Of a DNA stretch of 64,000 nucleotides, positions 1 through 64,000 are shown piece by piece. Origin of the DNA: Sphaerochaeta sp. Its GTDB lineage: Bacteria; Spirochaetota; Spirochaetia; Sphaerochaetales; Sphaerochaetaceae. Where the stretch lies: positions 186,001 to 250,000 of the forward strand of contig JAKVPA010000001.1 in assembly GCA_022482495.1 (NCBI GenBank), given 5' to 3'. The notes below the pieces were generated by a model. The model did not search any database. It worked only from the letters and a program-made list of their open reading frames with translations, and was not told the origin of the DNA. The translations under genes and the position numbers were made by a program. How positions within the stretch are numbered: position 1 is the stretch's first letter; each line of letters opens with the position of its first letter.

Positions 1-1000
1 CCGTGGCCTGCCCTCTCCCGATGCCTTTCGTCTCACGGGTGATGCAGATGGAGCCGCCCCCGATGCCAACCTTGACGAAATCAGCCCCTGCGTCGGCAAG
101 AAAACGGAACCCTTCGGCGTCAACGACGTTGCCCGCCCCTACTTTCACCGAATCCCCGTAATGAGCGCGGATCCACTGCAACGTGTCCGCCTGCCACTGG
201 GAATAACCCTCGGAGGAATCGATGCACAGGCAGTCCGCCCCCGCTTCGACCAGAGCCGGGACACGCTCTGCGTAATCCCTGCTGTTGATGGCCGCTCCTA
301 CCAGGTACCGTTTGTGCTGGTCCAGCAACTCCTCAGGGTTCTCCTTGTGGCTGTCATAGTCCTTGCGGAACACGAAGTATTTCAGATGGTTCTGTTCGTC
401 GACGATCGGCAGGCTGTTCAGCTTGTGATCCCACAGGATGTCGTTCGCCTCACTGAGCGTGATGGGATCCTTGGCGTAGACCAGCTTTTCGAACGGCGTC
501 ATGAACGTGGACACTTTGGTCTCCTCGCTCATCCGGCTGGGACGCCAGTCCCTGCTGGTAACCACCCCGAGAAGCCGTCCGTTGGGGCTTCCATCCTCCG
601 TTACGGCGATGGTGGAGTGCCCGTACCGTTCCTTCAGCGCGATGATGTCCTTCAGGCTCTGGTCCGGCCGAATGTTGGAATCCGACGGCACAAACCCCGC
701 CTTGAATCCCTTCACCCTGGCCACCATGGCCGCTTCGTCGGCGACACTCTGCGAACAGTAAATGAAGGAGAGACCTCCTTCCCGAGCCAAAGCCTCGGCC
801 ATCCGCTCTCCGCTGACGCTCTGCATGCATGCCGAGACCATCGGAATGGACAGCGTGATGGGAGATGTGCCGCCCGCCGGATACTTGACCAGCGGGGTTT
901 TCAGCGAAACGTTGGCAGGCACGCAATCGCGCCCGGTATACCCGGGGATCAACAGATACTCGCCGAACGTATGGGAAGGTTCATCAAAAAAGAAGGCCAT
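1..1000 (-). CDS. guaB: IMP dehydrogenase, 3' end outside window
   Basis: Oxidises IMP to XMP with NAD+, the committed step of GMP synthesis in the cytosol. About 333 residues are visible. The N-terminal barrel start is followed by a CBS-pair insert (roughly residues 95-215), then the second half of the barrel. The catalytic loop G-G-G-S-I-C-I-T-R, whose Cys forms the covalent intermediate, lies near residue 320 just before the window edge. The G-G-G-S-I-C-I-T-R form, rather than G-P-G-S-I-C-T-T-R, is a known variant branch of the family. The start ATG at 1000 has AAGGAG about 7 bases upstream. The rest of the gene continues left of base 1. It runs codirectionally after the amylase gene with a 58-base gap. 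Confidence 0.93.
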
Positions 1001-1058
1001 AAACGACTCCTTAGGGGAATGGTATATGGCACGTTATTTTTACATCTTTGCAGGGAAG

Positions 1059-2897
1059 TTACAAGCGGGAGGAAAGGTGCAGCATCAGATTTTCCTTCGG
1101 CTTCAGATCCACTTCGATCCACTCACCGTGGAACGACACCTTGTCCGTCTCACGCGCCGTCTGCATGCCCAGCACGTAATTGTCCATGCGAATCCGGCAC
1201 CGCTCCTGCGAACGGTTCAAAACGGCGACGAGCGCAACCTTCCCGTCGTATCGGGCGAAAGCCACCTGCTCGGGACCGACGGCGATGAACCGCCAGGCGC
1301 CGAACGCAAGCAGATCACGGTACTCGGCCCGGTCGCGGGCGAGTTCCCGGTACAACGCGACGTACCGCTCATCCCACTTTGAGGCATCCCACTGCATGGG
1401 ATAGCGGCAATCCTCGATGGAACCGTACGGGCCTTCCAGCCCCACCTCGTCCCCGTAGTAGGTGCATGGCATGCCTGGCAGCAGGTACTGCAGCATGACG
1501 CATCCGGCGAATACGGAAAAGTCCTGTTTTCCTTTCCAGGAAAGTCTGGGGATGTCGTGGGTGTCGATCACATTGAACTGCAAAAAGCGCATCTGGCTGG
1601 GTACGGACAGCATGGCGTCGGTGATGGCGTCGGCCAGATCCCGTCCGCTGTACGGACGCGTAGGGTTGGGATCCGCGCCCCACCCACCGGAAAGATACTT
1701 GTCCGTCTCACCCATCCAGGAACGCAGCGGACGGCTGCAACCCAGATAGTTCATCGTGGCATCCCATTCGTCCCCATGGAGGTGGGAGGAGGAATCAAGC
1801 CAGTCCTCCCCGACCAGATACGCCTTGGGATTGACGGCTTTCACGCTTTCATGCACTTCTCTCCATACCTCGTGGCAGTAGTCGTCCGTGCGGGTGCGCC
1901 CCACTTCAGCCGCCACGTCCAGACGCCAGCCGTCCTGGGAGAATGGAGGCTTGAGGAAGCTCTTCAGGACGCTGTCCTCGCCTCTCCAGATGATGTCCCT
2001 GAGTTCCTTATTGCCATAGTTCAGCTGGGCAAGGGTCGGTACACCGTTCCATTTTTCCGAAGTACCGTCTTCACTGAAGTAATAATACCCCCGTTCCTTG
2101 CTCTGGGGATCGGCCACGGCTCTCTTGAACCAGGGATGCTCGATACCGGTGTGGTTGATGGAAATATCCACAACGATCCGCATCCCCTTCTGGTGGGCGG
2201 CGTCCATCAGGCGGATGAACGCCTCGTTTCCTCCCAGCTTGGGATCCACCTGGAAATAGTCGGTGCAGTCATACCGGTGGGTGGTGCGTGACGCGCCGAT
2301 CGGATTGAGATACAACGTATCGAACCCCCGCTCTTTCAGATAGTCCAGTTTCTGCTGGATGCCGGCCAGGTCCCCGTTGAAGAAATCCAGGCACCGGCCC
2401 TGTTCGAACGGGAGCGGCTTGTCGGTGAACGGATGGACCGTCACCGTACCGCCGTCAAATTGGTATTCCCCTTCTTTCGCCCCGACGCTTGCATCACCTT
2501 TGCAGAACCGGTCAGGGAAGATCTGGTAACAGGTGGAGGAAGCGACCCAGGTGGCGGCGTCCAGATCCGGTTTCAGGAAGAAGCAGTCCCGAAGGACCGG
2601 CACAGACCTGCGCACGCCCTTCTCCGAAACGTACAGATAGCTGTCTGATGTACACAGCACGAAATGCCACCAGATGCCTTCCGGATGGGAAACACACACC
2701 GTAGCGGCATACCGGTTTCCGTTTTTCACGCACGGATGATTCTCCTGACGGTCGGCAGAGAACGTCACCAGCAACACCTGCAGCACCGGACTCTCGTCGG
2801 GCACCTGGATGGACAGGGTGATCTCCTCCCCGCGTTTGGGGTACAGATTTGATACGTAGGAGCGGTTGACCCCGCTGTCGACGCCGTTTTCCCACAT
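1059..2897 (-). CDS. GH13 alpha-amylase family glucosidase (neopullulanase/maltodextrin glucosidase-like)
   Basis: 612-residue GH13 enzyme expected to hydrolyse maltodextrins. A roughly 110-residue N-terminal beta domain, as in neopullulanase and cyclomaltodextrinase, precedes the barrel. All four GH13 regions are present: D-x-x-x-N-H at 244-249, nucleophile D327 in G-W-R-L-D, acid/base E364 in V-G-E-D, and H447-D448 in T-H-D. No signal peptide is visible, so it is probably cytoplasmic and acts on imported dextrins. The start at 2897 has an AGGAGG ribosome site. It diverges from the maltodextrin ABC operon across a 139-base region holding a LacI-type palindrome, so both are probably controlled by the LacI protein at 6157. 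Exact specificity (neopullulanase, cyclomaltodextrinase, maltogenic amylase) cannot be decided here. Confidence 0.9.
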   Translation of the reverse strand: MWENGVDSGVNRSYVSNLYPKRGEEITLSIQVPDESPVLQVLLVTFSADRQENHPCVKNGNRYAATVCVSHPEGIWWHFVLCTSDSYLYVSEKGVRRSVPVLRDCFFLKPDLDAATWVASSTCYQIFPDRFCKGDASVGAKEGEYQFDGGTVTVHPFTDKPLPFEQGRCLDFFNGDLAGIQQKLDYLKERGFDTLYLNPIGASRTTHRYDCTDYFQVDPKLGGNEAFIRLMDAAHQKGMRIVVDISINHTGIEHPWFKRAVADPQSKERGYYYFSEDGTSEKWNGVPTLAQLNYGNKELRDIIWRGEDSVLKSFLKPPFSQDGWRLDVAAEVGRTRTDDYCHEVWREVHESVKAVNPKAYLVGEDWLDSSSHLHGDEWDATMNYLGCSRPLRSWMGETDKYLSGGWGADPNPTRPYSGRDLADAITDAMLSVPSQMRFLQFNVIDTHDIPRLSWKGKQDFSVFAGCVMLQYLLPGMPCTYYGDEVGLEGPYGSIEDCRYPMQWDASKWDERYVALYRELARDRAEYRDLLAFGAWRFIAVGPEQVAFARYDGKVALVAVLNRSQERCRIRMDNYVLGMQTARETDKVSFHGEWIEVDLKPKENLMLHLSSRL

Positions 2898-2953
2898 CGT
2901 TACACCTCCTGCAAAAATGTTCTATTAATATCCAAACATTTCTGGTTGACCGT

Positions 2954-2983
2954 TTTAGAAAACCGGTTTACTCTCTGTAGTAT
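2954..2983 (+). promoter_or_regulatory. Promoter with LacI-type operator for maltodextrin operon
   Basis: A plausible -35 (TTTAGA, 2954-2959) and -10 (TAGTAT, 2978-2983) are separated by 18 bases. The perfect palindrome AAACCGGTTT (2960-2969), with the central CG typical of LacI-family operators, lies between them, where a bound repressor would block RNA polymerase. The assignment to the LacI protein at 6157 is inference. Confidence 0.5.
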
Positions 2984-3036
2984 ACACCAGAATTGAACAG
3001 GATTCAATCTGGGAAATTGGGAAAAGGAGTAGTCAA

Positions 3037-4404
3037 ATGAAAAAGACACTTGTGATCGCATTGCTGTGCGTAGCCATGGTGGGCTCTGTCTTCGCGCAGG
3101 GCGCCAGCGAAAGCACGGCTTCTTCCGCCTCTGCGGCGAAGGAAGTGTACTTCCTGAACTTCAAACCGGAAATCGCAGACGTATATACGCAGAAGGTAGC
3201 TCCTGCATTCGAGGCCGAGACCGGCATCAAGCTGAAGGTCGTCACCGCCGCCAGCGGCACCTACGCCCAGACGCTGAAGAGCGAAATGGCGAAGAACAAC
3301 CCGCCGGTGATCTTCCAGACCAACGGACCGGTTGGCTTGGCCGAAAACCTGGACTCCACCGCAGATCTGAAGAACACCGGCTTCTACCAGTTGCTGGGTG
3401 ACAAGAGCATGGCGCTGACCAATGGCGACCAGGTTCTTGCGATCCCGTACGCCGTCGAAGGCTATGGCATCATCTACAACGACGCCATCATGCGCAAGTA
3501 CTTCGCGCTGGCCGACAAGGCGGTGTCCATCAGCAGTGCAGAAGAGATCAAAGACTTCGCTACGTTGAAAGCGGTGGTCGAGGACATGACCAAGCACAAG
3601 AGCCAGCTGGGAATCGAGGGAGTCTTCGCTTCCACGTCCCTGTCAGCCGGCAACCAGTGGAGATGGCAAACCCACCTTGTGAACGTTCCGTTGTACTATG
3701 AGTTCGCCGAAAACAAGAACTATGACAACGCAGTGCTCGCGGGACTGGCTTCCAGCACCATCACGTTCAAGTATGGGAAGAACTTCCAGAACATCTTTGA
3801 CCTGTACCTGCAGAACAGTCTGACCAAACCGGGTCTGCTCGGTTCCAAGAGCGTGGATGATTCCATGGCCGAGTTCGCCCTTGGCAAGGTCGCCATGGTG
3901 CAGAACGGCAACTGGGGCGCCAGCCAGATTCTTGGAGTGAAGGGCAACACCGTCGCCAATGACGACATCAAGTTCCTGCCGATCTACATGGGGATCGACG
4001 GCGAATCCAGCCGCGGGCTTTGCGTCGGAACAGAGAACTATCTGTGCATCAACAAGAACGTCTCGGCCGATACCCAGAAGTACGCCGACCAGTTCCTCAC
4101 CTGGCTGTTCTCTTCGGACACCGGCAAGAAGATCGTCAAGGAAGACTTGATGTTCATCACGCCGTTCAACAGCTTCAAGGAAGACGAGATGCCCACCGAC
4201 CCGCTTGCCAAACAGGTGGTCCAGTGGATGAACAAACCGGGAGTCTCCTCGATTCCTTGGGCGTTCGCCGCGATTCCTTCCGAAGAGTGGAAGAACAGTT
4301 TCGGCGCCGCGCTGCTTGAGTATGCCCAGGGCCAGAAGAGCTGGGACCAGGTCAGCAAGGTCGCTGTCGACCAGTGGGCGAGCGAGTACAAGCTCACGCA
4401 CTGA
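3037..4404 (+). CDS. Maltodextrin/sugar ABC transporter substrate-binding protein
   Basis: 455-residue family 1 extracellular solute-binding protein. An N-terminal signal peptide (K-K then a hydrophobic run ending V-F-A-Q) is followed by the A-S-E-S low-complexity linker common in spirochaetal binding proteins. Substrate is inferred from context as maltodextrin or related glucan: a GH13 amylase diverges from it, and malQ and a LacI regulator follow downstream. AAGGAG precedes the ATG at 3037. A strong intrinsic terminator immediately follows the stop, so this gene is probably expressed well above its permease partners. Confidence 0.9.
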   Translation: MKKTLVIALLCVAMVGSVFAQGASESTASSASAAKEVYFLNFKPEIADVYTQKVAPAFEAETGIKLKVVTAASGTYAQTLKSEMAKNNPPVIFQTNGPVGLAENLDSTADLKNTGFYQLLGDKSMALTNGDQVLAIPYAVEGYGIIYNDAIMRKYFALADKAVSISSAEEIKDFATLKAVVEDMTKHKSQLGIEGVFASTSLSAGNQWRWQTHLVNVPLYYEFAENKNYDNAVLAGLASSTITFKYGKNFQNIFDLYLQNSLTKPGLLGSKSVDDSMAEFALGKVAMVQNGNWGASQILGVKGNTVANDDIKFLPIYMGIDGESSRGLCVGTENYLCINKNVSADTQKYADQFLTWLFSSDTGKKIVKEDLMFITPFNSFKEDEMPTDPLAKQVVQWMNKPGVSSIPWAFAAIPSEEWKNSFGAALLEYAQGQKSWDQVSKVAVDQWASEYKLTH

Positions 4405-4416
4405 GGGAGAACCCGA

Positions 4417-4448
4417 GGTCGTCCCTTCGGGGACGGCCTTTCTTTTTT
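4417..4448 (+). terminator. Partial intrinsic terminator between binding protein and permeases
   Basis: A 9-bp stem (4417-4425 with 4430-4438, one G-U pair) is capped by a TTCG tetraloop closed by C-G and followed by a T-rich tract (4439-4448). It sits 13 bases after the binding-protein stop and 20 bases before the next start. This is the usual arrangement for attenuating expression of the membrane components. Confidence 0.85.
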
Positions 4449-4468
4449 GTTTCCCAAAGGGGGTTTTC

Positions 4469-5311
4469 ATGCAAAGAGCGTTGAAACGTTATTTCACGCT
4501 GTTCGCGCTGCCAGGTTTGATCTGTTTTTGCCTGGCGTTCCTCATCCCGATGATCCTCGGGGTCATCCTGTCATTCTGCAAATTCACCAACCTGACCAAC
4601 GCAAAGTTTGTCGGGCTGTCCAACTACGCAAAGATGTTCGTGGATGGCAACTTCGGCCACGCGTTCGGCTTCACCGTGCTGTTCACCATCGTCAGCATGG
4701 CGACCATCAACGTCATCGCGTTCGCCTTGGCAATGCTTTTGACCCGTGGCATCAAGGGCACCAACGTGTTCCGCACGATCTTCTTCATGCCCAACCTGAT
4801 CGGCGGCATCGTGCTGGGATGGATCTGGCAGGTCATTCTGAACGGTATTTTGATGAAAAGCGGGGTGACGTTGGTCAGTGACGCCAAATATGGCTTCTGG
4901 GGCTTGGTCATCTTGATGAATTGGCAGAATGTCGGTTACATGATGGTCATTTACATCGCCGGCATCCAGAACATCTCCAGCGATCTGATCGAGGCTGCGG
5001 AGATTGACGGGGCCGGCAAGGGGACGATGCTCCGGCACGTGATCATCCCCAGCGTGATGCCGTCCATCACCATCTGCACGTTCCTCACGCTGACCAACGG
5101 CTTCAAGCTGTTCGACCAGAACCTCGCCTTGACGGCCGGGGATCCGGGGAAGAAGAGCGAGATGCTGGCGCTGAACATCTACAATACGTTCTACGGCAGA
5201 AGTGGATTTGAGGGCGTGGGACAGGCAAAAGCGGTGCTGTTCACCATCATCGTCGCCTTGATCGCCCTGACCCAGCTCAGGGTCACCCGGAGCAAGGAGG
5301 TGGAATCATGA
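4469..5311 (+). CDS. Sugar ABC transporter permease (MalF/UgpA type)
   Basis: 280-residue inner-membrane permease with six predicted membrane segments and the binding-protein-dependent transport EAA loop (E-A-A-E-I-D-G-A-G near residue 190), which contacts the ATPase. The start at 4469 follows an AAAGGGGG ribosome site; an upstream in-frame extension runs into the preceding terminator and is rejected. It overlaps the next permease by 4 bases (ATGA). No ATPase gene is in this operon, so a shared MsmK/MalK-type ATPase encoded elsewhere is likely. Confidence 0.9.
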   Translation: MQRALKRYFTLFALPGLICFCLAFLIPMILGVILSFCKFTNLTNAKFVGLSNYAKMFVDGNFGHAFGFTVLFTIVSMATINVIAFALAMLLTRGIKGTNVFRTIFFMPNLIGGIVLGWIWQVILNGILMKSGVTLVSDAKYGFWGLVILMNWQNVGYMMVIYIAGIQNISSDLIEAAEIDGAGKGTMLRHVIIPSVMPSITICTFLTLTNGFKLFDQNLALTAGDPGKKSEMLALNIYNTFYGRSGFEGVGQAKAVLFTIIVALIALTQLRVTRSKEVES

Positions 5312-6153
5312 ACGTCCAAACCAAAGGCTCCCGCGTTTCGCGGATCATTCTGTTTGTCGTGCTGGTGGCGCTTGCCGCGTTGTTCCTCGCCCCGATCTTC
5401 ATCGTGTTCATGAACTCGTTCAAGAGCAAGCTGTACATCTCCAACGAACCATTCGTGTTTCCCAACACCGATACGTATACCGGCAGTGAGAACTACGTCA
5501 CCGGCGTCATGAAGACACAGTTCTTCCGCGCCTTCGGATACTCGCTGTTCATCACCGTCTTCTCCGTACTGGGCATCGCGCTGGTGACCAGCATGCTGGC
5601 ATGGTACATAACCCGGGTGAAGAGCAAGTTCACCTCGTTCGTCTACTATCTCTTGGTCTTCTCCATGATCGTCCCGTTCCAGATGGTGATGTTCACCATG
5701 AGCAAGATGGCCAACATGCTCCACCTGGACAATCCGGTGGGCATCATCGTGCTGTACATCGGGTTCGGGTGCGGCATGTCCAGCTTCATGTTCAGCGGAT
5801 TCATCAAGAGCATTCCGCTGGCCCTGGAGGAAGCCGCCATGATCGACGGAGCCGGCCCGGTACGCACCTTCTTCCAGGTGGTGTTCCCGATGCTCAAGCC
5901 GACGGCCATCACCGTCTCGATCCTCAACGCCATGTGGGTGTGGAACGATTACCTCCTCCCCTACCTGACCATCGGCAACGACTACAAGACGATTCCGGTG
6001 GCCATCCAGTACCTGCGCGGCGGATACGGTTCGGTGGATATGGGAGCCATGATGGCCATGCTGGTGCTGGCGATGATTCCAATCATCCTATTTTATTTCT
6101 CCGCGCAACGGTTCATCATCAAGGGTGTTGTTGCCGGCGCGGTGAAGGGGTAA
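5308..6153 (+). CDS. Sugar ABC transporter permease (MalG/UgpE type)
   Basis: 281-residue second permease of the maltodextrin importer. It has an N-terminal membrane anchor, a periplasmic stretch, then five more hydrophobic segments. The EAA loop reads E-E-A-A-M-I-D-G-A-G. The C-terminus (V-A-G-A-V-K-G) is typical of MalG-like subunits. AAGGAGGTG precedes the ATG. It ends three bases before the LacI regulator gene, so all are one transcript. Confidence 0.9.
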   Translation: MNVQTKGSRVSRIILFVVLVALAALFLAPIFIVFMNSFKSKLYISNEPFVFPNTDTYTGSENYVTGVMKTQFFRAFGYSLFITVFSVLGIALVTSMLAWYITRVKSKFTSFVYYLLVFSMIVPFQMVMFTMSKMANMLHLDNPVGIIVLYIGFGCGMSSFMFSGFIKSIPLALEEAAMIDGAGPVRTFFQVVFPMLKPTAITVSILNAMWVWNDYLLPYLTIGNDYKTIPVAIQYLRGGYGSVDMGAMMAMLVLAMIPIILFYFSAQRFIIKGVVAGAVKG

Positions 6154-6156
6154 ACC

Positions 6157-7209
6157 ATGACACAGGGAAAACGACCGACAATCAAGGACATCGCCCAGGA
6201 GTCCGGATATTCGAAAACCGCAGTCTCTTTCGCGTTCAACGAGCCGTCACGTATCAGTGCGAAGGCCCGCGCCCAGATCTTGGAGGTCGCCAACCGCCTT
6301 GGGTATATTCCTGACCCGATGGCACGAAACTTCAGCTTGCGCAAGCATATGTCCGTCGGGTTTCTCCTTCCCCAGGATGTGATGTACTCGTTGGGGAATC
6401 CCTATGTCGGGGAAGTGGTCGAAGGGATCGGGATGGTGTGCCAGAAACATGGCTACACCCTGACTTTGATCCCTCCGCTGGAAGGAAGCATCGTCCAGGC
6501 GGTGCGCAATGCCGCCGTGGATGGCTTGATCGCCCTGGGGATGAAAGTGGGCATGGATATCGTCGACATCCTCAACGCACGGAAAGTCCCGTACGTGACG
6601 ATCGACGGAACGCCTTCCGCCGAAATGCCCAGCGTGAACATCCAGGACAGCGAAGCCGCCTACCAGTTGATGGATGCCGTCCTGACGGCAGGCCACAAGG
6701 ACATCGCCATCGTCAGCCTGACGGCGGCGGCCTTCAGTGATGATTCCGACGAGGATTCCGTCCCCCGCAAACGAATCCGCGGTTTTGAGAAAGCGTTCTC
6801 CGAGCGGTGGATGGACATCAACGATCCACGGCACATCCAGCAGTTCGTCAGTGAGTGCACGTTCACCGACGGCATGGATGTCGGTCGGAAGATCGCGTCG
6901 CAGCCCAATCTCCCTACCTGCGTGGTGACGATGAGCGACATCGTCGCCATCGGGTGCATCTCGGCGTTCCAGGAACGGGGATTGAACGTGCCCGATGACA
7001 TTTCCGTCGTCGGTTTTGACAATGATGTGGCCTCTCGTATCATCCGGCCGGCACTGACCACCATCGACCAACCGGCGCTTGAAAAAGGCGCCATGGCGGC
7101 GGAAGCGTTGTTCCGGATGATCAACGGGGAACATTTGGGAAACGTACGGATGGAGATCCCGTTCCACTTGGTGAAGCGGGAAAGTCTGGCGGGACCAAGG
7201 AAAGCATAA
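6157..7209 (+). CDS. LacI-family transcriptional regulator
   Basis: 350-residue repressor with an N-terminal LacI helix-turn-helix (T-I-K-D-I-A-x-x-x-G-Y-S-x-x-x-V-S, residues about 8-25) and a periplasmic-binding-protein-like sugar sensor domain. It probably recognises the AAACCGGTTT palindrome upstream of the operon and responds to a maltooligosaccharide. Located between the permeases and malQ with 3-base and 2-base gaps, so it would be autoregulated if the operon promoter is its target. Confidence 0.9.
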   Translation: MTQGKRPTIKDIAQESGYSKTAVSFAFNEPSRISAKARAQILEVANRLGYIPDPMARNFSLRKHMSVGFLLPQDVMYSLGNPYVGEVVEGIGMVCQKHGYTLTLIPPLEGSIVQAVRNAAVDGLIALGMKVGMDIVDILNARKVPYVTIDGTPSAEMPSVNIQDSEAAYQLMDAVLTAGHKDIAIVSLTAAAFSDDSDEDSVPRKRIRGFEKAFSERWMDINDPRHIQQFVSECTFTDGMDVGRKIASQPNLPTCVVTMSDIVAIGCISAFQERGLNVPDDISVVGFDNDVASRIIRPALTTIDQPALEKGAMAAEALFRMINGEHLGNVRMEIPFHLVKRESLAGPRKA

Positions 7210-7211
7210 TC

Positions 7212-8723
7212 ATGGACAGCAAAAAGCAACGATTTTCAGGGGTGCTGCTGCACCCGACCAGTTTGTATACCCCGTATGGCATCGGGGATTTCGGACCGGC
7301 GGCGTACGGCTTTGTCCGTTCCCTCACCCACGTCGGGGTAAAACTGTGGCAAGTATTGCCATTAGGGCCTACAGGCTACGGCAACAGCCCATACGCTGCG
7401 CGTTCCTCCTTCGCCGGCAACGAGCTGATGATCAGTCCCGAACTGTTGGTACGGGAAGGGTGGCTCTCTGCTTTGGACATCGAGCAACATCCCTCATTCC
7501 CCGACGGGAAGGTGGACTACAACGCGGTGATCCGCTGGAAGCTTCCCCTGCTGAAACGGGCGGCCAAGGAATTCCTCACCACCGATTCCGTGCAGGAAGA
7601 CTTTGGACGCTTCTGTGAGGAAAACAGCGACTGGCTGGATGACTACGCCCTGTTTATGGTGGAGTACGAGCAGTATCAGGATGCCCGGTGGTTCTCCCAC
7701 TGGGATCCCAAGGTGGCCCATCGCGACCCGGTGGCGCTTGCCCACATCGAGGAGGAGCATACCGAGGAGATCGAGGTGTGGAAAGCGCTGCAGTATCTGT
7801 ACGAACGGCAGTGGCTCAGCCTGAAACGGTTTGCCAACGAAGCGGGCGTTGAGATCATCGGGGACATTCCCATCTTCGTCGCCAGCGACAGCGCCGACAC
7901 GTGGAGCCACATTGATCTGTTCCAGACGGATGCCAACGGACGATACCGGAAGGTCTCCGGCGTTCCTCCTGATTGTTTCTGCGCGACCGGACAGCTGTGG
8001 GGCAACCCGATCTACGACTGGGAAAAGATGAAGAAAAACGGATACGCCTGGTGGATCCGGCGCCTGAAGCGGCTTGCGTCCCACACCGATTACATCAGGA
8101 TCGACCATTTCCGGGGATTCGAGTCCTACTGGAGCGTTCCGGCGGGAGACAAGACGGCGGAACATGGCGTCTGGGTCAAAGGGCCAGGCCAGTCGTTTTT
8201 CGACGCGGTGCGCGCCCAGTTGCCGAACCTGAAGATCATCGCGGAGGATCTGGGATTCATGACGCCGGAAGTGGAGAAACTTCGGGATGACAACGACTAC
8301 CCCGGCATGCGGATCGCCACGTTCGGCTTCAACCGCAAGCCGGATGGCACTTTTGACGCTGAGGACACCTTCCTCCCCCACAACTATGGATACCGTGCCG
8401 TCGTCTATCCCGGCACTCACGACAACGATACCATCAAGGGATGGTTCGACAAGCTGGGAAAGGAAGACCAGTCCATGGTGATGGGATATCTGGGTTGCGC
8501 CGCTGAGGAAGTCCCCCATGCGTTGGTACGCGCCCTGATGGCCAGCCACGCCGAGTTCGCCATCTTCCAGCTCCAGGACATCCTGGGACTGGGCAGCGAA
8601 GCGCGGATGAACACTCCTTCCACCTGCGGAGACCAGAACTGGTCATGGCAGTTGGGAGAAAAAGACAACATCGAGCCTCCGTTGCAGTGGTTCCACCAGC
8701 TGGTGAAGTGGTACGGAAGATAA
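7212..8723 (+). CDS. malQ: 4-alpha-glucanotransferase (amylomaltase)
   Basis: 503-residue GH77 enzyme that transfers maltooligosaccharide segments between glucans, releasing glucose. The N-terminal signature G-V-L-L-H-P-T-S-L with P-Y-G-I-G is present. Catalytic residues are visible: nucleophile D298 in R-I-D-H-F-R-G, acid/base E345 in A-E-D-L-G, and the T-H-D-N-D motif near residue 406. Length matches bacterial MalQ. Last gene of the maltodextrin operon. Confidence 0.96.
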   Translation: MDSKKQRFSGVLLHPTSLYTPYGIGDFGPAAYGFVRSLTHVGVKLWQVLPLGPTGYGNSPYAARSSFAGNELMISPELLVREGWLSALDIEQHPSFPDGKVDYNAVIRWKLPLLKRAAKEFLTTDSVQEDFGRFCEENSDWLDDYALFMVEYEQYQDARWFSHWDPKVAHRDPVALAHIEEEHTEEIEVWKALQYLYERQWLSLKRFANEAGVEIIGDIPIFVASDSADTWSHIDLFQTDANGRYRKVSGVPPDCFCATGQLWGNPIYDWEKMKKNGYAWWIRRLKRLASHTDYIRIDHFRGFESYWSVPAGDKTAEHGVWVKGPGQSFFDAVRAQLPNLKIIAEDLGFMTPEVEKLRDDNDYPGMRIATFGFNRKPDGTFDAEDTFLPHNYGYRAVVYPGTHDNDTIKGWFDKLGKEDQSMVMGYLGCAAEEVPHALVRALMASHAEFAIFQLQDILGLGSEARMNTPSTCGDQNWSWQLGEKDNIEPPLQWFHQLVKWYGR

Positions 8724-8726
8724 AAT

Positions 8727-8748
8727 GACGGCCGGGAAACCGGCCGTC
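8727..8748. terminator. Hairpin between convergent malQ and adk
   Basis: A perfect 9-bp GC-rich stem (8727-8735 with 8740-8748) has a GAAA tetraloop in the 34-base gap between the stops of malQ and adk. The T-tract is short in both directions (ATTTTA on the minus strand), so it probably serves as a weak bidirectional terminator. Confidence 0.65.
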
Positions 8749-8757
8749 TGAAGCACG

Positions 8758-9387
8758 TTATTTTTTCAGTTTCTTGACCAACGCGTCGGTGATGGCATGC
8801 GCTTCACCGGACGCGTCAAGGTCGATGATCAAGCCTTTGGCACGATAGTAGTTGATCAACGGTTCAGTCGAGGTGGCGTACACCTCCAGCCGATGTGCGA
8901 TCGCTTCCGGCTTGTCATCATCCCGCTGGATCAACGGCTCCCCGGTATCATCATCGATTCCCTCTTTCTTGGGAGGGTTGTACAGGATGTGGTACGTCCG
9001 GCCGGTGCTCTTGCAGACCCGGCGTCCGGAAAGCCGTTTGATGATCACGTCATCCGGAACGACGAAGTTCACCACCGCATCAACGTGGCTCATCGCGCCC
9101 AGCGCGTCCGCCTGGGGTATGGTGCGGGGAAAGCCGTCCAGGATGTACCCTTTCTTGGCATCCGCTTCAGAGAGGCGGTTCTTCACCATGGCGATGGTCA
9201 CTTCATCCGGCACAAGGCCACCGGAAGCAAGGATTGATTTGACCTGCTTGCCCAGTTCCGTTTCATTCTTGATGTTCGCCCTGAACAGATCTCCCGTGGA
9301 GATGTGGGGAATGCCCAGGATATCCTTCGCCAGTTCCGCTATCGTACCCTTCCCCGCTCCGGGAGGGCCAAGAAACACAAGATTCAT
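8758..9387 (-). CDS. adk: Adenylate kinase
   Basis: 209-residue nucleotide kinase catalysing ATP + AMP = 2 ADP. The P-loop G-P-P-G-A-G-K-G-T is at residues 7-15, followed by D-G-F-P-R-T (AMP binding) and a long-type LID domain starting G-R-R-V-C. The start at 9387 (M-N-L-V-F-L-G) has GGAG upstream; a longer in-frame extension is antisense to the neighbouring gene and is rejected. It diverges from the uracil phosphoribosyltransferase gene. Confidence 0.96.
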   Translation of the reverse strand: MNLVFLGPPGAGKGTIAELAKDILGIPHISTGDLFRANIKNETELGKQVKSILASGGLVPDEVTIAMVKNRLSEADAKKGYILDGFPRTIPQADALGAMSHVDAVVNFVVPDDVIIKRLSGRRVCKSTGRTYHILYNPPKKEGIDDDTGEPLIQRDDDKPEAIAHRLEVYATSTEPLINYYRAKGLIIDLDASGEAHAITDALVKKLKK

Positions 9388-9477
9388 CTTTTTTCGCTCC
9401 TTGTCCAAATCATACCAAAAGAGGGTTTGCGTTAAAAGGGCAACTGAGGTAGTATTTCCGGTTGAGGAGTCAATACC

Positions 9478-10542
9478 ATGAGCAAAATCGTGCTGCACGC
9501 CACCGACCTGGATGGCTATCTGAACGAAGACGACAAGAACAAGATCGCCACGGCGGACAAGATGTACGCCCAGTCGTTGTCGTACTGTGAGATTCTGGAC
9601 ACATCCACCGACGTGGTGAATCTGGAAACGGCCCGCAAGGGATTGGTGGAGAATGCGTCGGAGATCGGCTCGTACCTGAAGCAGGTGACGTCCGAAGTGA
9701 AACGGATCCACGTCTATTCGTTTGAGACGCCCCAGGAACAACACGGGGAAGCCAGCCGCTTGATCGCCAAACTCCGCTCTCCGGAAACGCAGCACGAAGA
9801 GTTCCTGTACTACATCCAGCGGGCATACGAACTGCTCTTCTCCCACGTCTTCGCCGACGCGGCTCTGCCCAACAAACGGAGCATCATCACCAAGACGCCG
9901 GTGACCAATCCGGTGCGCAACTATGCCGTACACCGCATCCCCGACGTGGACAATCTGATCCACAACAGCGTGATGTGCGTCATGCTCCGCGGAGCCCTCC
10001 TCCCCTCGATGATCCTCTCCAAGGAAATCCAGGACTACAGTTCGGACAACTTTGTCACGCCGTTTGCCCTGTTCAAGATCAAACGGGATGAGACGAAGCA
10101 TGAGTCCAACATGGACTACGTGCTGGATCTTGACCGTTCGTTCTTTGACCTGAAGAGCCTGGACGGCAAGGATCTGGTGTTCGCCGATCCGATGAACGCC
10201 ACCGGAGGATCGTTGGTGACGATCATCAACTACCTGAAGAGCAAGGACATCAAGCCGAAATCCATCAAGTTCATCAACGTCATCGCCGCGTTGAAAGGAA
10301 GCCTGCGCATCTGCAGGGCGCTCCCGGAAGCGGAAGTCTACACGCTCTGGATGGATCCGGTGCTGAACGACCAGGCGTACATCCTGCCGGGTCTTGGGGA
10401 TGCCGGAGACCGGTTGAACGGGCTGGACACCGGGGACAAGCCCCGCAACATGATCCAGTTGATCGCCGATTACGGCACCAACATCGTCAACCTGTACCGC
10501 GCGCAGGTACGGGTCATCGAAGACACCGTCCTGGGGAAATGA
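9478..10542 (+). CDS. upp: Uracil phosphoribosyltransferase with N-terminal extension
   Basis: 354 residues; the C-terminal about 205 match UPRT (uracil + PRPP to UMP). The PRPP loop D-P-M-N-A-T-G-G-S is at 237-245 and the uracil-binding stretch with P-G-L-G-D-A-G-D-R-L follows near 300. Standard Upp is about 208 residues, so about 130-150 N-terminal residues are additional, mostly helical and charged, with no motif I recognise. GAGGAG precedes the ATG. The gene diverges from adk and is followed 4 bases later by a TPR lipoprotein. The extension could be regulatory or lineage-specific. Uracil as substrate is inferred from the conserved motifs. Confidence 0.85.
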   Translation: MSKIVLHATDLDGYLNEDDKNKIATADKMYAQSLSYCEILDTSTDVVNLETARKGLVENASEIGSYLKQVTSEVKRIHVYSFETPQEQHGEASRLIAKLRSPETQHEEFLYYIQRAYELLFSHVFADAALPNKRSIITKTPVTNPVRNYAVHRIPDVDNLIHNSVMCVMLRGALLPSMILSKEIQDYSSDNFVTPFALFKIKRDETKHESNMDYVLDLDRSFFDLKSLDGKDLVFADPMNATGGSLVTIINYLKSKDIKPKSIKFINVIAALKGSLRICRALPEAEVYTLWMDPVLNDQAYILPGLGDAGDRLNGLDTGDKPRNMIQLIADYGTNIVNLYRAQVRVIEDTVLGK

Positions 10543-10546
10543 ACCG

Positions 10547-11128
10547 GTGAAAAGGTTCTTCCCGTTCCTTTTCGTCTGCCTGCTCCTCTTCTCCTGCGCC
10601 TCAAACGAGACGCGGGTGAACCAGGCGCTTTCCCGCGGCATGGCGTTGGTGGACGAAAAGCGATACGACGAAGCCATCCAGCTGTTTGATCAAGCTCTGG
10701 AAAAAGACCAAGGCAACATGAAACTGTTGTACGACAAGGCGCTGGCCTTGTTCGCCTCGGGACGGTTCACCGAAGCGCGAGCCCTGTGCGATGAGGCGTT
10801 CGCCCTGCACCCTGGCTCCCTTCGATTCCTGACGTTGAAGGCGGACAGTTACCGGGCGGAAGGAAACGTCCAGGCTACGCTGGAAGGATATCATCGCATT
10901 CTTTCCTTGAATCCCGGTGATACCGATTTCCGCGTCTCCGTGATGCAATGGGCGTTGGACGAAGGACTCACCGAGGAAGCGAAAACACAGGCACAATGGC
11001 TTCTGGACCATCGGGTGAACCTGATCGAGGCTTATACGGTGTTGGGAAAACTTTCCGGGGAAGGCAGCGTGGAGGAGGCGATCGCCTCCTACCTCAAAGC
11101 CCATCCCCCGGTCACGAAGGCAACTTGA
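10547..11128 (+). CDS. TPR-repeat lipoprotein
   Basis: 193-residue protein with a lipoprotein signal peptide (hydrophobic run ending L-F-S-C, Cys at about 17) followed by several tetratricopeptide repeats (for example Y-D-E-A-I-Q-L-F-D-Q-A). Predicted to be membrane-anchored and to mediate protein contacts. The start is GTG at 10547, four bases after the upp stop, suggesting translational coupling. Its 3' end overlaps the convergent chromate transporter gene by 17 bases. The partner is unknown. Confidence 0.8.
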   Translation: MKRFFPFLFVCLLLFSCASNETRVNQALSRGMALVDEKRYDEAIQLFDQALEKDQGNMKLLYDKALALFASGRFTEARALCDEAFALHPGSLRFLTLKADSYRAEGNVQATLEGYHRILSLNPGDTDFRVSVMQWALDEGLTEEAKTQAQWLLDHRVNLIEAYTVLGKLSGEGSVEEAIASYLKAHPPVTKAT

Positions 11129-11657
11129 GCAAAATTCCCAGTACGGCTGCGATGCCGATCCACACGATGGGGTGGACCTTCTTCAATTTGAGCATCAGCA
11201 CCAGGAAAACGGCGAACAGTGCCGTCTCCACCAGACGGATATGGGAGCCGTCAAACAGCGAGATGCGGAACACCTGCCAACCGGCGTAGGAGATCAAGGC
11301 GATCACCGAGGCGCGCAGTCCGTAGAACGCCCACTTCACATAGCGGTTGTCGCTGAACTTCTCCAGCACCCGGGCGATGATCAGAATGATGATGATCGAC
11401 GGGGCGACCAGCCCCAACGTGGCGCACAGGGAACCAAAGATTCCCCCGACGATGCTTCCTGTATAGGTCGCCATGTTGATGCCCATCGGACCTGGGGTTG
11501 ATTCGCTGACGGCGATCATGTTGGAAATGTCATTGACGGTGATCCATTCCGGGTGGGTCTGGGCCAGACGGAACAGGAACGGCAACGTGGCCAACCCACC
11601 ACCTACGGAGAACAGCCCGATCTTGAAGAATTCCCAGAACAACAGGAGGTAGGTCAT
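11112..11657 (-). CDS. chrA: Chromate transporter, short-chain subunit (second half)
   Basis: 181-residue CHR-domain membrane protein with the family features F-x-x-G-x-F-S-V-G-G-G near the N-terminus and T-P-G-P in the middle. Short CHR proteins occur as adjacent pairs that together equal one long ChrA, and this one overlaps the other half by 4 bases (ATGA). The family exports chromate by exchange or proton coupling, but the true substrate of many short pairs is unproven. Confidence 0.88.
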   Translation of the reverse strand: MTYLLLFWEFFKIGLFSVGGGLATLPFLFRLAQTHPEWITVNDISNMIAVSESTPGPMGINMATYTGSIVGGIFGSLCATLGLVAPSIIIILIIARVLEKFSDNRYVKWAFYGLRASVIALISYAGWQVFRISLFDGSHIRLVETALFAVFLVLMLKLKKVHPIVWIGIAAVLGILLKLPS

Positions 11658-12214
11658 GATTTCCTCCGTTTTTCTTTCAGAAAGGAGAACAGCAACCCCC
11701 AGAGGATTCCCACGGCGATGAAAATCACCGGAGAGAGGGAGAAGACGACCATCAGGACAAAGGTTGCCAGGCAGAGGACCAGTGTCGGGACATCAACGAT
11801 GCTTTTCTTTGCAAGTTTCACCACGCTGACGGTGATCAGGGCGCATACGGCGACCCGGATGCCGCTGAAAGCCATCTGGACGTATGTATTCTCTTCAAAC
11901 GCCGTAAGGACGGAGGCCAGGATGGTGATGATCACCAATGAGGGGAACACCATACCGAGTGTGGCGACAATGCCACCGATGTTTCCCCGTTGTTTATAGC
12001 CGATGAACGTCGCCGTGTTCACGGCGATGATGCCCGGCGTGCACTGTCCGACGGCAAAATAATCCAACAGGTCGGAATCGGTGCACCACTTCCTGCTTTC
12101 CACCACTTCCCGCTGCAACATGGGCAGCATGGCGTATCCGCCGCCAAAGGTCATCACGCCGATTTTGGCGAACGTCCAGAACAGCTGAGGAAGCGTTGTC
12201 TTCTCCTCATGCAT
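11654..12214 (-). CDS. chrA: Chromate transporter, short-chain subunit (first half)
   Basis: 186-residue CHR-domain protein with F-A-K-I-G-V-M-T-F-G-G-G and Q-C-T-P-G motifs. Forms the matched pair with the downstream 181-residue CHR gene. The start at 12214 lies inside the 3' end of rnhA (8-base overlap) with AAAGGG upstream, so the pair is cotranscribed with rnhA. Confidence 0.88.
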   Translation of the reverse strand: MHEEKTTLPQLFWTFAKIGVMTFGGGYAMLPMLQREVVESRKWCTDSDLLDYFAVGQCTPGIIAVNTATFIGYKQRGNIGGIVATLGMVFPSLVIITILASVLTAFEENTYVQMAFSGIRVAVCALITVSVVKLAKKSIVDVPTLVLCLATFVLMVVFSLSPVIFIAVGILWGLLFSFLKEKRRKS

Positions 12215-12665
12215 TCCCTTTGATCCTCCCGATCTCAGCCTGGACCATCTGGTCGCACTTTTCGTTCATCTCGATCCCATTGTGCCCCTTGACCCACCGG
12301 AATGACACGGACAGCCCGGAGACCAGCTTGTCCAGGATTTCCCAGTATTCCCGGTTCTTCACCGGTTTGTTGTCCGCCGTCTTCCACCCTTTTCGTTTCC
12401 AGGATGCGATCCACACCAGAATGCCGTTCTTCACGTACTGGCTGTCCGTGTTGACGACGATCCGCTCCGCCCCGAGGGTCCGGGCGTATTCCAGCGCTTT
12501 GATCACCGCGGTCAGTTCCATCCGGTTGTTGGTCGTCATCGCCTCCCCTCCGGAAAGCTCGGTGGTGAACACGCCATCCGCGTTGAGGGTGAACGCCCAG
12601 CCCCCCGGTCCCGGGTTGCCGCTGCATCCCCCATCCGTGTAGATCTCTATGGTTCGGTACTGCAT
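12207..12665 (-). CDS. rnhA: Ribonuclease HI
   Basis: 152-residue enzyme cleaving RNA in RNA-DNA hybrids. The four catalytic acids are visible: D in Y-T-D-G-G, E in N-R-M-E-L, D in N-T-D-S-Q-Y and D in N-E-K-C-D. G-W-K-T-A-D and V-K-G-H are also conserved. The start at 12665 gives the length and N-terminus expected of the family, although no clear Shine-Dalgarno precedes it; an in-frame ATG at about 12728 would add an unconserved leader. Confidence 0.94.
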   Translation of the reverse strand: MQYRTIEIYTDGGCSGNPGPGGWAFTLNADGVFTTELSGGEAMTTNNRMELTAVIKALEYARTLGAERIVVNTDSQYVKNGILVWIASWKRKGWKTADNKPVKNREYWEILDKLVSGLSVSFRWVKGHNGIEMNEKCDQMVQAEIGRIKGNA

Positions 12666-12753
12666 ACCGGCATGGTACAGAGGCGGATGGAACTGGTCAA
12701 CCGACCACGCGGGAACGGTATGCGACATTCCTGCCAAAAGGGAGACACTTTTT

Positions 12754-13638
12754 TCACCCCGCATCTTTGCCCCTCGGGGAAGGAGTCGTTGCGTTAAGCA
12801 CCAATGACGCCAACACCAAGACACCTCCGCCGACCAGGCGGAGGGTTAATGACTCCCCCAGCATCAGGACGGACGCCAGGACGGTGACCACCGGTTCCAC
12901 GGTGGATACCATGGCGGCGGTGGATGGGCCTATCTTCTCCATTCCGGTGAAGAACGACCAGAACGCCAGCACGGTGGAGACCAATGCGATGGACAGTACG
13001 GCGCCGATGCTGGAAGCGTCGTGGGGAAAGGAAAAGCCGGAAACTCCATTCATCACCCCATACACGAGGGCGGCCCCCAGCATGATGTACGCGGAAGACG
13101 AGATTTCCCTCCCCTTTCTCACCACCCGCGCGCTGACCAAAATATACCCGGTGTAGATCACCGCCGACGCGAGGGAAAGCACCACCCCTTCCATGCTTGC
13201 ATGGCCTTTGGCTCCCAAAATCACCACGGCACCAAGAATGGCACAGGCCAACGCAACGATGTTCCTCCGGCTGACCACCTCGTGGAACCACAGGACGGAA
13301 GAAGCCATCACCATCATCGGATAGGTGTACAAGAGAAGCGCCACCACACTGGCCGACGCGTAGCGGAGCGCGGTGAAATAGCAGTACGACTGGCCGACGT
13401 ATCCGATGGCGCCCAACAGAAGCGATGCCAGCGTATCCCTCCCTGACGGGACGGGAAGCTTCCGCAGGGCGGCGAACAGCCCCATGCACAATGCCCCGAC
13501 GGAAAACCGCAGGAACAGCAAGGTCACCGTACTGGTCCCGCCGGCATAGGCCATCTGGGCGAAGACCGGCATCACGCCGAACGAAGCGGCGGAGACCGCC
13601 ACCAGAACGATACCGCTTCCACGATTTGCCTCATGCAT
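12754..13638 (-). CDS. EamA/DMT-family transporter
   Basis: 294-residue inner-membrane protein with about ten hydrophobic segments in two EamA repeats, as in RhaT/YdcZ-type metabolite exporters. The substrate cannot be inferred. The start at 13638 (M-H-E-A-N-R) is chosen because GGGGGAG lies 6-7 bases upstream; a longer frame has no ribosome site. The gene is downstream of and codirectional with the helicase gene (145-base gap). Confidence 0.85.
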   Translation of the reverse strand: MHEANRGSGIVLVAVSAASFGVMPVFAQMAYAGGTSTVTLLFLRFSVGALCMGLFAALRKLPVPSGRDTLASLLLGAIGYVGQSYCYFTALRYASASVVALLLYTYPMMVMASSVLWFHEVVSRRNIVALACAILGAVVILGAKGHASMEGVVLSLASAVIYTGYILVSARVVRKGREISSSAYIMLGAALVYGVMNGVSGFSFPHDASSIGAVLSIALVSTVLAFWSFFTGMEKIGPSTAAMVSTVEPVVTVLASVLMLGESLTLRLVGGGVLVLASLVLNATTPSPRGKDAG

Positions 13639-13782
13639 GAGCGACTCCCCCACCATCCCTAGAAGGAACATAGCACACGAAGGGAAAAATGTATCTCCAG
13701 GCATGCCGGTCTTCAAGAAAAAAGAACGCGTCAGGTGGTTGCTTGATGAATGGTGCAAGAAACCAGAAGCCAAAAACCTGCC

Positions 13783-16719
13783 TTACCCAGCCACGTTTGT
13801 GGCATTCCATTTTGTGGTGTCACACAGGTACGCGTAAATGGCGTCAGAAACAGGATCCCTCATGCGAAAGCGCATGTGAACGACGGGAAGCGCTTCCCCG
13901 TTTTTCCCTGGCATCGTCTCTTCCTGGTCCTCCATCAACGTCATGTCACCCAAATAATAAAATTCTGATCCTTCATCATCACTCTTTTTGACAAACAGCA
14001 GCATCCTGATGCCGCCGCTTCGTATCGCCACCGGCTCCTTGCTGTTTGCACGCACGCCGTGGCGGGTGTACCAGGAGAACACCTCCTCACTTTCAAACCG
14101 ATCCTGGTAGTCGACGCTCGCGCTGATCTTTCCGGAATCCTTCGCATAGGTGACGAACACCGGACACGTCCTGGTCTTCTTGTAGTCGATCAAATAACCA
14201 TAGATGGTGGAAGTAAGATCTTTCCCCCATCCCAACAGACGGCACGCATCCTGACGGGTGTACCGCTCATACAATACGAAGTCACCTTCCCGACGAGGTG
14301 AAGATCCTTTTTTGCAAACTGCGCCAGTGAAAACGCCACCACATCGGATACACAGGACCGATACATGGGTTCAGAAAGAAGATCCAAGAATTGGGTGGTC
14401 GGCCGAACCATCGCCCCTTGTCGCTGGAGATAGCGTATGTTCCCGAATTTCGTCCGGTCCTGTTCTTTGAAAAACTGGTCGGACAGCACGTTGCACGCGC
14501 CTTCCACCGAACGATCACTTGGCTCGTACCCATACCGTTTTTGCACCTCCGCCTTGATGGACGCAATATCCACCATCAGCTCACCATCCAGGATGCGCTT
14601 CACCAGCAACGCTTCATAGGGACGTTTTCCCGAGGCCAACGCCGTTGCGAAGAACGCCAGGCTCTGCCAGTGGGCTTTGGTAAAAGGGAGGATCGAACGA
14701 GGCGGGATCAACGGTACGGACATACGCCGGATAGGAACGTTCCTTCGCCTTGCAATGGGCGATCAAGAGCAGAGGACTGACGGCGTTCAACGTTTCGAAA
14801 TCCATCATCATCGGAACCCGTCCGCACCGTTGCTTGACATCGGCATACCAGGCGGCAAGCTGTCTGCTCGCCGTATAGCCACCTTGGTTCACCGCCTGGA
14901 GGATCCGTTCCTTGGCGATATGATCGAAATCCACCGTGGAAACCCCATTGATGGCCAGGCTGCCTTCAATCACCAGCTTGCGCATCACTTCCTTTTCGTA
15001 GGAATGATCGCCAAACAACGCGACGGGGATCAGGTAATTGTGCTGGTAATTCCCAATGAAATCCACCACGGAAACGAACTGTTTTCCCGGATACAGGCGC
15101 AGTCCTCTTCCCAACTGCTGGATGAACACAATGGCCGAGGTGGTGGGACGAAGCATGACGATCTGGTTGACGCAAGGGATGTCCACCCCTTCGTTGAAAA
15201 TATCCACGGTAACCAGATAATCCAGATGGTCAGGATCGGTTTTCGGGGCTTTCAGCCGTTCGATGGCTTTTTCCCTGACCGCGGTGTCATCACTGCCACA
15301 CAGACTCAGGACGCGCATATCCGGCGCGTCAAGCTTGCGTGCAAGCTCCCGTGCCTCATCGTTCCTGCTGCAGAAAATCAAACCACGCGGCTCCGGGTTT
15401 CCCAGACGATACCGAAGTATCATCTGTCGGATCCGCCGCACCCGTTCGTCGGCCACCAAGTACCGGAAATCGGAGACCTCGCTCACTTCCTGCCCATCAA
15501 CGGTGAAATCGCTGATGCCCCAGTAATGGAACGGACAGAGCATCCCCTCTTCCAACGCGTTGGACAGTTGGATCTCATAGGCCACCGTGTGGTCAAAGAA
15601 CCGATAGATGTCATATCCGTCGGTCCGCTGTGGGGTGGCCGTCATCCCCAGCCAGAAATCCGGATGAAAGTACTGCATCACCCGTTGGTAGGTCTCCGCC
15701 CCACTGTGATGCACCTCATCGATGACGATGTATTGGAATGCGTCAGGAGAGAATCGGCGCAACACCTCCGGATGGTTCAGCGTCTGTACCATGGCAAACA
15801 CGAACCGGGAATCGGTCTCTCGGGAACCATCACCCACTACACTGACGGAAATATCGCTCCCAAAGACCGCCTGGAAGGTTTTGATGGCATCGGCAATGAT
15901 CGTGCTCCGATGGACGATGAACAGCATACGCCGGGGATTCACCGCCTTCACATCAAAGGCGCAAAGGAAGGTCTTTCCTGTTCCGGTCGCAGAAATGACC
16001 AATGCCTTCCGTTTGCCTTGGGCTCGGAGGCCAGCCAACGCAACCAACGCTTCCTGCTGCATGTGGTTCGGGGTGAACGTCGAGGGTGGATTGGCGTTCT
16101 GGTCCACATCCCGATGAAACGTCTGGTAGATCTGCCGATAATGGGCAAGCCATGCTTCCGAAACCTCGATCGCCTCGTCCCAGGCGTCCTGGAACTCGCT
16201 CTCCAGTTGGGCGAGGAACGAGCCGCCCTGCAGCATGGAAAGCCCGACATTCCATTCCCGGGTGACGGAGAGCGCCTCTTGGGTGAGATTGGCGCTTCCG
16301 ATGATCACGCTTGCCTGACGATGCAGGGGATCCTTGAAAAACAGGTATCCCTTCGCGTGGAATCGTGAACCACTGGCCACACGCACCTGGATGTTGGGAA
16401 ACGCACACAATGCTTCGATCGCGGCGGGATCGGTGAAGGAGAGGTAGTCGGTCGTAAGGATCCGACCCTTCACCCCTTTCCGGCTCGCTTCCTGCAATGC
16501 GCTGAACAGGGAAGCCACCCCGCCCTGCGTGATGAACGCCACGGAAAACAGGAAACCGTCACAGGAGGAGAGTTCCTTCACCAACGTGGACAACACTTTG
16601 GTCTTGGGATATCGGTTCAACACCAACGTCGGACGCAACGTTTCATCGGAGGGTACGGACGCGTCGATGAATCCCGTCCGCAAACTGTGGGTGAGCCGAT
16701 CCCCAAGATCATCCGGCAT
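13783..16719 (-). pseudogene. PLD-nuclease/SF2 helicase/DUF3427 protein, two compensating frameshifts
   Basis: Reconstructed length is about 978 residues. Domains in order: a phospholipase D-like HKD region (H121-x-K123, then I-I-G-S-A-N-L-T at 139-146), a DExH helicase core with S-A-T-G-T-G-K-T, D-E-V-H-H, M-T-A-T-P and Q-L-G-R-G-L-R, and a C-terminal DUF3427 region with D-F-V-L-Y-E-R-Y-T-R-Q-D. The frame shifts at about 14682-14685 (four A on the plus strand where three would keep frame) and returns at 14308-14313 (six T where seven would keep frame). The start at 16719 overlaps the Nudix gene by 11 bases. Architecture resembles HKD-helicases suspected of roles in DNA repair or defence; function is unproven. 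Homopolymer errors in the assembly would also explain the breaks. Confidence 0.85.
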
Positions 16720-17110
16720 GGGCAAGCTCCTTGGCGACGGAATCCAGAAGCAGACGGTCGGCATCCGCCCAATCCACCGAATGAAGGTGGTCAGCGTCCA
16801 GCCATCTGCTGGCCACATGCTCGGAAAGGGGGAGCTCGCCTTCCACCAGAATGCAACGATAGGCGTGCATCACGATGAAGAAGGTCTGGTATTGATGCCG
16901 GACCACACCCAGCTCCTTTTGGACGCGGATGGTGCTTTTCAGCTCTTCCCGGATCTCACGGACCACGGCTTCCTCCCCGGATTCACCCGCTTCCAGCTTT
17001 CCCCCGGGAAACTCCCATTTCAGCGCCACTTCCCCACGGTCGGGACGCTGTGCGGCAAACACTTTGCCGTCACGGATGATCACCGCGGCGGCCACTTCCA
17101 CCTGTTTCAT
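16709..17110 (-). CDS. MutT-like Nudix hydrolase ((deoxy)nucleoside triphosphate pyrophosphohydrolase)
   Basis: 133-residue Nudix protein. The Nudix box spans about residues 36-58: G-x5-E (G-K-L-E-A-G-E), then R-E-I-R-E-E-L. The box ends with K where Gly is usual, a tolerated change. Closest in style to MutT/NudG enzymes that hydrolyse oxidised dNTPs such as 8-oxo-dGTP or 5-hydroxy-CTP. Translationally coupled to the PLD-helicase gene (11-base overlap), which suggests a shared role in nucleic-acid damage handling; this is inference. Confidence 0.9.
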   Translation of the reverse strand: MKQVEVAAAVIIRDGKVFAAQRPDRGEVALKWEFPGGKLEAGESGEEAVVREIREELKSTIRVQKELGVVRHQYQTFFIVMHAYRCILVEGELPLSEHVASRWLDADHLHSVDWADADRLLLDSVAKELAHAG

Positions 17111-17154
17111 GCCACCATCCTAGCAGCTTCCGTTCCCTTTTTCCAGGCGGTTTG

Positions 17155-17183
17155 TTGACTTTGTCCTTCCCCACCGGTACGCT
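17155..17183 (+). promoter_or_regulatory. Candidate promoter of btuFCD leader
   Basis: TTGACT (17155-17160) and TACGCT (17178-17183) are separated by 17 bases and lie directly upstream of the cobalamin aptamer, placing the transcript start near 17190. Confidence 0.4.
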
Positions 17184-17184
17184 G

Positions 17185-17290
17185 AAAGAGCCAGCACGGG
17201 GGAAGTCGGTAATGCCGCGCGGTCCCGCCACTGTACAAGTCAGGAGACCCTGCCGGCATGACGCACGCCTACGACAGATAGGCAAAGGGG
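17185..17290 (+). promoter_or_regulatory. Cobalamin riboswitch upstream of btuFCD
   Basis: The leader contains the conserved cobalamin-aptamer elements in order: GGGGGAAGTCGGTAATGCCG, the B12 core CCCGCCACTGT (GCCACTG at 17227-17233), and AGTCAGGAGACCCTGCC. A short stem GCCTA...TAGGC precedes the start region and may form part of the expression platform close to the AAAGGGG ribosome site. Expected to switch off btuFCD when adenosylcobalamin is plentiful. Confidence 0.93.
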
Positions 17291-17296
17291 CGCTGT

Positions 17297-18190
17297 ATGA
17301 AACGATTTCTTTCCGTAGTGATCACCATGTTGGCAGCCTTGTTTCTTTTTGGCCAGCCGACGATGGAGACTCCTGTTTCCTCCACTGAGACCTACACGGA
17401 CAGCAGGGGAACCGTCTACGCCATCAAACCGGTCAGCAGGATCGTCAGTCTTGGGCCGACGGTCACTGAAGGCATCTGTGCGTTGGGCGCGGAGGACAAG
17501 CTTGTCGGACGCACCGATTTCTGCAATTGGCCCGAGTCGGTGTCGGCGATCCCATCCATCGGAGGGATCATCAATCCATCGGTGGAAAAGATCATCCGCC
17601 TCCAGCCGGATCTGGTCATCGCCAGTTCCATGGTGGGGGATGACGTATACCAGGCGATCCAGAACGCAGGAATCCCAGCCATTTCCATCAACAAGGAAGG
17701 CTCATTCGACGGCGTCTTCTCCTTCATCCACGACCTTGGACTGGTGATCGGCAAAGAAAAGGAAGCGGCGGCACTGGAAGCGACGATGCGCTCCCAACTT
17801 GAGGAAATCCAGACAACCTACCAGAATGCGCCGAAGAAGCGAGTGTACATCGCCGTGGCCTTTGGCCCGTATGACGCCACCGCCACCGGGGACACGTACA
17901 TGGACGAGATGATCACCCTGGCCGGCGGCATCAACGTGGCGAAGGACGGAAAGAACTGGATGTTCACCAAAGAGCAGCTGGTCCTGGCAAAGCCCGATGT
18001 GGTGATCCTGATGGGCCAGATGAACGACGGCTCCGACGGACAGGAAATCCTCTCCCAGTGGAAAGCGACCAAACCGTACGGTGATCTTCCCGCAAAAGTC
18101 AATGTGATCGACGGGGATTTGATCGGCCGGCAAGGCCCGCGCCTGGTGCAGGCGGTGGCCGAACTGGCCCGCCTGATCCATGAGGACTGA
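17297..18190 (+). CDS. btuF: Cobalamin ABC transporter substrate-binding protein
   Basis: 297-residue class III periplasmic binding protein (BtuF/FhuD/TroA-like fold) with an N-terminal signal peptide. The R-I-V-S-L-G-P-T-V-T-E start of the mature domain and the D-L-V-I-A-S stretch are typical of BtuF and FecB-like proteins. Assignment to corrinoid rather than haem or siderophore rests on the cobalamin riboswitch immediately upstream. The next gene starts one base after its stop. Confidence 0.88.
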   Translation: MKRFLSVVITMLAALFLFGQPTMETPVSSTETYTDSRGTVYAIKPVSRIVSLGPTVTEGICALGAEDKLVGRTDFCNWPESVSAIPSIGGIINPSVEKIIRLQPDLVIASSMVGDDVYQAIQNAGIPAISINKEGSFDGVFSFIHDLGLVIGKEKEAAALEATMRSQLEEIQTTYQNAPKKRVYIAVAFGPYDATATGDTYMDEMITLAGGINVAKDGKNWMFTKEQLVLAKPDVVILMGQMNDGSDGQEILSQWKATKPYGDLPAKVNVIDGDLIGRQGPRLVQAVAELARLIHED

Positions 18191-18191
18191 G

Positions 18192-19157
18192 ATGGCGAAG
18201 CATTCGTTCCATTGGGTCCTTCCCATCACCACCTTCCTCTTCGTCATTCTCTCTCTGATGATGGGAAGTTCCCGTTCGTCGCTGGGAGAAATCATCAGGG
18301 CGTTCCAGGGACAGGACCCTCCCCTGTGGTACATCATCGTACACCTGCGGATTCCCCGCACCATCGCGGCGCTGTGCTGCGGCGCCATCCTTGGCCTCTC
18401 CGGAGCAGTATTCCAGGCGGTGCTGAAGAACCCGATGGCAGACCCCTACGTGCTTGGCATCTCCTCCGGCGGCAGTCTGGGAGCGGCCATCGGCGCGGCG
18501 CTGGGCGCCGTCTCCCTGACCATCCCCGCCTTGATCGGAGGACTGGGGGCGTCGCTGTTCATTCTTGCCGTCTCCCTGCGCCACCAAGGACAGACCCGCC
18601 TGATCCTCAGCGGTGTGGCCGTCACCTACCTCTGCTCCTCCCTTTTGACGTTGATCATGCTGCTGGAGCGGGAACAGTACCAGCGGATCATGTTCTGGAC
18701 ACTGGGCTCGTTCTCCGCCTCGACATTCCGTCAGGCGGCGATGGCGGCGGTTCTTGCCATACTGATGTTTCCCCCGCTTTGGCGGCACAGCAAGGAACTG
18801 GACATGATGCTGCTGGATTCCTCCTCGGCGCTGTCCCTCGGCCTGGATATCCGCCGCTACCGCCTGTTGTTCCTCCTCCTGCCCACCATCGCCGTTTCCG
18901 TATGTGTCGCGTCCTTCGGGGTGATCGGATTCATCGGACTGCTTGCCCCACACATCGCGCGCCTGCTCTCCGGCCCGAAGCACCACCGGCTCCTTCCCGC
19001 TTCCGCCGCCTGCGGCGCATTGCTGCTGCTCGCATCGGACATCATCTGCCGTGTGGTGCTTCCCACCGGTGAGATGCCGGTCGGAGTGATCACCGCCCTT
19101 GTGGGCACCCCGCTCTTTCTGATGATGCTCCACCGGGGGAGGTACCAGTATGGATGA
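18192..19157 (+). CDS. btuC: Cobalamin ABC transporter permease
   Basis: 321-residue FecCD-family inner-membrane permease with the usual nine to ten membrane segments and the conserved R-I-P-R-T-I-A-A-L-C-C-G-A and G-x-I-G-F-I-G-L-L-A-P-H stretches. The start at 18192 is preferred over 18180 because GAGG lies 7 bases upstream. Overlaps btuD by 8 bases. Confidence 0.92.
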   Translation: MAKHSFHWVLPITTFLFVILSLMMGSSRSSLGEIIRAFQGQDPPLWYIIVHLRIPRTIAALCCGAILGLSGAVFQAVLKNPMADPYVLGISSGGSLGAAIGAALGAVSLTIPALIGGLGASLFILAVSLRHQGQTRLILSGVAVTYLCSSLLTLIMLLEREQYQRIMFWTLGSFSASTFRQAAMAAVLAILMFPPLWRHSKELDMMLLDSSSALSLGLDIRRYRLLFLLLPTIAVSVCVASFGVIGFIGLLAPHIARLLSGPKHHRLLPASAACGALLLLASDIICRVVLPTGEMPVGVITALVGTPLFLMMLHRGRYQYG

Positions 19158-19875
19158 GATCATCCGGGTGGAAAACCTTTCGGGAGGCTATCCCCACGCT
19201 CCGGTGTTTGAAGGCCTTTCCCTCTCCTTCCATGGTCCCGGCCTGTGCACGGTGATCGGCCCCAACGGCTCCGGAAAGAGCACCCTCCTGAAATTCCTCT
19301 ACCGGGAATTGGCCCCCCAGTCAGGACAGGTATTGCTGGAAGGAAAAGACATCGCCTCCTACTCCCGAAGAGCAATCGCCAAGCGGATCGCCCTGGTCCC
19401 CCAATGGGGGCGCATCGAGGAGGATTTCACCGTACGGGACGCCGTGGCGATGGCTGGCTCGCTCCACGTGGAGGAAAGCCTGGATACCTGCGATCTTTCC
19501 GACAAAGCGGATGCCAGCGTCCTCTCCCTCTCCGGCGGGGAATTCCAACGAACGTTGATCGCCCGTGCCCTGGCGCAGGATACGCCGGTGCTGCTGTTGG
19601 ACGAGCCGGTGAACAATCTGGACATCTCCTATCAGGTCTCCACGTTGCGTCTGGTCAAGGATCTTGCCCACCATGGGGGGAAACTGGTCATTCTGGTGCT
19701 GCACGACCTGACGATGGCCCAGGTGTACAGTGATGACGTGGTGCTGCTCAACCATGGGAAGCTGGTGGCGCAGGGCGCGCCGCAGGAAGTGATCATCAAA
19801 GAGCGGATCGAATCGGTCTACGGGACACCGATGCAATGGGACGAAACGAACCATCTGCTTGTGCCGGTGTGGTAG
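19150..19875 (+). CDS. btuD: Cobalamin ABC transporter ATPase
   Basis: 241-residue ABC ATPase with Walker A G-P-N-G-S-G-K-S-T, signature L-S-G-G-E-F-Q-R, Walker B L-L-L-D-E-P and the H-loop L-H-D-L-T. All catalytic residues are intact. GGGAGG precedes the ATG. Completes the btuFCD importer. Confidence 0.93.
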   Translation: MDEIIRVENLSGGYPHAPVFEGLSLSFHGPGLCTVIGPNGSGKSTLLKFLYRELAPQSGQVLLEGKDIASYSRRAIAKRIALVPQWGRIEEDFTVRDAVAMAGSLHVEESLDTCDLSDKADASVLSLSGGEFQRTLIARALAQDTPVLLLDEPVNNLDISYQVSTLRLVKDLAHHGGKLVILVLHDLTMAQVYSDDVVLLNHGKLVAQGAPQEVIIKERIESVYGTPMQWDETNHLLVPVW

Positions 19876-19909
19876 ACAACCCACCCGGTTTGTCCGTACG
19901 ATCAGAACT

Positions 19910-20581
19910 GTGAAACCCGTCGCCAGGATCCTCAACCATATCTACCGCACCGCAGTCCGGCTGATCCTCAGCCTGAACTACGATTTCTGCGTCTGGAAGG
20001 AGGAACCGCTTCCCGACGGACCCAAACTGTTCTGTTCCAACCATTTCAGTTCCTCAGACGTCCACTTCGTCACCACGTTGACCAAGGATGACCTGCACAT
20101 GGTCATCGGCAGAGCCTGGGGGATCCGTCTGGTCAGGCCGTTCCTCAAATGGACGGAACAGATCAAGGCGTTGACGCCCGCCGACCGCAAGGGCGTCGTG
20201 AAGGCCGCGGTTTCCTATCTCCAGGCGGGAGACTCCGTCTACATTTTTCCCGAGGGCAAACTGTATGGAGATGGGAAGATCGGTCCGTTTCACGCCGGCG
20301 TGGCGCGAATCTATCTGGATCATCCCGTCCCGGTGATCCCCATCGGTCTGGTTGCGCCCCGGCGCAGGGTGCGGGCAAAGTTCTCCTTCACTGCGGGACG
20401 TGACATGACGGTGGTCAGCAGGAACTACTACGCAAACATCGGTCGGGCGATGGAGTTTCCCGAAGCGTTGGAAGTGGCAAAGACAGACCGTCTGAAGGCG
20501 GAAGGGATGATCTGCCATGCATTGGAAGCGGAAGTCCGCCGCTTGGTTGATGATATCAAGGAAACCAAATTCTGGAGTTGA
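19910..20581 (+). CDS. PlsC-like acyltransferase
   Basis: About 223-residue lysophosphatidic-acid acyltransferase family protein. The H-x4-D motif (N-H-F-S-S-S-D) and F-P-E-G-K are present. Expected to be membrane-associated and to acylate a glycerolipid. The start is uncertain: GTG at 19910 is 35 bases after btuD, while a TTG at 19859 would overlap btuD; neither has a good ribosome site. Overlap with the next gene's leader suggests it belongs to the same transcript. Confidence 0.82.
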   Translation: MKPVARILNHIYRTAVRLILSLNYDFCVWKEEPLPDGPKLFCSNHFSSSDVHFVTTLTKDDLHMVIGRAWGIRLVRPFLKWTEQIKALTPADRKGVVKAAVSYLQAGDSVYIFPEGKLYGDGKIGPFHAGVARIYLDHPVPVIPIGLVAPRRRVRAKFSFTAGRDMTVVSRNYYANIGRAMEFPEALEVAKTDRLKAEGMICHALEAEVRRLVDDIKETKFWS

Positions 20582-20583
20582 AT

Positions 20584-21318
20584 ATGGAAGAAAAACGTGA
20601 TGCGTTGTTTACACAATTCTTGGCGCAGGTGGAGGACATCTGCCGTCATTCGGCACAGGTGGATGATCTGAAGTTCCAGGCACAGCTGGGAAACGGCACC
20701 TCGTTCAGGTTCCGGTACAACCGCGCTTCGTTCCTTCGTTCGCTGAACCCCTCGACCCCCTACCAACCCCACTCCGTCTGGGGTGGCGTGGTGGATTGCG
20801 TCGGAGGCTTGTGTTGCCTTCTGATGCTGATCGCTCTGTTCAGAAGCCCTTGGCCGATGGCCTTGTACCTGCTCTTACTGGCAACTTTCACCTTCTCCGC
20901 GCTGGATCATTTCCTGGATGAGACAATGCGGCCCGCCCATCGGGTGTTCCGGACGCTTGGCAACGTGTTCCGTATCCTTTCGTTGGGGTGTGGCGTCTAC
21001 GCAATCGCGTTGAAAGCGGGCAGCCACCTCACCTGGGTCGCGGCATGCTCGCTCCTTGGGATGGCGGCGGCGCTGTTTTTGCTTTCCCTGCAGACCAAAG
21101 GCGCATTGTTCGCATCCCTGGTCATCTCGATGCTCCTCCCGATGGCGATCTTGTTCACCAACCGTTCCCTGCTCGGCATCTGTGCCGCGTCCCTGCTGTC
21201 CCTCTGGTCACTGCAGGAACTGCTCCTGCCTTCCACGTGGACAAGCCGAACCAACACCGTCTTCGGCGTCATCGGCTCGATCGTCCTGGGATTATTGCTG
21301 CTTGGCTGGGGCGCGTAG
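20584..21318 (+). CDS. Uncharacterised integral membrane protein
   Basis: 244 residues: a soluble N-terminus of about 60 residues, then six to seven hydrophobic segments. No family recognised. GGAG (20574-20577) is 6 bases before the ATG at 20584, within the end of the acyltransferase gene, so it is translationally coupled to it. Its 3' end overlaps the convergent CYTH gene by 27 bases. Confidence 0.7.
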   Translation: MEEKRDALFTQFLAQVEDICRHSAQVDDLKFQAQLGNGTSFRFRYNRASFLRSLNPSTPYQPHSVWGGVVDCVGGLCCLLMLIALFRSPWPMALYLLLLATFTFSALDHFLDETMRPAHRVFRTLGNVFRILSLGCGVYAIALKAGSHLTWVAACSLLGMAAALFLLSLQTKGALFASLVISMLLPMAILFTNRSLLGICAASLLSLWSLQELLLPSTWTSRTNTVFGVIGSIVLGLLLLGWGA

Positions 21319-21855
21319 CATGTCCATGTAGTAGCGGCTCTCAATGGCGCTCTGGTCGATGTCCAGCATGCGGAGCGCCTTCTGCAGGTTCCGTTTTGCC
21401 TGGTCGACCAGTTCCTGGTCGTCCAGCACGAACTCCATCTCGACAAACCACCCCAGCGGCGGAACCTCGACGAGCTCGACGTGAAGCGAAGGAAAGCCGG
21501 AGAACGGTATGTGACAATGGACTCCCTGCTTCAACTTGCGGACGAACTCCACGTATCCCAGGGAGCGGGCGAACGCCATGGCTCCGTCCCGCTCTTCCCC
21601 TGACGCGGTGAATTCATGCTCCACGTTGACTTCCACGCCATTTTGGATCGTTTTCTCCTTGCTGGTGAACAAGAGCGTCCCTTGGGAGGAACCATACCGT
21701 TCCAGACGGATACGGAACAACGCGGGACCTCCGGGAAGTGAATAGTACACATCTTCCTTCACTTCCGGGACGAGCCCGTCACCCAGCACGGAGAGGCGCT
21801 TTTGGCACGCCTCGTGATCGGCCACATGGGCCTTCAGTTCCACTTCGTAGCCCAT
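21292..21855 (-). CDS. CYTH-domain protein (class IV adenylate cyclase/triphosphatase-like)
   Basis: 187-residue CYTH (triphosphate tunnel) protein. The N-terminal E-V-E-L-K matches the E-x-E-x-K metal/triphosphate motif, and later basic and acidic strands (F-R-I-R-L-E-R, E-H-E-F, H-V-E-L-V-E-V) fit the tunnel pattern. Could be a CyaB-type adenylate cyclase or an inorganic/thiamine triphosphatase; the sequence does not decide. One base separates it from the upstream membrane protein gene. Confidence 0.82.
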   Translation of the reverse strand: MGYEVELKAHVADHEACQKRLSVLGDGLVPEVKEDVYYSLPGGPALFRIRLERYGSSQGTLLFTSKEKTIQNGVEVNVEHEFTASGEERDGAMAFARSLGYVEFVRKLKQGVHCHIPFSGFPSLHVELVEVPPLGWFVEMEFVLDDQELVDQAKRNLQKALRMLDIDQSAIESRYYMDMLRAPAKQQ

Positions 21856-21856
21856 C

Positions 21857-22753
21857 TCAGTCTTTCCACGGGAAGATCATTCCCTTCAGGGAGCGGGGTC
21901 CGATGCTTTCGTTTTCCTCATACAGCAGGTCGGCCCACGGCAGATGCTTGCGGTCTGCGCCGGGATTGGCTTCCAGATAATCATACTTCTTCATCAACAG
22001 TTTTCCCGCCACCATGCCGGTCAGCTGGATGCCGCCGGTTCCCGGGATCAAGCCGACGGTGAAGACGGAGATCACCGCCTGGACGATGATGTCCAGGGCG
22101 CAGAACAGGCTGACTCCGGTATTGTCCGCCACGAAGATGAAACACTTTTTCAGTGTCTTCAGCGGCCGGTCCCCTTCCATCATGAAGTGGAGCGGATAGT
22201 AGTACATGATGGCCAGGGAGAACGCCACCGCGACCCAGAACAAAATCACCGTGATGACCAGACCGAACATGTTGCCGTAGGACAGGTAGAACGGCATGAC
22301 GAAACCGATCAACGCGGCAAGGAACAGCACGACGAGCCAGTACAGGAGCGCATGCCGCCAACTGGTCCGGATCCCCCGCTTGAAGCCTGCCCATCCGACC
22401 CGTTCATACCGTGCATAGGCGTGGTTCATCGCGCCCGTTCCCGCCTGCAGGAACGCGAACAAGCCGGCGACCAGGCAAAGGAGGACGACGGACAAGCCGA
22501 AATACGGCCCGGCCTGCCCTGCTTCACTCTGCTTCACCGTTTCATTGGCTTTTTCCACCTGGCTGGCCACCACCGTCGTAGGAGTGGCCTTCTCGGTTGT
22601 TGTCGCCGAGGCGTTTTCCGTCCCGGCCGCTCCCAACGAGAGGCACCCCAACAAGGCGAACAGCACCACCATGTACAGCAAATTCTGCAGGACGAGCCCC
22701 AACAGGTTGTCCCAGCCATCCCAAAACACTTTTTTGATGAAGAAACCGATCAT
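21857..22753 (-). CDS. Uncharacterised multispan membrane protein
   Basis: 298 residues with five or six hydrophobic segments and a Thr/Ala/Glu-rich linker (about residues 43-80) between the first and second. The N-terminus (F-F-I-K-K-V-F-W-D-G-W-D-N-L) and a conserved-looking F-V-A-D-N-T-G-V segment resemble hypothetical spirochaetal membrane proteins, but I do not recognise a named family. Probably cotranscribed with the CYTH gene. Confidence 0.7.
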   Translation of the reverse strand: MIGFFIKKVFWDGWDNLLGLVLQNLLYMVVLFALLGCLSLGAAGTENASATTTEKATPTTVVASQVEKANETVKQSEAGQAGPYFGLSVVLLCLVAGLFAFLQAGTGAMNHAYARYERVGWAGFKRGIRTSWRHALLYWLVVLFLAALIGFVMPFYLSYGNMFGLVITVILFWVAVAFSLAIMYYYPLHFMMEGDRPLKTLKKCFIFVADNTGVSLFCALDIIVQAVISVFTVGLIPGTGGIQLTGMVAGKLLMKKYDYLEANPGADRKHLPWADLLYEENESIGPRSLKGMIFPWKD

Positions 22754-22884
22754 GCTTGTAGAGTAGTAGCAGACGAAGAAAAAGACAACGGGGAAACGGG
22801 GAAAACATCAGACAAGAAAATGAGTCGTACCCCCTTGCATGAACAGGCTGATTTCTGATATTGTCACTAGAGCGACAGAATTTT

Positions 22885-22957
22885 GGCGGCGTAACTCAGC
22901 TGGTAGAGTGGCAGACTCATATTCTGTATGTCCGGGGTCCGACTCCCTGCGCCGCTA
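22885..22957 (+). tRNA. tRNA-Met (anticodon CAT)
   Basis: A 73-base cloverleaf: acceptor GGCGGCG pairs with CGCCGCT, the D arm is ACTC/GAGT, the anticodon loop CTCATAT gives CAT, and the T loop is TCCGACT. Discriminator A. CCA is not encoded. It lacks initiator features and is probably elongator Met; a tRNA-Ile with lysidine-modified CAT cannot be excluded. A TTGCAT/TATTGT promoter candidate lies upstream. Confidence 0.93.
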
Positions 22958-22961
22958 CTCT

Positions 22962-22995
22962 CGGGAACGATGCTTCTGCATAGTTCCCGTTTTTT
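22962..22995 (+). terminator. Intrinsic terminator of tRNA-Met
   Basis: Stem CGGGAAC (22962-22968) with GTTCCCG (22983-22989), an inner ATGC/GCAT stem, then six T. Confidence 0.9.
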
Positions 22996-22999
22996 GTAT

Positions 23000-23491
23000 T
23001 CAGACGGTATGAATCCTGCTTTTGTCGTACCGGTTCACCCGGCTGGTGGTGCGGGCTGCATAGCCGACGGCAATGATGGAGAACGGTTCCAAGGTATGGG
23101 GGATGGCAAGCGTCTTGGTCACCCAGTCGATCCGCTCCTGAATCGGCGCGATGCCCAGCCAAACGGCGCCCAACCCTTGGGCTACCGCTTCCAGCAAGAT
23201 GTTTTCCGTACAGGCAGCCATATCTTGGGCGACAAACTGGGGAAACAGCGCTTTTTTGCGGGAACAGCAGACGATGCCAAGGGGCGCACCGGCAAGACAT
23301 GCCGCGTCGGGATTGCTCTGGGAAAGCCGGAGAAGCACCGTTTTGTCCTTCACCACGTAGAACTCCCATGGTTGTTGGTTTCCCGCTGACGGAGAAGCCA
23401 TGGCGCTCTCCAAAAGCATGACGATTTTTGAGTCCGGAACAGGATCGTCACGGAACACCCTCACGCTTTTCCGGTTCAGAATAATATCCAT
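23000..23491 (-). CDS. Nitroreductase-family FMN oxidoreductase
   Basis: 163-residue nitroreductase-fold protein. R-K-S-V-R-V-F at the N-terminus and S-P-S-A-G-N-Q-Q-P-W-E-F match the FMN-binding elements; a late G-x-G-A-V-W-L-G segment is also typical. The start at 23491 (M-D-I-I-L-N-R) is the family N-terminus; upstream residues are unlikely. Substrate unknown. Confidence 0.9.
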   Translation of the reverse strand: MDIILNRKSVRVFRDDPVPDSKIVMLLESAMASPSAGNQQPWEFYVVKDKTVLLRLSQSNPDAACLAGAPLGIVCCSRKKALFPQFVAQDMAACTENILLEAVAQGLGAVWLGIAPIQERIDWVTKTLAIPHTLEPFSIIAVGYAARTTSRVNRYDKSRIHTV

Positions 23492-23557
23492 GCGCTGCAC
23501 CACCTTCGTGTGAGTGTAGCACAAATGGATGATTTCTGCACAAGGGATGGGGATGTG

Positions 23558-26080
23558 TCAATCGCCTTTTTTCTGCGCTTTCGGCAAATATTTTTGCTCA
23601 AACTCCGAAATGGCGATGGGTGGCGAATACACATATCCCTGGATGTAGCTGCAGTCCAGATTCTTCAACGCAACCACCTGGGGGTGCGTCTCGATGCCTT
23701 GGGCGATGACGGACAGTCCGAGCGAGCCGGCCATGTTGATCACCCCCTTGACCAAGGTGGTCTTCCGTTCATTCTCCGGGAAACCTTCGGCGAAGAAACT
23801 CCGGTCGATCTTGATGGAATCGAAATCCAGCACGCCCAATGCCTGGATGTTGGACGAGTCGCATCCGAAATCATCAATCGTCACCGTGGCGCCCCAGGAG
23901 TGGATCCGGTCGATGATCTGCTTGATCACCCCGACATCCTTGTACGCCGAATGTTCTGAGATCTGCAGGTCAAGGTAGGAGACGGGCACCCCACTCTCCC
24001 GGACGATCTGCTCGTACTTCCGGAACACCTCGTACCGGTTGACCGCCGTCCGTGAGATGTTCACCGAAACCACTGGCGGCGTGATGCCCTGGGCCAGCCA
24101 CCGGTTGATCAACATGCACACCTCCTTGAAGACGTACAGGTCGATTTCCGTGATGAACCCATTCTTCTCAAACAGCGGAATGAATTCACCCGGCTGCAAC
24201 AACCCCAGCTCAGGATTGCGCCAACGGATCAACGCCTCCGCTCCGGAGAGCGTGCCGTCGCTCAGTCTGATTGTCGGTTGCAGATAGACGACGAATTCCT
24301 TGTCACGGAGCGCCTGTTGCATCCGCTCCTCTAGCATCCGTTGCCGTTGCATTTCCATGCCGCAAGCGTCGTTGTACAGATAGCAGTGCACATCGGGAAG
24401 ATAATCGGCCAACGGATTGCCATAGGCAAGCAACGCCTGGCTGGTGATGGTTTCGATTAGTGTTTTGGGATCCCCCCACTTCGCTGCGCAGGATTGCACC
24501 ACGATGGAATGTTCCCCCAGGTTCCTGCTGTCCACGCCGGAGAGCAGCGTCCAGATCTTCTTCAGCCGGACATACAGCACATCGTTGGATTCCGCCATGA
24601 CCAGCATGCCGAATTTGGCGTCGCCGAGGTATCCCAGCGTCTCGTTCTCATGCAGGCAGGATGCGATCAAATCATACACCCGTTTGAGGATGGCGTTTCC
24701 TTCGCTCCGTCCAAGAACATCCTGGATCATGGCGAACTGCACCAGATCGTAGTGGACAAAGTAATACGACCGGCCCCCCTCCGAGACCAGGCGTTTTGCC
24801 TCATCGACGAACCGGTTGGCCGTGTTCCCGTGGGTGATCTCATCCACATAGGCAAGCCGTTTGTAGTAGCGGGCAAACCGGATGTCCTTGAAGTCATTCA
24901 TGCTGCTGCGCACCGTGACGGCAAACACGATCACGACGAAGCACATCAACCCCCAGCGGTACGGTTCGGTGTTGTCATAGAAACTCTTCGTGTAGAACAT
25001 CGCCAGGTTGACCGCCGAAGGAATGGCAAGCACCAAGAGGGCCAGGAACGGCGCCACCATCGTCTTGTCATGATAGCGGACCGACTCGGAAAGCACGAAC
25101 AACGCCAGGATGGCCACCATCACGAAACAGAAGATGTGGGTGGTGACCAGACTGAGGTTCAGCGGCACCAGATTCAGCGCGTACAACGCCAGAATGACGT
25201 ACAGATAGATGAAATAGGCGTAGATGAAATATCCCAGCGTCTTCCGGTAATGGGGGGAAAGCTCACGGTAGAACAGCGTCAGGAACAACGGCATCACCAT
25301 GAATGAGAAATGGGACAGCATGTAGCGGAACGACGCGTTTCCCGAAAAGAAGAAAAAGAAATCGGAATCACTGAAAATCCACAGGCTGGACGCCAACGTG
25401 AACAATCCCAGATACAGGTAACACTGGTAGTTGAACGCCACTTTCCAGTGCCGGAGGATGAAGTAATAGACCAAAAGCCAGATGGTCAGACAGAGCATCA
25501 CCAGACAAAAGCCGAACAGATACAGGTTCTGCCGGAAGATTCGGGCCCGAATCGCCCCTACCTGCCCGATCCGTGCCGTGTACAGCTCAAGGTACCGGCC
25601 GATACCCTGGTTGGTCAGGGTGACGCGGAGCGTCTTTCCTGCGTATGTCGGATCCAAGGGAATGGTCACCCAATGGCGCCCCAGCTCCTTGCCGAAACGC
25701 CCAGGATTTGCCGTCCCCTCTTCGTACACCGCATTCCCGTCGACCGTGACGACAATGTGGAAATGACTGGACAGGAAGGTGATCACCGTTCCGGCAGGAA
25801 TCTGTTCGGGGAGCACGTGCTCCATCGTCATCGACTCGCCTTCATGGAGCAGATAGGCCTTGTGTTCATATTCCACATTCCGGAAGGAGGGATCTGTCCA
25901 GCCGGAGGAATAGGAAGAAGAATCGCCAAAGGACAACAGCAGGTTCTCTTTGGGGATCCGCACCCCAATGCCGATCATCACAACGAACACGACAAACAAC
26001 ACGATAAACCAACCCAGAAACGGTTTGGAAGTTTGTGTAGGTTTCTCCTTCAATGTGTGTCCTGGTCGCCGTTCACTCAT
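23558..26080 (-). CDS. Membrane sensor with degenerate GGDEF and partial EAL domain
   Basis: 840 residues. An N-terminal anchor and extracytoplasmic beta domain (about 25-185) resemble 7TMR-DISM sensors and are followed by about seven membrane segments (190-395). The GGDEF-like domain (about 410-570) has L-G-D-A-K-F in place of G-G-D-E-F, so cyclase activity is unlikely. The EAL-like domain (about 585-830) keeps A-E-A-L, V-N-I-S, I-D-D-F-G, I-K-I-D and I-Q-G-Y, but the usual A-E-G-V-E-T reads A-Q-G-I-E-T. It may be a c-di-GMP phosphodiesterase with altered activity or a receptor. Only a 66-base gap separates it from the nitroreductase gene. Confidence 0.85.
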   Translation of the reverse strand: MSERRPGHTLKEKPTQTSKPFLGWFIVLFVVFVVMIGIGVRIPKENLLLSFGDSSSYSSGWTDPSFRNVEYEHKAYLLHEGESMTMEHVLPEQIPAGTVITFLSSHFHIVVTVDGNAVYEEGTANPGRFGKELGRHWVTIPLDPTYAGKTLRVTLTNQGIGRYLELYTARIGQVGAIRARIFRQNLYLFGFCLVMLCLTIWLLVYYFILRHWKVAFNYQCYLYLGLFTLASSLWIFSDSDFFFFFSGNASFRYMLSHFSFMVMPLFLTLFYRELSPHYRKTLGYFIYAYFIYLYVILALYALNLVPLNLSLVTTHIFCFVMVAILALFVLSESVRYHDKTMVAPFLALLVLAIPSAVNLAMFYTKSFYDNTEPYRWGLMCFVVIVFAVTVRSSMNDFKDIRFARYYKRLAYVDEITHGNTANRFVDEAKRLVSEGGRSYYFVHYDLVQFAMIQDVLGRSEGNAILKRVYDLIASCLHENETLGYLGDAKFGMLVMAESNDVLYVRLKKIWTLLSGVDSRNLGEHSIVVQSCAAKWGDPKTLIETITSQALLAYGNPLADYLPDVHCYLYNDACGMEMQRQRMLEERMQQALRDKEFVVYLQPTIRLSDGTLSGAEALIRWRNPELGLLQPGEFIPLFEKNGFITEIDLYVFKEVCMLINRWLAQGITPPVVSVNISRTAVNRYEVFRKYEQIVRESGVPVSYLDLQISEHSAYKDVGVIKQIIDRIHSWGATVTIDDFGCDSSNIQALGVLDFDSIKIDRSFFAEGFPENERKTTLVKGVINMAGSLGLSVIAQGIETHPQVVALKNLDCSYIQGYVYSPPIAISEFEQKYLPKAQKKGD

Positions 26081-26148
26081 ACCACCCCCTCATCCTTCTT
26101 TTCCTCCACAGTATCACAAGATGCGGGACAAAAAACAAGAAGGAATCA

Positions 26149-26988
26149 TCAGAACGCAAGAAACGGGGCGATGCGCCGAGCGTCCTGGTATCCTTTCAGG
26201 TACAAGTCATGGATCTGGGAACGATCCCGCGTCAACGTCTTCATCCCTTCGATGTCATCCGGGGCGACGATCAGGACGCTCCCTTCCCGTTCCAAATCCC
26301 GGGCAAGGGAAACCGCATGGTTGTATCGCTCTCCCCTGAGGTTCAGGTTCTCCGCCGTACGGGAAAAATGGTGACGGATCAGAGGCGCCATCCGCTTTTC
26401 ACGCTTCCCGGTGATGGTCATCGTTTTCGGCCGGGTGAGGATCACCACGACCCGGTCGCAACCCGCTGCCTGAGCCGCGCCAAGAGGGATCGGGTCGGTC
26501 AGCGCGCCGTCGAAATACCATCGTCCTGATACGGAAACCGGTTTGCACGCGATGGGGATGCAGGAGGAAGCCATCAACACCGCATAGTCGTTCCGGCGCA
26601 TGTCGTCTTTGGTGAAATACCGAGGTTTGCCGCTTTGCGCGTCGCTTGCCACGACGATCATCCGGGAGGGATTGGCGCACAACGTGTCATAATCCAGCGG
26701 ATCCTCCCCTTCCTGACGCGTCAACGTCCCATAGATGTACTGGACATCCAGGTAGGAGCCGGTACGCACCAGATTGGAAAACGACATGTACTGCTTGCGG
26801 AACGCGTAATCCTCATAGAACCGCAGGCTTCGGCCCCTCTGTTTGGAGAGAAAAGAAGCGATGTTCCCCGCGCCTGCGGAGACACCGATGCACAGATCAA
26901 AACCGATCCCTTGGTCCAGGCAATAGTCAAACACACCACTGCCATAGGAACCGCGGAGGCCGCCTCCGACATCGATGACCGCCGTCAT
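26149..26988 (-). CDS. Patatin-like phospholipase
   Basis: 279-residue patatin-fold lipid acyl hydrolase. G-G-G-L-R-G (oxyanion hole), nucleophile elbow G-V-S-A-G and D-G-A-L (catalytic Asp) form the Ser-Asp dyad set. The start at 26988 follows GGAGGCGGT. Overlaps the thiamine pyrophosphokinase gene by 4 bases. Likely cytoplasmic, as no signal peptide is seen. Confidence 0.9.
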   Translation of the reverse strand: MTAVIDVGGGLRGSYGSGVFDYCLDQGIGFDLCIGVSAGAGNIASFLSKQRGRSLRFYEDYAFRKQYMSFSNLVRTGSYLDVQYIYGTLTRQEGEDPLDYDTLCANPSRMIVVASDAQSGKPRYFTKDDMRRNDYAVLMASSCIPIACKPVSVSGRWYFDGALTDPIPLGAAQAAGCDRVVVILTRPKTMTITGKREKRMAPLIRHHFSRTAENLNLRGERYNHAVSLARDLEREGSVLIVAPDDIEGMKTLTRDRSQIHDLYLKGYQDARRIAPFLAF

Positions 26989-27620
26989 ACCGCCTCCCGT
27001 CGGGGAAAGCACGGCACCCCGGCATTCCACATCACCAGAATCTCTCCGGATTTGACCGTCACGGAAGCAGGGGCATGCGTGAACGCGTTGCTCACTCCCA
27101 GGGGGAAATCTGCGCTGAGTTCCCCATCAAACGGGTAGGAACACCCCTGCAGACTGACCGTCGCCGAAGGACAGCCCCAGGCGAAGACGGAGAAGATACC
27201 CGTCAGGCCGGAAGGAAACAGAAGCGTCTCCCGTTTCGCGATGGTGGCCATCTCCCGTCCAACCAGATAACCTTCCACACCATGAGCGTTCAAAAACGCC
27301 AATGCGTGGAAATTGGCGATGGTATGGTCCGTCCGCCCTCCCGTCGCTCCGTACAGCAGAAAGCGGGAACAGCCTTTTTCCAGACCGGCACGGATGGCCA
27401 GCATGGTGTCCGTATCATCCTTCCGCTCTGGCCGGCGCTCCACCGGCACACCCGTAGGGACGAATCCCAACGAATCAAAGTCCCCGACAACCAGATCCGG
27501 CGTGATGCCAAGGCCCTGCAAGGTACGATATCCGGCGTCAGCGGCGACCACAAAATCCCCCTGCTGGGGAGAAATCGGGACATCGACCGGCATGGCGGAT
27601 ATGATCAGACAGGTGCTCAT
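26985..27620 (-). CDS. thiN: Thiamine pyrophosphokinase
   Basis: 211-residue enzyme making thiamine diphosphate from thiamine and ATP. Motifs: A-A-D-A-G, V-G-D-F-D-S-L, K-D-D-T-D-T-M-L-A, and G-A-T-G-G-R-T-D-H-T. GAAGAGG precedes the ATG. Overlaps the patatin gene (ATGA). Confidence 0.93.
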   Translation of the reverse strand: MSTCLIISAMPVDVPISPQQGDFVVAADAGYRTLQGLGITPDLVVGDFDSLGFVPTGVPVERRPERKDDTDTMLAIRAGLEKGCSRFLLYGATGGRTDHTIANFHALAFLNAHGVEGYLVGREMATIAKRETLLFPSGLTGIFSVFAWGCPSATVSLQGCSYPFDGELSADFPLGVSNAFTHAPASVTVKSGEILVMWNAGVPCFPRREAV

Positions 27621-27656
27621 GACTCTATCCTCTTCATTTCCCCGCTCTCTGGCAAG

Positions 27657-28394
27657 TCATGTATCGCTTACCTTGGCCAGATACGCGGAAACTTCGGAAT
27701 CCACCGGATACATCCGGCTGGAGGCAAGAAGGTAGGAAGAAGCCGTCTGATGATCCTTCATGCGGTAGCTCGCGATCCCGATGACCCCGCACAGCGACGC
27801 GAGATCCCATGAAGCGAGTTTGTCACGGGTCTCTTGGTACAGTTGCACCAGCATGGCCCTTCCCTTGGAGACATCCCCGCCGAACAGCCCCGGGGCAAAG
27901 ACCAGGTTGTTCGCCTTCAAATAGATGGCGTAGAACTCGTCCGGATACCGCTTGTACGCTTCATCCAACGCCTTCTTTGACGCGATGCCATAGGAAAGAT
28001 TAGAGCGGTCCGCCAAGAACAGCAACGAATTTGCGTCTGCGGCAAGCGTCAGACGAAAGAAGGAATCTTCAGGGAGACTCTTGATATCTTCCAGCGTCTG
28101 CTCCGCCATCGTCTTTCCCTTGGCCACATCCAGCACCGGTCCGTCCTTGATCAACAGGCGGGAACAGGCAAGGGTGGCGCGGATCGACGCCACCTGATCC
28201 TCCTGTGTCGCCTGCTGGGTTCGGAAGGTCTCACAAAGGCGCTCGGCTTCCTCGGCGTCCCCTTTGCCACGAACCAGTTGCATCAGTTGTGCGTACGAAG
28301 ACCGATCCTTGAGAAACGCGTAGGAATCGGTGATCTGTGCAAACCCCACAACGCCGAGGAACAGCAGACAGCAAAGGAACAACAAACGTCGCAT
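27657..28394 (-). CDS. Secreted helical protein of unknown function
   Basis: 245 residues with an N-terminal signal peptide (R-R-L-L-F then a hydrophobic run ending G-F-A-Q). The remainder is alpha-helical with TPR-like spacing near the C-terminus, but no named family is recognised. The start at 28394 has GGAGGAACT upstream and shares one base with the stop of the preceding gene (TGATG), so it is the last gene of the efflux operon. Confidence 0.75.
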   Translation of the reverse strand: MRRLLFLCCLLFLGVVGFAQITDSYAFLKDRSSYAQLMQLVRGKGDAEEAERLCETFRTQQATQEDQVASIRATLACSRLLIKDGPVLDVAKGKTMAEQTLEDIKSLPEDSFFRLTLAADANSLLFLADRSNLSYGIASKKALDEAYKRYPDEFYAIYLKANNLVFAPGLFGGDVSKGRAMLVQLYQETRDKLASWDLASLCGVIGIASYRMKDHQTASSYLLASSRMYPVDSEVSAYLAKVSDT

Positions 28395-28681
28395 CACAGT
28401 TCCTCCGCCTCGGAGACGAAACAGGCGATCCCTTCTCCGGGATACTGCCCCCTGAGGTGGTTCAGGATCTTTCGGATCCCTTCCACCTCTTCATCGGAGG
28501 CGACGATCATATAGTGGTTGTTCAGCTGCGGCCAGACATCATCCCCCATCTTGGGGAAGCTGTACCCTTTCCCCTGCACTCCTGTGGTGCGGGTATAGTG
28601 TTCTCCCACCTTCAGAACTTCCAAATCGTGGAGGAAATCCCCGTCCACCGCCTGACTGATGATAATCTCCAGTTTCTTCAT
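28394..28681 (-). CDS. Small PII-like protein of the RND operon
   Basis: 95-residue soluble protein; the strand-helix pattern and termini (M-K-K-L-E-I-I-I-S, I-A-C-F-V) recall PII/CutA-like ferredoxin-fold proteins that sit next to metal or drug efflux pumps, such as the DUF3240 group. The family call is tentative. Overlaps the RND pump gene by 4 bases and the next gene by 1 base, so it is expressed with the pump and may sense its substrate. Confidence 0.6.
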   Translation of the reverse strand: MKKLEIIISQAVDGDFLHDLEVLKVGEHYTRTTGVQGKGYSFPKMGDDVWPQLNNHYMIVASDEEVEGIRKILNHLRGQYPGEGIACFVSEAEEL

Positions 28682-31600
28682 GATTCCTCCTGCCTGACGG
28701 AAAGATCCTTGTATTCCTTCTCCATCCGTTTCTGCGCCTTTTTGTCCGCATGTCGGTTGAATATGTAATACAAAACCGGCATGAGGAACAAGGTCATCAA
28801 CGTTCCGAAACCCAAACCGCCCAACACCGTCTGTCCGATGGGCTGGACCATTGCTGAGCCTTCCTGCTGGGTGAACGCCATGGGGATCAACGCAAGGAGC
28901 GTGGTCAACGTCGTCATCAGAATCGGACGAAGACGGCTCTTCGCCGCGTCGACGCAGGCATCCTCAAGCGACTCACCTCGCTTCCGGAGCATTGAAATGT
29001 AGCTGATCAACACGATGCCGTTGTTGACGATGATGCCCACCAGGAGCAACAGGCCGACGGCGGTGATCAGGCTGAGCGTCTGGCCGGTGGCAAGATAGAT
29101 CAGCACGATGCCGATCACCGACAGCGGGATGCAGAACAGGATGATGAACGGGTTCTTGAACGACTCGAACTGGCTTGCCATGATGGCGAAGACCAACAGG
29201 ATCGCCATGATGATGATCTCTGCGAACGTGGTCAGGCCTTGCTGCAGTTCCTGGTAATCCCCGCTGTAGGTGATCATCACATCACTGTCCTGGGGGATGT
29301 TGGCGTCGATCAACGCCTGAATCTCCCGCTGCGTCTTGTCCACCGTGTGGCCGGGACGGATGTTGGCCGTCACGTGGACCACCCTGCTCTGGTCCTCATG
29401 GGCGATGGAGATCGGTCCCGTCCCCTGGGTGTAGGTTGCGAAGTTTGACAACGGCACCCGGAGACCGGCGGAACTGGTCACGTACAGGTTGTCGAGATCG
29501 GCGATGCTGGTCTTGTCCTTGGGATCCAGGCTGACGATCACATCGATGTCCGATCCCTTGTCATGATACAGCGTCGCCGTGGTGCCCTTGATGGCACTCT
29601 GGATCTCAGCGTTGGCCTGGGCGATGGTCACTCCCAGCGCGTACATCCGCTCTCGGTCATAGGTGATGGAAAGTTCGGGCAATCCCTCGGAAAGCGACGA
29701 GGTGACATCAGCAAGTGAATCCGTCGCCTGTTTCTCCAACAGCGTCTTGATGGCGTTGGAGGTGGAGACGACCCGGTCCATGTCACTGCTCTTCACGGCG
29801 ATGTCGATGCCACTGCTTGAACTCAGGCTGGTGGTGCTTTGCTGGATGGAGAACGAAGCCTGGGGGAACAGCGGGAACAACGATTCCAGTTTCGCTTTCG
29901 CCGTGGCATCGGTATCCCACCCTTCCTTCCGTTCGGCGCTGTCATACAACGTATAGGAAACGGAGGCGGTGGAGCTTCCGCCGCTGGACATCAACGTGGT
30001 GGCCCCCCCGCTGCTCGCCACACTGCTCTTCACCCCGGCCAGTTTGCTCTGGGCCATGGCGTCAAACTGGCGAAGCAGATCATCCGTCACCTCAAGATCC
30101 GTACCCTGCGGCATGGTGATGGAGACGGTGACGCTGTTCTCTTCCGATGAGGGCATGTAGATGAACCCGATGTCCCCGATCTTCTTGATGGAGAAGCCGA
30201 ACAGCAGGAGGATCACCAGAATGACCAGCACCTTGTGGTGCAGCGTCCAGCGCACCGCCTTGGCGTACCCGTTGTCCCACGCGGTGAAGAAACGGGTCAT
30301 CAGCTTCTGGAACCCTTTCTGGTTCCGTTCCTTGATGTCTCCGATCTTCAGGTATTTGGACGCAAGCACCGGCACCAGAAACAGGGCGACAAGAAGCGAA
30401 CAGACCAGCGAGAAGACGACGGTGAAGGCCAGGCTGTTGAACACCTGCCCCACCATGCCAAGCTGCCGTTTGTACAGGATCATCGGGAGGAAGACGCAGA
30501 TGGTGGTCAGCGTGCTGCTGGTGATGGCCATCACCATCTCCTGGGAGCCCAGGACGGCAGCCACCGACGCCTTTGCCCCTTTTTCCCGGTAGCTGAAGAT
30601 GTTCTCCAGAATAACGATGCTGTTGTCCACCAACATGCCGATGCCCAACGCCAAACCGGCAAGGGTCATCAAATTCAGCGTGAAGCCGGCGAAGTACATC
30701 ACCCCCAGCGTAATGACCAGGGAGATCGGGATGGAAAGCCCGATGATCAACGTGCTCTTGAAGTTGCGGAGGAAGAACAGCAGCACCAGAATGGCAAGGA
30801 GCGCTCCTTGCAAGGCGCTGTCCTCCACCTGCTTGACCGAAGTCCCGATGATGTCGCTGGTGTTGTACGCCTCAGTGATCTCCACCCCGGCAGGCAGGCT
30901 CTTGCGAATCACATCAAGTTGGCTGCGCACCGCTTCCGCCGTAGCGACGGTGTTCTTTCCCGTCTGCTTCTGCAATGAGATGTTCACCGCGGGTTTCCCG
31001 TTGAAGTAGGCGTAACTGTCCACATCCTTGTAGCCATCCGTCACCGTGGCGACATCTCCCAGAAGAATCCGGCTGACCGTATTGTCCGAACCGGTCTTGT
31101 AGGCGATGACGGTGGAACGGATGTCATCCAGCGAAGCGAACTGCCCGTCGGTGGTCACCGACCAGGTGATGCCATCCTCCGTGATCTGTCCGGCGGAACT
31201 CTGCAGGTTCTGCGCCGCAAGCATCTGGCTGATGCTGGTCAGCGACAGATGATAGGCATCCAGTTTCTCCTGGGGGATCGTCACCCGGATGGCACGTTCC
31301 CGGCCACCGGTAAGCGACGTGGACGCGACGCCGGAGACTTGTTCCAGCCGAGGTTGGACGGTATCCGCCGCAATGGTCCTGAGTTCCTCCGGTCCCAACG
31401 TGTCACTGGTCAGCGCCAACGTCATGATGGGGATCATCGTCGGATCCATGCGGACGATCACCGGGCTGGTGGAACCGCTGGGGAGGTAGTTCCGCACCAA
31501 ATCGATGCGGTCGCGGATGGAATTCACCGCCTGGTCGATGTCAGCATCCATCTCAAACTCCATGATGATGGTGCTGGAACCCTGCGAGGATGTGCTGGAT

Positions 31601-31839
31601 ATCTGCTTCAGACCGGAGACGCTGGAGAGGGAGTTCTCCAGCACCCGGGTGAGCTTGTCCTCCACTTCGGTGGGGGACGCGTCCGTGTAGGTGGACTGCA
31701 CCAACACGTACGGGATGTCCATGTCTGGCAAAAGGTCGATGGGAAGTTTTCCCATCAGATAGCCGCCCAACGCCGTCAGCAGAATAAAGATGATCAGGAC
31801 GGTCGTGGGATGTTTCACCGCGCTGCGGGTAACGCTCAT
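28678..31839 (-). CDS. RND-family efflux pump, inner-membrane transporter
   Basis: 1053 residues, the usual length for AcrB/MexB/HAE1-type pumps, with twelve membrane segments in the classic one-plus-five repeat and two large periplasmic loops. It starts V-K-H-P-T-T-V and has the L-A-L-G-I-G-M-L-V-D-N-S-I-V-I-L-E-N motif in TM4; D in V-D-N is the proton-relay type residue. AAAGGGGG precedes the ATG. Overlaps the membrane-fusion protein gene (ATGA). Drug versus other substrate cannot be decided. Confidence 0.93.
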   Translation of the reverse strand: MSVTRSAVKHPTTVLIIFILLTALGGYLMGKLPIDLLPDMDIPYVLVQSTYTDASPTEVEDKLTRVLENSLSSVSGLKQISSTSSQGSSTIIMEFEMDADIDQAVNSIRDRIDLVRNYLPSGSTSPVIVRMDPTMIPIMTLALTSDTLGPEELRTIAADTVQPRLEQVSGVASTSLTGGRERAIRVTIPQEKLDAYHLSLTSISQMLAAQNLQSSAGQITEDGITWSVTTDGQFASLDDIRSTVIAYKTGSDNTVSRILLGDVATVTDGYKDVDSYAYFNGKPAVNISLQKQTGKNTVATAEAVRSQLDVIRKSLPAGVEITEAYNTSDIIGTSVKQVEDSALQGALLAILVLLFFLRNFKSTLIIGLSIPISLVITLGVMYFAGFTLNLMTLAGLALGIGMLVDNSIVILENIFSYREKGAKASVAAVLGSQEMVMAITSSTLTTICVFLPMILYKRQLGMVGQVFNSLAFTVVFSLVCSLLVALFLVPVLASKYLKIGDIKERNQKGFQKLMTRFFTAWDNGYAKAVRWTLHHKVLVILVILLLFGFSIKKIGDIGFIYMPSSEENSVTVSITMPQGTDLEVTDDLLRQFDAMAQSKLAGVKSSVASSGGATTLMSSGGSSTASVSYTLYDSAERKEGWDTDATAKAKLESLFPLFPQASFSIQQSTTSLSSSSGIDIAVKSSDMDRVVSTSNAIKTLLEKQATDSLADVTSSLSEGLPELSITYDRERMYALGVTIAQANAEIQSAIKGTTATLYHDKGSDIDVIVSLDPKDKTSIADLDNLYVTSSAGLRVPLSNFATYTQGTGPISIAHEDQSRVVHVTANIRPGHTVDKTQREIQALIDANIPQDSDVMITYSGDYQELQQGLTTFAEIIIMAILLVFAIMASQFESFKNPFIILFCIPLSVIGIVLIYLATGQTLSLITAVGLLLLVGIIVNNGIVLISYISMLRKRGESLEDACVDAAKSRLRPILMTTLTTLLALIPMAFTQQEGSAMVQPIGQTVLGGLGFGTLMTLFLMPVLYYIFNRHADKKAQKRMEKEYKDLSVRQEES

Positions 31840-32762
31840 TGGCCGGCCCCCTTTCCTTGCGAGGTCACCGTCACCGGCGAGCCGTCACTGAGCGTCGCCT
31901 GGCCTTGGGTGATGATCACCGAATTCTTGGCCAACCCGGAGACGATCTCCGTCATGCCATCCGCCTGGATGCCGGTCTTCACCTTCATCATTTTCGCCAC
32001 ATTCCCGGAAAGGACGAATATCACCGATCCATCCTCATGGGACACCACGGCGCTGGAGGGGACGAGCAACGCGTTGTCGTGGTGCTGTTCGACCAACAGG
32101 ATCTTGGCGTACATCCCGGGAATGATCCGTTCATCCGGAGTATCCAGCTTGCAGTACGCCTTGCGCGTCCTGCTCTGTCCGTCCACCACCGGGCTCAGGC
32201 GGGTGATGGTCCCTGAGAAAGTCTCATCCGGGTAGGCGGCGAACGAGAGGATCACCTTCTGCCCTTCCTTGACCAGCGAGAGATACCGTTCCACCACATC
32301 GAAGTGGATCTCCACGTCCTTGTCCGTGATGATCGTCCCCAGCGACGCGCTGGGGGACGCCATGCCACCGACCTGGGCGGAGAAGGACAACAGTGTCCCC
32401 TCCATCGGGGAGGTGACGTCACTGGGGTGGTAGTTCATCCCCGGGCGGGACTGGTCGATCCGGGCGACCACCTGGCCTTTGGTCACGTGGTCCCCTTCCC
32501 TGACCAGCGTCTCGACAATCTTCCCGCTGGTTTCCGGGAGGATCACCATGGTGGTGACGGGATACACGTCCCCGCTGAACGACCGGTAGCTGGTGATCGG
32601 ACCAACCTTCACCGGTTGGGTGCCCACGGGAATCGCTTGCGGCTGGCTCACCTCGGTTGTAGCCGGGGTTGCCTCTGCCGTCTTGGTTCCCGTCAGCCGG
32701 TCACAACCGGCCAGGAGAACAAACGACGCGATGGAAATGATCGCGATGGTGTGATGCTTCAT
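31836..32762 (-). CDS. RND efflux membrane-fusion lipoprotein
   Basis: 308-residue periplasmic adaptor with a lipoprotein signal (V-L-L-A-G-C), barrel-sandwich/lipoyl halves (G-K-I-V-E-T-L-V-R-E-G-D-H-V) and beta-barrel domain. The alpha-hairpin is very short (about 20 residues between the lipoyl halves), as in several spirochaetal adaptors. Bridges the pump to the TolC-like channel encoded 12 bases upstream. Confidence 0.92.
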   Translation of the reverse strand: MKHHTIAIISIASFVLLAGCDRLTGTKTAEATPATTEVSQPQAIPVGTQPVKVGPITSYRSFSGDVYPVTTMVILPETSGKIVETLVREGDHVTKGQVVARIDQSRPGMNYHPSDVTSPMEGTLLSFSAQVGGMASPSASLGTIITDKDVEIHFDVVERYLSLVKEGQKVILSFAAYPDETFSGTITRLSPVVDGQSRTRKAYCKLDTPDERIIPGMYAKILLVEQHHDNALLVPSSAVVSHEDGSVIFVLSGNVAKMMKVKTGIQADGMTEIVSGLAKNSVIITQGQATLSDGSPVTVTSQGKGAGQ

Positions 32763-32774
32763 GATGATTCCTCC

Positions 32775-34094
32775 CTACAGGTTCGTCCGCGTGGCGTACT
32801 GGAGATCCAGCAAAGCGGACAGGTAGTTGTATTGTTCATTCAACCGGGCGAGTTTCGCCTGATTCAGCTGGGCTTCACTGTCTCGGACGTCCAGCAGTTC
32901 CGTCGTCCCCGCCTGGTAGGCGGCCAGTGTCATGTCGTAGGAGCGCTGTGCGAGCTGGATGGAGTCTTCGCTTGCCGCGATGGCTTGCTTGGAAGCATTC
33001 AGCGTGTCGTACAGCTTTTTGATCTCCATCCGTGCGTTGTCCACGGCAAGTTCCCGATTCAACACCAGTTTCTTCCGGTTCTCTTCCAACGAGGCGACAT
33101 TCTGCCGCGCCTTGGACCAGGGAAGCATGGCAGAGAGGTCCCAGGCCAACGAAATGCTCGGAGCGGAACCCGCGTCGTACCAGTTGTCCCCATCCCCCCA
33201 ATCACTCGTCACATCCCCCAGGTACGGTTGCCAGGAGAGCGAGACGGAAAGGGACGGGACCCAGATCTGCTGGTCCAGCGCCTTCCTTTGGGAATCCAGA
33301 ATGGAGAGCTGGCTGTCCAGCGCGGAAATATCGAATCTCCGTGGCACGGCATCCAGTCCGGTCTTCTCTTCCGGCACGGAGAGCTCCGTGTCAATGGATC
33401 CTACGAGTACCAGGTCATCCCCGTCATCCAACCCCAACAGGAACGCGAAGTTGTCCATCTGCTGGGAAAGGGCCTGCCGCGCCTTCAGCGTGCTTGCATT
33501 GGTGTTTTGGTAGCTCACCTGGGCCTGCAGGGCGGAAAGCTCCGTGGCATACCCTTTGGTGTACAGGTCCTCAGCCTGGTCCATCCTGGCCTTGGCGTTC
33601 TCCAAGGCGCTCTCCTGGATGGCCATAGACTCCTGCTGCAACAAAATGGCGTAGAACAGCTTCTTGACGTTCCGTTCCATCTGAGCCTTTGCCTCGGCGT
33701 AGGTGATCTGTCCTGCCGCCAACTGCCGCTTCGCCGTCTCCATGTTGGTGACCAGCGCCGGATTGAAGGCGAAACTCACCGAAAGGCCGAAGGTGAACGA
33801 TGTGGTGGGGTCAGTATTGATACCCATGGTAGGGTTAAGGCTAGCTATCTTTTTCGTCACCGATGACGCTTCATTGGCATGGGAAATCGTCGCCGTGGTC
33901 TGCACAGTGGGAAGCATTCCGTTCCAGCTGTTCTTCTCTGCGCGCTGTGCCGACTGCAGGTCGATGGCCGAACTCTGCAGGCTCTTGTTGTTGGACATGG
34001 CCAACGCCACCGCCTTGTCCGCCGTCACCTCAATGGCTCCCAGAGGCAGCAGCATCGCCAACGTGATGGCCAACATCCATCGTATCTTGTTCAT
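32775..34094 (-). CDS. TolC-family outer-membrane efflux protein
   Basis: 439 residues with a signal peptide (ending P-L-G-A-I-E) and the duplicated helical coiled-coil pattern of outer-membrane efflux proteins; the last repeat contains A-Y-Q-A-G-x-x-x-L-L-D-V-R-D. The start at 34094 has GGGAGG upstream and overlaps the regulator gene stop by 4 bases. Confidence 0.9.
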   Translation of the reverse strand: MNKIRWMLAITLAMLLPLGAIEVTADKAVALAMSNNKSLQSSAIDLQSAQRAEKNSWNGMLPTVQTTATISHANEASSVTKKIASLNPTMGINTDPTTSFTFGLSVSFAFNPALVTNMETAKRQLAAGQITYAEAKAQMERNVKKLFYAILLQQESMAIQESALENAKARMDQAEDLYTKGYATELSALQAQVSYQNTNASTLKARQALSQQMDNFAFLLGLDDGDDLVLVGSIDTELSVPEEKTGLDAVPRRFDISALDSQLSILDSQRKALDQQIWVPSLSVSLSWQPYLGDVTSDWGDGDNWYDAGSAPSISLAWDLSAMLPWSKARQNVASLEENRKKLVLNRELAVDNARMEIKKLYDTLNASKQAIAASEDSIQLAQRSYDMTLAAYQAGTTELLDVRDSEAQLNQAKLARLNEQYNYLSALLDLQYATRTNL

Positions 34095-35188
34095 AGGACC
34101 TCCCTGTCCGATCCACGGGAATACCGGGACAACATCGAAATGGCATGCGCATCGCATGCATCCTTCCCCCACCCTGACTCTGTCGGGTGCATTGGGGGAA
34201 TCAATGGAAGAAACAACGCCAGTTCCCCGGCGTTGGGTTGTATCGCGGAAAGCTCATTTCTCCAGAAACGGAGATGCGGATACGGTTCAAGCACGGATGG
34301 ATGGAGGTACAACGCCGGGGCGGAGACGAACGCGTACACCCGGGAAAGCCACGGCCGTGCGAAATAATAGGCGTTCGTCGTCCCGAAGATGGTGATAACG
34401 GCATCCTCGATTTCCTTCACTACGGAAAGCCGCCCATCGAGAAGCTTCAGGAAACGGGCGACCTCATCCTTGCCCGTTTTGCTGATCATCTCTTCCTTGT
34501 TGGCGAACTGGTAATAGAACGAACTCTGCGCCAAGCCCGTCTCCTTGGCCATCCGCCCCATGGTGACGCCTTGGATGCCATAGGTGGAGAACAGACGGTT
34601 CAGGGCGGACAGGTTCCGGTCGGAGGCCAATTGGGAAGGATCGACATCCATTTCACTCCACTTCCTGGGGGTGACATTGACGTTCAGGCCGAGCCCATGA
34701 TCATACCACCGGCGCACCCGGGCGACGAACGCCGGAATTTGTTCCTGGGGAAGATCATTGCAGATCACCTCATGGAACGCCATGGGGAAAAAGACACCAG
34801 CGCGGAAGGCCAGTTCACTGCGCGCATCCTTCTTTCCTTCCAGTCCGAATACCGGACCGATGTGGAACAGCGGTGGACGGTCAGGCCCAAACAGGAGATG
34901 CGCGTAGACGTACAGGGAACCCTTGCGGGCGATCAACTCCGACGTGAAAGCGGCAAGCGGGTCGCTTCCCTCTTCCAGGACACGCCGGCGCATCTGGGAC
35001 GCCTCATCGCGAAGGTACGCGTCCACATCGTGGAGCAACGCGTCCTTGTTGGGGAAATAATGGAAGATCGCCGTCTTGGAGATTTCGACATCCGATGCCA
35101 CCTTGTCCAGCGTGACAGGATCGAACGGATGGATGGACTGCCGTTTCAGCGTCGCCCAGATGATGGCTTGTCTCGTATCATTTCCCAT
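34091..35188 (-). CDS. Tandem TetR-type regulator of the efflux operon
   Basis: 365 residues, nearly twice a normal TetR protein. Two TetR helix-turn-helix units are visible: T-L-D-K-V-A-S-D-V-E-I-S-K-T-A-I-F-H-Y-F (about residues 26-45) and M-G-R-M-A-K-E-T-G-L-A-Q-S-S-F-Y-Y-Q-F (about 211-229). Each is followed by a helical region, so one chain may mimic a TetR dimer. First gene of the tolC-MFP-RND operon (4-base overlap). A perfect 18-bp palindrome lies 5 bases upstream of the start, implying autoregulation. No Shine-Dalgarno precedes the ATG. Confidence 0.88.
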   Translation of the reverse strand: MGNDTRQAIIWATLKRQSIHPFDPVTLDKVASDVEISKTAIFHYFPNKDALLHDVDAYLRDEASQMRRRVLEEGSDPLAAFTSELIARKGSLYVYAHLLFGPDRPPLFHIGPVFGLEGKKDARSELAFRAGVFFPMAFHEVICNDLPQEQIPAFVARVRRWYDHGLGLNVNVTPRKWSEMDVDPSQLASDRNLSALNRLFSTYGIQGVTMGRMAKETGLAQSSFYYQFANKEEMISKTGKDEVARFLKLLDGRLSVVKEIEDAVITIFGTTNAYYFARPWLSRVYAFVSAPALYLHPSVLEPYPHLRFWRNELSAIQPNAGELALFLPLIPPMHPTESGWGKDACDAHAISMLSRYSRGSDREVL

Positions 35189-35193
35189 GGTAG

Positions 35194-35215
35194 TTACCGA
35201 ATATTCGGTAAGATA
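35194..35215 (-). promoter_or_regulatory. Palindromic operator at the TetR/efflux promoter
   Basis: TTACCGAATATTCGGTAA (35194-35211) is a perfect 18-bp palindrome. A candidate -10 (TATCTT read on the minus strand, 35210-35215) abuts it, so the transcript would begin inside the palindrome. Binding by the tandem TetR protein is inferred from position. A related half-site, CACCGAATTC, lies at 35247-35256. Confidence 0.75.
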
Positions 35216-35259
35216 TCAAGCCTCCGGGAAAAATACAATACGTTTCACCGAATTCCCAT

Positions 35260-35289
35260 AAAAAAAGCGCGGAACCTAACGTTCCGCGC
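35260..35289 (-). terminator. Intrinsic terminator of ferritin gene
   Basis: Perfect 9-bp stem GCGCGGAAC (35267-35275) with GTTCCGCGC (35281-35289) and seven A on the plus strand (T on the transcript) at 35260-35266, 26 bases after the ferritin stop. Confidence 0.92.
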
Positions 35290-35314
35290 CATGATGCAGA
35301 CCGAAGTATCGGAA

Positions 35315-35800
35315 TTACTTCCGCTCTCCAGCAGCCTTGTCCAGCAAATACAGTGTCTTCGGATCGGAGCCGTACATCTCGAACTGTCTGACCTGATTGC
35401 CGGCATCCAGCTCTTCCTCGCCCTGTTCCTTGATGAACCAGCCCAGGAATTCCTGTGTGCGATAATCCTTCGAATCCTCGGCGGCGGCATAAATGTCGTT
35501 GATCGAGGCGGTGATGTATTTCTCATGAGCCAGACCAGCCTTCAGCGGGTCGATCAGCTCTTTCATCGGTACATTCGGTTTTCCAATGGCTTCCAACGTG
35601 ACATGCTGTCCGTTTTCGCCAAGGTACTGGATCATCTTCTTCGCATGCTCAAGCTCTTCACCAGCCTGAATGCGGTACCAGCTCGCATACCCAAACAAAC
35701 CCTTCTCAAAGTAGAAATCCGAAAAATCGAGATATAGGTACGCGGAGTAGAACTCTTTGTTTACCTGGCTGTTGAGCAGTTCAGCAACTTTCTTGTCCAT
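35315..35800 (-). CDS. ftn: Ferritin
   Basis: 161-residue non-haem ferritin that oxidises and stores iron. Ferroxidase ligands are visible in N-K-E-F near residue 15, E-E-L-E-H-A-K near 50, and the late Q-G-E-E-E-L. The start at 35800 (M-D-K-K-V-A-E) has AAGGAG upstream; a 16-residue in-frame extension is unlikely. Diverges from a DtxR-family regulator gene (139-base shared region). Confidence 0.94.
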   Translation of the reverse strand: MDKKVAELLNSQVNKEFYSAYLYLDFSDFYFEKGLFGYASWYRIQAGEELEHAKKMIQYLGENGQHVTLEAIGKPNVPMKELIDPLKAGLAHEKYITASINDIYAAAEDSKDYRTQEFLGWFIKEQGEEELDAGNQVRQFEMYGSDPKTLYLLDKAAGERK

Positions 35801-35939
35801 GACAAACTCCTTCGGCGGCATCATACAGGATTTACATCCCCCCGCCACTGTTAAACATAGGCATGCGAGGCGGATAAGTCAACAGTTTTCCTTGCATCCA
35901 AGGCCTTTTCGTCAGTATACTAAAGAGAAAGAGGCGACA

Positions 35940-36335
35940 ATGGTCATCAAGGAAGCGGTCGAAATGTATCTGGAAACGATTCTCGTGCTGAGCAAGGAAC
36001 TTGAGCACGTCCGTTCCCTTGATGTCGCCGTCCGCATGGGATACTCCAAACCGACGATCAGCGAGCAGATGAAGACGTTGAAGGAGAACGGTCTGGTCCG
36101 AATGGACGAGAACAACTACATCTATCTCACCCCGCGAGGCAAGGAGATCGCCGACCGGACCTACGAACGCCATGTGATGATCACCAAGATGTTCAAGAAC
36201 ATCGGCGTCAGCCCGGTCACCGCGGAACAGGACGCCTGCCGCATCGAACACTACATCAGCGAAGAGACCTTCGACTGCATGAAGGCGTTCTTCGCCAAAG
36301 AGGAAGGCCTGGACCTCAACGGATCACAACACTGA
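35940..36335 (+). CDS. DtxR/MntR-family metal-dependent regulator
   Basis: 131 residues: winged helix (about 1-70) plus metal-binding dimerisation domain, without the SH3-like C-terminal domain. E-R-H near residue 77 and D-A-C-R-I-E-H near 100 match the metal ligands of DtxR/MntR. GAGG precedes the ATG at 35940, and TTGCAT/TATACT gives a promoter with 18-base spacing. Position opposite ferritin suggests iron or manganese sensing; the metal is not determined. The 3' end overlaps nrdG by 20 bases. Confidence 0.88.
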   Translation: MVIKEAVEMYLETILVLSKELEHVRSLDVAVRMGYSKPTISEQMKTLKENGLVRMDENNYIYLTPRGKEIADRTYERHVMITKMFKNIGVSPVTAEQDACRIEHYISEETFDCMKAFFAKEEGLDLNGSQH

Positions 36336-36990
36336 CATCCGGGCTGAGCGCCTTTGCAAGCTCTTCCAGCTCCTCATCTGAAAAAGAAGACCATGCCCCC
36401 GCTTTCTTGTCCAACGTGACCTTGGGGTTGAACCGTTGCAGCACGTACCGCTTCGCCCCATGGATCCACGTCCCGATGGAACGGATATCCTCCGTGGTGA
36501 GCAGCTCCTTCACACAGGTGGTTCGGAATTCGTACGGAACCGACCCACCAAGCAGCAGGGAAACGGAAGCCTCCACTCGGGAGGCGGGGATTCCAGCCAC
36601 CCGGAGATATCCCTCACGATCCGCCTTGATGTCCATCGCCACGTAATCCAACAGGCCATCAGAGAAGAGCGCGGAGAGCATCCACGGATAGCTTCCGTTG
36701 GTATCCAGCTTGACCCGGAAACCCATCTCCTTGATGGTACGCAGGAACCCGGGAAGATCGTCCTGCATGCAGGGCTCCCCCCCACTGACCACTACACCGT
36801 CGACCAGATCCTTTCTCTCCCGTAACCACCCAACCACATCCTCTTCGGACAGGGGAGGTTCCTCCGCCCGTACCAGCGTCGGATTGTGGCAGTACGGACA
36901 GCGGCAGTCACAGCCCATGGTGAAGACCGTGGCAGCCACAACGGAGGGAAAGTTGACCAGGTCGACGGGTTGGAACCCGCCGATACGCAT
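36316..36990 (-). CDS. nrdG: Anaerobic ribonucleotide reductase activating protein (radical SAM)
   Basis: 224-residue radical SAM activase that installs the glycyl radical on NrdD. The 4Fe-4S motif C-x3-C-x2-C is in C-D-C-R-C-P-Y-C, and S-G-G-E-P follows for SAM binding. The start at 36990 shares one base with the nrdD stop (TGATG) and has GAGGAG upstream. Confidence 0.92.
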   Translation of the reverse strand: MRIGGFQPVDLVNFPSVVAATVFTMGCDCRCPYCHNPTLVRAEEPPLSEEDVVGWLRERKDLVDGVVVSGGEPCMQDDLPGFLRTIKEMGFRVKLDTNGSYPWMLSALFSDGLLDYVAMDIKADREGYLRVAGIPASRVEASVSLLLGGSVPYEFRTTCVKELLTTEDIRSIGTWIHGAKRYVLQRFNPKVTLDKKAGAWSSFSDEELEELAKALSPDVSVVIR

Positions 36991-39342
36991 CAGATCACGC
37001 TCCTCGCCCACTGGGTGATGGCCCCCACCCCCTCATACCGGCCGGAAGGAGTGACCAGTACCGGGACGGTCATGATCCCATAGGAACGGGAAAGATCGGC
37101 ATGGGAAGCAGCATCCACCACGACATAGGAGATTTCCGCCTTGTCCAACGCGGCTTTCACCACCTTGCAGTTCGGACAGGTCGGCGTGGTGAACAGCAGG
37201 ATCTTCTCCACCTTTGCCATCATCTCTGGTTTGTTCTTCTTCGGCTTTGCCACGTTGACGGTTGGTTCCGACGCATGAAGGACATCATACGTCTTCCGTT
37301 CCCGGAACTCCTCCGCCTTGCCGTCATTCCAGTTCTGGACCGGCCGGTAGTAGCCGGTGATCCGGGAGTACACTTCCGTTTTCTTGTGGCAGACCGGGCA
37401 CTCCCACACTTCGCCGGCGATGTACCCATGATCAGGACAGACGGAGTACGTCGGACTGATCGTATAGTACGGAAGGCGGTAGTGCTCGGCGATCTTGCGC
37501 ACCAGGCTGGCGGTGCTCCGCCAATCGGAAAGCTTTTCGCCAAGGAACACATGGAACACCGTACCGGAGGTGTATTTCACCTGGAACTGGTCCTCGATGT
37601 CCATCGCTTTGAACAGATCATCGGTGAACCCGACGGGAAGATGGGAGCTGTTGGTGTAGTACGGAACCGATCCACGCGAAGCGGTGATGATGTCCGGATA
37701 CCGCTCCTTGTCATGTTTGGCAAGACGGAACGCCGTGCTTTCCGCAGGGGTAGCCTCCAGGTTGTACAGATCCCCGTACTGCTCCTGGTAGTCGGACAAG
37801 CGGCTACGCATATGATCCAGCACCCTATTGGCGAACGCCTGTGCCTCAGGCTGGGTGAGATCCTCTCCGATCCAGCGGGCGTTCAGGCACGCCTCATTCA
37901 TCCCCACCAGGCCGATGGTGCTGAAGTGGTTGTTGAACGTACCGAGGTACCGCTTGGTGTACGGGTACAACCCCGCCTCCAAAAACCGGTTGATCGTCGT
38001 CCGTTTGGTCTTCAGGCTCCGCGCGGCGATGTCCATCAATTTGTCCAGCCGGGTGAAGAAATCGGCCTCATCGCTTGCCAGATACCCCAGACGCGGCATG
38101 TTCAGCGTCACCACGCCGATGGAACCGGTCGACTCCCCGCTACCGAAGAATCCGCCGCCCTTCTTGCGCAGTTCACGGAGATCCAGCCGGAGCCGGCAGC
38201 ACATCGAACGGACATCGGAAGGCTTCATGTCGCTGTTGATGTAGTTGCTGAAGTACGGAGTGCCGTATTTCATCGTCATCTCGAACAAAAGCCGGTTGTT
38301 CTCCGACTCGGACCAATCGAAATCCTTGGTGATGGAATAGGTCGGGATGGGATACTGGAACCCGCGGCCGTTGGCGTCTCCCCCGATCATCGTTTCCAGG
38401 AACGCCTTGTTGACCATGTCCATCTCCGCCTTGCAATCCCCGTAGGTGAAGGAGGCTTCCTTGCCGCCGATGACTGCCTTCTGGTCCTTCAGATCTTCCG
38501 GCACCGTCCAGTCCAGCGTGATGTTGGAGAACGGAGCCTGGGTGCCCCAGCGGGACGGCGTGTTGACGCCGAAGACGAACGACTCGATGCACTGGCGGGT
38601 CTCCGCGTAGGAGAGATGGTCTGCCTTTACGAACGACGCGAGGTATGTATCAAACGAACTGAACGCCTGGGCGCCAGCCCATTCGTTCTGCATGATGCCG
38701 ATGAAGTTAACCATCTGGTTGCACAACGTGGAAAGATGCTTCGCCGGAGACGAGGATATCTTGCCCTCCACTCCTCCCAGGCCATTGGTGATCAACTGTT
38801 TCAGGCTCCAGCCGGCACAGTAGCCGGAGAGCATGGACAGATCGTGCAGATGCAGATCGGCGTTCCGGTGGGCGTCGGCCACTTCCTTGTCGTAGATCTG
38901 GCTGAGCCAGTAGTTCGCCGTGATGGCGCCGCTGTTGGAGAGGATCAAGGCCGCCGATGCTGTAATTCACCGTGCTGTTTTCTTTTACCCGCCAGTCATC
39001 AGCGTGCAGGTAGCTGTCCACCAGTTTGCGGTAGTCAAGCATGGTCTTTTCGGCGGCTCTGGCGTTCTCATGCTGTTTGCGGTACAGGATGTACGCTTTG
39101 GCGACATCATGATAGCCGGAGACGGACAACGCCGTTTCCACGCTGTCCTGGATATCCTCCACGGAAATGATGCCATCCATTACTTTGGGGGCGAAATCCG
39201 CCGAGGACCGCAAGGCAAGCAACGTGATGATGTCTTGGTTTGTGGGTTTGTCAGTCGCGACGAACGCTTTCTCAATGGCCCGTTCAATCTTGTGGATGTC
39301 AAAATCCACCACTGACCCGTTTCGTTTCAAAACGTGGTACAT
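36990..39342 (-). pseudogene. nrdD: Anaerobic ribonucleoside-triphosphate reductase with C-terminal redoxin domain, one frameshift
   Basis: Reduces NTPs to dNTPs anaerobically. About 783 residues once one base is removed near 38947-38948, where S-I-G-G-L continues as I-L-S-N-S-G-A-I in the next frame. Order: ATP-cone (about 1-90), class III barrel, zinc site (V-C-P-D-H and C-P-V-C), glycyl-radical loop R-I-T-G-Y-Y-R, then about 75 extra residues with T-P-T-C-P-N-C and a cis-Pro T-V-P-V-L, a glutaredoxin-like domain. The redoxin may be the built-in electron donor. The break is a single extra T in a two-T run and could be a sequencing error. A cobalamin-riboswitch-like leader precedes it. Confidence 0.88.
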
Positions 39343-39371
39343 GGTATGCTCCTAAGTCTCGTTAGTTTCAA

Positions 39372-39470
39372 AGGCTCTCGTGGCGACCCGGCTGTACGGT
39401 TGCGGACCAGTGAGGGAATTGCACCCTGCTTCTCCCGAAAGCACCCCCAGTATATGCTGACTTCCTGCTG
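39372..39470 (-). promoter_or_regulatory. Cobalamin riboswitch upstream of nrdDG
   Basis: Read on the minus strand the leader contains GGGGTGCTTTCGGGAGAAGC, then AGGGTGCAATTCCCTCACTG, GTCCGCAACCGTACAG and CCGGGTCGCCAC. These align in order with the cobalamin aptamer elements seen at 17185-17290 (GGGAAgcCGGTgagAATCCGG, CCCGCcACTGT, AGtCaGG). The AGGAG ribosome site for nrdD follows about 20 bases downstream. B12 riboswitches are known to repress B12-independent isozymes, which fits class III reductase. Less canonical than the btu aptamer. Confidence 0.68.
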
Positions 39471-39556
39471 GTGTCTACTATCTGTAGCGTATGATTTGTA
39501 AATTATCCCAGATATAGCGGTATAGAAAGAAGATACCATATTTTCCCTTGGAGAAA

Positions 39557-39584
39557 AAACAATATAATGTATCAATATATTATA
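39557..39584 (-). promoter_or_regulatory. nrdD promoter with NrdR-box-like sequence
   Basis: A consensus -10 (TATAAT on the minus strand, 39579-39584) lies in an AT-rich stretch. Just downstream, ATACATTATATTGTTT (39557-39572) matches 13 of 16 positions of the NrdR box ACACAATATATTGTGT and would overlap the transcript start. No clear -35 and no second box at the usual 31-32 base spacing. Confidence 0.4.
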
Positions 39585-39628
39585 CCGTATTTGGTTTGAT
39601 ACTATGAAATAATTTATTCCGGATGGGA

Positions 39629-40630
39629 TCAGAACGCCAGCTTCAGGGCGGTTTGCAGCACGCAGCCCAGCTGGCTTTCCGTGGACTGTCGCACCACGTA
39701 CGCCTGGGTTTTGAGATCCACACCATCGGATAGCGTCACATCCACGCCGGCGAGCACATACTGGCTGTCCCCATCATCGGTAAAGGAAGCGTCGATGGCC
39801 GTCGTCAACGTGACTCTCGGATCCAGCTCGGTTATCCAGGCAAGAAGCAGATCCGCGGTATTCGCTTTACCGTCCATCTGACCGGAAACGTACAGCGTGC
39901 CGGTGATGTCACCCGCATTCCCCTGGAACGTGAACATACGCATTGCGTTGGCGACCACGCGGTACTCATTCCCCTCGGTGAATGAGGATTCAATTCCCAG
40001 CGTGACATCGAAATACAGGGAAAGATCGGCACTGACCGATGCTTTCACCGCTGCGTCATGATCCACGGAGACGGCGCCTTTGATCTCCTTGACCACCGGG
40101 GTGCGGAAGTCCTTCCGCAACAGCAACCCACCTTTTTCCTCCGTGGGGACGAACGCGCCATCCAAGGTGAAGCCGCCACCCAACGGTTGGGACAGTGACA
40201 ACACCCACAGGGTATTCTCCACATCCGTGCCGATCTCCTTGTTGGAGAACGGTTGGTCAAACAGGACATCCCCCACCCGGTAGAATGCGCCGATCCCCCA
40301 GGATACCGGAGCCTTTCCCACCGTTACCGTCAGGTTGGTGTCCGCGAACGTAGGGACGCGGAATTTGAAGAACGCGCGATCCAATGAGCCCGTCAGCGTG
40401 CTGCCGGACGGTGAAGTTGCCGCCAGGGCGGAGAGCTTCACATCCCCTTTCAAGTTTGAGGAGGAGAAGAGCCCCTCGAGATATGGCTCTGCGGTGTAGG
40501 TCCGTACGGATGTTTCCTCCTGCCAAAGGAACGATCCAGCAAACGTCCCGCCGCCTTTGATGGTCGTCGCCGCACACAGCGTGACGGAGAGCACCAAGCA
40601 AACCATCAGCGAGAGGAGGCGTTTCACCAT
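39629..40630 (-). CDS. Predicted outer-membrane beta-barrel protein
   Basis: 333 residues with a signal peptide (ending T-L-C-A-A) and alternating amphipathic strands throughout; the C-terminus ends K-L-A-F, with the terminal Phe expected for Bam-assembled barrels. AAGGAG precedes the ATG. Overlaps the LolA-like gene by 7 bases and is the last gene of the array, which suggests it is the outer-membrane component or cargo of the neighbouring ABC exporter. No named family recognised. Confidence 0.72.
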   Translation of the reverse strand: MVKRLLSLMVCLVLSVTLCAATTIKGGGTFAGSFLWQEETSVRTYTAEPYLEGLFSSSNLKGDVKLSALAATSPSGSTLTGSLDRAFFKFRVPTFADTNLTVTVGKAPVSWGIGAFYRVGDVLFDQPFSNKEIGTDVENTLWVLSLSQPLGGGFTLDGAFVPTEEKGGLLLRKDFRTPVVKEIKGAVSVDHDAAVKASVSADLSLYFDVTLGIESSFTEGNEYRVVANAMRMFTFQGNAGDITGTLYVSGQMDGKANTADLLLAWITELDPRVTLTTAIDASFTDDGDSQYVLAGVDVTLSDGVDLKTQAYVVRQSTESQLGCVLQTALKLAF

Positions 40631-41370
40631 GCCAAGGTCTCCTTTTTGAAAAGGGAGGGATCAACACCCTTGTTGAACGTCGCGTTGGTGACGGTCATCA
40701 CGCTGGAATTGCCCTTCTTCACCGCGTTGGTTACATGAATGCTCCCGGGAAACCAGACATCCCCGTCATGAAGGTACTCCTGGTAGGTCATCACTTTGAG
40801 CAGTTTTCCGCTCTTGGAGTACAACTCCGTTTTCAACGGGATGAATCGCTGTTGGTCGATCCACATCTTCTCCATCTGGTACGGTTCTGAGAGCTTTTTC
40901 GCCGTAAGCGTGATGACATAACAGGAAACGCCATCGATGGATTCCGTCCCGTTCAGCGTCGAGGTGAACCGTGAAGTGTAATCGTCGTCCCCGGTCAGGT
41001 CCTCATAGGAGAAATCCGTCCCAAGGAACGCGTTCTTCAGGGAGGAACCGGAAAGACGGATGATTTCATCGGCATCGGGATAGTACAGATAGATGTCATC
41101 ATCCAACCGGAGGATTTTCTGACCGGCGTCCGCGCCTTCCGTCACGACGAGCAACGTATCGTCCCGTGCGTTCTGGTAGGTGTCGAACGTCAGGCTGGTT
41201 GAACCCAGCCGGTCGGTATTGACCAACGTGGCGGAAAACGTCGCGTCCTGATAGTCCATCGCCGTGGTCATCGCGTCCACGATCTGGTCGGCCGTGAGGT
41301 TCGCAGCGCCCAAAGGAGCCAGCACCACCAGCATCCATCCTACCAGAAACACCTGTCTCCACCGTTTCAT
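40624..41370 (-). CDS. Outer-membrane lipoprotein-sorting (LolA-like) protein
   Basis: 248-residue periplasmic protein with a signal peptide (ending P-L-G-A-A) and the half-open beta-barrel pattern of the outer-membrane lipoprotein-sorting/LolA-like group (strands with L-V-V-T, I-Y-L-Y-Y-P-D, K-M-W-I-D). Predicted to ferry a hydrophobic cargo between membranes. GGAGGAGG precedes the ATG. Follows the two FtsX-type permease genes with a 1-base gap, so it is probably the periplasmic partner of that exporter. Confidence 0.78.
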   Translation of the reverse strand: MKRWRQVFLVGWMLVVLAPLGAANLTADQIVDAMTTAMDYQDATFSATLVNTDRLGSTSLTFDTYQNARDDTLLVVTEGADAGQKILRLDDDIYLYYPDADEIIRLSGSSLKNAFLGTDFSYEDLTGDDDYTSRFTSTLNGTESIDGVSCYVITLTAKKLSEPYQMEKMWIDQQRFIPLKTELYSKSGKLLKVMTYQEYLHDGDVWFPGSIHVTNAVKKGNSSVMTVTNATFNKGVDPSLFKKETLAW

Positions 41371-41371
41371 C

Positions 41372-42598
41372 CTAATCCTCCTCCCGTAATGCCTGAGCCG
41401 CCTCGATCTTCCTGACGCCCCGTGACGCAAGCAACGCGGCGATCACCGCAACGGCAAATCCAAACCCCGCCGTACCGCACGCCGAACGCACCGATACCGT
41501 CGGGTACAGGACTTGGGAAAACCCCCAGCCTTGTACGGCATCGGCGCCCATCGCCGACAAGTCAATGCCATGCACTCCCGCGGCAAAGATGGCAAGCAAC
41601 GCACCCACCGTCGCCAAGACCGCGGCGATGAAGGACACAATGGCGCTTTCCGTCACGAACAACCGGATGATCGAAGAGCGGGAAAAGCCAAGGGCGATCA
41701 TCGTGCTGATCTCCCGTTTCCATTCCATCACCGCCATCATCGTGGTGTTGAAGATCAACGTCGAGGCGATGCAGAAGAACAGAATCTCGATGAGCAGGAA
41801 CATCACATCATACATCGGCAGGAACGCCGCGATGACCGTCACCTGCTTCCATGTCTTGATTTCCAGTGAGGGATCGGAGAGCGCCTGGGTGATCATCTGG
41901 GCCGCGTCGTTGGGATCGACATCCGGTACAAGATGGGCGTACAGTTCAAGGGCACCCCCCGGCATCCTCCCCAACAGATCAAGTTGGGAGAGCGGCATGA
42001 CCAGGACATCGCCGTTGTACTGGGCGTTTGCGTAGGAAACCGTCCCGACAATACGGTAGGAGGCGCCATTGGTCCCACCAGTCGCCGTTTTAGAGAGCAA
42101 GGTGACCGAATCCCCCAGCGACAGCCCCAGCTTGGAAAGAAGCCGTTTGGTCAGCACCACTTCATTCTTTCCGGTTTCGATCATCCTGCCGGAGAGCACT
42201 GTAACGCTCTTTCCCACGGCAAACCTACTGGTTGAGGCATCCACACCGACGGCAGTGACGGTGGTCAGGTCCCCGTCACGATATACCGACACGGGGATTT
42301 TGCTCACCGCCTCGGCGAACGATACATCCGGCAACGAAGATACCAGCTGGAGTTTCCGCTCAACATCAGGCAGGTAGAACTGCAGGGGAAGTGCATCCTC
42401 GAACTCGGATTAGGAGGCGGTGCGGATCCGTATGTCTCCGCATTCGAAGTCCTTGTTGTTTTCGATCATCCCGGTCAGCATGGAACGCATGAACGCAAGC
42501 ATGACGATCACCACCCAGATGGCGAACAGCACCGCGGTGCCGGTAAGCACGGTGCGGCGGATGTTCCGTCTGCAGTTCTTCAGCGCAAGGGTAATCAT
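41372..42598 (-). pseudogene. FtsX/MacB-type ABC permease 2, in-frame TAA at codon 63
   Basis: 408-codon permease with an N-terminal membrane anchor, large periplasmic domain and three C-terminal membrane segments (M-M-A-V-M-E-W-K-R-E-I-S-T-M style FtsX core). The reading frame is unbroken on both sides of a TAA at 42410-42412. The start at 42598 shares one base with the upstream permease stop (TGATG) and has GAGGAG. The lesion is either real nonsense mutation, a base-call error, or suppressed. If real, the remaining downstream frame lacks the first membrane segment. Confidence 0.82.
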
Positions 42599-43860
42599 CA
42601 GCTTCTCCTCAGCAAGGAAGCCACGTCTTCCTTCGTCGCCCGGGCTACGGGCACCAGGCAGGAAAGCGCCGAGAGCGCCACGGCGCACAGCGGAATGCCG
42701 ATGAAGCTCTGCGGGTAATAGCCGGAACGCATCACCAGCGTGATCCGGTATCCCAGATCGATGTCCGCAGGAAGCATGCCTGACAGGTCAATGCCGTATT
42801 TCGCCAACGGATAGGTGGCCAATGCACCGGCCAGCGCGCCCGACAAAGCGCCCAAAAGGCCAGTCATCACTCCTTCCCAGACAAACAATGAGGTGACGGC
42901 ACCCCGTGAAAAGCCCATGGCGCGCAACATGGCGCACTCCTTGCGCCGTTCCATCACCGCCATCAACATCGTGTTGGTGATGCCGGCAGCGGCAAGCAGA
43001 AACAGGAAGACCAGAATCATCAGGGAGGAGCCTTTGTCCCCGTTCATCACGGCGACGAGATCCGATTCCACCTCCCGCCAGTCATATGCCTGGATGCCGG
43101 AAACCGGAGTGATCAAAGAACGGATCCGTTTGAGGAACCGCGGTCCGGCCAACGAGACCTTTCCATCGGATACGGCGTATTCCGTCACGCCTCCATCCAA
43201 CGCGAACATGCCGTCAAGGGCATCCAGCGTCATGAACAGTTCCGAGGAGTTGACCACCGGATTTTCCGTCGTCAGGATCCCCACCACCGGAGCGTCAAAC
43301 GTTTCCAGGAACCCTTCCCTTCCTTTGCCTTGGATGGTCAGGAGCGACCCCACGGAAAGGTTGAGTTTGTCGGCCAGTCCCTCCCCCACCACCACTCCGT
43401 CATCACCGGTTTCCAGCCACCGTCCGGAACTGACCGACCGAGGAAGACGGAACACCGCCCCATCCCGCTGGGGGTCCACTCCGACCAGCACGGCGGAACG
43501 GGATGCGTCAAGGTCATGGCCTTCATCATAAAAGGAAAGATCGGCAACCGTTTTGTATCGTGGCGCGAACGCGATGCCATGGGAGTCCAGGATCTGGTCA
43601 AGCGTTTTTCGTTGGGATTCCTCAAGAAGATGTTCCGTGGGATAGGATGCGCGGTCAGCGAAATAGCCGTCGGCATACAACGTCACTTCTCCCGTCTCAT
43701 AGGTGGTGAGATTGAACAGGGATTGTTCGTTGACGCCCCGAAGGAGACCATCCACCAAAATGGAAATGCACACCGAAACGGCAATGGCCACCAATGTGAT
43801 GATGGTACGAACCCGGTAGCGGAAGATGTTCCTCCATGCCAGAGTGAGCGTGTTCAGCAT
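42598..43860 (-). CDS. FtsX/MacB-type ABC permease 1
   Basis: 420-residue permease of the LolCE/MacB type: N-terminal membrane segment (N-I-F-R-Y-R-V-R-T), periplasmic domain (about 45-290) and three C-terminal membrane segments containing the L-M-A-V-M-E-R-R-K-E motif. Partner of the 231-residue ATPase (7-base overlap) and of the second permease downstream. Confidence 0.88.
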   Translation of the reverse strand: MLNTLTLAWRNIFRYRVRTIITLVAIAVSVCISILVDGLLRGVNEQSLFNLTTYETGEVTLYADGYFADRASYPTEHLLEESQRKTLDQILDSHGIAFAPRYKTVADLSFYDEGHDLDASRSAVLVGVDPQRDGAVFRLPRSVSSGRWLETGDDGVVVGEGLADKLNLSVGSLLTIQGKGREGFLETFDAPVVGILTTENPVVNSSELFMTLDALDGMFALDGGVTEYAVSDGKVSLAGPRFLKRIRSLITPVSGIQAYDWREVESDLVAVMNGDKGSSLMILVFLFLLAAAGITNTMLMAVMERRKECAMLRAMGFSRGAVTSLFVWEGVMTGLLGALSGALAGALATYPLAKYGIDLSGMLPADIDLGYRITLVMRSGYYPQSFIGIPLCAVALSALSCLVPVARATKEDVASLLRRS

Positions 43861-44549
43861 GAACCATCCTGCTGGACCTGTCCGTCTTTCAGGACAATGA
43901 CCCGTCGCACGTGGTTCAGCACCACGTCATCATGGGAAGAATACAACACCGTGACGGTGTCCCGTTGGTTCATCTGGGAGAGAATCTCCAGAATCGTCAA
44001 ACTGTTCTTGCTGTCCAGATTGGCCGTCGGTTTATCGGCGAGGATCAACGATGGGCGTCGGACCAACGCACGGGCGATGGACACCCGTTGCTGCTGGCCA
44101 CCGGAGAGCTCGCCCGGCCTGCGGTCGGCGTACGCGGCAAGCCCCACATCCCTCAGGGCCGCCATCCCCGCTTCCTTGATGTTGGTGATTCCCGTTTGGG
44201 CCAATTCCTTCTGGAAAAGCGGCTGGAAGGCCAACAGGACATTTTCCCATGCGGAGAGGACGGGGATCAGATTGTAGCTTTGGAACACAAAGCCAAGATG
44301 CAGTCTTCGGAACGACGTCTTTTCTTTTTCGCTCATCTGACGGAGGGAACGTCCGTTGATCTCGACATCCCCTCCGGTGAGGGAGTCCAACGTCCCGATC
44401 ACATTGAGCAACGTGGTCTTCCCCGAACCGGAAGCGCCGGAGAGCGCCACCAATTCGCCATCGTTGATGGAAAGATTCACATCATCCAGGGCGACCACAT
44501 CCTCCGACGAGGTATGATACACCTTCTTCACATGGATCGTCCTGATCAT
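43854..44549 (-). CDS. LolD/MacB-type ABC ATPase with Glu-to-Lys change in Walker B
   Basis: 231-residue ATPase of the FtsX-permease class. Walker A G-A-S-G-S-G-K-T-T and signature L-S-G-G-Q-Q-Q-R are intact. Walker B reads L-I-L-A-D-K-P-T; the usual catalytic Glu of A-D-E-P is replaced by Lys (codon AAA instead of GAA or GAG). Such a change normally abolishes ATP hydrolysis. A miscall (G to A) is possible, and two neighbouring genes are also damaged. Starts 12 bases after the DtxR-like gene. Confidence 0.88.
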   Translation of the reverse strand: MIRTIHVKKVYHTSSEDVVALDDVNLSINDGELVALSGASGSGKTTLLNVIGTLDSLTGGDVEINGRSLRQMSEKEKTSFRRLHLGFVFQSYNLIPVLSAWENVLLAFQPLFQKELAQTGITNIKEAGMAALRDVGLAAYADRRPGELSGGQQQRVSIARALVRRPSLILADKPTANLDSKNSLTILEILSQMNQRDTVTVLYSSHDDVVLNHVRRVIVLKDGQVQQDGSC

Positions 44550-44561
44550 CCTCTCTCTCCT

Positions 44562-44951
44562 TTACCGGCCCAGATTCCCCGTTTCTCTCCCTATCTGGGT
44601 GCAGGGAATCATCTCCTTGTCGCCACCCAATCCGAGGATCAGGTAGGAGACTTCCTGGATGGATCGTTCATCCAAGGTGAGATGCTCGGAGAGTACCTGT
44701 GCGATCCGCTGTTGCTTGGATGCCAGCCTTTTCGCGATGGCAAGCCCGGATTCCGTCAGGAATACATCCCCGTAGGGTTCTTTGGTCACCAACCCGAATT
44801 CCATCAGATCCTTCAGCATGGTGGCGACACTCGCCTTGGTCACCCGGAGGGACGAGGCGATGTCAACCGACCGTACCGCCATGCCATCCCCTTCCAGGTA
44901 AATGGCGACCAGGTACCGCATCTGACTGGGGGTGAGCTGCCGTTCATTCAT
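44562..44951 (-). CDS. DtxR-like winged-helix regulator in the feo array
   Basis: 129 residues. The winged helix V-D-I-A-S-S-L-R-V-T-K-A-S-V-A-T-M-L matches DtxR/MntR, but the usual ligand positions are changed (S-K-Q-Q-R for R-H-E-x-x, no C/E-x-x-E-H), so metal binding is doubtful or different. The start at 44951 overlaps the Cys-rich peptide gene by 8 bases without a Shine-Dalgarno, implying translational coupling. Candidate ligand for the GTTAG-N6-CTAAC sites at 47.8 and 48.2 kb. Confidence 0.8.
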   Translation of the reverse strand: MNERQLTPSQMRYLVAIYLEGDGMAVRSVDIASSLRVTKASVATMLKDLMEFGLVTKEPYGDVFLTESGLAIAKRLASKQQRIAQVLSEHLTLDERSIQEVSYLILGLGGDKEMIPCTQIGRETGNLGR

Positions 44952-45099
44952 GGTGATGCTGGTGGCAGGAACCGGAGAGCGGGCAGCACCCGCAACCGGT
45001 TCCACATCCTTTGGACCGTTTCCGGTCCTTCAGGATCTTTCGGATCACCAGCGCCACCACCGCCGCAAGGGCGATGGTGATGATGATGGTGGCGGCCAT
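44944..45099 (-). CDS. FeoB-associated Cys-rich membrane protein
   Basis: 51-residue peptide: one membrane segment (I-I-I-T-I-A-L-A-A-V-V-A-L-V-I), then K-G-C-G-T-G-C-G-C-C and a His-rich tail H-Q-H-H-H-E. Matches the FeoB-associated Cys-rich family that accompanies FeoB and may deliver or bind iron. Shares one base with the feoB stop (TAATG). Confidence 0.88.
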   Translation of the reverse strand: MAATIIITIALAAVVALVIRKILKDRKRSKGCGTGCGCCPLSGSCHQHHHE

Positions 45100-47258
45100 T
45101 ACGCTTTCACCTTTACCGTCGTGGTAAGCTTTTCGCTTTCCTTGTACGGCCTCAGCAGCAGGTACAGGATCAAGGCGACGTTCAGGAAAGCGACGATCGT
45201 GCCGATCCCAAAGTGGCCTTGTCCGAACAACAACCCAAACTGGTAGATGCACAGGCTGATGATGTAGGCGAACACACACTGGTAGCCGACGGCGAACCAG
45301 GTCCACTTGGCGCTGTTCATCTCACGCTTCATGGCGCCGATGGCGGCGAAGCATGGAGCACAGAGCAGGTTGAACACCAGGTAGGAATAGGCGGCAAGCG
45401 GCGTAAACGCGGCCTGAAGCTGACCCCAGATCTCTGCGCCGTTCTCTTCGACTTCACTGAAGCCGTACAGGATGCCGAACGTACCGACGACGTTCTCCTT
45501 GGCGATCAAACCGGTGATGGTAGCCACGGCAGCCTTCCAGTTTCCCCAGCCAAGCGGGCGGAACAGCCAGGCGATCGCATTGCCGATGTAAGCCAGAATG
45601 CTGTGGTCCATCTCCATCTGGTCAAGCATCCGCCACTGGCCATCGACCCCCCCGAAGTATGAGGTGAACCAGACGAGGATCGTGGCAAGGAGAATCACCG
45701 TTCCGGCTTTCTTGATGAAGCTGGAAGCACGTTCCCACGTGGAGCGGAGCACACCGCTGACCGTCGGCCAGTGGTAGGCGGGAAGCTCCATGACGAACGG
45801 GGCGGGATCGCCGCTGAACATCGCCGTCTCCTTCAGCATGATGCCGCTGATGATGATGGCCGCGATTCCAACGAAGTAAGCGCTCGGTGCGACCCAGCTG
45901 GCGCCGCCGAACATGGCGCCCGCGATCAAGGCGATGATGGGCAGTTTCGCGCCACAGGGGATGAACGTCGTGGTCATGATGGTCATTCTGCGGTCACGTT
46001 CGTTCTCAATGGTACGGGAAGCCATGATGCCCGGCACTCCACAACCGCTGCCGATCAACATCGGGATGAACGATTTGCCGGACAGTCCGAACTTGCGGAA
46101 GATACGGTCAAGGATGAACGCGATGCGCGCCATGTACCCGCACTGTTCCAGGAATGCCAGGAACAGGAACAGGACGATCATCTGCGGGACGAAGCCGAGG
46201 ACGGCTCCAACACCGCTGACGATGCCGTCGACCAAAAGGCCCTGCAGCCACGCGGCCACGCCCGTGTTTTCCAGCAAGCCTGCCAAGCCAGGAATGATCC
46301 ATTCACCAAACAACGTGTCATTGACTCAGTCGGTCAGCAGACTTCCCACCGTGGTGATGGAAACGTAGTACACCAGCCACATCACCGCGGCGAAGATCGG
46401 GATTGCCAGCCAGCGGTTGGTCACCACCCGGTCGATCTTGTCGCTTGTCGTCATGCTGGGCTGGTGCCGCTTGATGTAGCATCCCCCGATGATCTGCGCG
46501 ACGACGGCGTACCGCTCGCTGGTGATGATGCTCTTGGCATCGTCATCCATCTCTTTCTCACAGGCGGCGATGTCTTTCTCAATATGGGCGATCAATTCCG
46601 GCTGGAGCTTCAGCGAATCCATCACCTTCTCATCGCGCTCGAACAGCTTGATGGCGAACCAGCGCTGCTGGTTCTCGGGAAGGGCGTGCACCGTCGCTTC
46701 CTCGATGTGGGCGATGGCATGTTCCACACTGCCGGAGAAGGTATGCCGGGGAACGGGAAGTTTGCCGGAGCGTGCCATTTCGATGGCTTTTTCCGTCGCT
46801 TCCTTCAACCCCGTCTCCTTCAATGCGGAAATGGCGACCACCGGGCAGCCAAGATCCTCTGAGAGATGGTGCAGATCCAGTTTGTCCCCCTGCTTTTCCA
46901 CCAGGTCGGACATGTTGACGGCGCAGACCATCGGGATGCCGAGTTCCAGAAGCTGGGTGGTGAGGAACAGGTTCCGTTCCAGGTTGGTGCCATCAATGAT
47001 GTTGATGATGGCGTTGGGCCGCTCTCCGATCAAATAGTTCCGCGCAACCACTTCCTCAAGGGTATACGGCGAGAGGGAATAAATGCCGGGAAGGTCCGTG
47101 ATGATCACGTCCTTGTGCCCCTTCAGGCCACCTTCCTTCTTCTCCACCGTAACGCCGGGCCAGTTTCCCACGTACTGGTTGGAACCGGTCAGCGCGTTGA
47201 ACAATGTCGTCTTACCGGAGTTCGGGTTTCCGGCAAGCGCAATCCGTATCTTATCCAT
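45099..47258 (-). pseudogene. feoB: Ferrous-iron transporter FeoB, in-frame TGA at codon 311
   Basis: 719-codon Fe2+ transporter with N-terminal G domain (G-N-P-N-S-G-K-T-T near residue 9), a helical spacer and the polytopic membrane domain. A TGA at 46326-46328 interrupts S-L-L-T-D-[stop]-V-N-D-T-L-F-G-E-W, at a position where FeoB proteins usually have Trp (TGG to TGA). The frame is otherwise intact. The start at 47258 has AAGGAG upstream, preferred to 47276. Either a real nonsense mutation, a base-call error, or low-level read-through; other genes here use TGA as a normal stop. Confidence 0.9.
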
Positions 47259-47272
47259 CTCTATCTCCTTGC

Positions 47273-47494
47273 TCATTCAACTTCGATGTTCTGAGAGTCA
47301 CCCTTACGCAGGGAAAGCTCATACCCACGCACCGTCAACTCAACCGGATCACCCAGCGGGGCGACTTTCCTGATGTACAGCTTCGCTCCCTTGATGATCC
47401 CCATGTCCATGATGCGCTGCTTCAGCGCACCTTCCCCGTGGATCTTCACCACGGTGACCGTTTCTCCTACCTTCACATCCTTCAGCGTTCTCAT
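47273..47494 (-). CDS. feoA: FeoA protein (second copy)
   Basis: 73-residue SH3-like FeoA protein (D-M-G-I-I-K-G, L-G-D-P-V-E-L-T-V-R-G-Y-x-L-S-L-R). Predicted to bind the FeoB cytoplasmic domain. GAGGGGAG precedes the ATG; it lies 10 bases after the first feoA gene. Confidence 0.92.
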   Translation of the reverse strand: MRTLKDVKVGETVTVVKIHGEGALKQRIMDMGIIKGAKLYIRKVAPLGDPVELTVRGYELSLRKGDSQNIEVE

Positions 47495-47504
47495 GATGCT
47501 CCCC

Positions 47505-47717
47505 TCATACCAATATTTTCGCAGCCAGCTCTTTGTCGATGGCCACCCGTGAGTCCTTCACCTTTACGATCAGATTCCCGGCGTTCTCCGAGATAACCGT
47601 AACGGAATTCCCCGGAACAAACCCAAGCTCTCCGAGAAACGCCCGCGTCTTCGCCTTTCCTCCGACGGTGAGAATGGATTGCTCCTTCCCGATCTCCGCC
47701 AAAACCAATGGCATCAT
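47505..47717 (-). CDS. feoA: FeoA protein (first copy)
   Basis: 70-residue SH3-like FeoA (F-L-G-E-L-G-F-V-P-G-N-S-V-T-V). Tandem ATGs at 47717 and 47714 both follow GGAGG; 47714 gives the more usual spacing. First gene of feoAAB, preceded by an inverted-repeat operator at 47770. Confidence 0.9.
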   Translation of the reverse strand: MMPLVLAEIGKEQSILTVGGKAKTRAFLGELGFVPGNSVTVISENAGNLIVKVKDSRVAIDKELAAKILV

Positions 47718-47769
47718 ACCACCTCCTCCGTGCGGTCAACGAACCGCAGGAATCCTTTGTATTCATTAC

Positions 47770-47787
47770 AGTTAGAAAAACCTAACT
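47770..47787. promoter_or_regulatory. Operator-like inverted repeat upstream of feoA
   Basis: AGTTAG-AAAAAC-CTAACT, an 18-bp inverted repeat with 6-base spacer, lies 53 bases upstream of the feoA start and abuts the stop of the HMA gene. The same GTTAG-N6-CTAAC pattern occurs twice upstream of the HMA gene. It resembles DtxR/IdeR-type iron boxes (TTAGGTTAG...). Confidence 0.65.
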
Positions 47788-48177
47788 TCATTCGCATGAG
47801 AGAACATCCTTTCCGGCATTCCGCACCAAGGCGGAAACCTGGTACCCCAGATTCTCCACCCCAAGACGCAACGTCATATCATCGATGAGCGCCTTCCCCA
47901 GGATTTCGGCGGAACCGTGTTTCAGATCCACACGAGCCCATACTCCGTCGATGCGATCAAGCGAACGCTCGATTTTCCGAGCGCAGTCGTTGCATTTCAT
48001 TCCGGAAATCAACATGGTCCAACGATAGGGATAATGCGAGGGATTCTTGTCAGAAACGGATCCGTCTTCGCGCTCATGGCTGACGGAACCACAACACCCA
48101 TATGCGGCGCGTTTAATGACACTGCATACCGCTACGCTGCAGATGACAAGCAGAACCGCGATCAGCACCGCACTCAT
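47788..48177 (-). CDS. Membrane-anchored heavy-metal-associated (HMA) domain protein
   Basis: 129 residues: N-terminal membrane segment (S-A-V-L-I-A-V-L-L-V-I-C-S-V-A-V-C), a Cys pair in Y-G-C-C-G, a linker, then an HMA domain with M-K-C-N-D-C-A-R-K-I. The C-x-x-C motif suggests a soft-metal or iron-related chaperone. The start at 48177 follows AAAGG. First in the feo array and flanked on both sides by GTTAG-N6-CTAAC sites. Confidence 0.82.
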   Translation of the reverse strand: MSAVLIAVLLVICSVAVCSVIKRAAYGCCGSVSHEREDGSVSDKNPSHYPYRWTMLISGMKCNDCARKIERSLDRIDGVWARVDLKHGSAEILGKALIDDMTLRLGVENLGYQVSALVRNAGKDVLSCE

Positions 48178-48216
48178 CAAACCTTTGACCTCCCGGACTG
48201 GTGGAAAACACCTGGT

Positions 48217-48270
48217 GTTAGACAACCCTAACCACCCAAGAGGTTAGAACAACCTAACCAAGCATGTCAA
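48217..48270 (-). promoter_or_regulatory. Promoter with two GTTAG-N6-CTAAC operators for the HMA-feo array
   Basis: Consensus -35 TTGACA (minus strand, 48265-48270). Operator 1, GGTTAG-AACAAC-CTAACC, at 48242-48259 lies in the spacer and -10 region. Operator 2, GTTAG-ACAACC-CTAAC, is at 48217-48232. Centres are 26 bases apart. Both match the site at 47770. Candidate ligands are the DtxR-like proteins at 44562 or 35940. Confidence 0.7.
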
Positions 48271-48306
48271 TAGGTAAGGTTTTGTTTTTTGTGGAAAGCA
48301 AGCGTT

Positions 48307-48882
48307 TCAGTAGGAAATCGGGGTATTGTCCGGTTCGTCCGGCTGGAGGAATTCGGCGCCGATGCTGACTTTGACCACCTGGTTCATCATCGTGATGTTG
48401 ATCCACACCTTGCGGCCTTTCTTCTCCACCTTCTCGATGACGCCCTGCATGGCCTTCAATGGCCCGGAGATCACCTGGACATGACTGCCGGGGACCAGCC
48501 GCACCTTGCTCAACCCGATGGTTCCGCCATAGGAGAACACCCACTGGGCATAGGCAAGATCACGCCCATACAGCGCATAACCGCCATTTTCGCCATAGCG
48601 GAGGAGGCGTCCGGGGCAATGGCCGTCATAGAGCAGATTCTGGACAAACAAAGGCTCAGCCGTCGTCCTGACCATCAGATAGCCGGGAATCATCGGTTTC
48701 TTCACCTTCTCCCATTTTCCATGATGTTGCAGCAACACGTCTTTCTGCGGGCAGATCGAAAGGAAATCAATGTCTTCGAAATTGCCCATCGTAAACGCCC
48801 TGTTCAAGCGTTTGACGATTTTTATTTCGATGCCGGCTTTGGGCAACGCAATACAATAATAGAAGTCCGTCGCCTGTTCCAT
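48307..48882 (-). CDS. NusG paralogue (LoaP-like processive antiterminator)
   Basis: 191 residues: NGN domain (Y-Y-C-I-A-L, then K-K-P-M-I-P-G-Y-L-M-V) and C-terminal KOW domain (P-G-S-H-V-Q-V-I-S-G-P-L-K-A-M-Q-G). The I-G-L-S-K-V-x-L-V-x-G-S region followed by G-P-L-K is typical of specialised LoaP-type paralogues rather than housekeeping NusG. It heads a 9-kb codirectional array with no terminator hairpin visible before the next gene, as expected for an antiterminator acting on its own long operon; that role is inference. Confidence 0.82.
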   Translation of the reverse strand: MEQATDFYYCIALPKAGIEIKIVKRLNRAFTMGNFEDIDFLSICPQKDVLLQHHGKWEKVKKPMIPGYLMVRTTAEPLFVQNLLYDGHCPGRLLRYGENGGYALYGRDLAYAQWVFSYGGTIGLSKVRLVPGSHVQVISGPLKAMQGVIEKVEKKGRKVWINITMMNQVVKVSIGAEFLQPDEPDNTPISY

Positions 48883-48975
48883 ACACTAGCACTATGCCAT
48901 AGGTCCACAATTCCAACAAGAGGTTTTCATACATAACACATGCTTTATCCCATTTCCTATCGTTCTTGGGCGTGC

Positions 48976-48988
48976 TATACTGCCGATA
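48976..48988 (+). promoter_or_regulatory. Promoter -10 giving a leaderless ACT-protein transcript
   Basis: TATACT (48976-48981) is a near-consensus -10 ending 6 bases before the A of ATG at 48988. Transcription would begin at or next to the start codon, and no Shine-Dalgarno is present. The -35 is weak. Confidence 0.55.
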
Positions 48989-49260
48989 TGCAGAAAGCGA
49001 TACTCAGTGTGGTCGGCAAGGACCGCGTAGGCATTATTGCAGGAATTTGCACCACGTTGGCCAAAGACAACGTGAACATCCTGGAGATTTCCCAGACCAT
49101 CATGGACGGATTCTTCACCATGATGCTGGTCTGTGACACGGACACCAGCACCAAGGAATTCCACGAACTCGCGGCAGAACTGGACGAGGTGGGTGAAAAG
49201 CTCGGCGTCGTCGTCAAGCTCCAGCGCGAAGAAATCTTTGAGAAGATGCAGCGCATATGA
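48988..49260 (+). CDS. ACT-domain protein (UPF0237 type)
   Basis: 90-residue ACT-domain protein ([17 protein letters not shown]), a small amino-acid-sensing or regulatory family. Start at M-Q-K-A-I; a 16-residue upstream extension lacks a start signal. Overlaps the PFL gene by 4 bases, a conserved pairing in many bacteria. Function of the pair is not established. Confidence 0.9.
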
Positions 49261-50621
49261 TCGACCTCATGGAAGTCAGTGAAACCAACCACATGATCGA
49301 GAAGGAAATGCTCGACGTGCGGACCATTACGATGGGCATCAGTCTGCTTGACTGCGTGGACAGTGATCTGGAAGTGCTGAAGCGAAACATCTACGAGAAG
49401 ATCACCACCACGGCGAAGGACTTGGTCGCCGTCGGGAAACAGATCGAGGATGAGTACGCCATTCCCATCGTCAACAAACGGATCTCCGTCACGCCCATTG
49501 GCCTGATCGGAGGCTCGGCTTGCAAAACGAGTGAGGATTACGCCCAGATCGCCCAAGTGCTGGACAAGGCTGCAGAAGAGGTCGGCGTCAACTTCATCGG
49601 AGGTTTCTCCGCCCTTCCCGCCAAGGGAATGACCAGGAGTGAGGAACTGTTGATCAATGCCATCCCCCAGGCGATGGCGCTTACGGAGCATCTGTGCGCG
49701 TCGGTGAACATCGGCTCAACCCGTACCGGCATCAACATGGACGCCGTCAAGCTGATGGGTGAAATCATCAAGGAAACCGCAGAAGCGACGAAAGATCATG
49801 ACAGCATCGGCTGTTCAAAGCTGGTCGTGCTGTGCAACGCCCCGGATGACAACCCGTTCATGGCTGGGGCGTTCCACGGCGTGACGGAGAGCGACGCGGT
49901 GATCAACGTCGGAGTATCCGGACCGGGGGTGATCAAACAGGCGCTGCAGTGCGTCAAAGGAAAAGACTTCACCACCCTGTGCGAAACGGTCAAACGGACG
50001 GCGTTCAAAGTGACACGTCTAGGACAGTTGGTAGGACAGGAAGCCAGCAAACGGCTTGGCGTTCCGTTCGGCATTTTGGATTTGTCCCTTGCCCCTACTC
50101 CAGCGGTCGGCGATTCCATCGCCGAAATCCTGGAGTCGATGGGCTTGGAGGAAGTCGGGTGCCCCGGCACCACGGCGGCGCTGGCCCTTCTCAACGACCA
50201 GGTGAAGAAAGGCGGAATCATGGCTTCTTCGTCCGTCGGAGGACTGTCCGGCGCGTTCATTCCCGTCAGCGAGGACCATGGCATGATCGCCGCAGCCCAA
50301 AGCGGAGGCCTGAGGATCGAAAAACTTGAGGCGATGACCAGCGTCTGCTCGGTTGGCTTGGATATGATCGCCATACCGGGCGACACGCCGGCGTCGACGA
50401 TCAGCGGCATCATTGCCGACGAGGCCGCCATCGGCATGGTCAACCAGAAGACCACCGCCGTCCGGGTCATTCCGGTAGTTGGCAAACACGTCGGGGATAC
50501 CGCCCAGTTCGGCGGGCTTCTCGGCTATGCTCCCATCATGCCGGTCAATACCAAGTCGTGCAAGGAATTCATTGAGCGTGGCGGCCACATCCCCGCACCG
50601 ATCCACAGTTTCAAGAACTGA
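49257..50621 (+). CDS. PFL-family protein (UPF0210/DUF711)
   Basis: 454-residue protein of the UPF0210 family: E-T-N[20 protein letters not shown] near the N-terminus and [10 protein letters not shown] in the middle. Distantly related in fold to pyruvate formate-lyase-like proteins, but no activity is established. Translationally coupled to the ACT protein, which may be its regulatory subunit. Confidence 0.93.
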
Positions 50622-50624
50622 GCC

Positions 50625-50810
50625 ATGGTAAAGCGAGGTCACCAAGTCCGTATCGCAACCATCTCGGTGGCAGTAGCGTTCATCCTGTATCTGATCATCG
50701 GTCTGCTGGATGGTCCGACGGGACTCCTGCCCTTTCTTGTCTGTTACGCCGTCTGTTACCTCATCACCTCGGTGATCATCCGCAGAAACGACGATTCAGG
50801 AAATGATTAA
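50625..50810 (+). CDS. Small membrane protein
   Basis: 61 residues: a basic N-terminus, two hydrophobic segments (I-S-V-A-V-A-F-I-L-Y-L-I-I-G-L and L-P-F-L-V-C-Y-A-V-C-Y-L-I) and a charged tail. It starts 3 bases after the PFL stop without a clear ribosome site, so translation would depend on coupling. No family recognised. Confidence 0.55.
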   Translation: MVKRGHQVRIATISVAVAFILYLIIGLLDGPTGLLPFLVCYAVCYLITSVIIRRNDDSGND

Positions 50811-50813
50811 CAC

Positions 50814-50837
50814 GATGGACGCCCAAAGGCGTCCATC
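50814..50837. terminator. Hairpin between convergent genes
   Basis: Perfect 10-bp stem (50814-50823 with 50828-50837) with CAAA loop between the stops of the small membrane protein and the symporter. No strong T-tract either side. Confidence 0.6.
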
Positions 50838-50860
50838 ATTCCTGCAAAGGGAATGTTCCC

Positions 50861-52144
50861 TTATTTCCAATAATCCATATCAATCATTCCCATTTGTTTG
50901 GCGACACAGGTCGTACATGTCAGATCTCCGGTGACATTCAGCGAGGTGCGGCCCATATCCAGGATGGCGTCAATGCCCAAAATCATCGCATAGGCTCCGG
51001 CAATGGCCGTGCCCGCCTCAACTTTCAACCCGATGGATTCCAGAACCATCAACAGCATGATGGCGCCGGCTCCCGGGACTCCCGCCGTACCGATGGACGC
51101 CAGCGTGGCCGTCAGGATGACCGTTCCCATTTGGGAGCCGGTCAGCATGTGCCCGGTGGCGGACAGGCTGATGAAGATGGCGCACACCCCTTCATAGATC
51201 GCCGTTCCATCCATGTTGATCGTCGCCCCCAGCGGAAGGGAGAAACTGTACACTTCTTTGGGAACCCCCAGATTCTTCGCAGCTTCCATGGAAACGGGAA
51301 GCGTTCCATAGGAGGAGCGGGTCACAAGGCCCGTGATGAACGGGTTCTTCGCTTGTCGCCAGAACTTCAACGGATTCAGGCCGAACAGGGCGACCATGCC
51401 CATGTAGATCACAATGATGTGCATCACGTCTCCGACGAGCGCCGTCAGGGTGACCATGCCAAGTGCGCTGAACGCCTTTGCTCCTTGTTTGGCGAAGACA
51501 GAAGCGATCAGGGCGAGCACGCCGATCGGCGCATACTGCATGATGCCGTTGACCATCTTCGTCATGACGGACGAAACCCCGTCAAAGAAGTTGAGCAACG
51601 TCACGCCGGTTTTGCGGACATGCTCGTCCTCGCTGATCTGCAGATAGGAGACACCGATGCCAAACAGGATGGCGAAAAAGATCACCGGAAGCACATCACC
51701 CTTCACCATGGAGTCGAACGGATTGGTCGGCACGATATTCAACAGTGTCTGGCTGACCGATACTTTGGTGGCGCTTTTCGCTGCGGCATCCGCGATGTTG
51801 GTCGCGGCGAGTTTGGCCGATGGACGGAAGATGGATCCCGCAAGAAGGCCGATGCAGACGGCAAAGGCGCTGGTGACCAGATACAATCCCACGACCCTCA
51901 GCCCGATTTTTCCCAGTTTCGCCGGGCTGATCGACGCCGCACCGGTGATCAGGGTGGCGACAATGATGGGCATGACGATCATTTTCAACAAGCGGACGAA
52001 CAAATCACCAAACGGGGCGATCCACAAAATCTTCTCTTTGAAGATGATGCCAAGCAACGCTCCGCCCACAAGCCCGATCAGAATCCGGTACAAGAGGTTG
52101 AACTCAAAGTACCAGCCGAGAAACCGTTTTTTCTTCGTTTCCAT
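50861..52144 (-). CDS. Dicarboxylate/amino-acid:cation symporter (DAACS family)
   Basis: 427-residue GltP/DctA-like transporter. Hallmarks: S-S-Y-G-T-L-P in the re-entrant hairpin 1, N-M-D-G-T in TM7, and a G-V-P-G-A-G hairpin-2 region. Imports dicarboxylates, glutamate/aspartate or neutral amino acids with Na+ or H+; substrate not determined. GGGAGG precedes the ATG. Confidence 0.92.
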   Translation of the reverse strand: METKKKRFLGWYFEFNLLYRILIGLVGGALLGIIFKEKILWIAPFGDLFVRLLKMIVMPIIVATLITGAASISPAKLGKIGLRVVGLYLVTSAFAVCIGLLAGSIFRPSAKLAATNIADAAAKSATKVSVSQTLLNIVPTNPFDSMVKGDVLPVIFFAILFGIGVSYLQISEDEHVRKTGVTLLNFFDGVSSVMTKMVNGIMQYAPIGVLALIASVFAKQGAKAFSALGMVTLTALVGDVMHIIVIYMGMVALFGLNPLKFWRQAKNPFITGLVTRSSYGTLPVSMEAAKNLGVPKEVYSFSLPLGATINMDGTAIYEGVCAIFISLSATGHMLTGSQMGTVILTATLASIGTAGVPGAGAIMLLMVLESIGLKVEAGTAIAGAYAMILGIDAILDMGRTSLNVTGDLTCTTCVAKQMGMIDMDYWK

Positions 52145-52252
52145 GCAATCCCTCCCTCAAACAAAACACCAAACCATTGTAGGAGGGGCTATGGTCAAAC
52201 GCAACCAAAAAAGAAAAGTTTCTTGCTTTCTTCTCAAATTTTCTGATGAATC

Positions 52253-53098
52253 TCAGCCTTTCACCGCTCCGTTGGTCAAACCGGCAATGAAGAAGCGTTG
52301 CAGGAAAATGAACACGATCATCACCGGCAACGTCGCGATGATGCTTGCGCTCATCATGGCGTTCCAGTTGGTGCTGGCTTCGCCCAGGAACGTCATCACC
52401 AGGCCCGGAGCGAGGGTGCGTTTTGCAGTGTCCGTGACCAACGTCATGGAGAACAGGAGATCGTTCCAGCTCCAGACGAATCCGTAGATGGCGATGGATG
52501 TCATGCCGGTGATGGCAAGCGGAAAGATGATCCGCGTCATGATGGTGAGGTTGCCTGCTCCATCCAGCTTGGCGCTTTCGATCAAGGAATCGGGAAGCGC
52601 GTCGAAATATCCTTTCAGCGTCCACGTCCCAACTGGCAAGGTGAACACGACGTAGGAGAACAACAAGGACCAATAACTCCCCAATAATCCGAGACGTTGC
52701 ATCATCAGATAAATGGCAAGCAGAAGAATCGCCTGGGGAAACGCCTGGCTCATCATGAACATTCCCATAATGAACTTCCTTCCGGTATACCGAAACTTGG
52801 AAAAACTGTAGGCGGAGATGGCGCTGACCACTGTTGCGGCGAAACTGCTGGCGAAAGAGACCAGAAGGCTGTTGCGCAGATACCGCATGATCGTCTGGTT
52901 CTTCAGGATGCCGATCAGGTTATCCAACGTCAACGGACCGGTGAAGAAAGAGAGGGTGAATGTCTTGTCCATCGGTTTCAACGCCGTGTTGACCATCCAC
53001 AGAAGCGGAAGGAACACGAATGCTCCGATAAGAATGGCGAAGCACCAGAAAAAGATGCGGAACCCTGCGCTTCGCTGGAACATACCGGCTGGTTTCAT
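52253..53098 (-). CDS. Sugar ABC transporter permease (MalG/UgpE type), second system
   Basis: 281-residue inner-membrane permease with six hydrophobic segments and an EAA loop E-S-A-K-L-D-G-A-G. C-terminus N-G-A-V-K-G. The start at 53098 overlaps the previous permease by 4 bases and has GGAGG upstream; a 58-residue in-frame extension is antisense-like and rejected. Confidence 0.9.
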   Translation of the reverse strand: MKPAGMFQRSAGFRIFFWCFAILIGAFVFLPLLWMVNTALKPMDKTFTLSFFTGPLTLDNLIGILKNQTIMRYLRNSLLVSFASSFAATVVSAISAYSFSKFRYTGRKFIMGMFMMSQAFPQAILLLAIYLMMQRLGLLGSYWSLLFSYVVFTLPVGTWTLKGYFDALPDSLIESAKLDGAGNLTIMTRIIFPLAITGMTSIAIYGFVWSWNDLLFSMTLVTDTAKRTLAPGLVMTFLGEASTNWNAMMSASIIATLPVMIVFIFLQRFFIAGLTNGAVKG

Positions 53099-53979
53099 TT
53101 CGATTCCTCCACCTGTTTCAGGTACACAATATTGAAGACAAGGAGCAGAATCGCCCAGATGGTGCCGATGGTCGCCGCCGTCCCGATCTTCCAGTTCTTG
53201 AACGCCGTCGTATATACCTCCAGGGAGAAGGTCATCGTCGCCCGCGCCGGACCACCTTGGGTCATCGTCCAAGGGATATCGAAGTGTTGCAGGTTTCCGA
53301 TCGCCCCCAGAACCAGCACGATGTTGACGATCTGCCGCATCCCGGGAAGGACGACATGGCGGAACACCTGGATATTGTTTGCGCCATCAATCCTCGCCGC
53401 TTCCACCTGCTCATGGGAAACTCCCTGAAGCCCTCCGAGAAGGAATGCCATGTACCAGGGAAGCATCTGCCAGGCACGGGAGATGATGACGCACAGGAGG
53501 GCCGTTGTTGTCTGGCCCAGCCAGGGGACTCCCTTCTGAATGAGGCCTGTCTTGAGCAACAAGCCATTCAGAATGCCATACTCCCCATTGAAAATCCAAC
53601 TCCACAAAAACCCGATGGCGGTTCCCGGGATGATCCAGTCAACCAGCGTGATGCCACGCAGCGCCTGGGAAGCAAAAAACTGCTCATGCAGGACGATCGC
53701 CCAGATGAACCCCAACACGAACGGAAGCAAGGTGGCCCCCGCGACAAACCACAGGGTCGTCAGCATCGTCTTGAAGAAATAGACATTGAGGAACAGTTTC
53801 CGGTAATTCTCCAAACCGACCCAATTGCTTCCGGGAAACAGCAACGACCGGTCGGTGAACGAAAGCAATACCGCCGAGATGAATGGATAGAGGATGATGG
53901 CGCAAAACACCGCCAAACCCGGGATGACCAACAGGAACCCCACCTGGCCATCTGACAATCTTCCGTGATTCCGCGCCAT
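53095..53979 (-). CDS. Sugar ABC transporter permease (MalF/UgpA type), second system
   Basis: 294-residue permease: N-terminal membrane anchor followed by five more segments; EAA loop E-A-A-R-I-D-G-A-N. GAGGAGAGG precedes the ATG. No ATPase in the operon. It lies between the binding protein gene (25-base gap) and the other permease. Confidence 0.9.
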   Translation of the reverse strand: MARNHGRLSDGQVGFLLVIPGLAVFCAIILYPFISAVLLSFTDRSLLFPGSNWVGLENYRKLFLNVYFFKTMLTTLWFVAGATLLPFVLGFIWAIVLHEQFFASQALRGITLVDWIIPGTAIGFLWSWIFNGEYGILNGLLLKTGLIQKGVPWLGQTTTALLCVIISRAWQMLPWYMAFLLGGLQGVSHEQVEAARIDGANNIQVFRHVVLPGMRQIVNIVLVLGAIGNLQHFDIPWTMTQGGPARATMTFSLEVYTTAFKNWKIGTAATIGTIWAILLLVFNIVYLKQVEESK

Positions 53980-54004
53980 ATCCCCTCTCCTCCTCAGATT
54001 CCCG

Positions 54005-55279
54005 TCACAGGCTTTGCAGCCGAGATGTCATGTCCGCAACCGCCTGCTGGGCCGTTTTCTTGCCCAACAAGGCAAACTGCAACTCTTCCGTCACGACCGC
54101 TTTGATCTCGCTGGCGTTTGCCATGCGCGCCGTCTCTTCCAGACGGGCCGTCTCCGTTGACTGCATGAAACCTTTCAGATAGGCATCGTCCTTGACCACC
54201 TGCAGGTTCGCAGCGCTCTTGGTGACCGGAGGCATGCCGTTCTTCTCGAAATACTCCAGCGCCATATCATCTGAGACCAAACTCTTTGCGAAATCCGCCG
54301 CCTGCGTCTTGTAGGCTGAATTTTTGAAGATCACCAGCATATGCCCCCACATGGTCGATTGCGGCTTGTCACCGGCATGCATCACCGGCCGGCTCATGGC
54401 GGAGCAAACGTTCACCACATCTTCCGGTTTCACGCCGTTTTTCACCGCCTGGCCTTTCGCCACCACGGCATCATCATAGAAGGCCATCTTGCCTTGGGCG
54501 AACAACTGGCGGGCATCGCCTCTTCCGATATCCATCCGGATATATCCTTTCTGCAGGAGATTCTGATACCACTTCACGCACTCCACGGCTTTGGGACCGA
54601 GGGCAACCTTTCCGCTTGCATCGAACAGACTGGAACCGAAGGTCCAGAGCCACGGCATGAAGTCTCCGGCAGCGGTGGAGTCTTTCGTGGAAAGCCCATA
54701 CGGAACGATACCTTCGCCAAGAGCCTGCACATCGGCCAGGCACTGTTCAAACTCAGCAATTGTGGTGGGGACCTTGTCCCATCCCGCTTTTTTGAGGATC
54801 GCAGGGTTGTACACCATGGTGATGGAAGCCATCGACCACGGAAGGCCGAGTTGCTTGCCATCAATATTACCTACCGACAGCGCCGATTCAGGGAACGTAT
54901 CCTTCAGATAGGAAGCGCCCATCACCTCGTTCAGATCGGCTAGCGCGCCGGTCTGGGCAATGGTGTTGAAGATACCGATATCCGCCTGCGCGATGTCCAG
55001 TTGTTCGCCACCCTGCAATCTGATCAACAGCTGCTGGGCGGTGTTTGCCCATGTCCAACCAACCCAGGTGACCGTATTGCCGCTGGAAGCCTCATACTGG
55101 CTCCGCATCTTCTGGAAGATATCTTTCGTCGCTTCCTCTTCCCCTGACCACCCGGCCCAGACGAGATTCACCGGCCCGTTTTGGGTCTGTTCGTTCACAG
55201 ACTTTTCATTGGCACCGGCAGCAAACAGCATACTCGTGACGAGCAATCCCAGCATCACCCATAGCAACCTTTTTTTCAT
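54005..55279 (-). CDS. Sugar ABC transporter substrate-binding protein, second system
   Basis: 424-residue family 1 solute-binding protein with signal peptide (K-K-R-L-L-W then hydrophobic run to L-F-A-A-G-A-N-E). The start at 55279 has AAGGAGG upstream. Located between an FAD oxidoreductase gene and its two permeases, so the ligand is probably the sugar or glycoside acted on by that enzyme; identity unknown. Confidence 0.9.
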   Translation of the reverse strand: MKKRLLWVMLGLLVTSMLFAAGANEKSVNEQTQNGPVNLVWAGWSGEEEATKDIFQKMRSQYEASSGNTVTWVGWTWANTAQQLLIRLQGGEQLDIAQADIGIFNTIAQTGALADLNEVMGASYLKDTFPESALSVGNIDGKQLGLPWSMASITMVYNPAILKKAGWDKVPTTIAEFEQCLADVQALGEGIVPYGLSTKDSTAAGDFMPWLWTFGSSLFDASGKVALGPKAVECVKWYQNLLQKGYIRMDIGRGDARQLFAQGKMAFYDDAVVAKGQAVKNGVKPEDVVNVCSAMSRPVMHAGDKPQSTMWGHMLVIFKNSAYKTQAADFAKSLVSDDMALEYFEKNGMPPVTKSAANLQVVKDDAYLKGFMQSTETARLEETARMANASEIKAVVTEELQFALLGKKTAQQAVADMTSRLQSL

Positions 55280-55314
55280 AGCAACCTCCTTCGATTGTCC
55301 GATCCAGCGCACCA

Positions 55315-57123
55315 TCAATCAATGGTATCGCCGACTTTCTCCACTTCTTTTTTCGGAATACTTGCCAACTTTTGCAGGAAAACATCCCGATGAGACTCGA
55401 AAATATCACGGGGAAGACACCTATACCTATGGCACATCGCCGCGGCGTATCCCACCACCTCCCCCATCATGCCACCAGTTCGCATGATCCGTGCCGTTCC
55501 AGAAGCGTCATGGCTGGTGCTGATGTTCCTGCCAGCCATAAACATGTTGCGGATATTGCGCGAGTACAAGCACCGATACGGCAGGAAGAACGGCTTCTGA
55601 AATGATTCACGGCAATCCATCGTCAGGAACGCATCCCCTTCGTGGAAGGCGGCATAGAAACGTTTGTCCGGATAATGGACGTCAAAATCCCATGTCGCCG
55701 GCACACAACCATCAGAATAGGGTTTCTTGAAATCGGCCTTGGTCAGCACCACGTCCCCGAGCAACCTCCGGGACTCCCTCTTTCCCGCCACCGCGGCGCA
55801 AAAAGTCAGTTCATACCCTTCATAATCGTGATCAACGTTGCGCAGCACATCCCAGGCCCCGTACATCGCCCGGAAATTCATGTCGCGTGCCCGTTCCGCA
55901 TAGAGGAAGGGATCATTCTCCATACCGCTTTCCCAGAACCAGCATCCCAACGATTTTTCCCGGGAATTGCCATAAATGTCATGAACGTTTCCACGGCCAG
56001 GGAACGCAACCTGGGAGAGATCCACAGCCCACGGACATCGGGGGAACGCCACGTTTCGTCCGGTATGCTCGATATGCCAGAGGTTGCTCACCCCCATATG
56101 CCCATTGGTGGTGGTCTCATAATCCGCATGGGCCAGGAATCCAAGATTTCCATCTCCCGTCGCGTCAGCGTACAGCGGCGCGGACAGGCGGAACAGATGG
56201 TCATGGACATAATCCCAAACGAGGACCGACGTTATGCACTCATCCGAGGTATCCGTCCCGATCACACAGCACCCGAGAAAACAGTCCAATCCTTTTTGAG
56301 CCTGGAGGATTCCCATTTTTCGGTCATCCTCATACAACTGTGCTTTGTTTTCCGCCCCATAGTGCCCGATCCTGTGCTGTTCGAATTCCCCGACGATATT
56401 GCCGATTCCAGGATACGGTGCATAGTTGGTGCCACCTCCCAGCCAGACACGGATCTCACTGCTGTTGTTTCCACCCACCAGCCGGCGATCCTGCACCAAT
56501 GCGGTAGAAAGACCTTCCCGTGCCGCGGTAACCGCAGTGCACATCCCGGCGATGCCGCCCCCGGCAACCAGGAAATCAAATCTCCCTTCCTGTTCAGGTT
56601 CCCGGTTGTTCGTAGCCTCTTGATACCACGCGAACAAGGAGGCCCTGTCTTGCGGCAGGATCGTCCCATCCATCTGCGTCAGCACCAGATAGGCGCATCG
56701 TCCTTCAAACCCTGTGAGGTCATGCAAGAGGATATCAACAGGCCCTTGAGATAACGAAACCGTCCCTCCATCTTCCCAGCCCCATTGCGTCGTCGTTTTT
56801 CCCAACGTCAGGCTTACCTGTCCGCCCAAGCGTACGTTGAAACAACCAGGCGCCATATCAGGATGCCAAGGAGCGACCCAGTTGTAGGTATAGGCGTAGA
56901 GGTGATAGATCCCGCCTTCCGTGATGGTGATTGTCTTTTTTGCATCCGGGACGGGAACACCAAGCCCATGAGCCAGCAAATACGGGAATCCGAGTTCCAA
57001 GATGAACTCGCTATCAACAAACCATCCACCAGCGTCATCAAATGAGGCAGTTGGTATGAATAAGGTTTTTTCTGGAAGAATTGAACGTTTCAACATGTGC
57101 ATCTTGGTTTCATCGTACCTCAC
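55315..57123 (-). CDS. FAD-dependent oxidoreductase with N-terminal beta domain
   Basis: About 595-602 residues. An N-terminal beta-rich domain of about 165 residues is followed by an FAD-binding Rossmann unit V-A-G-G-G-I-A-G-M (about residue 190) and a PF12831-type oxidoreductase domain with A-D-A-T-G-D-G. Members often sit in carbohydrate loci; the reaction is unassigned. First gene of the binding-protein/permease operon (36-base gap), divergent from an AraC regulator. The start is uncertain: GTG at 57123 or ATGs at 57102 and 57096, none with a good ribosome site. Confidence 0.8.
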   Translation of the reverse strand: MRYDETKMHMLKRSILPEKTLFIPTASFDDAGGWFVDSEFILELGFPYLLAHGLGVPVPDAKKTITITEGGIYHLYAYTYNWVAPWHPDMAPGCFNVRLGGQVSLTLGKTTTQWGWEDGGTVSLSQGPVDILLHDLTGFEGRCAYLVLTQMDGTILPQDRASLFAWYQEATNNREPEQEGRFDFLVAGGGIAGMCTAVTAAREGLSTALVQDRRLVGGNNSSEIRVWLGGGTNYAPYPGIGNIVGEFEQHRIGHYGAENKAQLYEDDRKMGILQAQKGLDCFLGCCVIGTDTSDECITSVLVWDYVHDHLFRLSAPLYADATGDGNLGFLAHADYETTTNGHMGVSNLWHIEHTGRNVAFPRCPWAVDLSQVAFPGRGNVHDIYGNSREKSLGCWFWESGMENDPFLYAERARDMNFRAMYGAWDVLRNVDHDYEGYELTFCAAVAGKRESRRLLGDVVLTKADFKKPYSDGCVPATWDFDVHYPDKRFYAAFHEGDAFLTMDCRESFQKPFFLPYRCLYSRNIRNMFMAGRNISTSHDASGTARIMRTGGMMGEVVGYAAAMCHRYRCLPRDIFESHRDVFLQKLASIPKKEVEKVGDTID

Positions 57124-57187
57124 TCTGGGAGAAAGAAAATGTTTCTTTTTTCAAAGAAGATGTTAGAATTGAGACAAGGAGAGAAGG

Positions 57188-58003
57188 ATGGATTATCGTT
57201 GGTTTGACCAGTACGAAGGTATGTTTGCCTCGATGAATGGCGGGGAAGTGTTCTGCGGCATCAGCAGCAACACGGAATACATCCATCGCACCACCAGCAT
57301 GAAGGAAGGAATGCTGCTTACCTGGGTGATCACCGGATCGGGAGAGCTCAAGACGCCGGAGAAGGATTATGCCATCACCGATGAAAATATGATCTTCCGA
57401 AACAACCGCATTGATTACCAACTGACGTTGTATCCCGGGGTACACCAGCGCCGATGCTTTCTCCGGCTTCCCGATGCATTCTTCTCTCTGTTGATCACCA
57501 GCACACCGTCCGTTCTGAATGTTCCTCCCGTCTTTCCGGTGAAACCGATGGATGAACAGCGGTTTGCCGACTTCATGGAAGTGATGCGCAAGATCCGCAT
57601 GGCTTCTGACAAGGATCTTTTGGATATGCTCCCCTTCTTCTCCCACTACATCACCCAATGTGTGGCCCCTTGCCTGAATGAGAACGGACGGACCGCCGCC
57701 ATGGAACACGCCAGACAACGCCTGGAAACGGATTTTCAGTCAAGCATCCCGGAAATCGCCGCGACATTTGGGCTTGGATACCATCTGTTCCGGAAGGAAT
57801 TCAAACAAACCTACACCATCTCTCCGTTGGCGTATCGGATCAAAGCAAAGACGGAACAAGCCAAACAGTTCCTTTCCATGGGGTATCCCTGCGATGTCAT
57901 CGCGGAAAAACTGGGATATCCGGACATGTACACGTTCTCCCACCAATTCAAGACGGTGGCGGGCATTTCACCAAAGAACTACCAGAAAAAGCATATTTTC
58001 TAA
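57188..58003 (+). CDS. AraC-family transcriptional regulator
   Basis: 271 residues: an N-terminal effector-binding cupin-like domain (about 1-165) and a C-terminal AraC double helix-turn-helix (I-P-E-I-A-A-T-F-G-L and V-I-A-E-K-L-G-Y-P-D-M-Y-T-F-S-H-Q-F-K, ending G-I-S-P-K-N-Y). AAGGAG precedes the ATG. Divergent from the FAD-oxidoreductase operon over 64 bases, so probably its activator. Its stop abuts the convergent lactonase gene. Confidence 0.9.
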   Translation: MDYRWFDQYEGMFASMNGGEVFCGISSNTEYIHRTTSMKEGMLLTWVITGSGELKTPEKDYAITDENMIFRNNRIDYQLTLYPGVHQRRCFLRLPDAFFSLLITSTPSVLNVPPVFPVKPMDEQRFADFMEVMRKIRMASDKDLLDMLPFFSHYITQCVAPCLNENGRTAAMEHARQRLETDFQSSIPEIAATFGLGYHLFRKEFKQTYTISPLAYRIKAKTEQAKQFLSMGYPCDVIAEKLGYPDMYTFSHQFKTVAGISPKNYQKKHIF

Positions 58004-59041
58004 TCAATCGTGACGAAACGGTCCGATGAACGCCACTCCTGGCAACGGAAGGCGGTCCGTTTCGACAAGCTCGTTTCCTGGTTCAATACGGAAGGAAACC
58101 AACGAGCCATCCCCCATGTTCGCCACGAGGAGGTACTGTCCGGAAGAGCTGATGCAGAAATTCCGGGGACCAGATCCTCCGGATGACTGCCGGGAAACCA
58201 AACGAGGCTTTGAGGGATCCTCCAAGGAGAACGTCGAGATGGTGTCTTCCCCTCGGGTGGTTGTCCAAAGCCATTTGCCGTCCGAGGAAAGATGGATGTC
58301 AGCGGCCGTGCTTCCTTCCCGTTTCTCGGCAAGAGGACTGAGACCGCGCAACGTCATTTCCTCCGTCAATTCATCAAACGAATAGGTCATCAGATGGCAC
58401 CCTACCTCACCCACCACGTAGAGGAACGTGTTGTCCGGATGGAACGCCATGTGGCGGGGGCCTTCCCCGGCGGGAACAGGAATCTTTCCCGTAGCGACCA
58501 ACGCGTCATCCGTATCCCGGCAATAACGGAACAGGACGTCACAACCGAGATCTGCGGCGAACAACGTCCTGCCTGTCCGGTCGAACATGCTGCTGTGGGT
58601 GTGTGGTCCTGCCTGGCGGGCGATGACCGGTCCATGTCCTTTATGTCGAAATGTCAGGGAAACACCAAGGGGAATCCCTTTCGCGTCCAGGGAACATACG
58701 GAAAGAATGCCGGAACCATAACTGGACAAGGCAAGCGCCCTGCCATCGGGGAAGACGGATACGTGGCAGACCGCTGTTCCGGGAACCGGGGTCCCACCCA
58801 GAAAGGTCAGCGTGCCGTTCGGTTGGATCAGATAGCCGTCCACCCGGCTGTCCCGTTCCTTGTCCGTCTCGTTCACGGCATACAACCGGTTTCCATGGAA
58901 TGCGAGGAATGATGGATTGACGGAATGATCGAGGCTCCAGATTTTCCGCATCCTCCCGGTCGTTTCATCCAACTCAATGGTATGGATCATCCCATGCCTG
59001 GTTTCCTTCGTCCCATAACAGCCCGCAAACAAGATATCCAT
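58004..59041 (-). CDS. Lactonase-family seven-bladed beta-propeller (Pgl-like)
   Basis: 345-residue protein of the 6-phosphogluconolactonase/YbhE family. Repeated propeller strands, the A-G-P-H-T-H-S motif and G-P-R-H-M-A-F-H-P are typical. May open a sugar lactone produced by the neighbouring oxidoreductase, or act as 6-phosphogluconolactonase. The start at 59041 follows AGAGG; a 13-residue extension is unlikely. Confidence 0.87.
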   Translation of the reverse strand: MDILFAGCYGTKETRHGMIHTIELDETTGRMRKIWSLDHSVNPSFLAFHGNRLYAVNETDKERDSRVDGYLIQPNGTLTFLGGTPVPGTAVCHVSVFPDGRALALSSYGSGILSVCSLDAKGIPLGVSLTFRHKGHGPVIARQAGPHTHSSMFDRTGRTLFAADLGCDVLFRYCRDTDDALVATGKIPVPAGEGPRHMAFHPDNTFLYVVGEVGCHLMTYSFDELTEEMTLRGLSPLAEKREGSTAADIHLSSDGKWLWTTTRGEDTISTFSLEDPSKPRLVSRQSSGGSGPRNFCISSSGQYLLVANMGDGSLVSFRIEPGNELVETDRLPLPGVAFIGPFRHD

Positions 59042-59183
59042 GTGTAGCCTCTTTCCGGTCATCCTAGCATAAGATGCCAATGAAGGGACAGAGAGGATTT
59101 GAAGCTAAGAAAGAAAGAAACGAATCATACACTTGAAACGCTCAGTCTTGTGAGATGACAAACTGTTATTCCAATCAATAAAT

Positions 59184-59226
59184 AAAAAAAGAGCAACGAA
59201 CCTTCCTTTTCAGGACGTCGTTGCTC
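59184..59226 (-). terminator. Intrinsic terminator of tRNA cluster
   Basis: Stem GAGCAACGA (59191-59199) with TCGTTGCTC (59218-59226) and seven A on the plus strand (T on the transcript) at 59184-59190, 6 bases after tRNA-Gly. Confidence 0.92.
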
Positions 59227-59231
59227 GGAAG

Positions 59232-59303
59232 AGCGGGAGACGGGGATCGAACCCGCGACAACCACCTTGGCAAGGTGGAGCTCTACCACTGAGCCACTCC
59301 CGC
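59232..59303 (-). tRNA. tRNA-Gly (GCC)
   Basis: Cloverleaf with acceptor GCGGGAG/CTCCCGC, anticodon loop TTGCCAA (GCC) and T loop TTCGATC. Last tRNA of a five-tRNA operon. Confidence 0.95.
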
Positions 59304-59323
59304 AGATCTTTTTTCCGCTTCTT

Positions 59324-59405
59324 TGCGAGAGGCGGGACTTGAACCCGCAAACCTTGCGGTACCAGATCCTAAGTCTGGCGTGTATGCCAATTTCACCACT
59401 CTCGC
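59324..59405 (-). tRNA. tRNA-Leu (TAG)
   Basis: 82 bases with a long variable arm, acceptor GCGAGAG/CTCTCGC, anticodon loop CTTAGGA (TAG). Confidence 0.95.
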
Positions 59406-59434
59406 GATGCATTGGCGCACTACCCAAAAAAGTA

Positions 59435-59507
59435 TGAGCCGCAAAGGGATCGAACCTTTGACCCGCAGATTAAGAGTCTGCTGCTCTACCAGCTGAGCTA
59501 GCGGCCC
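59435..59507 (-). tRNA. tRNA-Lys (CTT)
   Basis: Acceptor GGGCCGC with GCGGCTC (one G-U pair), anticodon loop CTCTTAA (CTT), T loop TTCGATC. Confidence 0.95.
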
Positions 59508-59547
59508 AAGACATAACCTTTCAAAAACCCAAAACCAAAAGGCTCTC

Positions 59548-59621
59548 TGCGCCCGGAAGGATTCGAACCTTTGACACTCGGATTCGAAGTCCGATGCTCT
59601 ATCCAACTGAGCTACGAGCGC
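59548..59621 (-). tRNA. tRNA-Arg (TCG)
   Basis: Acceptor GCGCTCG/CGGGCGC, anticodon loop CTTCGAA (TCG), T loop TTCGAAT. Confidence 0.95.
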
Positions 59622-59633
59622 TCGTCTCCACAG

Positions 59634-59705
59634 GGTGGAAGAAGGGGCTCGAACCCTCAACAGCCAGATCCACAATCTGGTGCTCTACCATTGAACTACT
59701 TCCAC
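59634..59705 (-). tRNA. tRNA-His (GTG)
   Basis: Acceptor GTGGAAG/CTTCCAC, anticodon loop TTGTGGA (GTG), discriminator C and an encoded G at the -1 position, as expected for tRNA-His. First tRNA of the operon. Confidence 0.95.
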
Positions 59706-59755
59706 CATACAGTTGAAGCACCAGGGTGACACCCTATCGCGAATCAACGTGTAGC

Positions 59756-59785
59756 ACTATAGCGGAATTATCAAATACTTGTCAA
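59756..59785 (-). promoter_or_regulatory. Promoter of the His-Arg-Lys-Leu-Gly tRNA operon
   Basis: Minus strand TTGACA (59780-59785), 18-base spacer, TATAGT (59756-59761). The leader downstream contains the inverted repeat AGGGTGaCACCCT at 59723-59735, probably a processing hairpin. Confidence 0.8.
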
Positions 59786-59859
59786 CTACTCTGAAAGGAA
59801 GTTTCCAAAGAGAAAAACCACCTATTTTTTGCCATTCCGTTGACATCTTTTCACAGGAA

Positions 59860-60001
59860 GGGAAGATTATTGACTTGTCTTGGATTTGTCAGTATGTTTG
59901 CTCTGATCTTGAGCAGGCGATGGAGCGATCCATGGGGCTGGGTTCGTAAGGACAACAGGGAGATTCTCTGTGGGACGGTTTACGTTTCCAGGAGGAAATC
60001 T
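59860..60001 (+). promoter_or_regulatory. Structured leader upstream of cation exporter, possibly NiCo-type riboswitch
   Basis: The 296-base gap between tRNA-His and the exporter gene holds a promoter candidate (TTGACT, 17-base spacer, TATGTT near 59895) and a leader with G-rich segments between hairpins: GAGCAGG (59911-59917), hairpin ATGGA/TCCAT (59920-59933), GGGGCTGGG (59934-59942), CGTAAGGAC (59945-59953), hairpin ACAGGGA/TCTCTGT (59955-59971), GGGACGG (59972-59978), then TTACG (59980-59984), which can pair with CGTAA. The order recalls the czcD/NiCo riboswitch, but I see no closing P1 helix. Confidence 0.35.
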
Positions 60002-60916
60002 ATGGCACAAAACACCCATCAGATCGCCGTACGGGTATCCAACGTCGGCATCTTCACCAATATCGGTCTTTCCCTTTTCAAATTCATTGCAGGCTTTGCC
60101 GGACACAGTTCGGCAATGATCAGCGACGCAATACACAGCGCCTCGGATGTGTTCGCTTCCTGCATCGCTCTGGTGGGCGTCAGCATGGGAGAGAAGAACA
60201 GTGACAAGGAACATCCCTATGGGCATGAGAAACTGGAGTGTGTGGCGGGAATCCTGCTTTCCGGTACGCTCTTTGCCACCGGCATCGGTGTCGGCTATGC
60301 CGGCATCCGCACGGTGGTGCGGGGAACCTGGGACCAGTTGCCCATACCCGGCGTTCTCCCGTTGATCGCCGCGGTCGTTTCCATCGGCACCAAGGAATGG
60401 ATGTTCTGGTATACCCGCAGCGGCGCCAAGCGCATCAACTCCCCTGCCCTGATGGCCAGCGCGTGGCACCATCGCAGTGACGCGCTCTCCTCCATCGGTT
60501 CCCTGGCGGGAGTCGTCGGAGCCCGGCTTGGATACCCGGTGGCCGACCCGATCGCCAGCCTGGTGATCTGCGGTTTCATCATCAAGGTATCGGTGGATAT
60601 CTTCCGAGACGCGGTAAGCAAACTGGACGACCATTCAATGGATCCCCAAAGTCTTGGGGAAGTCAAACATCTGATCGAACAGCAGAAAGGCGTCGTCCAT
60701 CTGGACAACCTGAAGACACGACTTGCCGGTAACAAGGCGTACGTCGACGTGGAGATCGCCGTCAACCCCACCCTGACGGTCATTGAAGGGCATAACATCG
60801 CCGAGAACGTCCATCATGCCATCGAGAACGCGTTCCCCCAGGTCAAGCACTGCATGGTGCACGTCAATCCCGCACTGTATGAGTTGAACGTACAGGAAAG
60901 CAAAGAATCGTGCTAG
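60002..60916 (+). CDS. Cation diffusion facilitator (divalent metal exporter)
   Basis: 304-residue CDF protein with six membrane segments and a C-terminal cytoplasmic ferredoxin-like domain. Metal-site motifs H-x3-D in TM2 (H-S-A-S-D) and TM5 (H-H-R-S-D) resemble FieF/MamB types exporting Fe, Zn, Co or Mn. AGGAGG precedes the ATG at 60002; an upstream in-frame extension covers the leader and is rejected. Confidence 0.92.
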   Translation: MAQNTHQIAVRVSNVGIFTNIGLSLFKFIAGFAGHSSAMISDAIHSASDVFASCIALVGVSMGEKNSDKEHPYGHEKLECVAGILLSGTLFATGIGVGYAGIRTVVRGTWDQLPIPGVLPLIAAVVSIGTKEWMFWYTRSGAKRINSPALMASAWHHRSDALSSIGSLAGVVGARLGYPVADPIASLVICGFIIKVSVDIFRDAVSKLDDHSMDPQSLGEVKHLIEQQKGVVHLDNLKTRLAGNKAYVDVEIAVNPTLTVIEGHNIAENVHHAIENAFPQVKHCMVHVNPALYELNVQESKESC

Positions 60917-60917
60917 A

Positions 60918-61694
60918 ATGGAAACCATGATCGCCATCGTCACCGGAGCTTCCAGCGGACTGGGGAAAGCGTACGTCCGGAACATCGCAGCCAAGGAAAA
61001 AGGGATCCAGGAGATATGGATCATCGCCCGTCGCGCAGAACGGCTTGAGGAACTCAAGGCGGAGGTTCCCATCTGTCGGGTGATGCCGCTTGATGTGACC
61101 AGCCAGGAGGATCTCTCCCGACTGGAAACCACGCTGCAGACAGAGAAGCCCAGGGTGCATCTGTTGATCAACGCGGCGGGCATGGGAAAGCTGGGAGACT
61201 GGAATGTGATCAGTCGGGCGGACACCGACCGGATGATCGACCTGGACTGCCGCGCCGCGGTTGACGTCACCTTGATCGTCCTCCCGTTCATGCAGAAGGG
61301 AGACCGCATCATGGAGATCTGCTCCACCACGGCGTTCCAGCCGTTCCAGCACCTGAACGTCTATGCCGCCAGCAAGGCGTTCCTGTACCGGTACAGCCGG
61401 GCGTTACGGGTTGAGTTGTTTCCCAAAGGGATTTCGGTCTGTGCCGTCTGCCCGTACTGGATACGGGACACGGAGTTCATCAAGGTGGCGGAGAAGGCGG
61501 GAGGGAAACGGGTCATTCACCATTACGTCGGCGCAAGCAGTGTGAAATCGGTGGCAAACTGGTCCTACTGGGACGCCAAGCACGGCTTCGCCGTCTCCAC
61601 CCCGGGACCAATCTGCTTCGCCCACCGTTTCTTCGCCAAGTTCATTCCCAGCGAGTTGATGATGGGCGTCTGGGCGTTGTTCCGCCGACTGTAG
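60918..61694 (+). CDS. Short-chain dehydrogenase/reductase
   Basis: 258-residue classical SDR: NAD(P)-binding T-G-A-S-S-G-L-G at about 9-16, N-A-A-G, and catalytic Y-A-A-S-K near residue 153. Substrate unknown. Start 60918 or ATG 60927 (the latter has GGAA just upstream). Begins one base after the exporter stop, so cotranscribed; its stop abuts the convergent lyase gene. Confidence 0.9.
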   Translation: METMIAIVTGASSGLGKAYVRNIAAKEKGIQEIWIIARRAERLEELKAEVPICRVMPLDVTSQEDLSRLETTLQTEKPRVHLLINAAGMGKLGDWNVISRADTDRMIDLDCRAAVDVTLIVLPFMQKGDRIMEICSTTAFQPFQHLNVYAASKAFLYRYSRALRVELFPKGISVCAVCPYWIRDTEFIKVAEKAGGKRVIHHYVGASSVKSVANWSYWDAKHGFAVSTPGPICFAHRFFAKFIPSELMMGVWALFRRL

Positions 61695-62582
61695 TCACTT
61701 TACCAGATTTCCGGCAAACACCTTGTCCAGGTACGCTTCCTGCTCCTTGGTGGGATTGGAGAACGGAGCGCGGGCCAACCCCACGTCATTGCCTTGGGCA
61801 CGGAGCACATACTTCACCGCGGGGATCAACCCGACCTTGCAGAGAGCCTGCATGATGTTGTTGGCCTGGTGCTGGAGCGTCCGAGCTTCTTCCATCTTGC
61901 CCGCTTCGAACGCGTGGTAGATCTTCTCATAGTGGGGAAGCATGCAGTTGAACGTGCTGCCGATCGAGCCGGTGCATCCGTACGCCATCGTGGCGATCAT
62001 CGTCTCATCAAACCCGTTGAACAGTTTCAGCTTCGGGTTGAGCTCCATGAACCGCTCCAGCTGGTAGACCACCTCATTGGTGTGCTTCACTCCTTCGATG
62101 GCCTCGCTTTGGAACAAGGCGCGGTAATCGGGGTTCTCAAGGTCAAACTCCCGTTTGGTATTGCCGGGAAAGTTATAGACGATCACCGGGAGTCCGACCT
62201 GGTTTGCAATATCATAATAATAGGAACAGACTTCCTTGGGGCTGAAGCCATAGTACAACGGAGGCGTGGCGGCAATGTGCTCGTAGCCCATTGCCTTGGC
62301 TTCCCTTCCGTACTGCACCGCCTCCTTGGTGGAAAGAGAACCAATATGGGCGATCAGCTCGGTGCGTCCTTTGAACGCGATGGCCGTCTCAAACGCCTGG
62401 AGCCGTTCCTTGTGGGACAGGAGGAAGCACTCGGCGCTGGACCCTCCCAGGAAAAAGCCGCTCGCCCCTTCCTGCAGGTTCCGTTCCATCAGCGCGGTGA
62501 GCGCCTTTGGACTGAACTGATCATCAGAGGTGAACGGCGTCACCGACGCAACGTAAATCCCCAGTCGTTTCGCATTCATCAT
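61695..62582 (-). CDS. Dihydrodipicolinate synthase/N-acetylneuraminate lyase family aldolase
   Basis: 295-residue class I aldolase. G-G-S-S-A-E near residue 47, catalytic Tyr in Y-N-F-P-G near 138, and Schiff-base Lys in G-V-K-H-T near 167. Members cleave or form pyruvate adducts (sialic acid, KDG, dihydrodipicolinate). The motif style is closer to N-acetylneuraminate or keto-deoxy-sugar lyases than to DapA, but this is uncertain. The start at 62582 has GGAG upstream. Divergent from a TIM-barrel isomerase gene. Confidence 0.88.
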   Translation of the reverse strand: MMNAKRLGIYVASVTPFTSDDQFSPKALTALMERNLQEGASGFFLGGSSAECFLLSHKERLQAFETAIAFKGRTELIAHIGSLSTKEAVQYGREAKAMGYEHIAATPPLYYGFSPKEVCSYYYDIANQVGLPVIVYNFPGNTKREFDLENPDYRALFQSEAIEGVKHTNEVVYQLERFMELNPKLKLFNGFDETMIATMAYGCTGSIGSTFNCMLPHYEKIYHAFEAGKMEEARTLQHQANNIMQALCKVGLIPAVKYVLRAQGNDVGLARAPFSNPTKEQEAYLDKVFAGNLVK

Positions 62583-62685
62583 TGTTTCTCCATCCCTTGT
62601 TGCCCATCGTAGCCCTCCCATCGGCAGGCTGTCAATGAAGGTTTACGCTCTTGCCCAAACCAGCTTGTTGCCCTACCATGCAGGC

Positions 62686-63520
62686 ATGCGTATCGCAACC
62701 AGCACCAATCTGGTCAGTTTTCGTCCGGATGGCTCCAAAACGGAGATGCACCATCTGCTTCCCTTGTACAAGCAGGGTGGCTTTTCCGTCTTGGATCTGA
62801 ACTTTTGTGAGATGATGAACCCTTCCTCCATCTGGCGTACCGATCGGTACATGGAGCGGGTCGAACGCATCCAGTCATCAAAGGACTCGTTGTCCTTGAC
62901 GTTCAACCAGAGCCATGCGCCGTATGCCCGGGACCGCTTCTCCCTTCTCCGTTGAGGATGGGAAGTCGGAAGACGCGTTGATCCATCGTGCCATCCATGT
63001 CAGCTCTCTCCTTGGCGTCGATGTGGTGGTGATCCACCCCGCACCGGCGGATGAAAACCGCCTTTCACAAAACGTCGCCTACCTCTCGCCGTTTGTTGAA
63101 CAGGCAGAGAAAGAAGGAATGCATATCGCTTTGGAGAATCTGGATGGCCAGAGGGAGATCCAAAGCTCTGGGGAACTCTGCGCGTTGGTGGATCTCTTTT
63201 CCTCGTCAACGGTCGGTGTCTGCCTGGATTTCGGGCACGCCCACATGCATGGGCTGGATCTTCCCAAAGAGATCCGTACCTATGGGAAACGGCTGATCGC
63301 CACCCATGTGGCGGACAACCACGGAACTGCGGATGAACATCTTCTGCCGTTCTACGGCACGATCGATTGGAAGGCTTGCATGAAGGCGCTCCGGGAATGC
63401 GGATACCGGGGAGACCTGACCTACGAATGCATGAAGCAGAACCAGTACCTCCCCGAGGCGCTCAAGCCGATGGCCATCCGCCAAGCGAAGGAAATCGGGG
63501 ATTTCCTCCTCAGCCTATGA
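62686..63520 (+). pseudogene. Sugar phosphate isomerase/epimerase (xylose-isomerase-like TIM barrel), one frameshift
   Basis: About 277 residues after correction. N-terminal part ends Q-S-H-A-P-Y-A-R-D-R-F-S in one frame; the remainder, with V-V-V-I-H-P-A, A-L-E-N-L, L-D-F-G-H-A-H and T-H-V-A-D-N-H-G, continues in the next frame from about 62943. Removing one C of CCC at 62942-62944 rejoins the two. Metal ligands (E, D, H, H) of the AP endonuclease 2-like fold are visible. May be a sequencing error. Overlaps gtrA by 4 bases. Confidence 0.85.
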
Positions 63521-63939
63521 ACAAAGAATTCCTAAGAACCATCAAGTACACCCTCGTCGCCGCATCGGCAGGGCTGATCCAGGCCGTCACCGACACGATC
63601 TGTTTCCAACTGTTGGGAATGAGCGCATGGAGCAGCTACCTGATCGCCCTGATCCTCTCCGTCATCTGGAACTTCGCCATCAACCGGGCGTACACGTTCC
63701 GCTCCAACGCCAACGTATTGGCCTCGCTGGCATTGGTCGCGTTGTACTACGCCGTCTTCACCCCGTTGTCCACCTGGTGGACAAAATTGTTCGTCGACCA
63801 GTGGGGCTGGAACAACTATCTGGTGCTGGCCGCCACCATGCTGGTCAATTTCGTCACCGAATTCTGCTGGCAACGGCTGGTTATCTACCGGGGCAAGGTG
63901 GACACCAAAGCGGGTGACGAATCTATGAAAAAAGTATGA
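63517..63939 (+). CDS. GtrA-family membrane protein
   Basis: 140 residues with four membrane segments in the GtrA pattern (F-x-x-L-L-G-M-S, N-F-A-I-N-R-A-Y-T-F, F-V-T-E-F-C-W-Q-R-L-V-I-Y). GtrA proteins are thought to move polyprenyl-linked sugars across the inner membrane. The start at 63517 overlaps the isomerase stop (ATGA). Confidence 0.88.
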   Translation: MNKEFLRTIKYTLVAASAGLIQAVTDTICFQLLGMSAWSSYLIALILSVIWNFAINRAYTFRSNANVLASLALVALYYAVFTPLSTWWTKLFVDQWGWNNYLVLAATMLVNFVTEFCWQRLVIYRGKVDTKAGDESMKKV

Positions 63940-64000
63940 AACAGCCAGTCAACTCTTGTGTCATGGAGCTTTTTCCAGTAGCGTGAACATGGATATGGCG

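What the first reader, a model, noticed from the sequence alone, without database searches (positions are those of the whole stretch)
39372..39470. Class III ribonucleotide reductase appears to be under a cobalamin riboswitch
The nrdD leader, on the minus strand, carries cobalamin-aptamer-like segments in the right order and spacing, parallel to the unmistakable aptamer upstream of btuFCD in the same window. Known B12 riboswitches repress B12-independent isozymes. This predicts a B12-dependent class II reductase elsewhere in the genome and B12-dependent switching of dNTP synthesis. The leader is less canonical than the btu aptamer, so it may be a divergent subclass.
Basis: partly seen in the sequence, partly recalled or inferred. 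Interest (0 to 1): 0.7.

Follow-up and report, generated by a model that had tools for sequence, protein, structure and literature searches.

The report
B12 riboswitch before anaerobic ribonucleotide reductase
The messenger RNA for an oxygen-sensitive DNA-building-block enzyme (class III ribonucleotide reductase) in this spirochaete starts with a short vitamin-B12-sensing RNA, which very likely shuts the enzyme off when B12 is available for the B12-dependent version that the genome also encodes; this kind of switch was already predicted in other bacteria in 2004.

Summary
Window 39373-39450 (-) is a compact cobalamin aptamer: the best AdoCbl-II (RF01689) match in the genome (28.9 bits, E about 1e-4), though below Rfam's 36.5-bit cut-off. 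A covariance model built without this sequence scores it 48.1 bits (E 1.4e-15), above the window's btuF aptamer (30.2). All 19 invariant core positions are kept; P4 and P6 covary across 14 sequences. A promoter would start the RNA at stem P1; degenerate NrdR boxes lie upstream. The predicted B12-dependent NrdJ is in the genome. In the same family 28 genomes carry canonical cobalamin riboswitches directly before nrdD, co-occurring with nrdJ (27/35 with nrdJ, counting this genome, versus 2/84 without). Two same-genus species carry the same short aptamer before a different nrdD paralogue. Most likely function: translational repression of NrdD by adenosylcobalamin; ligand, direction and the Shine-Dalgarno step are inferred. 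B12 control of nrdDG was published for Desulfovibrio/Desulfuromonas (2004), Propionibacterium acnes and Chlorobium, so this is a new member of a known kind. nrdD and nrdJ each carry a one-base frame break, probably assembly errors.

The parts
39505..39520 (-). degenerate NrdR box 1 (CCGCTATATCTGGGAT)
   Evidence: aligned to NrdR boxes of same-genus nrdD leaders; weak PWM score 2.5
39475..39490 (-). degenerate NrdR box 2 (ACGCTACAGATAGTAG; reverse complement CTACTATCTGTAGCGT), 30 bp from box 1 and overlapping the -35
   Evidence: third best PWM score of 127,970 places in the window (7.89); aligned with relatives; nrdR present in genome
39472..39477 (-). -35 element TAGACA
   Evidence: same place in same-genus leaders
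39449..39454 (-). -10 element TATACT, 17-bp spacer; predicted transcript start about 39442, at the foot of stem P1
39373..39450 (-). cobalamin (AdoCbl-II-like) aptamer, as matched by R1; RF01689 match 39375-39441
39374..39442 (-). stem P1: GCUUUCG (39442-39436) with CGAGAGC (39380-39374), continued by GG/CC
   Evidence: read from the sequence; same-genus UUUCCGAG/CUCGGGAAA pairs at the same place
39413..39427 (-). hairpin P4: AGGG-UGCAAUU-CCCU
   Evidence: 100% paired with covariation in 14 sequences
39399..39408 (-). L5 region GGUCCGCAAC (kissing-loop side)
   Evidence: alignment with cobalamin riboswitches
39388..39399 (-). hairpin P6: CCG-UACAGC-CGG
   Evidence: middle pair C-G against U-A and G-C in relatives
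39352..39365 (-). candidate P13 hairpin CUAA-CGAGAC-UUAG overlapping the Shine-Dalgarno (AGGAG 39353-39349)
   Evidence: weak: possible 4-bp kiss GACU/GGUC no better than shuffles (474/1000); same position as the better supported hairpin in G001/G002 (17/1000)
38707..39342 (-). nrdD, 5' reading frame (ATP cone and start of the catalytic domain)
   Evidence: frame break near 38945
36990..38948 (-). nrdD, 3' reading frame (glycyl radical domain plus C-terminal glutaredoxin-like domain)
   Evidence: NF006126/TIGR02487 matches
36316..37011 (-). nrdG-type radical SAM activase
   Evidence: TIGR02495
17158..17270 (+). canonical cobalamin riboswitch before btuF (comparison)
   Evidence: RF00174 36.6 bits; R1 30.2 bits

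Best explanation
The 5' leader of nrdD is a compact cobalamin riboswitch of the short AdoCbl-II-like form. Transcription starts at about 39442 from a promoter overlapped by degenerate NrdR boxes, so the RNA begins with stem P1. When the corrinoid coenzyme (most likely adenosylcobalamin) is abundant it binds the P3-P6 core, loop L5 docks on a hairpin next to the start codon, and the Shine-Dalgarno AGGAG is hidden, so NrdD translation falls and the B12-dependent NrdJ makes the deoxynucleotides. When B12 is scarce NrdD is made. Shown here: the aptamer, its covariation, the promoter-like elements, the presence of nrdJ and nrdR, and recurrence of B12 riboswitches on nrdD in relatives. Inferred: ligand, off-switch direction and translational mechanism (no terminator found).
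For: RF01689 full-length match, best in genome. Model without this sequence: 48.1 bits, E 1.4e-15. 19 of 19 invariant core columns kept. P4 and P6 pair in 98 of 98 cells, covariation score 0.673 against 0.110 in shuffles, 0/500. NrdJ in genome. Same-family genomes with canonical RF00174 directly before nrdD: 28; association with nrdJ 27/35 versus 2/84, Fisher p 2e-17, not corrected for phylogeny, with within-genus contrasts (g9: G027 has both, G010 neither; g7: G025 both, G008 has no nrdJ and no switch before nrdD). The same short aptamer stands before a second nrdD in both same-genus genomes. In other Spirochaetia AdoCbl-II stands before class I nrdB and before metE, other B12-independent isozymes. 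Promoter and no terminator.
Against: Below Rfam gathering scores. Direct orthologues of this nrdD in the same genus and 40 further loci retrieved with this NrdD (mostly Firmicutes) lack any cobalamin match. The P13/L13 kissing partner is no better than chance in this sequence. Folding energy is not unusual. nrdD as assembled is frame-broken.
Confidence: 0.88

Rival explanations
1. A cobalamin riboswitch whose aptamer is real but whose switching is decayed: a relic no longer coupled to the start codon, the gene now being run by NrdR.
For: No better-than-chance L13 partner here, while G001/G002 have one; NrdR boxes and nrdR present; orthologues in the genus lack the element.
Against: All invariant core bases kept and P6 changed by a compensatory pair, which a relic would not be expected to show; the boxes for NrdR are themselves degenerate.
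Confidence: 0.07
2. A cobalamin-type aptamer that senses another corrinoid (methyl- or hydroxocobalamin, or a non-benzimidazole cobamide) or acts as an on-switch.
For: Short cobalamin riboswitches differ in upper-ligand preference (own knowledge), riboswitches of the class respond to several corrinoids (PMC9600662), and an activating corrinoid riboswitch is known (title of PMC10653944).
Against: NrdJ uses adenosylcobalamin, and the off-switch is the logic for B12-independent isozymes; nothing here points to an activating platform.
Confidence: 0.04
3. Chance resemblance, or an FMN riboswitch instead.
For: A weak RF00050 match of 20.1 bits to the same bases.
Against: The FMN score is far below its cut-off of 66.2 and lacks most of the model; the cobalamin models score E 1e-4 and 1e-15 with covariation.
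Confidence: 0.01

Closest known systems
B12-element (cobalamin riboswitch) before nrdDG in Desulfovibrio vulgaris and Desulfuromonas (Rodionov et al. 2004, PMC545781)
   Same: Class III reductase under a B12 riboswitch with NrdJ elsewhere in the genome; same proposed logic
   Different: Other phylum; the paper calls these B12-elements, their length class was not compared here
Propionibacterium acnes nrdDG and nrdAB cobalamin riboswitches with NrdR boxes (PMC3848588)
   Same: B12 riboswitch plus NrdR boxes on nrdDG, with nrdJ
   Different: There much transcription of nrdAB ends in the leader; here no terminator is seen
Rfam RF01689 AdoCbl-II riboswitch
   Same: Compact core without long peripheral arms, full-length match
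   Different: 28.9 bits against the cut-off of 36.5; outer helix reorganised (GCUUUCGGG/CC(A)CGAGAGC)
RF00174 cobalamin riboswitches before nrdD in the same bacterial family (G021, G022, G016, G033, G004, G005, G024, G027, G025 and others)
   Same: Same gene function, same place, also downstream of NrdR boxes
   Different: Long P6 arm and GCCAGAAGACC-type 3' part; most stand before another nrdD type (about 52% identical), two (G027, G025) before the orthologous type

Membership tests
Cobalamin riboswitch clan CL00101 (as a kind) | conserved core: GAAG..GGUG..AA.UCC..CACUG..C.GCAAC.GU.A.AG.C.G | tested here: met
   19 of 19 invariant columns of 13 relatives kept; R1 48.1 bits
Cobalamin riboswitch clan CL00101 (as a kind) | P4 and P6 hairpins supported by covariation | tested here: met
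   100% of cells paired, 0/500 shuffles
Cobalamin riboswitch clan CL00101 (as a kind) | L5-L13 kissing loop with the expression platform | tested here: inconclusive
   4-bp candidate, 474/1000 shuffles as good; same-genus relatives 5 bp, 17/1000
Cobalamin riboswitch clan CL00101 (as a kind) | binds a corrinoid and changes expression | not testable with these tools
   needs binding and reporter assays
RF01689 AdoCbl-II | score at or above the curated gathering score (36.5 bits) | tested here: not met
   28.9 bits; the same-genus copies reach 37.0 and 35.3
RF00174 Cobalamin (long form) | score at or above the gathering score (31.5 bits) | tested here: not met
   no match at this place
Class III ribonucleotide reductase NrdD | NrdD family profile over its cut-off | tested here: met
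   TIGR02487 511 bits against 326 and NF006126 986 against 548, on the 3' frame
B12-independent isozyme switch | B12-dependent counterpart in the same genome | tested here: met
   NrdJ pieces at G000:C2:15157-16579 (-), frame-broken

The most novel reading that the evidence does not exclude
Within one genus the same short promoter-plus-aptamer leader sits on two non-orthologous nrdD genes: on the main nrdD in this genome, and on a second, distantly related nrdD in the two sister species, whose main nrdD keeps the promoter and NrdR boxes but has no aptamer. This could mean that the switch was exchanged between paralogues or re-acquired, so that B12 control follows the enzyme function rather than the gene.
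Probability: 0.35. Interest if true: 0.35.

Novelty: new member of a known kind. Interest (0 to 1): 0.25.

Why it matters
It adds Spirochaetia to the bacteria in which vitamin B12 is predicted to choose between B12-dependent and B12-free ribonucleotide reductases, and shows that Rfam's standard thresholds overlook short cobalamin aptamers in this role. The presence of the switch on nrdD tracks the presence of nrdJ across about 120 related genomes, a genomic test of the isozyme-replacement idea.

Tried and rejected
Thermodynamic folding of the leader: uninformative (z +1.4). FMN riboswitch as the identity: 20.1 bits against 66.2, rejected. Intrinsic terminator in the leader: none, so transcriptional attenuation is not favoured. 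A kissing-loop partner in this leader: not better than shuffles. Cobalamin riboswitches before similar nrdD genes in other phyla: none in 40 further loci scanned. I first took four AdoCbl-II-led genes in other Spirochaetia (L199, L209, L211, L213) for nrdD; their sequences are class I nrdB with an N-terminal ATP cone, by inspection, so the row names are wrong and those right. A first nrdD search failed because of the frame break.

Full report
What was checked. The leader of nrdD on the minus strand was read and compared with all Rfam families. At curated cut-offs only the btuF leader at 17158-17270 is a cobalamin riboswitch. With the E-value threshold, 39375-39441 (-) matches AdoCbl-II (RF01689) end to end with 28.9 bits, E 9.9e-5, against a cut-off of 36.5; over the whole 2.25-Mb genome it is the best RF01689 place, E 1.0e-4.

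An independent test. Thirteen short cobalamin aptamers of other Spirochaetia, found by RF01689, were aligned without this sequence and made into a covariance model. It finds 39373-39450 (-) with 48.1 bits, E 1.4e-15 (rough calibration), ahead of the btuF aptamer at 30.2 bits. All 19 columns that are invariant in the other thirteen are kept. P4 (AGGG/CCCU here; GAGG/CCUC, CCGG/CCGG and others elsewhere) and P6 (CCG/CGG here; CUG/CAG, CGG/CCG elsewhere) pair in all 14 sequences, covariation score 0.673 against 0.110 for shuffles (0 of 500) and at most 0.121 when slid. The caveat is that related rows are not independent.

Anatomy. A sigma-70-like promoter TAGACA-17-TATACT (39477-39449) is followed after about 7 nt by GCUUUCGGG, the 5' side of stem P1, so the RNA would begin with the aptamer. 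Just upstream, two degenerate NrdR boxes 30 bp apart lie at 39505-39520 and 39475-39490, the second overlapping the -35; nrdR is in the genome. After P1 comes CUAACGAGACUUAGGAG, a possible P13 hairpin that overlaps the Shine-Dalgarno sequence, then AUG at 39342. In the same-genus relatives the corresponding hairpin CCA-CGUAYAC-UGG can kiss L5 (GUACG) with 5 pairs, with G-U against G-C between the two species; that is unusual for shuffles (17/1000), but the equivalent here (4 pairs) is not (474/1000). No terminator was found. Translation control is therefore the likeliest mechanism, and its last step is the least supported.

Genome context. nrdD is class III with a C-terminal glutaredoxin-like domain, followed by nrdG. 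B12 riboswitches also precede btuF in the window and a TonB-dependent receptor on contig 4.

Relatives. Among 139 family genomes, canonical RF00174 riboswitches lie directly before nrdD in 28, by comparing coordinates; those read in full also carry NrdR boxes just upstream. Among 119 genomes with nrdD, the switch is there in 27 of 35 with nrdJ (this genome included) and 2 of 84 without (both incomplete genomes), Fisher p 2e-17, not corrected for shared descent; two genera (g7, g9) show the contrast inside the genus. In other Spirochaetia AdoCbl-II elements precede class I nrdB with an ATP cone (G214, G164, G303, G313) and metE (G041, G060) (gene names by inspection).

The odd part. In the two same-genus genomes the direct orthologue of this nrdD (78% identical) has the same promoter and clear NrdR boxes but no aptamer. 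There the short aptamer stands before a second, distantly related nrdD with its own nrdG, a gene that the nrdD search did not find in this genome. The switch appears to follow the function, by exchange between paralogues, loss or re-acquisition; the direction cannot be told from three genomes.

What is known. B12-elements before nrdDG with nrdJ elsewhere, and the same logic, were reported for Desulfovibrio and Desulfuromonas in 2004 (PMC545781), for Propionibacterium acnes with NrdR boxes (PMC3848588) and for Chlorobium nrdD (PMC8620254). This is therefore a new member of a known kind, in a short-aptamer form below Rfam's cut-off.

A caution. nrdD (near 38945) and nrdJ each carry a one-base frame break relative to intact copies in relatives. 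The searches run here found no other reductase (class I was not searched for separately), and feoB also looks split, so assembly errors are the likely cause; reads would settle it.

Noticed in passing
window 38707-39342 and 36990-38948: nrdD is split over two frames by a one-base break near 38945; relatives have intact copies.
   Followed up: yes
L095 (G000:C2:13500-18500): The nrdJ of the genome is also split over two frames by a one-base break; with nrdD broken too, assembly errors are more likely than loss of both reductases.
   Followed up: partly
window 45099-46313 and 46326-47276: feoB appears split into two adjacent frames, a further sign of indel errors in this assembly (judged from the ORF translations only).
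   Followed up: no
L096, L097: Sister species carry a second nrdD-nrdG under NrdR boxes plus an AdoCbl-II aptamer, which the nrdD search did not find in this genome.
   Followed up: partly
L199, L209, L211, L213: Class I nrdB with an N-terminal ATP cone under an AdoCbl-II aptamer in other Spirochaetia families.
   Followed up: partly
L203, L216: metE under an AdoCbl-II aptamer in other Spirochaetia.
   Followed up: no
L215, L221: AdoCbl-II aptamer before a corrinoid-protein (methyltransferase-like) gene.
   Followed up: no
L001 (G000 contig 4, 80985-81158 -): Strong RF00174 riboswitch (76.8 bits) before a TonB-dependent receptor, probably btuB.
   Followed up: partly
window 36990-37300: NrdD carries a C-terminal glutaredoxin-like domain fused in frame (residues about 582-644 of the 3' frame).
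   Followed up: no
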